Source of the DNA: Spirochaetales bacterium
GTDB lineage: Bacteria > Spirochaetota > Spirochaetia > Treponematales > Treponemataceae
Length of the DNA: 32,281 nt
NCBI GenBank assembly: GCA_003246335.1
Contig: QKAR01000088.1
Span: 1-32,281, forward strand
Direction: 5' to 3'
In this document: in pieces, positions 1-32,281 of the stretch
How the letters are laid out: every line of letters starts with the position of its first letter
Numbering within the stretch: position 1 is the stretch's first letter
Position numbers and translations under genes: made by a program
The notes under the pieces: generated by a model
The model's database searches: none
The model's input: only the letters and a program-made list of their open reading frames with translations
What the model was told of the DNA's origin: nothing

Positions 1-2
1 CA

Positions 3-662
3 TCGGGCGCCCTCGATTTTAGGCCTACCGCGGAGAAACGCCTCGATTCGCGATTCTCCGCTACCGGCTACCCGATCGCGATCGACGCGGGAAGCGCTCC
101 CGGGGTTCCATCGTTGAAAGGGACGCTCGCGGCGGACGGTACGGCATCGATCCTTCAAGACGGGACGTTGGCCGTCGACGCCACGTTGACCGTCAGGGGC
201 GCTACTTTTGGCCTTTCGGCGTTTGAGCCCGCTTTCGCCTACGATATGTATCGCCGCGCGCTCGCCAACGTGACGAACTTCGATCTCGCGGTTCGCGCCG
301 TTATTTCTCCCGATCGCGACGTTGACGTCGCGGTTGAGTCCGACGTAGACCGAGTCATAAACGCGGCGGTCCAAAAGGCCGTGGCCGAAAAAATCGGGGA
401 AGTACGGGCCGAAATCCGCAAGTACGCGGACTCCTGGATAGCCGAGCAAAAAACGGCGTACTCGGCGGAAATCGGAAAGTTTGACTCGGTTTCCTCCAAG
501 GCGACGTCCGCGCTGTCGGATATCGCCTCGGGGCAGAAATCGGTGGAAGCGAAGCGTTCCGAGCTTGAGGCCCGCGCGAAGCAACTCGCGACGGGCGGCG
601 CGACCGACGCGGCGAAAAAAGCGAGCTCATCCGCGTCGAGCACGGTAAAGAAATTGTTCTGA
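3..662 (+). CDS. C-terminal part of an uncharacterised coiled-coil protein (partial, 5' end outside window)
   Basis: The frame is open from the first bases of the window and stops at 660-662, so only the last 219 residues are present; an apparent TTG start at 114 is internal. The visible part has a beta-rich first half, then from about residue 120 a charged Ala/Glu/Lys-rich helical stretch that looks like a coiled coil, ending in a Ser/Ala/Lys tail (…STVKKLF). There is no catalytic motif. It resembles the C-terminal ends of large AsmA-like/TIGR03545-type proteins of spirochaetes, but that assignment is from memory and weak. It is followed at once by a strong bidirectional hairpin and faces prfC tail to tail. 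Confidence 0.6.
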   Translation, partial: SGALDFRPTAEKRLDSRFSATGYPIAIDAGSAPGVPSLKGTLAADGTASILQDGTLAVDATLTVRGATFGLSAFEPAFAYDMYRRALANVTNFDLAVRAVISPDRDVDVAVESDVDRVINAAVQKAVAEKIGEVRAEIRKYADSWIAEQKTAYSAEIGKFDSVSSKATSALSDIASGQKSVEAKRSELEARAKQLATGGATDAAKKASSSASSTVKKLF

Positions 663-682
663 GAGCGATCGCGAAAAAAAAG

Positions 683-714
683 AAAACCCCGCGGCAAAAT
701 CGCGGGGTTTTTTT
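683..714. terminator. Bidirectional intrinsic terminator
   Basis: An 11-bp stem (683-693 with 701-711, core CCCCGCG/CGCGGGG) with a 7-nt loop is followed by a T-run on the + strand and preceded by an A-rich run that gives a T-run on the minus strand. It lies between two converging genes and can terminate both the partial + gene and prfC. Confidence 0.85.
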
Positions 715-726
715 CTGGGAAAGGCG

Positions 727-2328
727 TCAGGCCCGACTTTCGACCATCTCGGACGTTTCGTAAAAACGTATGTCCGGGTTATTCGTTTGGATGCGGTTAA
801 AGCCCCACTCCGAATCCGAGACGAGCACGTAGTTGCCGCGAATGTCGACGAGGATGCGCCGGACGTTCGCGTCGACGAAAGCCTCAAGCTTTTTTTTGTC
901 GTCGCAGGCGAGCCAATGCGCGATCGATAAGTCGATAGGCTCGTACTTGCATGCGGCGTTGTATTCCGTCTCAAGGCGGGATTGCAGAACCTCGAGCTGA
1001 AGCTGTCCGACGACGCCGAGCACGCGGGCGTTCGGCTGATGGATTTTCGAGAAAATCTGGACGACGCCTTCCTCGGCGAGCTGGTCGAGCCCTTTGTGAT
1101 ATTGCTTTTCGCGCTCGGGATCGGCGTTCATTATCGACCTGAATATCTGCGGGGCGAAGCTCGGGATTCCCTTAAAGTGAACGCACTCGCCCTCGGTGAG
1201 CGTGTCCCCGATCTTAAAGGTTCCGGTATCGTGGAGGCCGATGATGTCCCCGGGCCACGCCTCGTCGATGATCTCGCGGTCTTGGCTCATGAACGCGGTC
1301 GGGTTCGCCGCGCGGAACGTTTTGTCCGCCCGGACGTGATAATACAGCGTATTGCGCTGAAACTTGCCCGACACGACGCGGAGGAACGCGATGCGGTCGC
1401 GGTGCTTTGGGTTCATGTTCGCGTGTATCTTGAACACGAAGCCGGAAAACTTCGCCTCTTCGGGAACGACGAGTCGCTCGTCGGCCTGTTTTGGTGTCGG
1501 TTCGGGAGCGAGCGTCACGAGGTTGTCGAGCAGTTCCCGCACGCCGAAATTGTTGAGCGCGGAGCCGAAAAAGACCGGCGTCGCCTTTCCCGCGAAGTAC
1601 TCGGCCTTATCGAACGGCGGGTATACCCCGGTTATCATCTCGATATCCTCGCGAAGCTTTCGCGCGAGCGATTCGCCGACGCGTACGTCTAGCTCGGGGT
1701 CGTTCACGTCGTCGATTTCCACGACGTCCACCGGGAGCGTCTCCTCTCCTGGCCTGAAGAGGTAGAGTCGCCTTTCGACGAGATTATAGACGCCCTTGAA
1801 GAGTTTTCCTTGCCCGACGGGCCAGGTGATCGGGCGAACCTCGACGGCGAGCTCCCGCTCGACTTCGTCGAGAAGCTCCATCGGGTCCTTGCCTTCGCGG
1901 TCAAGCTTGTTGACGAAGGTCGCGATCGGGGTCGCCCTCATGCGGCAAACCACGCACAGCTGTCGCGTTCGCTCCTCGACGCCCTTCACCGAGTCGATGA
2001 CCATCAGGGCCGAGTCAACCGCGGAAAGGCCGCGATAGGTATCCTCGGAAAAGTCCGCGTGACCCGGGGTGTCGAGGAGGTTTATCTTTCGGTTCTTGTA
2101 CTCAAAGCCCATGACGGACGTGGAGATCGAGATCCCGCGTTCCTGTTCCATTTTCATGAAGTCCGAAACGGCGGTTCGCGCGGTTTTACCGGATTTCACG
2201 GCGCCGGCGATATGGATTGCCCCTCCGAAAAGAAGGAGTTTTTCGGTTATGGTGGTCTTTCCGGCGTCGGGATGCGAGATAATCGCAAACGTGAGCCGTT
2301 TTCGGATTTGTTCGGTGAGTTCGGTCAT
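727..2328 (-). CDS. prfC: Peptide chain release factor 3 (RF3)
   Basis: This is a 533-residue translational GTPase that removes RF1/RF2 from the ribosome after peptide release. The G1 loop is SHPDAGKTT (residues 18-26, the RF3-type form rather than GHVDHGKT), the G3 motif is DTPGH (86-90) and G4 is NKLD (140-143). Length is close to the usual RF3 (about 530), and the C-terminal RF3 domain is present, with Q-L-Q-L-E-V followed by RLETEY. It is a single-gene unit ending at the shared terminator. The ATG has no Shine-Dalgarno; a -10-like hexamer TATGCT sits 8 nt upstream, so the mRNA may be leaderless. I see no truncation or frameshift. Confidence 0.97.
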   Translation of the reverse strand: MTELTEQIRKRLTFAIISHPDAGKTTITEKLLLFGGAIHIAGAVKSGKTARTAVSDFMKMEQERGISISTSVMGFEYKNRKINLLDTPGHADFSEDTYRGLSAVDSALMVIDSVKGVEERTRQLCVVCRMRATPIATFVNKLDREGKDPMELLDEVERELAVEVRPITWPVGQGKLFKGVYNLVERRLYLFRPGEETLPVDVVEIDDVNDPELDVRVGESLARKLREDIEMITGVYPPFDKAEYFAGKATPVFFGSALNNFGVRELLDNLVTLAPEPTPKQADERLVVPEEAKFSGFVFKIHANMNPKHRDRIAFLRVVSGKFQRNTLYYHVRADKTFRAANPTAFMSQDREIIDEAWPGDIIGLHDTGTFKIGDTLTEGECVHFKGIPSFAPQIFRSIMNADPEREKQYHKGLDQLAEEGVVQIFSKIHQPNARVLGVVGQLQLEVLQSRLETEYNAACKYEPIDLSIAHWLACDDKKKLEAFVDANVRRILVDIRGNYVLVSDSEWGFNRIQTNNPDIRFYETSEMVESRA

Positions 2329-2336
2329 AGGGCGTT

Positions 2337-2366
2337 AGCATATCCCGAAACGGCTCGCGCTTTCAA
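2337..2366 (-). promoter_or_regulatory. Putative prfC promoter, near-leaderless
   Basis: On the minus strand TTGAAA (2361-2366), an 18-bp spacer and TATGCT (2337-2342) lie 8 nt before the prfC ATG. Transcription would begin at or within a few bases of the start codon. Confidence 0.5.
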
Positions 2367-2390
2367 TCCGAGCCATCGTTTCGCCCGTCG

Positions 2391-2420
2391 TTGACCGATC
2401 GCGCGAAATCGGTGCATAAC
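2391..2420 (+). promoter_or_regulatory. Putative promoter of the AlaX-like gene, near-leaderless
   Basis: TTGACC (2391-2396), an 18-bp spacer and CATAAC (2415-2420) end 6 nt before the ATG at 2427. The TTG of the -35 box is also in frame with the gene and could be mistaken for its start codon. Confidence 0.45.
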
Positions 2421-2426
2421 GGTTTC

Positions 2427-2906
2427 ATGGAAAACGAACCGACGCTCAACGCCCACAATAAAGACGAGTATCCCCCCATGCATACGACTGAGCATATCTT
2501 AAATCAAACGATGGTTCGGCTGTTCGGCTGCCCTCGCTCGATGAACGCGCATATCGAGCGAAAAAAAAGCAAATGCGACTACGAACTTGCCGCTAACCCG
2601 ACGCCCGCCGAAGTGTCGGAGATTGAGCGAAGGGTAAACGAAGTTATCGCCTCACGCTTGCCGGTGACGACGGAGTACGTATCCCGGAGCCAGGCCGAAA
2701 AAATAGTTGACACGCGGAAACTTCCCGGAAACGTCTCAGAAACGCTCAGGATCGTGCGCGTGGGGGATTATGACGCGTGCGCCTGCATCGGCGCCCATGT
2801 GGCGAATACGTCGGAAATCGCCGGAAAATTCAGGATCGCGAGTTCCGATTGGAACGACGGTACGTGGCGCGTGCGTTTCCGGCTCGACGAATCCGACGGA
2901 AAGTAG
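2427..2906 (+). CDS. AlaX-like / SAD-domain aminoacyl-tRNA editing protein
   Basis: This 159-residue protein resembles the stand-alone second additional domain (SAD) found in alanyl- and threonyl-tRNA synthetases, which hydrolyses mischarged tRNA. The zinc-binding pattern is visible: HxxxH (H19, H23 in MHTTEHILNQ) and CxxxH (C120, H124 in CACIGAHV), followed by the usual T-x-E-I-x-x-F-R segment. No synthetase catalytic domain is fused to it. I chose the ATG at 2427 because the protein then starts a few residues before the YPPMHT segment, as in relatives; an upstream TTG (2391) looks like a promoter element. It converges on the YbaK-like gene. Which tRNA it edits cannot be read from the sequence. 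Confidence 0.85.
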   Translation: MENEPTLNAHNKDEYPPMHTTEHILNQTMVRLFGCPRSMNAHIERKKSKCDYELAANPTPAEVSEIERRVNEVIASRLPVTTEYVSRSQAEKIVDTRKLPGNVSETLRIVRVGDYDACACIGAHVANTSEIAGKFRIASSDWNDGTWRVRFRLDESDGK

Positions 2907-2931
2907 GCCCAATCGAGAATCCAAAGACTTC

Positions 2932-2953
2932 TCCGTTCGCGTTTGAGAACGGA
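2932..2953. terminator. Weak hairpin between convergent genes
   Basis: A 7-bp perfect stem, TCCGTTC (2932-2938) and GAACGGA (2947-2953), lies in the 61-bp gap between two converging genes. There is no clear U-run on either strand, so terminator activity is only a possibility. Confidence 0.3.
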
Positions 2954-2967
2954 CTCTGGGCTTTGCC

Positions 2968-3459
2968 TTAAACGAGGCCCGCGGACTCGGCGGCTTTTTG
3001 CTTGCAGACGTCGACCCATTTTCTCGGTTTCGCGAGTCGCTCTAGTTCTTCGCAATTGAGCTCAATCGCGGAATTCGCGCTACCGCACGCGGGAAAAACG
3101 GTATCGAAGCGCCGGAGCGACTCGTCCAAGTATATTTCAACGCCCTCGTTCACTCCAAACGGACAGACCCCGCCGACCTCATGGCCAATGAGCAGCCCGA
3201 CTTCCTCATGTTCAAGCATGCGCGCCTTGCATTGGAATTCATCCCGATATTTCTTATTGTCGACTTTGACGTCGCCGGCCGCGACTACGAGGATTGCGCG
3301 TTCGTCAATTTTGAACGAAAGCGTTTTCGCGATTCGCGCTTCTTCTGTCCCTAGGGCTTTCGCCGCCAACTCGACCGTGGCGCTCGACACCTCAAATTCC
3401 CGTATGGCCCCATCCTTTCCCCATTCCTGCAAGTACTTTCTCGCTTTTTCGATTCCCAT
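2968..3459 (-). CDS. YbaK/EbsC-family aminoacyl-tRNA deacylase
   Basis: This 163-residue single-domain protein is of the YbaK/ProX editing family, which deacylates mischarged tRNA such as Cys-tRNA(Pro). The conserved lysine is present (K45 in RIAKTLSFK), as are the VVAAGDVKVD strand, the GLLIGHEVGGVCPFG loop and the FPACGSANSAIEL segment. Length matches the family (about 155-165). The specific substrate (Cys, Ala, Ser or others) cannot be assigned. It is convergent with the AlaX-like gene and divergent from the CMD/PadR pair. No Shine-Dalgarno precedes the ATG; a -10-like TATACC ends 6 nt before it. Confidence 0.92.
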   Translation of the reverse strand: MGIEKARKYLQEWGKDGAIREFEVSSATVELAAKALGTEEARIAKTLSFKIDERAILVVAAGDVKVDNKKYRDEFQCKARMLEHEEVGLLIGHEVGGVCPFGVNEGVEIYLDESLRRFDTVFPACGSANSAIELNCEELERLAKPRKWVDVCKQKAAESAGLV

Positions 3460-3465
3460 TGAACG

Positions 3466-3494
3466 GGTATACGCTTTTTTATCGTCTTCGTGAA
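3466..3494 (-). promoter_or_regulatory. Putative promoter of the YbaK-like gene
   Basis: On the minus strand TTCACG (3489-3494), a 17-bp spacer and TATACC (3466-3471) end 6 nt before the ATG, again suggesting a leaderless transcript. Confidence 0.4.
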
Positions 3495-3517
3495 CCCTTG
3501 CTTTCGATGATTATTTT

Positions 3518-3552
3518 CACCTACACTACTATACAGAATAGTAGTGTAGGTG
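3518..3552. promoter_or_regulatory. Perfect 15-5-15 bp inverted repeat, candidate PadR operator
   Basis: CACCTACACTACTAT (3518-3532) and its exact reverse complement (3538-3552) flank 5 nt. It lies 39 bp before the CMD-family gene that is followed by a padR-type regulator, and upstream of the divergent YbaK-like gene. Its symmetry and position suit an autoregulatory operator. It is not a typical terminator because no gene ends upstream of it. Confidence 0.55.
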
Positions 3553-3591
3553 ATAGTTTTTGGTGACAGAAAAGGTAAAAGGAGAGAGGGC

Positions 3592-3903
3592 ATGAATACG
3601 GTAAGTGAAGGATTTATGGCTTTCATGAAGGAATCTGGAGCGGTTGGCGACGCGTTTATGGCGTTGACGAAGACCGAAAGCGAGAAAAGCGCGCTCGACG
3701 AAAAAACGCAGGAACTGGCCTATATCGCGGTTCTCGCGGCCACTCGGATGAGCGGCGGTCTCGGTTTTCACGTCACGAGGGCGAAACAGCTTGGCGCCAC
3801 GCGGGACGAGGTGAAATCCGCCTTGCTCGTCGGGCTTCCGGCGGTCGGCCTCGCCGTCACGGAAAATTTCGCGCTTGCCCTTTCGGCGTACGATGCGCCG
3901 TAA
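3592..3903 (+). CDS. Carboxymuconolactone decarboxylase (CMD/AhpD-like) family protein
   Basis: This small all-helical protein (103 residues) has the family segment 'ELAYIAVLAATRMSGG…H…AKQLGATRDEVKSALL', in which the His and the G-A-T-x-D-E-V turn are typical. The two cysteines of the AhpD redox centre (CxxCxxxH) are absent; the positions read Met and Gly. A thiol peroxidase-partner role is therefore unlikely and the activity is unknown. The ATG at 3592 is preceded by GGAG (3581-3584). It overlaps the following padR gene by 11 bp, so the two are co-transcribed, probably under the inverted repeat at 3518-3552. Confidence 0.85.
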   Translation: MNTVSEGFMAFMKESGAVGDAFMALTKTESEKSALDEKTQELAYIAVLAATRMSGGLGFHVTRAKQLGATRDEVKSALLVGLPAVGLAVTENFALALSAYDAP

Positions 3904-4450
3904 TATCCCGATTTCGACGGTGGACATCGTTTTGCTCGGGATCCTCGCCGAGGGCCCGCGCGGCGCGTACGAGATCCAGAAAATGATCGAATTCCGGAAT
4001 TTGCAGGATTGGGTACGGGTAAGCGCGCCGGCGGCGTACAAGAAATTGCTCAAGCTCGAGGCGGACGGCCACGTGGAGGGGAAAGCTCAGCGGGAAGGGC
4101 GCATGCCGGAGAAAACGATATACTCGATCACCGACAAAGGCCGCCAATATTTTCGCTCGCTCATGAGCATGGCGGCCTCCGAACCGGCGCTCGCGCTATT
4201 CGACTTTAACGCCGTCATCGCGAACCTTTCTCGCGTGAGCCCGTACGAGGCCCGCGTCCTGCTCGAAAGCGTTCGCGCGGGCTTGCGGGCGAGTAAGGAG
4301 CGGGTCTCTGCGCACGTTCCGCTCCGCGCCGATATTCCGTTGCGGGGCCGCGCGATAATGGATCAGCAGATCCGCGTGTATGACGCCCTTCTCGCGTGGC
4401 TCGACGAGTACGAGGCCCCTATCCTCGCCGAGCTCGCGGGAAATTCCTAA
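3893..4450 (+). CDS. PadR-family transcriptional regulator
   Basis: This 185-residue protein has an N-terminal winged helix (residues about 8-85: TVDIVLLGILAEGPRGAYEIQKMI … APAAYKKLLKLEADGHVEG … KTIYSITDKGRQYF) typical of PadR. The C-terminal helical half (about 95-180) fits the PadR dimerisation region (Vir_act_alpha_C-like). The start is the ATG at 3893, 11 bp inside the preceding CMD gene; a TTG 18 bp further upstream is less likely. It probably represses its own operon through the nearby inverted repeat. The effector is unknown. It converges on the transporter gene with only 11 bp between the stops and no terminator. Confidence 0.9.
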   Translation: MRRNIPISTVDIVLLGILAEGPRGAYEIQKMIEFRNLQDWVRVSAPAAYKKLLKLEADGHVEGKAQREGRMPEKTIYSITDKGRQYFRSLMSMAASEPALALFDFNAVIANLSRVSPYEARVLLESVRAGLRASKERVSAHVPLRADIPLRGRAIMDQQIRVYDALLAWLDEYEAPILAELAGNS

Positions 4451-4461
4451 TGCTCGCTCGG

Positions 4462-5760
4462 TCAGGTCCGCCAAACGAGCCAGACGAAGGCCGCCGCGGC
4501 GGCGGTCGTGATGAGCGTGAAGGGAAGGCCGATCTTGAGCCAATCGACGAAACTCATTTTGATGCCCTGCTTTTTTACGAGTCCGACGGCGACGACGTTC
4601 GCCGAGGCCCCGAACGGGGTAAGGTTCCCTCCGAGGCATGAGCCGACGAGCAGCGCGAACATATAGAGTTCCGGCTTTAGGCTGAGCGCGGCGGCGAGAT
4701 GCGCGGCGACCGGCAGCATGACGATGATGTAGGGTACGTTGTCCACGAAGCCGGAAAGGACGACCGAGACGGCGAGGATAACGAGAAAGCCCAGGAATAC
4801 GTTTCCTCCGACGACCTTTCCTAAGAATGCCGCGAATTGCTCAAGCAAACCCGTGTCGGAAACCGCGCCGACGACGATGAAAATGCCGATGAGAAACGCG
4901 ATCGTCTCCCAGTCGAGATCCTTAATCATCTTGACGGTATCGCTCGGGCTTTCTTTGCGCACGAATCGGTACCACAGGACCCCGACGGTCCCGAGCGCGA
5001 ACACGATATAGCCCGAAGTCATCGAAAGGCCGGTGTGGAAAAATGAACTCACCGCGAGCCCAAGGATCATTAGGATGAGAAGGACCGAAGGTACGAACGA
5101 AAGGATCGGCTCCCGCTCGATTTCGATCTTGGTGTTCTGGCGCGAAAAGTATGCGTAAAAGTAAATCGCGCCGGCGAGCATCCCGACCTGCACGGCGAAG
5201 AAAATCGAGGGGCGTCCCGCGTACCAGAAAAAGTCGTTAAAGCCATAATGAGCGAACGTCGCGAAAATCATCGAGGGCGGATCGCCGACGAGGGTCGCCG
5301 TTCCCTGAAGGTTCGCCATTACCGCGAGGCCGACCATGAAGTACGTGGGGTCGAGCTTGAGCTTTTTGGAGAGCGCGAGCGCGATCGGCGCCATGACGAG
5401 TACCGTGGCGACGTTCTCGACGAACGCGGAGATCAAGCCGGTCATGACCAATATCGCGACGATTGCGACGCCGACGTTGGGCGACTTATCGACGATGCTG
5501 TCGGCGATGCGGGCCGGTACGCGCGAGTATATGAAAAGTTCCGCGATGGCGAGGCTCCCGATATAAATGAGCATCACCGACCAGTTAACGTAGCTCGTCA
5601 CTGCCTTGAGCACGGTGATTTGCTCGTTGCCGAAGGCGGCCCCAAGCGCGAGAGCGACGGCCGCGGCCCCGAGCGTCGCCCACGCCTTGCGGTGCGGGAA
5701 CACGATTACGATCACGTACATGACGACGGCGGCGGCCAGGATGAGCCATTTCAGTTCCAT
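4462..5760 (-). CDS. ArsB/NhaD-family (ion transporter superfamily) membrane transporter, probably Mn2+-responsive
   Basis: This is a 432-residue integral membrane protein with about 11-12 hydrophobic segments and the inverted-repeat layout of the IT superfamily. The paired motifs are visible: AFVENVATVLVMAPIA in the first half with its partner GFVDNVPYIIVMLPVAAHL in the second, and the re-entrant loops NLQGTATLVGDPPSMI and CLGGNLTPFGASANVVAVG. Family members move arsenite, Na+/H+, citrate or other anions. The leader carries a Mn2+-sensing yybP-ykoY riboswitch, so I infer a role in Mn2+ (or Mn-linked ion) export. The ATG at 5760 is chosen over an upstream ATG at 5805 because GGAG lies 8 nt before it and the upstream start falls inside the riboswitch terminator. 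Confidence 0.93.
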   Translation of the reverse strand: MELKWLILAAAVVMYVIVIVFPHRKAWATLGAAAVALALGAAFGNEQITVLKAVTSYVNWSVMLIYIGSLAIAELFIYSRVPARIADSIVDKSPNVGVAIVAILVMTGLISAFVENVATVLVMAPIALALSKKLKLDPTYFMVGLAVMANLQGTATLVGDPPSMIFATFAHYGFNDFFWYAGRPSIFFAVQVGMLAGAIYFYAYFSRQNTKIEIEREPILSFVPSVLLILMILGLAVSSFFHTGLSMTSGYIVFALGTVGVLWYRFVRKESPSDTVKMIKDLDWETIAFLIGIFIVVGAVSDTGLLEQFAAFLGKVVGGNVFLGFLVILAVSVVLSGFVDNVPYIIVMLPVAAHLAAALSLKPELYMFALLVGSCLGGNLTPFGASANVVAVGLVKKQGIKMSFVDWLKIGLPFTLITTAAAAAFVWLVWRT

Positions 5761-5803
5761 AAAGAAGACTCCTTTTCCGAACGGTATAAGACCGGGTTTA
5801 GCC

Positions 5804-5855
5804 AAAAAAAAGACCTTTCGCGCGGGACGGTTTTGATCATCCAGCGCGAAAGGTC
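5804..5855 (-). terminator. Riboswitch expression platform: intrinsic terminator
   Basis: Read on the minus strand, a 12-bp GC-rich stem (GACCTTTCGCGC, 5844-5855, with its exact complement at 5812-5823) is followed by eight U (5804-5811). The 5' arm contains the 3' strand of aptamer helix P1, so the terminator and the ligand-bound aptamer are mutually exclusive. Confidence 0.85.
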
Positions 5856-5957
5856 TTGTTTCTTCGGGCCGAGGCCCGAAGCCGCGGAACCAGACGCGCG
5901 ATATTGCAGCGACGCCGGTTGTTGATTCCGCGAGTGTAACTACTCCCCTTTCGGTAG
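5844..5957 (-). ncRNA. yybP-ykoY manganese riboswitch aptamer
   Basis: On the minus strand the leader holds the two conserved signatures of this riboswitch class: GGGGAGUAG (5940-5948) and CAAGACCUUU (5849-5858). Helix P1 is CGAAAGG (5947-5953) with CCUUUCG (5847-5853). A 10-bp helix, CGCGGAAUCA (5923-5932) with UGGUUCCGCG (5883-5892), forms the central arm, and a 7-bp hairpin with a CUCG loop (5863-5880) the last arm. Ligand-stabilised P1 sequesters the 5' arm of the terminator, so Mn2+ should turn the downstream transporter on. A promoter sits at exactly the right distance for transcription to start near 5956. Confidence 0.88.
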
Positions 5958-5962
5958 GTTAA

Positions 5963-5991
5963 ACAATAGCCAAAGGCGCTTCGCTGGTCAA
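5963..5991 (-). promoter_or_regulatory. Promoter of the riboswitch-transporter unit
   Basis: Minus strand TTGACC (5986-5991), a 17-bp spacer and TATTGT (5963-5968) predict a start near 5956, which coincides with the 5' end of the aptamer. Confidence 0.65.
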
Positions 5992-6035
5992 GCGGTCGCG
6001 CGCGGGATACAGTACAGGAATAAGGACCGAACGTA

Positions 6036-8837
6036 ATGAAAAAACTTTGCATCCCTTTTATTATCGCGACGGCGCTGCTTGCCTCATGCGCCTCGTTCCG
6101 ATCCGTCGATGAGCGCGCCTCACCGTTGCGTTCGGACGCGAACGTAGCGTCTGGCGTGCTGGAAAACGGACTTTCGTGGTTCGTCGCGCGCAATGGCGAG
6201 CCGAAAAACCGATTATTCCTGCGCCTTGTCGTGCGCGCGGGCTCAAGCGCGGAGGATCCCGATCAGCGCGGCGTTGCCCACCTCGTCGAGCACATGGCGT
6301 TTAACGGTTCCGAGCATTTCGAGAAAAACGACCTTGTCGACTATTTCGAGAGCGTCGGCATGAGTTTTGGCCCGGAGGTCAACGCGCAGACGCGCTTCGA
6401 CGAAACGATATATATGCTCGAGATTCCCTCTGACGACCCGATCGCCCTCGAGAAGGCCTTGCTCGTCTTGCGGGATTGGGCATGCGGCTTGACCTTCGAT
6501 CAGGAAGAGCTCGACAAGGAACGCGGCGTCGTCATCGAGGAGTGGCGGCAAGGCCGAGGCGCGGCAGGCCGCGTTTCCGACAAACAATTCCCTTTTTTGC
6601 TCGCGGGTTCGCGCTACGCGGAACGCCTTCCGATCGGAGACCCGGAAATCGTCAAAACCGTTTCTCGGACGCGCGTCGTGGATTTCTACAAGAAATGGTA
6701 TCGACCGGAACTCATGTCCGCCGTCATCGTCGGCGACGCCGATCCGGTCATGCTATCCCGAAGGGTTGAAACCGTTTTGGGCTCGATTCCCGCCTCGTCC
6801 GATCGGGTAAAGCGGCCGATATGGGCCGTTCCCGCGCGGAAATCGCCCGCCTCGCTCGTTATTCGCGATCCTGAGCTCCGCGTCGCGACCGTGCGGCTTT
6901 TCGCCGCCCGCCCCGAAAAACCGGTAACGAGGGAGGCCGACGTTCGGGCGAACATCTCCCGCGCGATCGCCGTATCCGCGCTGCAATCGCGTCTTTCTGA
7001 ACGCTCGCAGTCCGCGGGCTCGCCGCTTCTCGCCGTCGGCGCGAGCGTATATTCTCCCGTCAGGGCGGAAGCCCTTTTTTCCCTTGCCTTCGTTCCCGCC
7101 GACGGGAAATTCGCCGAGGCGCTCTCGGCCGCGCTCGAGGAACGCGCCCGTTTCGCGCGCTTCGGGATCACGGAAGGGGAGCTGTCGCGGGCGAAAAGCG
7201 ATATCCTCGATTCTTCGCGGCAGGCCTGGCTTAATCGCGACAAGCGACCGTCTTCGGGATACGCCGACTCGATTGTCTCCGGGCTTCTGTCCGGAGACGT
7301 TGTCCTCTCCGCCCAGGAGCGCTTCGATTTGTACGCGAAAATCGTGCCGGAGCTGACGGTCAAGGAAGTTTCTTCCGTTTCTGCTCAGTGGTTTGCGGAA
7401 AAAAATAATTTACTCGTGGTGACCGCGCCGGAGTCCGCCGCGAGCGTGCCCGACGACGCTGTCATCGATACCCTCTGGAAAGGCTGGAAGGCCGACGCGC
7501 TGACCCCTTACGCCGAGACCGGGCTCGATCGGCCCCTGTTCGACGAACCTTCGACCCGCGGTTCCGTCGCGAGCGAGGAACCCGCGACCGCCGATGGGAT
7601 TAAGCGGCTGGTCCTGTCGAACGGAGCGCGCGTGATCGTGTATCCCACGGAATTCAAGGATGACGAAATCCTTTTTTCCGCGTGGAGTAAGGGCGGAACG
7701 TCCTTGGCGAGCGACGGGGATTTTCCCTCGGCCGACATAGCGGCGACGTACGCGCGGCTGTCCGGACTGAACGGTTTTTCCGCCTCCGATCTCGATAAAA
7801 AACTCGCGGGCAAAACGGTCTCGGTTCGGCCGTGGATCGACGAGTCGTGGGAAGGCCTTTCCGGCTCAAGCTCGGTCGCCGACCTTGAGACGCTCTTTGG
7901 CCTGATTCGCGCCCGGTTTACCGCGCCCTATTTTTCGTCCGACGCCTGGGCGTCCCTGAAGTCCCAGCTCGAAACGGTCGCCGCCTCGCGCGCGAACGAC
8001 CCGACGGAGGAATTCTCCGATCTTGAAAATCGCCTGCTGTACGGCGACACCGTTCGCCGGTCTAATTTGACGCCGACCGCCGTCGCCGCGATGGATAGGA
8101 ACCGAGCAGAGGAGTTCTATCGGGAGCGCTTCGCGAACGCGGGCGATTTCACCTTCGTCTTCGTCGGCTCTATCGATGAATCGCGCGTTCGGGATTTAGC
8201 CGAACGGTATCTCGCGACATTGCCCGCTTCTCCCACGAGGGAAGAAGCGAAACCCCTTGGCATCGAGTTTCCGTCCGGCGTTAAAACAGGGGAGACTCTC
8301 CGGGGAATCGCGCCGCAAGCTCAGGCCTTTCTCGCCTTCGGCGGCCCCATCAAGGCGGACGCGTCGACCCGGGATCTATTCGGCATGATGAACTCCGCCC
8401 TGGAGATACGCCTCCGCGAGGTGATCCGCGAGGATATGAGCGGCTCGTACGGGGTGAGCGTATCCGGGGACATAACCGAATATCCCGAGTCCCGTTACGA
8501 AATACGGGTTGAGTTCGGCTGCGATCCCGCCCGCGTCGACGAGTTGACTCAGGCGACGCTTGAGCAGATTCGATGGCTTCGGGACGCGCCGCTCGACGCG
8601 AAGTATCTCGAGAAAGTCCGCGAGGCGTATCGTCGCGCTCACGAGGTTGGCGTCTCGAATAACCGCTGGTGGCTCGCTCGCATCCAGGAACGGGACATGG
8701 ACGGAAGAGTCCTTGAGGGAATATCGGATGGCGGCGCGACGCTTAACCGCGCGACTGGCCGCGCCATTCAGGCGCTCGCCGGGCTATGCTTTAAGACCGA
8801 TAATTACGTGAAGGCGACGCTCATCCCGGAAAAATGA
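6036..8837 (+). CDS. M16-family zinc metalloprotease, lipoprotein (insulinase/pitrilysin type)
   Basis: This 933-residue protein has two tandem M16 units. It starts with a lipoprotein signal (KKLCIPFIIATALLASC, lipobox LASC, Cys18), so it is probably anchored in the periplasm or outer membrane. The inverted zinc motif HxxEH is in AHLVEHMAFNG (H82, E85, H86), with the downstream ligand region KERGVVIEEW (E169). The second unit (from about residue 500) lacks a zinc motif, as is normal for the non-catalytic half, and keeps an R-x-x-G/Y substrate-contact type region near residue 800-810 (SGSYGVSV). It should degrade peptides. The ATG at 6036 is preceded by AAGGA (6022-6026). It is transcribed away from the riboswitch promoter and stands alone. 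Confidence 0.93.
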   Translation: MKKLCIPFIIATALLASCASFRSVDERASPLRSDANVASGVLENGLSWFVARNGEPKNRLFLRLVVRAGSSAEDPDQRGVAHLVEHMAFNGSEHFEKNDLVDYFESVGMSFGPEVNAQTRFDETIYMLEIPSDDPIALEKALLVLRDWACGLTFDQEELDKERGVVIEEWRQGRGAAGRVSDKQFPFLLAGSRYAERLPIGDPEIVKTVSRTRVVDFYKKWYRPELMSAVIVGDADPVMLSRRVETVLGSIPASSDRVKRPIWAVPARKSPASLVIRDPELRVATVRLFAARPEKPVTREADVRANISRAIAVSALQSRLSERSQSAGSPLLAVGASVYSPVRAEALFSLAFVPADGKFAEALSAALEERARFARFGITEGELSRAKSDILDSSRQAWLNRDKRPSSGYADSIVSGLLSGDVVLSAQERFDLYAKIVPELTVKEVSSVSAQWFAEKNNLLVVTAPESAASVPDDAVIDTLWKGWKADALTPYAETGLDRPLFDEPSTRGSVASEEPATADGIKRLVLSNGARVIVYPTEFKDDEILFSAWSKGGTSLASDGDFPSADIAATYARLSGLNGFSASDLDKKLAGKTVSVRPWIDESWEGLSGSSSVADLETLFGLIRARFTAPYFSSDAWASLKSQLETVAASRANDPTEEFSDLENRLLYGDTVRRSNLTPTAVAAMDRNRAEEFYRERFANAGDFTFVFVGSIDESRVRDLAERYLATLPASPTREEAKPLGIEFPSGVKTGETLRGIAPQAQAFLAFGGPIKADASTRDLFGMMNSALEIRLREVIREDMSGSYGVSVSGDITEYPESRYEIRVEFGCDPARVDELTQATLEQIRWLRDAPLDAKYLEKVREAYRRAHEVGVSNNRWWLARIQERDMDGRVLEGISDGGATLNRATGRAIQALAGLCFKTDNYVKATLIPEK

Positions 8838-8943
8838 CGGCAAGGCGGCCTTCGCGAGCGACGCCGTTGTCTCGCTATTGTGTTCGCCTCGCGGGACGGG
8901 CCTTCGCGGGCGCGAACCGTTTCGTGCCTCGGCCCTCCGCTCG

Positions 8944-9693
8944 CTAAAGTCGCTCCCCTTCGGTGGATATGGTAACGATTTGCCACGGGATGAATTTCCC
9001 GCTCGCCCGGAGCGCCTCGGTCGCCGCGTGCGCGAGGCCTCCGCAGCAGGGGACTTCCATGCGCACGATAGTAAGGCTCTTGATATCGTTCTCGCTCAGT
9101 ATCGCCGTGAGTTTTTCGGTATAGTCGCCCTCGTCGAGTTTGGGGCAGCCGATGACCGTGATCTTGCCCTTGATAAAGTCGCGGTGAAACGATGCGTACG
9201 CGTATGCCGAGCAATCGGCCGCGACGAGAAGGTCAGCACCCTCGAAAAACGGCGCCTTGATCGGGACTAACTTTATTTGGACGGGCCATTGCCGCAATTC
9301 CGAATGCGGCGAGTTCTCAGCCGTCTGCGCGCGGACGGGGCTCGCGGTATTGCCGATTGCCCGGCGGAACGTTTTCATCGCGGTTCCGGGGCATCCGCAG
9401 GCGAGTCGCTCCCCGGTCGCGGGGGCTTCTTCTCGGGCGCGTTCTCCCTCGGTCCTTTGGGCCATTCTTCGCTTTACCGCTTCCTCGTCATAGGCGGCGG
9501 CTTCCCGTTCCTCGAACGTTATCGCGCCCGTTGGGCATACCGGGAGGCAATTGCCGAGTCCGTCGCAGTAATCGTCCCGCAGAAGTTTGGCCTTCCCTTC
9601 AATCATGCCGATAGCGCCTTCATGGCACGCGCTCGCGCATAAGCCGCATCCGTTGCATTTGGACTCGTCTATCGTGATTATTTTCCGTTTCAT
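8944..9693 (-). CDS. 4Fe-4S ferredoxin-domain protein, redox role, substrate unknown
   Basis: This 249-residue protein begins with a ferredoxin fold. The first cluster motif is complete (CNGCGLCASAC, Cys 13, 16, 19, 23). The second is incomplete (CDGLGNCLPVC, Cys 43, 49, 53), with one of the four expected cysteines missing. Further cysteines follow in CGCPG (residues 99, 101), in DCSAY, in GCPK and in a PCCGG motif in the C-terminal half, which may bind another metal or cluster. AGGAGG lies 7 nt before the ATG. It is divergent from a Crp/Fnr-type regulator, a pairing that suggests redox- or nitrosative-stress control, but the partner enzyme is not in the window. Confidence 0.85.
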   Translation of the reverse strand: MKRKIITIDESKCNGCGLCASACHEGAIGMIEGKAKLLRDDYCDGLGNCLPVCPTGAITFEEREAAAYDEEAVKRRMAQRTEGERAREEAPATGERLACGCPGTAMKTFRRAIGNTASPVRAQTAENSPHSELRQWPVQIKLVPIKAPFFEGADLLVAADCSAYAYASFHRDFIKGKITVIGCPKLDEGDYTEKLTAILSENDIKSLTIVRMEVPCCGGLAHAATEALRASGKFIPWQIVTISTEGERL

Positions 9694-9737
9694 CGATTCC
9701 TCCTATCCATTCCATTCGCTTACGATCAGGTCTTGAA

Positions 9738-9777
9738 TATAATCGCGCTGCATGATATTTACGGTTGCAAGAGCAAC
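9738..9777 (+). promoter_or_regulatory. Possible promoter and small inverted repeat before the Crp/Fnr gene
   Basis: A consensus -10 TATAAT (9738-9743) lacks a good -35. Between it and the ribosome-binding site lies a 5-4-5 inverted repeat GTTGC-AAGA-GCAAC (9764-9777), in a position where a bound regulator would block transcription or translation. It is not a standard FNR or CRP box. Confidence 0.35.
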
Positions 9778-9791
9778 GGAGGATGACGGTT

Positions 9792-10451
9792 ATGCGAATT
9801 CCCGGCAATTGCGGCTTATTTCACGGCATATCGGCCCAAGAAGCGGATGACTTATTCAAATGCGTTGATTTTCGCCAAATTTCCGCCGAGGAAGGCAAAG
9901 TCTTGATTCGCGAAGGGGATTCCGTCGAGTCGATATGGGTCGTTCTTTCGGGGTCTGTTCGCGTCGTCCGGTCGGATAGTCCCGGTTTCCGCACCATACA
10001 GGCGCAGTTCGGCGTCGGAGAGATTTTCGGCGAGACGCTCGCGTGCGCGCGAATGGAAAAAAGTCCCGTATCAGCCATCGCCTCGGAGCGTTCGGAGCTG
10101 CTTTCGATTTCTTATCGAAAACTTATTTTCCCCTGCGGGACGGCATGCGTCGCCCATCGCAAAATAGTCGAAAATTTAATAGAAATCCTCGCCCGGCGGA
10201 ATTTATTCTTAAATGGGCGGCTCGGCGTTTTATCGCGGCGAAATACGCGCGAGAAAGTCCTTACGTTTCTCGCGGAAAAAAGGGCGTCTGCCGATTCCGA
10301 CTCGTTCGAGATACCGTTTTCGCGCGCCGAGCTTGCGGATTTCCTCTGCGTCGATCGCAGCGCCCTGTCTCGGGAACTTTCGCGGTTAAAAGCGGAAGGG
10401 GTGTTGCAATTTGAGCTAAACCGGTTTACTTTCCGGGAAATTCCCGATTGA
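9792..10451 (+). CDS. Crp/Fnr-family transcriptional regulator
   Basis: This 219-residue protein has an N-terminal cyclic-nucleotide-binding-type beta barrel (about 10-120: EEGKVLIREGDSVESIWVVLSGSVRVV … GEIFGETLA) and a C-terminal winged helix (about 150-215: RAELADFLCVDRSALSRELSRLKAEGV). Cysteines are present but do not form the N-terminal four-Cys pattern of FNR, so the signal is unknown. The ATG at 9792 is chosen because GGAGG (9778-9782) is 9 nt upstream; the ATG at 9783 is too close. It is divergent from the ferredoxin-like gene, which it probably regulates. Confidence 0.9.
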   Translation: MRIPGNCGLFHGISAQEADDLFKCVDFRQISAEEGKVLIREGDSVESIWVVLSGSVRVVRSDSPGFRTIQAQFGVGEIFGETLACARMEKSPVSAIASERSELLSISYRKLIFPCGTACVAHRKIVENLIEILARRNLFLNGRLGVLSRRNTREKVLTFLAEKRASADSDSFEIPFSRAELADFLCVDRSALSRELSRLKAEGVLQFELNRFTFREIPD

Positions 10452-10477
10452 CAAAGCGTAACAGTGACTATTAGTAT
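10448..10477 (+). promoter_or_regulatory. Putative promoter of the EAL gene, overlapping the crp-type stop codon
   Basis: A perfect -35 TTGACA (10448-10453) overlaps the TGA stop of the preceding gene; after 18 bp follows TAGTAT (10472-10477), 8 nt before the ATG at 10486. There is no Shine-Dalgarno, so the transcript would be nearly leaderless. Confidence 0.5.
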
Positions 10478-10485
10478 AAGAAAAG

Positions 10486-12393
10486 ATGCTCAACGATAAG
10501 TTCCGAAAGGCCGGCCTGTATCGCTTTGCGTACCAGGAAACGGCGTGGTACCAATCCATCAGGCAAGAAACATTACAAAGTAAATTAGGCCTGATGCGCA
10601 ATTCGCTGATCGTTTGCGCGCTCATTAGTTCATTCCTTATCGGCCTCGCGATTTTTAAAAATACCTGGAGTTATATTCCCCCGTACGCCATTGGATTCGT
10701 CCTTTCGGTTGTGGCCCTCGGATTCCTTTTGCGCTGTAAGCGGGCGAAAGGGTTGACCCCGTTTGCGCTTATCGCGCCGTTTTTCGTGCTCGTCAGCTGC
10801 CTATACTTGCCGGGTTCCTATAATCTATCGCGCTTATTTCTTGTCCTCTACCCGTTTTTCGCGCTTCGCCTACGCGGCGCGGCGAAAGGTTCAATCTGGT
10901 TTGCCGCGTATCTCGCTTTTTTTTGCCTTTTATTCGCGCTCAGCTCGCTGGAAGTCTTACCCCTGTGGTCGATCGTAACGCCGGTCCCGAACCTTCTTGG
11001 GCAAATCGTTTCCTCTCTCCTCGCGTTCGGCTTCGCGCTCAGCGCCGAGCTTCGGCACGAAAAAATGATCGATCGACTTTCCGACCGCTTCGTGTATAAC
11101 GAGACGACGGGATTGCCCGGGAAGGACGTACTCGCCCACTCGATCGATAAGGACTCGCATTATATTTTCGCGATCATCAAAATAGAAAATTTCAGCGATT
11201 TAGTAGCCTTATTCGGCTTTGAGTTTTCCGACACGATCTCTCAGTTCGCTTCGCGGAAGCTCCTCAAATACGAGAAACGCTTTCACTATAAGGCGTATCA
11301 CCTGAAGTATAACGAGTATGGCCTCCTCATCGACCGCCCGCACCCATCCGACGTCGTCGACGCGGCCCAGTATTTGGGGGAGATCGTCAAGGCCCTGGAG
11401 ATAGAGTCCCTTCCCTGGGAGCGCGACCGCATTAACCTCGTGTACCGCGTCGGCGGCGCCACGGTTTCCCCGGGGGACGAGGCCTCGCCGTTCACGAAGG
11501 CGGACGTGGCGCTCAAGAAAGCGGAGCGAAGCCGCACCGCGATCATGATATTCGACAGCGACAACACCGAGAAAGAAAACGCGTACGACTGCGTGATAAA
11601 ATTTTCCGAGCTCGTCGCGAACCGCGAGAACGATTCGTTTCTGCCGGTCTTCCAGCCGATTTTCACGGGCGACGGGAATTCGATCGCGTGGTACGAGGCC
11701 CTGCTGCGCGTGCGCCGGAACGACGGGACTTATTCGTCGATTTACCCCTACTTGGACGTCGCCCGATCGACGGGCTTTTACCATCACCTGACCGATTTCA
11801 TGCTCCGCAAAACCGCCGACGCGATCGTCGTCTACGATATCGACGTTTCCATCAATATCTCGATACACGATATCGTTCGCCCGCAGTTCATCCTGCTCAT
11901 CGACGAGGTGTACGCGAAAATTCGGGATAAGCGCGGGCGGATCATTTTCGAGCTCTTGGAGTCCGACGAGCTCGTCGAGCTCGACAAATGCATGTGGTTC
12001 ATCGACTACGTCGCGCGCTACGGGTTTAAGATCGCCATCGACGACTTTGGCTCCGGCTACTCGAATTACGGCACGCTCATTAACCTGCCGGTCGACATCG
12101 TCAAGATCGACGGTTCCCTCATCAAGAAAATTAACCGCGACGAAAGCGCGAAAATCCTCGTCGAGGGAATCGTCTCGTTTTGCGGAAAGTCAAATAAAAA
12201 AACGGTCGCCGAATTCGTCGAGGACCGCGAGGTCCTCGACTCCCTGCAAAGCATGAAAATCGATTTTCTGCAGGGCTACTATTTATCGAGGCCGGGGACT
12301 TTTTCCGATAGCGAAAACCCGAACGCTTCCGAGGCGACGCTGTCCGCGCACCGCTCTCCGTCCATCGCCGAGGAAACGATACCCCCCGCGTAA
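10486..12393 (+). CDS. Membrane-anchored EAL-domain protein (c-di-GMP phosphodiesterase) with degenerate GGDEF
   Basis: The 635-residue protein has an N-terminal membrane region of about six hydrophobic segments (residues 38-190), a degenerate GGDEF domain (about 205-350; the active-site position reads KYNEYG, so no cyclase activity) and an EAL domain (about 380-605). The EAL catalytic set is complete: E404 in YEALLR, Asn in SINIS, FELLES, IDDFGSGYSN, VKIDGS, AEFVED and QGYYLSRP. It should hydrolyse c-di-GMP to pGpG, with the membrane part as sensor. The last about 35 residues are outside the domain and overlap the 3' end of the opposite gene. No Shine-Dalgarno precedes the ATG. Confidence 0.92.
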   Translation: MLNDKFRKAGLYRFAYQETAWYQSIRQETLQSKLGLMRNSLIVCALISSFLIGLAIFKNTWSYIPPYAIGFVLSVVALGFLLRCKRAKGLTPFALIAPFFVLVSCLYLPGSYNLSRLFLVLYPFFALRLRGAAKGSIWFAAYLAFFCLLFALSSLEVLPLWSIVTPVPNLLGQIVSSLLAFGFALSAELRHEKMIDRLSDRFVYNETTGLPGKDVLAHSIDKDSHYIFAIIKIENFSDLVALFGFEFSDTISQFASRKLLKYEKRFHYKAYHLKYNEYGLLIDRPHPSDVVDAAQYLGEIVKALEIESLPWERDRINLVYRVGGATVSPGDEASPFTKADVALKKAERSRTAIMIFDSDNTEKENAYDCVIKFSELVANRENDSFLPVFQPIFTGDGNSIAWYEALLRVRRNDGTYSSIYPYLDVARSTGFYHHLTDFMLRKTADAIVVYDIDVSINISIHDIVRPQFILLIDEVYAKIRDKRGRIIFELLESDELVELDKCMWFIDYVARYGFKIAIDDFGSGYSNYGTLINLPVDIVKIDGSLIKKINRDESAKILVEGIVSFCGKSNKKTVAEFVEDREVLDSLQSMKIDFLQGYYLSRPGTFSDSENPNASEATLSAHRSPSIAEETIPPA

Positions 12394-13922
12394 CCAGAAC
12401 CCTCTCCCGCCGGGAATAACCCGTGCAGTCCGACGCACTCGAGCGTCTTTTCGTCCCGGAGAATCCGCACTGGGGACGAGGTTCGGGTCTCTACGCCCAC
12501 GACGATCGCGTCGTTCGACACGAAATCCCTCAGGAATTTGTTAAACTCAGCGAAGCCCGCCCGGAGTCGGTCGCCGAGCGGCTTCGGGAGCCACTGATCG
12601 AGCCGGGACGGCGTCACGCCGGGCGCGTACGAGCATTCCGGAAGGTCGGCGGAATCGCGTCCCTCGACGAAATCCGCGAGCCGTTGCGCCGGCGCGCGCT
12701 GACCGTCGCCATGGCGTTTCGCCTCCCGCTCAAGCCATTGCTGATAGCGAAGCGACGACAGTTCCTTCGCCCCTCCCTCCGCGAAACGCGCGGGAACGTC
12801 GTCGGGATGGGTTTCGACGACGACGGCCGCGTTCGACCAGCGGGAGTTGCGGTCGGAAGGTGACATCCCGTTCACGACGATTTCGTCTTCCGCCGTCGCC
12901 GAGGGCACGATGAGCCCGCCGGGGCACATGCAAAAGGAGTACACGCCGCGCCCGTCGATTTGCGCGGTGAGGCGGTAGGTCGCGGCGGGCAGCGAGGCGC
13001 CCCGCTCCTTGCCGTGGTATTGCGCGCGGTCGATGAAGGTCCGCGGGTGCTCGACGCGGACGCCGACGGCGAAAGTTTTCGCCTCAAGGATCGGGGTTCC
13101 GCCCGTCGCTCCCGCGCTTTCGAGCCGCGCGAGCTCTTCGTACACGTCGCGCGCCGAGTGTCCCGTGGCGAGAATGACCGCCGCGCTTTCGATGGTTTCT
13201 TCCGCCGACGGGCCGCCAGTACGCGCGACGCGGGTGGCGACGACGCGGTTTCCCTTCGTCTCGAAACCGACGCATTTCGCGTTAAATAGAATCGTTCCGC
13301 CGTTGGACGTGACCGTTTCCCGCATGGCGTTGATGATTGCCGGAAGGCGGTCCGAGCCGATATGGGGCTGCGCGTCGGTGAGGATAGACGCGTCCGCGCC
13401 ATGATGGTTAAAGATCGCGAGCACGTGACCGATATTTCCCCGCTTATTCGATCTCGTGTAGAGTTTCCCGTCCGAGAACGTTCCGGCGCCGCCCTCTCCG
13501 AAGCAATAGTTCGATTCGGGGTCCACTCGCTGTTCCCGCGAAATTCGCGCGATGTCGCGCTTCCTCGCGGAGGTTTCCTTACCGCGCTCAACGACGATGG
13601 GCGTGATTCCGTATTCGAGCAGTCGGAGCGCCGCGAAGAGTCCCGCGGGGCCCGAGCCGACTACGACGACGCGTTTATTCGGATCGGCTTTTTTCCACGC
13701 GGGCTCGAAGGCCTTCGCGTCGCTCGGGCTTTCCCCGATCCAGGCGACGTAGGAGAGGCAGAGCTTCACGCGGCCCCGTCGGGCGTCGATGGATTTTTTT
13801 CTGAATTCCAAGGCGGTGATTTCCGATTCCCGGACATTGAGCGTCTCGGCCGCTTTCTTTCGTATGATTCGCTCGTCCCCTTCTTGCTCGGGGTCGATGG
13901 TTACGCTGATATTTTTTCGCAT
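12279..13922 (-). CDS. FAD-dependent dehydrogenase of the COG2509 type
   Basis: This 547-residue flavoprotein has a small N-terminal domain (about 1-75, with MRKNISVTIDPEQEGDE) and then an FAD-binding Rossmann fold: VVVGSGPAGLFAALRLLE (GxGxxG at 89-94) ending in IVVER. It has the family's segments ESNYCFGEGGAGTFSDGKLYTR and FCMCPGGLIVPS and the C-terminal FAD contact LFPAGEGSGYAGGIVSSAMDG. The reaction is not known for the family. I chose the ATG at 13922 because it begins the conserved N-terminal domain; the frame is open another 97 codons upstream through the divergent promoter region. TATACT lies 9 nt before the ATG without a Shine-Dalgarno. Its 3' end overlaps the EAL gene by 115 bp. Confidence 0.92.
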   Translation of the reverse strand: MRKNISVTIDPEQEGDERIIRKKAAETLNVRESEITALEFRKKSIDARRGRVKLCLSYVAWIGESPSDAKAFEPAWKKADPNKRVVVVGSGPAGLFAALRLLEYGITPIVVERGKETSARKRDIARISREQRVDPESNYCFGEGGAGTFSDGKLYTRSNKRGNIGHVLAIFNHHGADASILTDAQPHIGSDRLPAIINAMRETVTSNGGTILFNAKCVGFETKGNRVVATRVARTGGPSAEETIESAAVILATGHSARDVYEELARLESAGATGGTPILEAKTFAVGVRVEHPRTFIDRAQYHGKERGASLPAATYRLTAQIDGRGVYSFCMCPGGLIVPSATAEDEIVVNGMSPSDRNSRWSNAAVVVETHPDDVPARFAEGGAKELSSLRYQQWLEREAKRHGDGQRAPAQRLADFVEGRDSADLPECSYAPGVTPSRLDQWLPKPLGDRLRAGFAEFNKFLRDFVSNDAIVVGVETRTSSPVRILRDEKTLECVGLHGLFPAGEGSGYAGGIVSSAMDGERCADSVASEAFGFSLSEKVPGLDK

Positions 13923-13931
13923 AGTGGCTTG

Positions 13932-13960
13932 AGTATAGCCGGTCGGGCCGCTCTTGACCA
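13932..13960 (-). promoter_or_regulatory. Putative promoter of the FAD protein gene
   Basis: Minus strand TGGTCA, a 17-bp spacer and TATACT (13932-13937) end 9 nt before the ATG. The same 75-bp gap must also hold the promoter of the divergent araM-type gene, for which I see only a TTGACC (13954-13959) without a convincing -10. Confidence 0.45.
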
Positions 13961-13997
13961 TCTTTCGATTCGATAGTAAGTGTTTACGTACACGCAT

Positions 13998-15338
13998 ATG
14001 AAAACACGAACAACGCAATCCATTACCTCCGGGCGAAACGCGCTGACGCTTCTGCCAAAAATCGTTGAATCGTTGACGGGTCGATCTCGCCCGCTCATTT
14101 TCGCCGATGAGAACACTTGGAAGGCCGCCGGATCGCGCGTCGCCGACATACTTGCCGGAGCGGGCATTCACTGCCTGGGACCCTATGTCTTTCCCGGAAA
14201 GCCCTCGCTCCACGCGGATACGGAGCGTATCGCCGAGGCATCCTCAGCGATCGCCCGCGCCGCGCGGGACGGGCCCGTCCTGCCGATAGCGGTCGGATCG
14301 GGAACGCTGAACGATATCGTGAAACGCGCGGCGTTCGAAAACCATACGCCGTATATTTGCGTACCCACGGCGCCGTCGGTTGACGGGTATACGTCGTTTG
14401 GCGCGGCGGTTACCGTCGACGGCTTTAAGACGACGCTTCCCTGCGACGCGCCCTTGGCGGTCGTTGCCGACGAAGACGTGATGGCCGGCGCGCCGGCGCG
14501 GTTGCTTGCCGCGGGATACGGCGATTTAGCCGCAAAGCTCGTGAGCGGACGGGATTGGATTCTCGCGGAGACGCTCGGGCTTGAAACGATCGATCCTGGC
14601 GTGTGGGAACTCTCCCAGGGAAAGCTACTAGAGCGGCTCGCAGCTCCTGACCGGTTAGCCGCGCGCGACCCGGTGGCGGTTCGCCTCATTTTTGACGGCC
14701 TGTGCGATACGGGGCTCGCCATGCAGGATCAGGGAGACTCGCGTCCCGCGTCGGGAGCCGAGCATCATATTAGCCACTGCCTCGAGATGCGCGGTCTGAC
14801 CGTCAACGGGGCGGACGCCTTGCACGGCGAGAAAGTCGCGGCCGGAACGCTATTATCCGCCCTCATGGCGGAATTCGTGTTGGGCCACGACGCGGGCGAG
14901 GCGCGGATTTTGGCGGATCGCGCATCGGAACAAAGCCCCGAAGCGTGCGAGCGAGAAGTGCGCGAAGTATTCGCTGGAACCGGAATCCCTAACGCGGCGA
15001 TTGACGCCGCCGTGCGCGTTTCCCTCGAAAAACTCGTCACCGGCGTGGCCCGGGAAAACCGTCTCGCGCGCATCTGTTCGTCCTGGGACGTTCTGCGCCG
15101 GCGCGCCGAGGAAAAAAGACCCCGTTATGCGGAACTCTCGGAAAACTTTGCCCGAGCGGGCTGTCTTTCGTTTCGTGAACTTGGCCTAACCGCGCCGTTA
15201 ATTCGCTGGTCAATATCGGCGGCGCGCACGATTCGCAATCGATACACTATACTTGATTTAGCGCGAGACTTAGGAATTTTCGAGGAGGGGATAAATTTAG
15301 TAATATCTAAAATAAATAATCAGATATTAAAAATATAA
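13998..15338 (+). CDS. araM: AraM/EgsA-like sn-glycerol-1-phosphate dehydrogenase family protein
   Basis: This 446-residue member of the iron-alcohol-dehydrogenase-like superfamily matches AraM. The NAD(P)-binding GSGTLNDIVKRAAF and PTAPSVDGYTSFGAA segments are visible, with metal-binding residues in GAEHHISHCLE and ALHGEKVAAG. Bacterial AraM (B. subtilis) reduces dihydroxyacetone phosphate to sn-glycerol-1-phosphate with Ni2+; this activity is likely here but the reason for its link with arabinose genes is not known. It directly precedes the araNPQ-abfA-type operon, as in B. subtilis. The ATG at 13998 is preferred over a GTG at 13980, but neither has a good Shine-Dalgarno. The last 20 residues are AT-rich and include an operator-like palindrome. 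Confidence 0.88.
   Translation: MKTRTTQSITSGRNALTLLPKIVESLTGRSRPLIFADENTWKAAGSRVADILAGAGIHCLGPYVFPGKPSLHADTERIAEASSAIARAARDGPVLPIAVGSGTLNDIVKRAAFENHTPYICVPTAPSVDGYTSFGAAVTVDGFKTTLPCDAPLAVVADEDVMAGAPARLLAAGYGDLAAKLVSGRDWILAETLGLETIDPGVWELSQGKLLERLAAPDRLAARDPVAVRLIFDGLCDTGLAMQDQGDSRPASGAEHHISHCLEMRGLTVNGADALHGEKVAAGTLLSALMAEFVLGHDAGEARILADRASEQSPEACEREVREVFAGTGIPNAAIDAAVRVSLEKLVTGVARENRLARICSSWDVLRRRAEEKRPRYAELSENFARAGCLSFRELGLTAPLIRWSISAARTIRNRYTILDLARDLGIFEEGINLVISKINNQILKI
15296..15311. promoter_or_regulatory. Operator-like palindrome 1 (TTTAG-N6-CTAAA)
   Basis: A 5-6-5 palindrome lies inside the last codons of araM, 48 bp upstream of the -35 of the next operon. It matches palindrome 2 (15417-15432) at 13 of 16 positions; the centres are 121 bp apart. 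Confidence 0.5.
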
Positions 15339-15358
15339 ATTGAAATGTGAATTAAAAG

Positions 15359-15387
15359 TTGACAGCTGAAAATACCCGTGTTACGAT
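15359..15387 (+). promoter_or_regulatory. Promoter of the arabino-oligosaccharide operon
   Basis: Perfect TTGACA (15359-15364), a 17-bp spacer and TACGAT (15382-15387) preceded by an extended TGn. It predicts a start near 15394 and a leader of about 67 nt. The spacer shares GCTG and TACCC with the kinase promoter at 23762-23790. Confidence 0.75.
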
Positions 15388-15394
15388 CATTTAA

Positions 15395-15439
15395 AGTTGA
15401 TTTATGACTATATTATTTTAGATATTTCTAAAATCAACT
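15395..15439. promoter_or_regulatory. Leader palindromes: AGTTGATTT repeat pair enclosing TTTTAGA-N4-TCTAAAA
   Basis: An 18-bp palindrome TTTTAGA-TATT-TCTAAAA (15416-15433) lies just after the predicted transcription start. It is nested in a 9-bp inverted repeat AGTTGATTT (15395-15403) with AAATCAACT (15431-15439). The position suits a repressor site that blocks elongation, or an RNA hairpin in the leader that alternates between the two pairings. Confidence 0.55.
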
Positions 15440-15460
15440 GGCTGGTGTAAGGAGGGTTTC

Positions 15461-16744
15461 ATGAAAATTACGACAAAGGTGTTGGTAACCCTGATGATGC
15501 TCGGGTTGGCAATCGCTGGTTTTGCGGCTCCCAAAGACGCAAAAAAAACGACTTTGACGTTCTGGACCTTTCAGGAAGTGCATACCGCCTTCATGAAAGA
15601 CGCAGTCGAGAGCTGGAACAAGGCAAATCCGAAAGAACAGATCGAGTTGAAGATCGACGTTCTTCCCTACGATGATTTGCACAACAAGCTTCTCATTTCG
15701 CTCCAGGCCGGAACCGGCGCGCCCGATCTCGCCGATATCGAAATCAGCAAGTTCGCCAACTTCCTCAAGGGCAAAAAACCCGGACTCGCCCCGCTTAATA
15801 AGTATATCGCGAAATATCTCGACAAAATCATCATCGGCCGCATGGACAGCTACAAGAAAGACGGCAATTACTACGGTATCGACTATCACGTCGGGGCCTC
15901 GGTGATGTATTACAACACCGACTACATGAAAGCCGCCGGCGTCGACATCGATAAGATCGTGACCTGGGACGATTACGAGGCCGCCGGAAAGCAGGTTCTC
16001 GCCAAGACCGGAAAACCCATGTGCACCGTCGAGTCGACCGAGCACTGGTCTTTCTATCCGCTTATCGTCCAGCAGGGCTCCGACTTCCTCGACAAGAACG
16101 GGAACGGACAGCTTGATAACCCGATCAACGTGAAGACGCTTGAGTACCTCAAGAAACTCGTCGATGAGGGCGTCGCGGTCGTCGCTCCCGGCGGATTCCA
16201 TCACAGCGAAGAGTACTGGTCGTTCATGAACAACGGCGGCGCCGCTTCCGTGTGGATGCCCCTGTGGTACATGGGCCGCTTTACCTCGTATATGCCCAAG
16301 CTCTCCGGAAAGATCGCCGTTCGCCCCCTCCCCGTGTGGACGAAGGGCGGCGCCCGCTCCGCCGGCATGGGCGGTACCGGAACCGCGGTCACGACCCAGT
16401 CCAAGAAAATGGATCTCGCGTGCCGCTTCCTCGTGTACGCCAAGGCCTCCGAAGAGGGAAGCGTGAAGACGTGGACCATCCTCGGTTTCGACCCGATTCG
16501 CTGGGACGCGTGGACCGATCCCGCCATGAAGGCGAAGAATCAGTATACCGACTATTTCGGAACCGGCGTGTTCGACATGCTCGTTTCGATCAAGGATGAG
16601 ATCAAGGGAATCAACGTCGGGGCGAAGTTCCCGCAGGCGGTTACCCTCGTCCAGAAAAACGTAATGTTCAAGGTTCTTGGGGAAAAGAGCGCGACTCCCG
16701 CGCAGGCGCTTGCCGACGCGAACAAATTGCTTAACGCCCAATAA
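15461..16744 (+). CDS. araN: Periplasmic sugar-binding protein (family 1), arabino-oligosaccharide type
   Basis: This 427-residue ABC solute-binding protein has a signal peptide (MKITTKVLVTLMMLGLAIAG, cleavage about FAA-P) and no lipobox cysteine, fitting a free periplasmic protein in a diderm. TLTFWTF, the PDLADIEISKFANFL hinge region and MYYNTDYMKAAG are typical of the MalE-like cluster. An EF-hand-like loop, DKNGNGQLD (D211-D219), is unusual for the family and may bind Ca2+. It is the first gene of an operon with two permeases, GH51 and GH43, in the order of araN-araP-araQ-abfA, so I infer binding of arabinose oligomers. A strong GGAGGG precedes the ATG. Confidence 0.9.
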   Translation: MKITTKVLVTLMMLGLAIAGFAAPKDAKKTTLTFWTFQEVHTAFMKDAVESWNKANPKEQIELKIDVLPYDDLHNKLLISLQAGTGAPDLADIEISKFANFLKGKKPGLAPLNKYIAKYLDKIIIGRMDSYKKDGNYYGIDYHVGASVMYYNTDYMKAAGVDIDKIVTWDDYEAAGKQVLAKTGKPMCTVESTEHWSFYPLIVQQGSDFLDKNGNGQLDNPINVKTLEYLKKLVDEGVAVVAPGGFHHSEEYWSFMNNGGAASVWMPLWYMGRFTSYMPKLSGKIAVRPLPVWTKGGARSAGMGGTGTAVTTQSKKMDLACRFLVYAKASEEGSVKTWTILGFDPIRWDAWTDPAMKAKNQYTDYFGTGVFDMLVSIKDEIKGINVGAKFPQAVTLVQKNVMFKVLGEKSATPAQALADANKLLNAQ

Positions 16745-16757
16745 TCGATCGTTCTCG

Positions 16758-16787
16758 GGCGGGTCGGTTACGGCCCGCCTTTTTTTT
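16758..16787 (+). terminator. Intercistronic terminator/attenuator after the binding protein gene
   Basis: A 9-bp stem (GGCGGGTCG, 16758-16766, with CGGCCCGCC, 16771-16779), loop GTTA, followed by eight T. It lies between binding protein and permease genes and would give more binding protein than permease mRNA. Confidence 0.8.
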
Positions 16788-16812
16788 AAGCAGACTATGG
16801 GGGACCCTGAGT

Positions 16813-17724
16813 ATGACAACCCAAACCAACAAGAAATCGCGGCAAATCGTCACGATGAAAAACGCTCCGTACTTATTCGTTGCGCCGTTCGTTTTGAGTT
16901 TTTTAATCTTCTTTCTGTATCCGCTGATTTCCACCGGCATCATGAGCACCCAGGAAATCCTCGGGCCGGGCGACGTCACGTTCGTCGGCCTGCGCAACTA
17001 CAAGGATCTCGTTAACGCGCAATTCGGCAACGCGATCCGGAACAGCACCCTTTACACGATCCTGACGATCGCGATTCTGGTGCCGCTCCCGCTTTTGCTC
17101 GCGGTTCTTCTTACCGCAAAATCGACCAAGGCGAAGAGCTTCTTTAAATCGGCCTATTTCATTCCGGCGCTGACTTCCGTCGTCGTCGCGGGAATATTTT
17201 TTCGATACGCCTTCAGCGCCCAGCACACGGCCTTCGTCAACGCGATCCTGATAAAACTCGGCGCCATGCCGAAGGAGTGGCTGTTCCGCCGCGGCACGAC
17301 GATGCTCGTGCTCGTGCTTTTCTGCACGTGGCGATGGCTCGGCGTGAACATCATTTACTTCATGTCGGGGCTCAACGCGATACCCCTTGAGCAGTACGAG
17401 GCCGCCGAGATCGACGGCGCGAGCACGCTCCAGCGGTTCTTCAAGATTACCGTCCCGAACCTCAAGCCGGTCATCGTGTACGTCGTGACCATCAGCGTGT
17501 ACGGCGGATTTTCGATGTTCTCCGAAACCTACACGCTGTTCAGCTCCGCGAGCACGCCCGGCGACATCGGCCTAACCATCGTGTCGTACATCTACCTTGA
17601 GGGATTCCAGTACGCCCAGCTCGGCATGGGGTCGGCGATCGGCGTGACGCTGTTCGCGATCATCATGGGAGTCAATCTGATTCAGCTCCTGGCGACGGGA
17701 ACTTTCAAAAAGGGCGAAAACTGA
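16813..17724 (+). CDS. araP: ABC sugar transporter permease (AraP/MalF type)
   Basis: This 303-residue inner membrane permease has six predicted transmembrane segments, beginning with APYLFVAPFVLSFLIFFLYPL. The cytoplasmic EAA loop that docks to the ATPase is EQYEAAEIDGASTLQRFFKITVP (residues about 194-216). A G-rich Shine-Dalgarno (GGGGGA) is 8 nt before the ATG. It forms the membrane channel together with the next gene. No ATPase gene is in the operon, as in the B. subtilis araNPQ system, where MsmX is shared. Confidence 0.93.
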   Translation: MTTQTNKKSRQIVTMKNAPYLFVAPFVLSFLIFFLYPLISTGIMSTQEILGPGDVTFVGLRNYKDLVNAQFGNAIRNSTLYTILTIAILVPLPLLLAVLLTAKSTKAKSFFKSAYFIPALTSVVVAGIFFRYAFSAQHTAFVNAILIKLGAMPKEWLFRRGTTMLVLVLFCTWRWLGVNIIYFMSGLNAIPLEQYEAAEIDGASTLQRFFKITVPNLKPVIVYVVTISVYGGFSMFSETYTLFSSASTPGDIGLTIVSYIYLEGFQYAQLGMGSAIGVTLFAIIMGVNLIQLLATGTFKKGEN

Positions 17725-17725
17725 T

Positions 17726-18574
17726 ATGTCAACACTCGAGAGAAAATCGATCCTTACCCCGATCGTAAAATACCTGTTCTTAATCGCGATGATGTGCTTT
17801 ACGCTCGCGCCGTTCCTGTTCATGCTCGTCTCGTCCCTGCGCTCGGGCGATCTCATGGTGCAAAACGGGCTGACGCTCGACTTGAACCTGAAGACGATGA
17901 ACCTTTCGAACTACACGGCCATGATGGAGTATTCCGACGGCCTGTATTTCCTCTGGTTCATCAACAGCGTCGTCATCACGTTCTTGCAGACGGTGGGCGC
18001 GCTCATCCTGAGCTCCATGGTCGGCTACGGCTTGGCGATGTACGACTTCAAGGGTCGCACGCTCATTTTCACCATCGTGCTCGTCGTCATGATGATCCCG
18101 GTCGAGATCCTGATGCTGCCGCTTTTCAAGCTCACCATATTGCTGAAAATCATCGACACGAAGGCCGGCGTCATCCTTCCGTTCGTCGTCTCCCCGTTCG
18201 CGGTGTTCTTTTTTCGGCAGTACGCGCTGGGAATTCCGAAAGACCTCGTCGACTCGGGCCGCATCGACGGGTGCAACGAGTTCGGGATTTTCTTCAGGAT
18301 CATCACGCCGGTCATGCTCCCCGCGTTCGGCGCGATCGCGATCCTGCAGGCCATGGGCAGCTGGAACTCGTTCGTGTGGCCGCTTATCGCGCTCCGCTCG
18401 AACGAGCATTTGACGCTTCCCATCGGGTTGCTCTCGCTTCTGACTCCGTACGGAAACAATTACGACGTATTGCTCGCGGGCTCGGTCATCTCGATCGTCC
18501 CGATCATCGTCGTATTCCTCCTCAATCAACGCGCGTTCATCAGCGGCCTCACGGTCGGCAGCGTGAAAGGATAA
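17726..18574 (+). CDS. araQ: ABC sugar transporter permease (AraQ/MalG type)
   Basis: This 282-residue permease has six hydrophobic segments. The EAA loop is DLVDSGRIDGCNEFGIFFRIITPVMLP and the MalG-like C-terminal end is FISGLTVGSVKG. It starts one base after the stop of the first permease, so the two are translationally linked. It pairs with that permease for arabino-oligosaccharide import. Confidence 0.93.
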   Translation: MSTLERKSILTPIVKYLFLIAMMCFTLAPFLFMLVSSLRSGDLMVQNGLTLDLNLKTMNLSNYTAMMEYSDGLYFLWFINSVVITFLQTVGALILSSMVGYGLAMYDFKGRTLIFTIVLVVMMIPVEILMLPLFKLTILLKIIDTKAGVILPFVVSPFAVFFFRQYALGIPKDLVDSGRIDGCNEFGIFFRIITPVMLPAFGAIAILQAMGSWNSFVWPLIALRSNEHLTLPIGLLSLLTPYGNNYDVLLAGSVISIVPIIVVFLLNQRAFISGLTVGSVKG

Positions 18575-18578
18575 TTTC

Positions 18579-20087
18579 ATGAGTAAAATTTCAATGGTCG
18601 TCGAAAAGCAATTTGCCCTCGCGGAGGTGGACGATCGCCTCTTCAGCTCGTTCATCGAGCATCTTGGCCGCGCCGTGTATTCGGGGATTTACGAGCCCGG
18701 GCATCCTACGGCGGACGGGCAGGGTTTCCGTAAGGACGTGATCGAGCTCGTGCGCGACCTTGGCGTGTGCCTCGTCCGCTATCCGGGCGGTAACTTCCTT
18801 TCGGGATACGACTGGACAGACGGTATCGGCCCGCGCGCCGACCGGCCCCGGCGGCTCGATCTCGCGTGGCGGACTATAGAGCCGAACGAAATCGGCATAG
18901 ACGAGTTCGTCGATTGGGCGAAGAAGGCGAACGTCGGCGTCATGGCCGCGGTGAACATGGGAACCGGCACGCCGAAAGAGGCGGGCGAGATGCTCGAGTA
19001 CTGCAATTTCCGCGGCGGCACGTACTGGAGCGACCTGCGCAAGAAAAACGGACACGCCGAGCCCTACGGGATCAAGACGTGGTGCGTCGGGAACGAGATG
19101 GACGGTCCGTGGCAGATTTGCCACCTCGACGCCGCCGATTACGGCAAGAAGGCGCGCGAGACGGCGAAAATCATGAAATGGATCGACGACAAGATCGACC
19201 TCGTCGTGTGCGGCAGCGCCACGAGCCTGATGGCGACCTATCCCGAGTGGGACCGCGTCGTGCTCGAGCATACCTACGAGCATATCGATTATCTGTCTCT
19301 CCATCGCTACTACGAAAACCTCGGGAACGACGCCGACTTCCTCGCTTCCTTCGTCGACATGGACCGCTTTATCAAGAGCGTCGCCTCGACGGTCGATTAC
19401 GTGAAGAGTCTCAAGCGCAGCACGAAGACGGTAAATCTTTCCTTCGACGAATGGAACGTGTGGTACCAGCAAAAGCAAACCCGCTTCGACTGGGAAGTCG
19501 CGCCCCCGATCCTCGAGGATCAGTATTCGCTGTTGGACGCGCTCGTGTTCGGCGGCATGGGAATCACGCTCCTCAATAACGCCGACCGCGTGAAGGTCGC
19601 GTGTCTCGCTCAGCTCGTGAACGTCATCGCGCCGATATTCACGAAAAAGGGCGGCGGCGTCATCAAGCAGTCGACGTACTATCCGTTCAGGGACATTTCG
19701 AAATACGGCCGCGGCACGGTGCTTAAGCCCGTGATCGCCGCGCCGACCATCGAGACGTGCTACGGCGACGCGCCGGTTCTCGCGGTGTCCGTCGTGGACA
19801 ACGGCGTCGGGGCGAACGGGACGGGAGATATTTCCGTGTTCTGCCTCAATATCGACCAAGGCAAGTCGCATCAGCTCGACTTGGATTTCCGCTCGTTCGG
19901 CAAGGTGAAGATGACCATGCGTCAGGAACTTTCCGGTCCCGATCAGGACCTCAAGAACACGTTCGAGTCTCCCGAGCGCGTCGTCCCGGTCGCGAAGGCC
20001 GTCGCCGGCGGCGAGGCTGAATCGTTCGCGCTCGAGATGTCGCCGCGATCCTGGAACGTGATCCGGTTCTCGTACGCGGGTAAATGA
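18579..20087 (+). CDS. abfA: GH51 alpha-L-arabinofuranosidase (cytoplasmic)
   Basis: This 502-residue enzyme has a (beta/alpha)8 barrel and a C-terminal beta domain, the usual length for AbfA. It has no signal peptide, so it acts inside the cell on imported arabino-oligosaccharides. The general acid/base is E173 in WCVGNEMDGPW and the nucleophile is E291 in LSFDEWNVWY, as expected from Geobacillus AbfA. The conserved RYPGGNF at residues 67-73 is present. AAAGGA lies 7 nt before the ATG, 4 bp after the permease stop. Its product L-arabinose needs araA/B/D-type genes, none of which are in the window. Confidence 0.96.
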   Translation: MSKISMVVEKQFALAEVDDRLFSSFIEHLGRAVYSGIYEPGHPTADGQGFRKDVIELVRDLGVCLVRYPGGNFLSGYDWTDGIGPRADRPRRLDLAWRTIEPNEIGIDEFVDWAKKANVGVMAAVNMGTGTPKEAGEMLEYCNFRGGTYWSDLRKKNGHAEPYGIKTWCVGNEMDGPWQICHLDAADYGKKARETAKIMKWIDDKIDLVVCGSATSLMATYPEWDRVVLEHTYEHIDYLSLHRYYENLGNDADFLASFVDMDRFIKSVASTVDYVKSLKRSTKTVNLSFDEWNVWYQQKQTRFDWEVAPPILEDQYSLLDALVFGGMGITLLNNADRVKVACLAQLVNVIAPIFTKKGGGVIKQSTYYPFRDISKYGRGTVLKPVIAAPTIETCYGDAPVLAVSVVDNGVGANGTGDISVFCLNIDQGKSHQLDLDFRSFGKVKMTMRQELSGPDQDLKNTFESPERVVPVAKAVAGGEAESFALEMSPRSWNVIRFSYAGK

Positions 20088-21529
20088 TTCACGCCGTTCG
20101 GAAACTCCGTTTCTGCGTAGCCGCGCTTTCCCTCTGCGGAAGCGCGGCTTTTTTCGCGAACCCCGTGTTTCCGCCCCGGCCTGCGGGATTCACGCCGTTC
20201 GACGATACCGATATTCGCGCCCCTGCCGCGTGGGGCTTTTTAAATACGCATGACCCGTCGATTTTTTTCGACGCGGCGAGCGGTTCCTATTATGTCTACT
20301 CGACGGACATGCAAAAAGGCATGTACGTGACTCCGGGCTGCCAGATTCGTAAATCGGAAAATCTCGTCGATTGGAGTTTCGTCGGTCGGGCGATCCCCGG
20401 CGGCGAAATACCCGGGGACGTAGCCGCGTGGGCAAGCCCGGTTTCCCTGTGGGCGCCCGATTGCGTAAAAGTCGGCGACGAATATCGCCTGTACTACGCC
20501 GCCTCGCTTTTCGGCAAGCAGCGTTCGGCGATCGCGCTCGCGGTAGCGCGGAATCCCGAGGGGCCGTTTATCCCGCGCGGCATCGTGCTTGAGACTCGGG
20601 CGGGCGATCCCGTAAACGCGATTGATCCCGCCATCGTCCGGGACGAAACGTCCGGCCGTCGGTACATGGCGTACGGCTCGTTTTGGGGAGGAATTCGACT
20701 CCTCGAGCTGGACGAGTCGACGGGTTTGCTCGCGAACGGGGCTCGGGATATCGGAGACGGCTTCGGCGTATCGCTCGCGCGCCGCGCTTCCTCGGTTCAA
20801 GGCGCGGTCGAAGGACCGTATATCATCTTCAATCGAGAAACGGGCTACTATTATTTATTCGTTTCATACGGGTCCCTTTCGTCGAATTACAACGTCCGCG
20901 TCGGGCGCTCGCGCGTGGTCGCGGGCCCGTATCTCGATTATCGAGGGCTTGCGATGACTGATCTTGAGGCGTCGCCTGAATCCGTCGGGTACAAGCTGAC
21001 GAGCGGGTTCCGCTTCGGCGACGGGCAGGGCTGGTTCGCCCTTGGACACAATTCAGTGTTGCAGCGCGACGGCGAGTGGTTCTTCGTGCATCACGTACGG
21101 CCGGAAGGCGGCTCGTCCTGGGCCTATCTTAACGTGAGAAAACTGCTGTGGACCTCGGACGGGTGGCCCGTCGCGAATCCCCTGCCGTACGCGGGAGAAA
21201 CCGAGCAGGCCGTTTCGTCGGCTGACGTCGCGGGAAAATACGCCTGCGTTCTTTTCGAGGACGCCCCCACGGCTGTCGTTACCGCCTCGGTTGCGCTTTC
21301 GTTGAAAAAGAACGGCTCCTTCGTTCTCATGGCTCCGTCGGGTAAGATAAGAGGTTCGTGGTCGGTTTTGGAGGCGAATAAAATCTCGCTTCAATCGCGC
21401 GGCTGGCGCGCGGACGTTTTCGCGCTCGCTTCCTGGGATCCCGACGCTGACGCGCCTACTATCTCCCTTACCGGAATTGACCGGAATGGCCACGGCGTAT
21501 GGGCGCGGAAAGACGCGAAGAAACACTAA
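20084..21529 (+). CDS. Secreted GH43 endo-alpha-1,5-L-arabinanase-like glycosidase
   Basis: This 481-residue protein has a signal peptide (RKLRFCVAALSLCGSAAFFA), so it acts in the periplasm or outside. The five-bladed propeller of GH43 is indicated by the catalytic Asp57 (NTHDPSIFF), the pKa-modulating Asp181 (NAIDPAIV) and the general acid Glu243 (AVEGPYII). The SLWAPDCVKV and YYLFVSYG motifs and the late HHVRP are typical of arabinanases. The last about 110 residues form a beta-rich extra domain ending in TGIDRNGHGVWARK, like the C-terminal domain of B. subtilis AbnB-type enzymes. ATGA overlap with abfA shows translational coupling. Inference: it cuts arabinan chains to make the transporter's substrate. 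Confidence 0.9.
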   Translation: MIHAVRKLRFCVAALSLCGSAAFFANPVFPPRPAGFTPFDDTDIRAPAAWGFLNTHDPSIFFDAASGSYYVYSTDMQKGMYVTPGCQIRKSENLVDWSFVGRAIPGGEIPGDVAAWASPVSLWAPDCVKVGDEYRLYYAASLFGKQRSAIALAVARNPEGPFIPRGIVLETRAGDPVNAIDPAIVRDETSGRRYMAYGSFWGGIRLLELDESTGLLANGARDIGDGFGVSLARRASSVQGAVEGPYIIFNRETGYYYLFVSYGSLSSNYNVRVGRSRVVAGPYLDYRGLAMTDLEASPESVGYKLTSGFRFGDGQGWFALGHNSVLQRDGEWFFVHHVRPEGGSSWAYLNVRKLLWTSDGWPVANPLPYAGETEQAVSSADVAGKYACVLFEDAPTAVVTASVALSLKKNGSFVLMAPSGKIRGSWSVLEANKISLQSRGWRADVFALASWDPDADAPTISLTGIDRNGHGVWARKDAKKH

Positions 21530-21541
21530 CGCCGCTTGTCG

Positions 21542-22090
21542 TTATTCTCGCTCGACGAGCTTGATCGCCTCGTTCGTCGGAAGGACGCGTATGGAGCCGC
21601 CGGTCGGCGTCAACTCGGCCCAGAGCCAATTATGGAAGGTTATGATCTCCGCGGCGCCGAGCGGGGGCCGATTCGCGGTGGTATGCGCGTCGGCGAGAAC
21701 GACGATTTCGTAATCGCGCGTCAGGGCTCCGTGTATCGTCGCGTTGAGGCAGAATTCCGTCGCGAGCCCCGCGACGAATAGCCGCGTTACCCCCAACGAT
21801 TTGAGCGTCCCGTCGAGGTCCGTTCGATAGAACGCGTCGTTCGCGGTTTTCGTTACGTACCGATCGCCGCAGCTTTGCCCGATTTCGTCAATGAACTCGA
21901 AATCGGACGTGCCGGGAAACAGATAGTTTTCCTTCGTGCCGTCGTGCCTGACGAAAATCACCGGAGTCCCGATTTTTCGGCATCGCTTCGCGAAGCCGTC
22001 GATGCGCGCTGCTACCCCGACGCGGTCAAGCCTCGGCGTCGCGAAACAGCCGTTCTGCATATCAATGACGAGAAACGCGTCCATGCCCAT
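21542..22090 (-). CDS. Cysteine hydrolase, isochorismatase/nicotinamidase superfamily
   Basis: This 182-residue protein has the catalytic triad Asp10 (LVIDMQNG), Lys81 (YVTKTANDAF) and Cys114 (GLATEFCLNAT). It is a single-domain amide hydrolase; substrates in the family include nicotinamide, isochorismate, carbamoylsarcosine and biuret, and the sequence does not decide between them. It starts 9 bp after the carbonic anhydrase stop, with AGGAAGG just before the first ATG, so the two form an operon. It converges on the GH43 gene with 12 bp between stops. Confidence 0.9.
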   Translation of the reverse strand: MGMDAFLVIDMQNGCFATPRLDRVGVAARIDGFAKRCRKIGTPVIFVRHDGTKENYLFPGTSDFEFIDEIGQSCGDRYVTKTANDAFYRTDLDGTLKSLGVTRLFVAGLATEFCLNATIHGALTRDYEIVVLADAHTTANRPPLGAAEIITFHNWLWAELTPTGGSIRVLPTNEAIKLVERE

Positions 22091-22099
22091 CTTGCCTTC

Positions 22100-22720
22100 C
22101 TACTCTATTTTCTTGAATGATCGCTCTTCCCGATCGTAATTGAACACTTCGCCGGTTTCGATGATGTAGTACCATCCGTAGATATTAATTTTCCCCTCGC
22201 GGAATTTTTCCTTTATATACGGGTACGTGATGAGATGGTTCATCTGCTCAACGACGTTCATCTGTTCAGTTCTCCACTCGCGCTCGTCAGGGTTTTCGAT
22301 GCGCTCGCTTTCGATTCGCTCTTTGACGCGCTTGGCCAGTTCAAGCCATTTTTTCGTGTGGGGGATGTTTTCAAGCTCTTTGTCGGTCTTAAGGAGGGCG
22401 TTGCAGCCCCCGCAATTGGAATGCCCGCAGACGATGATGTTCTCTATGTCCAAGACCTGCACGGCGTATTCGATGCAGGAGGTCGTCGCGACGAATTCTT
22501 CCGTTTGGCGGTAATAGGGGACGATGTTCGCGATATTCCGCACCACGAAAAGTTCGCCGGGGAGCGTTCGTGTGATAAGATTCGGCACGATGCGGGAATC
22601 GGCGCAGCCGATGAAGAGGGTGTGCGGCTTTTGTCGCTTCCCCAGAGCGGAAAAAAGTTCAGCGTATTGCTGAAAGTCCTTTTCGTTAAATTCTTTAACG
22701 CCTTCGAATAAGCTTTCCAT
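22100..22720 (-). CDS. can: Beta-class carbonic anhydrase
   Basis: This 206-residue enzyme interconverts CO2 and bicarbonate. The zinc ligands are C39 (FIGCADSR), H100 and C103 (CGHSNCGG), with the catalytic D41-R43 pair; the GELFVVRNIANIV motif is present. It has no signal peptide and is therefore cytoplasmic. GGTGA lies 7 nt before the ATG. It is first in a two-gene operon with the cysteine hydrolase, an arrangement in which CO2/bicarbonate released by an amidohydrolase could be processed, but this is only inference. Confidence 0.95.
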   Translation of the reverse strand: MESLFEGVKEFNEKDFQQYAELFSALGKRQKPHTLFIGCADSRIVPNLITRTLPGELFVVRNIANIVPYYRQTEEFVATTSCIEYAVQVLDIENIIVCGHSNCGGCNALLKTDKELENIPHTKKWLELAKRVKERIESERIENPDEREWRTEQMNVVEQMNHLITYPYIKEKFREGKINIYGWYYIIETGEVFNYDREERSFKKIE

Positions 22721-22737
22721 GATGTTTCACCGGGTAA

Positions 22738-22767
22738 ACAATACCGAAAAACCGCCTCGAAGCGCAA
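22738..22767 (-). promoter_or_regulatory. Putative promoter of the carbonic anhydrase operon
   Basis: Minus strand TTGCGC (22762-22767), an 18-bp spacer and TATTGT (22738-22743), 17 nt before the ATG, leaving room for the Shine-Dalgarno. Confidence 0.5.
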
Positions 22768-22780
22768 TCCGTCGCCGGTT

Positions 22781-23698
22781 TTAGGTTTCCTTAAAAATGA
22801 GCCTGATCGTGAGGTCTTGATTGTAGTTGCCGAAACCCTTCCCGAATAGCGTTGCCCCCCCGACGTTCGCGGCGTCTTCGGGTACCGAGATTCGGAACCG
22901 TATGGCGCTCTCCGAGTCGATCGCGAGGCTGTCGATATTGACGTCCGAAATTTTTCCGCCGTCTATGTACGTTCCCTCGTGGGTGATCGTGAGCAGCTTA
23001 AGCAGGCCGTAGGAGTTCCAATGCTCGTCCCACCAGTCGGGGGTAAAAATGCCATGCGTCGCGCCGCCGAAATCCCCGGGGCTCGTCCAAAAGCCGAGAT
23101 CGGTACCGTTGATCGAAAAATGAATGTCGCTCGGCCAATTTGAGCAAACGCCGGGCGCCTCGGAGCTGATTTCCATGGAAAACTGCAACTCCTCGATGGC
23201 TTGGTTTTTTTTCAGGTAATTCGGGACGCGATACTCGACATACCCCTTCGTGAACCAAAGAATGCCCGCTTCCTTCGTTTCCGGCGCGTCAAAATACCGC
23301 GCTTCGTCGACTTCCCCGATGAGCGCGGTTTGAGTGGCGATTCCGCAGGTGGGGTACACTTTATATTCAGTGAAATTTCCCACCGGGATGTCTATCTGGT
23401 ACATGCACGTATTGTCGAAATCGGATAGAATATCGATCATGAATTTATGCTCTTTGAGGGAGCATATTTTTTGCGAGCCGCGTTTTCCCGAGGCGTACGT
23501 GAACTCGATAAGGTCTGAGTCGAGAAGCGGTTTCATATGCTGCGTGATAGCCCCGTTCGTGATTTCCAGGGCTTCGGCGAGCTCATTCAGGTTAACGCGC
23601 TTGCGTTCCGCGATCAACTTCAATATCTGGAGTCTGACAGGGGAGCTGAGCGCCTTGCAAAGGGCGACGGTCTCCTCCGGGGTGTTAATATTTCTCAT
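22781..23698 (-). CDS. ArsR-type regulator with a large C-terminal domain of unknown function
   Basis: The 305-residue protein starts with a winged helix (residues about 8-90: CKALSSPVRLQILKLI … LNELAEALEITNGAITQHMKPLLDSDLIEFTYASGKRGSQKI) of the ArsR type, but lacks the metal-binding Cys motif of metal sensors. About 215 residues follow, rich in Trp, Tyr, Phe and Gly, in beta-rich segments (SSEAPGVCSNWPSDIHFSI, PDWWDEHWNSYGLLK). I do not recognise the domain; its aromatic content would suit carbohydrate binding. It lies between the arabinose locus and the second sugar locus. A palindrome overlapping its own -10 suggests autoregulation. The ATG has no Shine-Dalgarno. Confidence 0.8.
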   Translation of the reverse strand: MRNINTPEETVALCKALSSPVRLQILKLIAERKRVNLNELAEALEITNGAITQHMKPLLDSDLIEFTYASGKRGSQKICSLKEHKFMIDILSDFDNTCMYQIDIPVGNFTEYKVYPTCGIATQTALIGEVDEARYFDAPETKEAGILWFTKGYVEYRVPNYLKKNQAIEELQFSMEISSEAPGVCSNWPSDIHFSINGTDLGFWTSPGDFGGATHGIFTPDWWDEHWNSYGLLKLLTITHEGTYIDGGKISDVNIDSLAIDSESAIRFRISVPEDAANVGGATLFGKGFGNYNQDLTIRLIFKET

Positions 23699-23706
23699 GT
23701 CAATTT

Positions 23707-23735
23707 AATATAGCAAGAACTATATATTTATGCAA
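23707..23735 (-). promoter_or_regulatory. Promoter of the ArsR-type gene with overlapping palindrome
   Basis: Minus strand TTGCAT (23730-23735), a 17-bp spacer and TATATT (23707-23712) lie 8 nt before the ATG. A perfect palindrome ATATAG-N6-CTATAT (23708-23725) covers the -10 and most of the spacer, the expected place for an autorepressor site. Confidence 0.65.
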
Positions 23736-23761
23736 TCTAATAAAATAAAAACTCTTTTTCG

Positions 23762-23790
23762 TTGACGGCTGCTTTTACCCCTGGTACGAT
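23762..23790 (+). promoter_or_regulatory. Promoter of the sensor kinase operon
   Basis: TTGACG (23762-23767), a 17-bp spacer and TACGAT (23785-23790) with an extended TGn; predicted start near 23797. It shares 22 of 29 positions with the araN-type promoter at 15359-15387, including GCTG and TACCC inside the spacer. Confidence 0.65.
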
Positions 23791-23810
23791 AGCGCGTGTA
23801 GGTAACCGCA

Positions 23811-25598
23811 TTGGCGTATTCCCGATTTTCGTTGCGACGCAAGATTTTTCTTTTTTGCACGGCGGCATCGCTCGTTTCGCTCATCATTCAGGCTATCCTG
23901 TTCGGGATAGCCTCCTCCGGCGTAATTTATGCGCAGGAACGCGCGGCGAGCAGGCGCTCGATCGATAACATGCATAAAGAGCTTCACGAATTTTCTCGAC
24001 AGATGGAAAAGACCCTCCATCAAATTTACGTCGACCCGGAAATTTTATTCGACATGGGCTCGCGACGGTCGCCGCGCGAATTGCAAAAAAAATACCAGGC
24101 GTTCGCGCATGACTTTGCCGTCAAGACGTTCGAGCCTGAGCAAAGCGTCCTCGCGCTGTACGTTTACCGGATGGACGAGACGCTCGTGAGCTTGTACCGT
24201 CACGCGACGACCCCGCTGTATAACTATCCGGACGATTTATTTAAGAGCCCCGAAGAGTCCAACGCCGCCCAAATCCGTCGATACCTCGCGGGCGAAAATA
24301 AGGGTTTGCTCATCTCGAGCTACTACAATCAGTATCGGAAAAAAAATCTCGTGAGGTTCGTCATTAAGCTATTCACGAACAACGCGACGCGCAACGTCGG
24401 CTTTCTCGTGTGCGACGTGGATAGTAAGGCCTTCCTGAAAATAATGGAGAAGTACGTATATTCCGACGATCAAGTCGTGTGGATTCAGCCGTCGGGCGAT
24501 ATCCCGATCATCGAGACGGGAGCGATCCCGGCGGCCAGCCAAGGCTTTTATCGCAGGACCGTAGCCGAGATCGGGGCGGGCTCGTGGGCGGGGCACGATT
24601 CGCGCTGGCCGCGGCGGGAGACTTTTTTCGAGTTTCACGGGGATGATTATAACCTGAACGTCCTATGCCTGCTTCCCCGAACGTATTTCGAGCGGAACAC
24701 GGCCGCTCTCAGCGGCGTACTCGCGGTGATCGCGGCGTGCATCATCGGCCTTTCGTCGTCCGCCTCGGCGCTGATCGCGAAAAGCCTCGCCCGCCCGCTT
24801 GGCAGGCTTTCCGAGACGGTCCATCGCATTAAGGACGGCGACACGGCCTTGCGCCTTGAGAATCCCGGCAACGACGAGGTGGGCGAGCTCGGGCGCGCCT
24901 TTAACGAGATGCTCGACCAGATCGAGGGCCATCTGTCGCGCGAGTACCGACTCGAGCTCACGATGAACGACGCGCGATATAAGGCCCTGCAGTCCCAGAT
25001 CAACCCGCATTTCCTGTATAACACCCTCGATACCATGGGAGGCATCGCCCTCGCGCGAAAGTGTCCCGAGGTGAGCGACCTGTCGCGCACGCTTTCCGGG
25101 CTTTTCCGCTACAGCCTCGACATGAGAAACCCCACGGCGACAATCGGCGAGGAACTCGAGCACGTGCGCAATTACCTGTACATCATGAACGTCCGGTTCG
25201 GAAATTCGATCGGCATAGACGTGCGCGTGGACGAGGAGGTGCTTGCCGAGCGCCTTCCGAGGATCTCGCTCCAGCCGATCGTGGAAAACGCGATTCAGCA
25301 TGGCCTGAAGAACAAGCACGGCGAGAAGAGCGTTATCATTCAGGGATACCTGCTAGACGGTGACGTATGCGTCTCGGTCGCCGATAACGGCGTCGGCTTA
25401 GACGCCGACGCGCTTAACGCGCAGCTCGCCCTCCCCGCGAACGACCCCCTGCAAAAGTCCGGATCCATCGGGTTGGTCAACATAAACGCCCGCATGAAGT
25501 TGCTGTATCCCGATCGCTGCTGCCTTAAGGTTTTCAGCGAGAACGGCGCCGGCTCGATGGTATTGCTTCGCATACCGGCGGGAGACTCTCATGAGTAG
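23811..25598 (+). CDS. Sensor histidine kinase, LytS/YesM type
   Basis: This 595-residue membrane kinase has a first transmembrane segment (about 10-34), a long extracytoplasmic sensor region (35-295), a second transmembrane segment (about 298-325), a HAMP domain (about 325-375), a His_kinase domain with the phosphoacceptor H400 in QINPHFLYNTLD, and a C-terminal ATPase domain (VENAIQHGLK, ADNGVGL, GSIGLVNINARM). The start is the TTG at 23811, with AGGT 8 nt upstream and the promoter at the right distance. It overlaps the response regulator gene by 8 bp. From its neighbours it probably senses an oligosaccharide outside the cell. Confidence 0.93.
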   Translation: MAYSRFSLRRKIFLFCTAASLVSLIIQAILFGIASSGVIYAQERAASRRSIDNMHKELHEFSRQMEKTLHQIYVDPEILFDMGSRRSPRELQKKYQAFAHDFAVKTFEPEQSVLALYVYRMDETLVSLYRHATTPLYNYPDDLFKSPEESNAAQIRRYLAGENKGLLISSYYNQYRKKNLVRFVIKLFTNNATRNVGFLVCDVDSKAFLKIMEKYVYSDDQVVWIQPSGDIPIIETGAIPAASQGFYRRTVAEIGAGSWAGHDSRWPRRETFFEFHGDDYNLNVLCLLPRTYFERNTAALSGVLAVIAACIIGLSSSASALIAKSLARPLGRLSETVHRIKDGDTALRLENPGNDEVGELGRAFNEMLDQIEGHLSREYRLELTMNDARYKALQSQINPHFLYNTLDTMGGIALARKCPEVSDLSRTLSGLFRYSLDMRNPTATIGEELEHVRNYLYIMNVRFGNSIGIDVRVDEEVLAERLPRISLQPIVENAIQHGLKNKHGEKSVIIQGYLLDGDVCVSVADNGVGLDADALNAQLALPANDPLQKSGSIGLVNINARMKLLYPDRCCLKVFSENGAGSMVLLRIPAGDSHE

Positions 25599-27207
25599 GT
25601 TCCCCGAGCTTGGGGCGGCCGAAGCCCCTCCGCGGTTCTCCCTTCTTTTCGCGGACGACGAATATTGGATCCGGGAAAACTTCCGCAATTGCGTCGACTG
25701 GGACGCGAGCGGCATCGATTTCCTTGAGCCGGCCGTGGACGGGGAAGACGCCCTGCGCAAAGTTTTCGCGTCGCGTCCCGACGTGCTCGTCACGGACATC
25801 AACATGCCCTTCCTGAACGGCACGGAGCTGATTCGCGAGATTAGGAAGGGAAACGCCGATCTTCCCGTCGTCGTCCTTTCCGGTTACGACGATTTCCATT
25901 ACGTTCACGACGCGCTGCTCGCGGGCGCGAGCGATTATTTACTGAAGCCGCTTGACCCGCAAAAAATTCTCGACGTCACCCGTAAGGCGATTGACGCGGC
26001 GCGCGATATAGCCCGCGGTCGCGAGGAGCGCGATATGCTTCGCTCCCGCGTGGAGGAGGCCGAGAACATCATCGGCGACCGGCGGATGAGCGCGCTCCTT
26101 TACGCTGAAGGCGTCGCGGAATGGTGCGGGGCGTCGGCCGAGCGACCGGAGATCGCCGGTTTCGAGCCGTGCTGGCTCATTTTGGTGAATTACGGGGGAA
26201 GGGAAGTCTCGGCCGTTCGGGGAGCCTTGCTTTCTCTTTTCTCCACGCGGGCCATATTGGCGTTCGATAACGTCTTTTCCCCGGGAGAATTCGTCGTCCT
26301 ATTCGGCGCGCGGCAGGGCGGACGGGACGCGCTGTGCAATCGAATCATCGCGGACCTCGGGCGCGAGCGCGCGATCCGCATCGGCATAAGCCGCAAGTTC
26401 GAATCCCCCGGCGGAATGCCGAAAGCCTACGCGGAGGCGCTTTCCGCCATTCGAGGCAAACCCTCTTCGCTGGGCAGTTTTCGCGCATCGGTCGAGGACG
26501 CGGAGTGCGAGCGCGTTCGCGTTCGGGTAACGGCGGCGATCGAGGCAGAGCTCGGCCTCGCGTTTCGGTCCGGGGACTCGAGACTCGCGCGGGAAACCCT
26601 GCGGGACCGGATCGGCTTTACCGCGGCGACCATCGACGATTGGTCTTGGTATGAGATAAAGGACACCGTCGACCGCGTGCTTCGGGTCGTCTCTCAATCC
26701 TATCCCGCGCCAGACGCGCTTTCGGGCGACCGGATCGCGCGGGAAAACGCGCAGGACATGATTCAAATCGCCATAGACTTCCGCGACTCAACCAGGATAG
26801 CGGAACTCCTCGAAGACCTCCTGGAGACTTTCTTTGACGGTCAAGCCCCCGCCGCGGGAGGCGACTCGATGCGCGGCGTCGTCAGGCGCGTCAAGCAATA
26901 CGTCGAGGGTCATTATTGCCAGAATCTTTCCCTGTCGACGCTTTCGGACCGCTTTTGCGTCGAGTCGACCTACCTTTCACGGTCGTTTAAGCAGGAAACG
27001 GGCGAGAATCTCGTGGTGTTCATAGCGAAGTGCCGCGTCGCGCGGGCTCGCGAGCACATCGCCTCGTCGGACATCCCCTTTTCCGGGGTTGCCTCGCTGG
27101 TCGGGTACGACGATTACGCGTATTTTAACCGGGTGTTCAGAAAAGTGACGGGCATGAGCCCGAGCGAGTATCGTGAGTTCTCTCGCTCCGAGGGAAGCGG
27201 CGGCTAA
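25591..27207 (+). CDS. AraC-type response regulator (YesN-like)
   Basis: The 538-residue protein has a receiver domain (about 16-135) with acidic D22/D23, phosphoacceptor D69 (VLVTDINMP) and the K in LLKPLD. A long middle region without a recognised domain follows (about 140-430), and then an AraC-type double helix-turn-helix (about 435-535: LSTLSDRFCVESTYLSRSFKQETGENLVVF … VASLVGYDDYAYFNRVFRKVTGMSPSEYR). It is translationally coupled to the kinase (ATG inside the kinase 3' end). It is expected to activate the binding protein operon 110 bp downstream. Confidence 0.94.
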   Translation: MSRFPELGAAEAPPRFSLLFADDEYWIRENFRNCVDWDASGIDFLEPAVDGEDALRKVFASRPDVLVTDINMPFLNGTELIREIRKGNADLPVVVLSGYDDFHYVHDALLAGASDYLLKPLDPQKILDVTRKAIDAARDIARGREERDMLRSRVEEAENIIGDRRMSALLYAEGVAEWCGASAERPEIAGFEPCWLILVNYGGREVSAVRGALLSLFSTRAILAFDNVFSPGEFVVLFGARQGGRDALCNRIIADLGRERAIRIGISRKFESPGGMPKAYAEALSAIRGKPSSLGSFRASVEDAECERVRVRVTAAIEAELGLAFRSGDSRLARETLRDRIGFTAATIDDWSWYEIKDTVDRVLRVVSQSYPAPDALSGDRIARENAQDMIQIAIDFRDSTRIAELLEDLLETFFDGQAPAAGGDSMRGVVRRVKQYVEGHYCQNLSLSTLSDRFCVESTYLSRSFKQETGENLVVFIAKCRVARAREHIASSDIPFSGVASLVGYDDYAYFNRVFRKVTGMSPSEYREFSRSEGSGG

Positions 27208-27270
27208 ACCGCGAGCCGCAAAAAAATCCAAGAATTATTTCAAAATCATCCTACTCGGTTTTTTTGGCGC

Positions 27271-27294
27271 CCGGTTACACTGTACCGGTATTGA
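27271..27294 (+). promoter_or_regulatory. Possible activator site and -10 before the second binding protein gene
   Basis: CCGGT-N8-ACCGG (27271-27288) lies directly upstream of a -10-like TATTGA (27289-27294) that lacks a good -35 at normal spacing. This layout fits an activator-dependent promoter, the activator most likely being the YesN-like regulator. The rest of the 111-bp gap shows nothing else. Confidence 0.35.
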
Positions 27295-27318
27295 AAGTTC
27301 TTTGAAGGAGGAATGATC

Positions 27319-28572
27319 ATGAAAAGAAGCGTAATCGCCGCGGCGTTGTTTGGGGTGTCGTTCTTGGCATTCGCGGGAGGGACCCCGGAGAAAAAAACCG
27401 AGAAAATCAAGCTTTCGGTTCTCGCGGGTCAATCGACGACCGACGCGGGCATCGAGGAAATGATCGACGCGGCCGTCGCGAAAAAGTATCCCGACATCGT
27501 GCTTGAATGGGAATGCGTCGGATGGGGACAGGACTTTCACCCGAAGATGCAGCAATATATGCAGTCGGGCCTTCCGGACATCATCGTCGGCAAGGCTCAG
27601 GACGTTTCCACGTACGGCTCCCAAGGCCTACTCGCCGACATGAGCGGCAAGCCCTACCTGGGCCGGGTTCTCGACGCGGCCCTTCCCGGCGTTACCATTT
27701 CCGGTAAAACTTACGGTCTGGTATATAACGCGCTGTATCAGGGCGTGTACTATAACCGGAAAATTTTCGCCGACAACAATATCGCCGTCCCGACGACTCA
27801 GGCTGAGCTCGCCGCCGCGATTAAGAAGCTGAACGACAAAAAGATCACCCCGTTCGCGACCCACTTTCTCGACTCGTGGAGCATCGGCAACATTACCATG
27901 CAGTTCGCGATCAACGACGTCTTTTCGAAGTACCCGAAATGGGGCGACGACCTGCGCTCCGGAAAGGCCTCGTTCGTTAAGTCGCCCGAGTACCGCAAAT
28001 GCTATGAGTACAACAAGCTGATTTACGACAACACGTGGCAGAAGGAAACGTTCTCCCTCGAGCAGACCGAATGCGACGCCCGCCTCGTCCAGGGAAAGGC
28101 CGCGATGAAAGTTTCCGGATCTTGGTCGATTCAGAATTTCCTCGACGTCGACCCGAACGCCGACTTCGGCATTTTCCCGTTCCCGAACCAAACGGGCGAC
28201 GCGAAGCTCATATTCGAGCCGAACATCACGTTCATGAAGAGTGCGAACTCCGCGAAGCAGGACGCGATCGACAAGGTCTTCGACGTCATTACCTCGGACA
28301 AGGATCTCGCCCTGCAAATCTATAATTACACGAAGACCGCCTCGATGCTCAAAGGCGTGAGTCCGACGTTCGTAAACCCGAGCCAGAAGGATATCGACAA
28401 GTACGCCGCCGCCGGGAAAATCGTGGACGCTAACACCGGAAACAACCAGCTCATCTGGGGCGGTTTCCAGGAAGAGAACGCGAAGGACATCGCGGCCTGG
28501 CTTCAGGGAACCATGTCGCTCGACGACGCGCTCAAGGCCGCCGACGCGCGTAAGGCGAACAGCAAGCCGTAA
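27319..28572 (+). CDS. Periplasmic sugar-binding protein (family 1) of the second sugar locus
   Basis: This 417-residue solute-binding protein has a signal peptide (KRSVIAAALFGVSFLAFA) and no lipobox. Typical features are KIKLSVLAGQ, the GLPDIIVGKA segment, YNALYQGVYYNRKIF and GKAAMKVSGSWSI. The ATG at 27319 is chosen because GGAGG is 7 nt upstream; an ATG at 27313 is too close to it. It follows the two-component genes and precedes two permeases and a GH36 enzyme, so a galactoside or related oligosaccharide is the likely ligand. It is not closely similar to the araN-type protein, so it is not a recent duplicate. Confidence 0.92.
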   Translation: MKRSVIAAALFGVSFLAFAGGTPEKKTEKIKLSVLAGQSTTDAGIEEMIDAAVAKKYPDIVLEWECVGWGQDFHPKMQQYMQSGLPDIIVGKAQDVSTYGSQGLLADMSGKPYLGRVLDAALPGVTISGKTYGLVYNALYQGVYYNRKIFADNNIAVPTTQAELAAAIKKLNDKKITPFATHFLDSWSIGNITMQFAINDVFSKYPKWGDDLRSGKASFVKSPEYRKCYEYNKLIYDNTWQKETFSLEQTECDARLVQGKAAMKVSGSWSIQNFLDVDPNADFGIFPFPNQTGDAKLIFEPNITFMKSANSAKQDAIDKVFDVITSDKDLALQIYNYTKTASMLKGVSPTFVNPSQKDIDKYAAAGKIVDANTGNNQLIWGGFQEENAKDIAAWLQGTMSLDDALKAADARKANSKP

Positions 28573-28598
28573 GGAAAGTCTCGCGGCTATGCCGCACG

Positions 28599-28634
28599 GG
28601 GCCGTCCTTCCCGCGAGGGGGACGGCCCTTCTTT
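28599..28634 (+). terminator. Intercistronic hairpin after the second binding protein gene
   Basis: A 9-bp stem GGGCCGTCC (28599-28607) with GGACGGCCC (28620-28628) encloses a small CCC-GCGA-GGG hairpin and is followed by TTCTTT. It is probably a leaky terminator or mRNA 3' stabiliser that raises binding protein over permease levels. Confidence 0.6.
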
Positions 28635-28648
28635 AAGGAGCAATGTCA

Positions 28649-29530
28649 ATGAAACGCAGTAATCTGCAGCGCGGCGTTACCCTTCAGTATTCGATGCTGG
28701 TTTTGCCTTGCTTGCTCGTATTCACCGTGGGCCTCATCCTCCCGATTATCCTGTCCTTCGGGTTTTCGTTCACCGATTGGGACGGTCTATCGAGGGGAAA
28801 ATCCTTCGTCGGGCTCGGGAATTACCGAAAAATTTTCCGCGACGCGTACGTCGGCGACGCGTGGCTTTTCACGATAGAGTTCACCGTGCTCAATACCGCG
28901 ATCCAAAACGTATTCGCCCTTATTTTCGCGCTCGCCCTCGATTCCTCGATAAAGGGGAAAAAGGCGCTGCGGACGGTGCTTTTCATGCCGTGCCTCATAA
29001 GCGCGATCGTCACGGGATTCATTTGGCGCAGGATGTTCACGAACATTCTCCCCCTCGTCGGGGAGGCGCTCGGGCTCAAGATGGATTTTTTGCTTTTGGG
29101 CAAAGGCTCGACCGTCCTTTCGGGACTGCTGATCGCCAATAATTGGCAATGGATCGGCTACTGGATGCTGATTTATCTCGCCGCGCTTCAGTCAGTCCCT
29201 CAGGAACTGTACGAGGCCGCCAAGGTCGACGGCGCCTCGGGCGTTCGTCGCTTTTGGAGCGTCACGCTCCCGATGCTCGCCCCCGCGATCACGATTTGCG
29301 TCGTCGGCATCACGACTGGCTCGCTCAAGGTGTATGACCTCTTGGTTTCGTCGACGGGGGGCGGTCCCGGCCGCGCCTCGACCTCGATTATCTACCTGAT
29401 CTATAACGTCGCGCTCGGCGGTAGGCAGTATGGCTACGGCTCGGCGCTTTCGATGACCTTAATCGCGTGCTTGCTCCTTGTCGCGGTTATTCAGCTAGGC
29501 GTACTCAAAAAACGAGAGGTACAGATGTGA
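28649..29530 (+). CDS. ABC sugar transporter permease (MalF type)
   Basis: This 293-residue permease has six hydrophobic segments; YSMLVLPCLLVFTVGLILPI starts the first. The EAA loop is ELYEAAKVDGASGVRRFWSVTLP. AAGGAG (28635-28640) is 8 nt before the ATG at 28649, which I prefer to the ATG at 28643. The stop overlaps the next permease start (TGATG). Confidence 0.93.
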   Translation: MKRSNLQRGVTLQYSMLVLPCLLVFTVGLILPIILSFGFSFTDWDGLSRGKSFVGLGNYRKIFRDAYVGDAWLFTIEFTVLNTAIQNVFALIFALALDSSIKGKKALRTVLFMPCLISAIVTGFIWRRMFTNILPLVGEALGLKMDFLLLGKGSTVLSGLLIANNWQWIGYWMLIYLAALQSVPQELYEAAKVDGASGVRRFWSVTLPMLAPAITICVVGITTGSLKVYDLLVSSTGGGPGRASTSIIYLIYNVALGGRQYGYGSALSMTLIACLLLVAVIQLGVLKKREVQM

Positions 29531-30381
29531 TGAAGGCACGAGTTTCGGCGCGCGTCGCCAATAGTCTTCCTTCCGCGATCGTTCAGCTGGCCATGATCGC
29601 CGCGGCGATTTTTTTCCTGGTCCCGCTCGCGACGGTGGTGAACTATTCGCTCAAGACGAAAAAAGAGCTGTATTTGAGCAATCCGCTTTCGCTGCCGGAA
29701 AGCCTCAATTTCGAGAATTACGCGACCGCGTTCAAGAAACTGAACCTCCTTTCGACGTTCACGAACACCGTGCTCTACACGGCGATTTCCGTGTTGATAC
29801 TCGTAGTCATTTGCGGCGCGGCGGCCTGGGCTATCGCGCGGTGCAGGAAACCGTTTTTCAAGTTTTCCTACGTGTATTTCCTGATAGGGATTCTCATCCC
29901 GTATCAGGCTCTGTTTCTCTCGATATACATAATCGGTTTTAACCTGCGCCTGACGAACACGCGGGCGGGCATCATCCTCATGTACGTCGCGACCTCGATT
30001 TCTTTTGGGATTTTCCTGCTGACGAGCTTCATGACGACGGTTCCCGTCGAGCTCGAGGAATCCGCGCGCATCGACGGCTGCTCGGTTTTGCGGACGTATT
30101 TCTCCGTCGTCGTTCCGCTTTTGAAGCCGGCGATGGCGACGCTCATCATCATGCAGTCGTTCCAGATATGGAACGATTACCTGATGGCGAGTCTCTATAT
30201 CAGCAAGAAAGAACTGCGGACGCTGACCGTTTCCATGCAGGCGCTTTTTTCCCAGCAGTCGAGCGACTATACGTCGGCCATGGCGGCGATCGTCATTTCC
30301 GCCCTACCGATAACGACGCTGTTCATCTGCTTGCAGAAGTATTTCATTAAGGGCCTGGCGGCGGGCGCCGTGAAGGGCTAA
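29530..30381 (+). CDS. ABC sugar transporter permease (MalG type)
   Basis: This 283-residue permease has six hydrophobic segments. The EAA loop is ELEESARIDGCSVLRTYFSVVVP and the C-terminal end is IKGLAAGAVKG. It is coupled to the previous permease by a one-base overlap. As in the first locus, no ATPase gene accompanies it. Confidence 0.93.
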   Translation: MKARVSARVANSLPSAIVQLAMIAAAIFFLVPLATVVNYSLKTKKELYLSNPLSLPESLNFENYATAFKKLNLLSTFTNTVLYTAISVLILVVICGAAAWAIARCRKPFFKFSYVYFLIGILIPYQALFLSIYIIGFNLRLTNTRAGIILMYVATSISFGIFLLTSFMTTVPVELEESARIDGCSVLRTYFSVVVPLLKPAMATLIIMQSFQIWNDYLMASLYISKKELRTLTVSMQALFSQQSSDYTSAMAAIVISALPITTLFICLQKYFIKGLAAGAVKG

Positions 30382-30395
30382 GCGAAGGAGCAGTC

Positions 30396-32281
30396 ATGAA
30401 GATTGACATAACGGAGAACGGAATCCGCGTTTGCGTCGAGGTGTCCGCCTCGGGCGAAACCTATCTCGCGTATTTGGGGCAAGCGTCTCGCCACGACGCC
30501 GTCCGGCACGATCCCGCGTCGAAAGGCGCGGAGGATATCAAGAAGTTTCGGCTGGTGGAGCTTCAGGGCACGGGCTACGCGACGGTCTACCACCACGGGT
30601 CAAAGCATATCGGCACGAGTCCCGCGTGCCTTCTCGCGTACCGCGAGCACCGCGACGCGCGCAACCCGTTCGGCCGAAAGGTCGAGATCGTGCAGGAGCG
30701 CGACGGGATCGAGGTGACGAGCCATCTCCAGTTTTACGACGGCGTTCCCGTCGTGCGGAGCTGGACCTCCGTGCGGAACGCGTCGGCTCGGCCGTTCCCG
30801 CTCGAATACGTTTCGTCGTTCGCGCTGACGGGCATCAGCGCGGCGCCAAAAGAGCGGCGCGACGAGGGGACGATGCATATACCGCACAGCACCTGGTACG
30901 GGGAGGCGCAGTGGCGCGCGTATTCCCTCCATGAGCTCGGCTACTACGTGATTAACGATCACGCCATGAAGCGCGTTCACCTTTCGAGCACCGGCACGTG
31001 GCCGTGCGGCGAGCATCTTCCCATGGGCTCCTACGAAGAGCCGGATTTCAACAAAACCATGACCTGGCAGATCGAGACGACGGGGTCCTGGAATTGGGAA
31101 ATCTGCGACGCCGCCCATGAGCTTTATTTGCAGATCTCGGGACCCTCCTTTCAGGAAAACGGGTTTCTGAAAAACCTGCGTTCCGGGGAGAAGTTCGAGT
31201 CCGTTCCCTGCGCGGTCGCTTTCGTCGACGGGGATTTCGAGGAGTCCATCCGCGCGCTTACGGCATACCGGCGGCTCATTCGCCGGCCGAACGCGGATAA
31301 CGCGCACCCGAAAGTCATCTTCAACGACTATATGAATTGCCTGTGGGGCGACCCCACGACCGAGAAGGAAAAACCCCTTATCGACGCGGCGGCCGCGGCC
31401 GGTTGCGACTATTTCTGCGTCGACTGCGGCTGGTACGCGGACGGTTTTTGGTGGGACGGCGTCGGCGAGTGGCTTCCTTCCCCCGCGCGTTTCCCCGACG
31501 GCATCAAGGAAGTCCTCGACTACATCCGCTCGAAGGGCATGATTCCCGGCTTATGGCTCGAGCTCGAAGTGATGGGCGTGAAGAGCCCGATGGTCTCGCG
31601 CGTTCCCGACGATTGGTTCTTTAAGCGGAACGGGGTGCCGATCATCGACGAGGGCCGCTACCAACTCGACTTCCGCAACCCCGCGGTCCGCGCCCACGCG
31701 GACGAGGTTGTCCGCCGGCTCGTGGAGGACTACGGCGTGGGCTACATCAAGAACGACTACAACATTAACGCCGGCGTCGGGACCGAAACGTCGGCGGACA
31801 GCGCTGGTGACGGCCTCTTGCAGCATACGAGGGCGTGGCTTTCGTGGCTCGACGCGACGTTCCAAAAGTATCCCGAGCTCGTGATCGAAAACTGCGGTTC
31901 CGGCGGCATGAGAATGGAGTACTCGCTGCTCTCGCGGTGCAGCGTCCAATCGGTGACGGATCAAACCGATTATCTCAAAATGGCGGCCATCGCCGCGAAT
32001 TGCCCGACGGCCGCGACGCCCGAGCAGGCCGCAATCTGGTCGTATCCCCTGCGTACCGGCGATCCCGAAGAAGTCATTTTCAACATGGTCAATGCGATTC
32101 TCTTGCGCATCCATCAAAGCGGGCATTTGGGCGAGCTGGAGCCGCGTCGGGCGGAATTAGTGCGCGAAGGCATTCGCGTGCACAAAGGGATTTGCGACGA
32201 AATCGCGAGCGGGTTCGCGTTTTGGCCGCTCGGCCTCGCGACCATGTCGGACGATTTTTGCGCGTTGGGCATCGAGTGCGG
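30396..32281 (+). CDS. GH36-family glycosidase, alpha-galactosidase-like (partial, 3' end outside window)
   Basis: The frame runs open to the window end (628 residues); GH36 enzymes are about 700-750 long, so roughly 80-120 residues are missing. An N-terminal beta-sandwich (about 1-305) is followed by a barrel that begins near FNDYMNCLWGDPT. Catalytic signatures are the FCVDCGWYADG segment, the nucleophile Asp454 in YIKNDYN, ENCGSGGMRMEY and the acid/base region VTDQTDY (D522/D525). The usual alpha-galactosidase forms are YIKWDMN and SDNTDA, so substrate specificity may differ. There is no signal peptide, so it is cytoplasmic. AAGGAG precedes the ATG at 5 nt spacing, 14 bp after the permease stop. 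Confidence 0.88.
   Translation, partial: MKIDITENGIRVCVEVSASGETYLAYLGQASRHDAVRHDPASKGAEDIKKFRLVELQGTGYATVYHHGSKHIGTSPACLLAYREHRDARNPFGRKVEIVQERDGIEVTSHLQFYDGVPVVRSWTSVRNASARPFPLEYVSSFALTGISAAPKERRDEGTMHIPHSTWYGEAQWRAYSLHELGYYVINDHAMKRVHLSSTGTWPCGEHLPMGSYEEPDFNKTMTWQIETTGSWNWEICDAAHELYLQISGPSFQENGFLKNLRSGEKFESVPCAVAFVDGDFEESIRALTAYRRLIRRPNADNAHPKVIFNDYMNCLWGDPTTEKEKPLIDAAAAAGCDYFCVDCGWYADGFWWDGVGEWLPSPARFPDGIKEVLDYIRSKGMIPGLWLELEVMGVKSPMVSRVPDDWFFKRNGVPIIDEGRYQLDFRNPAVRAHADEVVRRLVEDYGVGYIKNDYNINAGVGTETSADSAGDGLLQHTRAWLSWLDATFQKYPELVIENCGSGGMRMEYSLLSRCSVQSVTDQTDYLKMAAIAANCPTAATPEQAAIWSYPLRTGDPEEVIFNMVNAILLRIHQSGHLGELEPRRAELVREGIRVHKGICDEIASGFAFWPLGLATMSDDFCALGIEC

Follow-up and report, generated by a model that had tools for sequence, protein, structure and literature searches.

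A yybP-ykoY-type riboswitch precedes an IT-superfamily transporter gene in a spirochaete: a probable Mn2+-activated switch for a candidate cation exporter

Riboswitches of the yybP-ykoY class are known to control genes of the MntP, MneA/UPF0016, TerC and P-type ATPase families. The leader of a gene for an ion transporter (IT) superfamily protein in a Treponemataceae genome raises the question of whether this Mn2+ riboswitch class also serves an IT transporter, and what such a transporter would do. The window, by which we mean the whole stretch of DNA analysed, comprises 32,281 nucleotides of contig QKAR01000088.1 from a Spirochaetales bacterium (GCA_003246335.1). An earlier sequence-only reading had placed a complete riboswitch at positions 5804-5991, and this observation is confirmed: a promoter-like site, both class signatures, the P1 pairing, two further helices and a terminator with eight U are all in place on the minus strand by direct reading and folding.

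The aptamer (5840-5960) and the terminator together occupy positions 5960-5804 of the minus strand, 5' of a CitMHS/ArsB-type transporter gene (4462-5760, minus strand, 432 amino acids) that starts with the ATG at 5760; the list of open reading frames extends it to a TTG at 5805. Upstream lies a sigma-70-like promoter-like site (TTGACC-17-TATTGT, 5963-5991, minus strand): the consensus scan found one such site with 0.2 expected from shuffles, and a comparable site was seen by eye 5' of the riboswitch RNA of a relative (G008). The 5' strands of P1 and L1 (5940-5953; direct reading and an alignment of 12 RNAs) include the L1 strand GGGGAGUAG, read directly at 5948-5940, and GGGGAGTAGT is invariant in all 12 aligned spirochaete RNAs. 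The other class signature, CAAGACCUUU, is read directly at 5858-5849. P1 pairs CGAAAGG with CCUUUCG (5953-5947 with 5853-5847), the latter strand lying together with the L1 3' strand (A)CAAGA in 5847-5859, as indicated by reading, alignment and covariation. L3 (UCAACA, 5920-5925), of which CAACA is invariant in 12/12 and 18/18 RNAs of two alignments, is part of the P3/L3/P3.1 arm (5884-5931, with P3 formed by 5931-5923 and 5892-5884), for which folding, covariation and the joint alignment agree. The P4 hairpin (5862-5881; 5881-5875 with 5868-5862) has changes on both sides in 7/7 pairs. The intrinsic terminator (5804-5857) has arms at 5857-5844 and 5823-5810 and eight U at 5811-5804; it is absent from the consensus scanner output for the leader and visible in the computed fold. 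Its 5' arm includes the P1 3' strand, as claimed before and now confirmed by reading and folding. The fold of the whole leader has -79.2 kcal/mol (z -5.96), which none of 200 shuffles equalled. Divergent from the riboswitch is a peptidase gene (6036-8837, plus strand), M16-like by eye and without family assignment, and the same arrangement is found in G003 (locus L011).

Membership of the yybP-ykoY class was to be checked with the Rfam model RF00080, which gave no match in the window at any threshold tried. The same model (Rfam 15) puts the mntP riboswitch of E. coli (L055, 1962-2058) at 41.6 bits, below the gathering cut-off of 45, leaves E. coli alx (L056) unmatched even at E up to 10, and has matches in 5 of 14 control genomes, above the cut-off in two. 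Its silence in the window is therefore uninformative, and its cut-off was not taken as defining the class, since E. coli mntP fails it too. Whether homologous transporters in other spirochaetes carry the RNA was examined in a set of 59 genomes (the window's own and 58 relatives), searched with the riboswitch RNA and with the transporter: the RNA recurs upstream of orthologues. With RF00080, none of the 59 is above the cut-off. The current RF00080 model thus misses the riboswitches of this clade.

Our model R1 was built from 12 spirochaete RNAs, the window's included, and without any E. coli sequence; nine precede an IT gene (the window's among them), two precede OadB and one lies at a contig end. 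It matches the window with 106.4 bits, the window sequence itself having gone into the model, and it matches E. coli mntP with 27.0 bits (E 6.8e-6) and E. coli alx with 21.3 bits (E 3.2e-4), with 28.7 kb searched. In the 12-RNA alignment the L1 and L3 cores are invariant, 90.5% of cells are paired and both sides vary in 19 of 29 pairs; none of 500 shuffles was as good and shifted controls were far lower. Aligned jointly, 18 RNAs that belong to mntP, UPF0016, P-type ATPase, OadB and IT genes and include that of E. coli mntP adopt the same structure, with compensatory changes in 20 of 24 pairs, and the P1/P2 and P3/P4 helices are backed by covariation. The alx-type RNAs yielded model R3, which matched mntP-type RNAs among 80 loci as well (9 of 11 at E <=0.002, L130 and L176 weakly); R2 and R3 include R1-found sequences, and their matches to those are by construction.

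Like the mntP-type RNAs of RF00080, the window RNA has the L1 core GGGGAGUAG with CRAGACC (columns invariant in both alignments), an L3 with the discriminator adenosine (UCAACA), the P1-P4 order and P1 as the switch helix. It differs in L3, which behind the discriminator A has one base fewer than most mntP RNAs, in a P2 pair that is U-A in place of C-G, and in being undetected by the Rfam model. In our own alignment A5920 of L3 would correspond to A48 of X. oryzae and A41 of L. lactis, the adenosine that confers Mn2+ specificity in the structures described in the accessible part of PMC6754395. That the element is a look-alike leader or a plain terminator, as the missing RF00080 match might suggest, is scarcely credible and is rejected on the R1 matches to E. 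coli mntP and alx, with the compensatory changes, the targets shared with the class and the poor sensitivity of RF00080 arguing in the same direction. The E. coli-free model, the invariant core bases and the gene context all support the earlier identification, and by homology the element is a genuine member of the Mn2+ (yybP-ykoY) class. The Rfam families of the Na+-I and Na+-II riboswitches are unmatched in the window region, and a plasmid search with the riboswitch RNA as query gave no match.

The arrangement of P1 and terminator is widely kept: in all 31 RNAs examined, which are related and hence not independent, a downstream arm pairs at 9-10 of 10 positions with the P1 3' region. UUUU directly follows this arm in 30 of the 31 (in G234, the arm picked in the test differs from the arm bearing the U run), and at least 6 of 8 P1 pairs are kept in 28. 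Shuffled P1 strands reach the arm pairing in 13% of cases, and in 4.6% with UUUU. On folding by length, P1 appears at 124 nt, with the terminator in place by 148-156 nt. As P1 and terminator compete for the P1 3' strand, a ligand that stabilises P1 should switch the gene on, and the predicted ON-switch architecture is thus found throughout the set (competing arm 31/31, U run 30/31). The yybP element of L. lactis offers a precedent; it controls yoaB, the window element controlling an IT-superfamily transporter gene. Its terminator likewise shares the P1 3' strand and Mn2+ causes antitermination, according to the available text of PMC11087558; that of PMC9495176 prints the target as YaoB. From the architecture and this precedent we infer the ON direction.

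At high Mn2+, the ion would fill the L1-L3 site, dock the two helical legs and keep P1 closed; CCUUUCG would be kept from the terminator and RNA polymerase would continue into the transporter gene. At low Mn2+, the P1 3' strand would pair with GCGCGAAAGGUC and transcription would end at the U run. The transporter would be made under Mn2+ excess and would most likely export Mn2+, or divalent cations including Mn2+, against protons or Na+. What is observed of this are the aptamer homology, the conserved alternative pairing, the gene order and the co-occurrence; Mn2+ as the ligand of the window riboswitch and Mn2+ export by the window transporter are what these suggest. The most likely reading is an ON switch that Mn2+ activates and that serves a cation exporter, and we consider it probable that the leader is a transcriptional yybP-ykoY riboswitch that turns the gene for a Mn2+ or cation exporter on at high Mn2+.

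The product of the gene indeed belongs to the IT superfamily (CitMHS/ArsB/DASS), as had been proposed: its Pfam matches are CitMHS (E 7e-54) and ArsB (E 4e-13), and the predicted fold agrees. At E up to 0.01 Pfam adds only DctM and no known Mn2+ exporter family, and no subfamily cut-off of NCBIfam is reached. Known Mn2+ exporter families include MntP, UPF0016, TerC, P-type ATPase and CDF; the IT superfamily also includes Na+/H+ antiporters, arsenite pumps and citrate carriers. The AlphaFold2 model (mean pLDDT 92) is closest to the arsenite efflux pump ArsB (10tp), the closest solved fold with a TM of about 0.8, followed by VcINDY-type structures. Identity to ArsB is 19% and, unlike ArsB, the window transporter has acids at both hairpin tips (E115, D340). 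In ArsB the hairpin tips hold the substrate site and efflux is proton-coupled, as stated in the available part of PMC13381914. VcINDY (DASS) belongs to the same superfamily and its SNT tips correspond in the alignment to ENV and DNV of the transporter, but the Ser at both of its substrate tips is replaced by Glu115 and Asp340.

Glu115 is kept in 43 of 44 aligned relatives and Asp340 in 44 of 44. The acidic tips were considered as a mark of Mn2+ transport and rejected: all four paralogues without the RNA (30-38% identity) have acids at these positions too, and E115 and D340 are thus no proof of a metal substrate. In a tree of 61 transporters, alx-type RNAs fall within one supported clade (99/91), which includes a single RNA-less row, and mntP-type RNAs occur at scattered positions. 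This is consistent with an old association of riboswitch and transporter, followed by losses, with the caveat that 12 of the 58 inner branches are drawn as open. One locus (L249, G053:C14:149900-153464) has a tandem pair of transporter copies behind one riboswitch. At two Omnitrophota loci (L184, L186), by eye, a gene for an RND heavy-metal efflux pump seems to end upstream of the transporter.

Which other genes the RNA precedes was surveyed with model R2, which had matches at 57 places, spread over 55 of the 392 genomes searched in the phylum. The first gene behind the RNA is mntP in 22, an IT transporter in 16, OadB in eight, a P-type ATPase in four, UPF0016 and a Na/Ca exchanger in three each, and unreadable in one. 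Names were assigned to 49 of the 57 by blastp, with references from the window, E. coli and spirochaetes, and to six by Pfam (two UPF0016, three Na/Ca exchangers, one OadB); one partly readable UPF0016 gene was named by eye, and the remaining place (G304, C108) is at a contig edge. Beyond this tally, R3 found alx-type RNAs before IT genes in G043 and G055 and before OadB in G305. Searches over 40 genomes (phylum, relatives) used stricter filters, at which weak matches are lost, and the searched sets overlap (L108 is the G005 contig, L148 the G023 contig), so that counts are not additive. The RNA thus serves Mn2+ and divalent-cation exporter families as well as IT and OadB targets.

The OadB genes behind this riboswitch class include L097:7133-8260(-), L098:7352-8521(+), L099:7732-8871(+), L100:6649-7782(-), L102:2873-4039(-), L244:267-1448(+) and L247:238-1431(+); these seven match OAD_beta with E values of 1e-135 to 1e-147. 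No decarboxylase partner adjoining OadB was recognised by eye in the neighbourhoods of G014, G022, G168 and G139. Antiporters of the Na_Ca_ex family (PF01699) lie behind yybP-ykoY-type RNAs at L225:213-1349(+), L243:295-1257(+) and L245:124-1272(+), in genomes G018, G407 and G278.

These targets bear on the question of whether the RNA has kept its ligand. The window L3 reads UCAACA-ACC-GG, one base shorter than the UCAACA-NNCU-GG of most mntP RNAs, and the 3-nt form UCAACA-RCC-GR is found, among the 57 R2 places, before eight IT genes, seven OadB genes, one Na/Ca exchanger gene and one unreadable gene, and in none of the 22 mntP RNAs. The short-L3 RNAs might accordingly be a subclass that responds to Na+ or to some other ion in place of Mn2+ and regulates Na+ exporters, such as an NhaD-like antiporter and OadB, which is by name a subunit of a Na+ pump. 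The accessible text of PMC9337991 counts oxaloacetate decarboxylase and Na+/H+ antiporters among the targets of the Na+-I riboswitch, and a review, in the part available, anticipates yybP variants with other divalent ions as ligands (PMC7266159). Similarly, parts of PMC9337991 and PMC9646797 describe Na+-I (DUF1646) and Na+-II riboswitches in control of Na+ transporter genes, and the Na+-I riboswitch on decarboxylase genes as well; the window region differs in matching neither family. Against a changed specificity, the IT family occurs behind short-L3 aptamers (as in the window), long-L3 aptamers and alx-type aptamers, and within an mntP operon; the presence of one transporter family behind several L3 versions speaks against a private ligand change. 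OadB, too, is found behind an alx-type RNA (G305), the short L3 also precedes a Na/Ca exchanger gene (G407), and neither the discriminator A nor the L1 core bases have been lost. A change of ligand is therefore improbable, and Mn2+ remains the most likely ligand.

The operon is found at L176 (Spirochaetia bacterium SUG221), in the order RNA, mntP, IT transporter, with the mntP stop overlapping the transporter start. The mntP gene is assigned by PF02659 (E 7e-33), and the canonical aptamer scores 51.7 bits with R2, in which it is contained. This operon is one case among the loci examined, and it lends support to the proposal that the transporters form a new family of Mn2+ exporters.

The riboswitch is not a constant companion of the transporter. 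Among the 59 genomes, 25 have an orthologue with readable upstream sequence; the riboswitch is present in 14 and missing in 11, one of which (G002) keeps the 3' half of the RNA. At 80 orthologue loci, the best 80 of at least 569 relatives, a complete RNA lies directly before the IT gene in 12, L146 has the 3' half and L176 has the RNA before mntP; at the other 66 of these best 80 it was not found with three models and a motif scan. The RNA being absent at most orthologue loci, the transporter gene often works without this riboswitch. A scan of 40 of the 66 loci for other riboswitches (26 were left out) found only tRNAs. In two species, at L027 and L146 (about 1640-1734), only the 3' half of the RNA, consisting of L1 3' strand and terminator, precedes the transporter; these look like decayed riboswitches.

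Of the 14 genomes in which the IT gene carries the RNA, 13 also possess mntP; the idea that the transporter generally replaces MntP was rejected on this ground, and with mntP usually coexisting the IT gene is no simple replacement. In ten genomes (that of the window and nine relatives) the IT gene carries an mntP-type RNA; each of them has one R2 match, at that gene, and nine of the ten also have an mntP gene. When 11 mntP loci were checked directly, that of the window's genome included, the RNA was present in one (G021). UPF0016 had no match in any of the 59 genomes.

The RNA may sense Mn2+ and the transporter may nevertheless not export it, relieving Mn2+ or alkaline stress indirectly, for example as a Na+/H+ antiporter or as a citrate or anion carrier. 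The breadth of the Pfam families CitMHS and ArsB and of the DASS fold would allow this and the acidic tips are not peculiar to the transporter clade; in addition, control of E. coli mntP by its riboswitch is tied to alkalinisation in the available text of PMC9603457. The coupling of the transporter to mntP in one operon argues against indirect relief, as do the remaining targets found for the RNA in the phylum, which, OadB aside, are mostly families that export divalent cations. We regard this alternative as rather unlikely, yet as a more serious contender than a change of ligand, and return to export of Mn2+ or a related cation as the preferred function.

The riboswitch class is known and the IT-superfamily target is new to the literature searched: with the two 2015 discovery papers and their target lists outside the comparison, no report there lists OadB or an IT-superfamily transporter among the genes controlled. 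MntP and a P-type ATPase are among the known targets in the accessible part of PMC9495176; the consulted portion of PMC7266159 mentions yybP RNAs before ambiguously annotated putative cation-transporter genes and suggests other divalent ions as possible ligands of some variants. As far as comparative evidence goes, the interpretation given to riboswitch and target in the sequence-only reading is supported, and the IT transporter may be a new kind of Mn2+ exporter. The wider proposal, that in spirochaetes two families not counted among the known Mn2+ exporters, IT-superfamily transporters and partnerless OadB proteins, both export Mn2+ and are induced by it, each through a yybP-ykoY riboswitch, is a tentative one, to which we give somewhat less than even credence. 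One transporter family with several L3 versions also provides a natural test set for the ligand changes of yybP RNAs discussed in PMC7266159, as far as its text was available. If the wider proposal is true, it would extend the few known families of Mn2+ exporters, place Mn2+ export on a fold whose other substrates are arsenite, dicarboxylates, sulfate and citrate, and hint at a role for lone OadB beta subunits.
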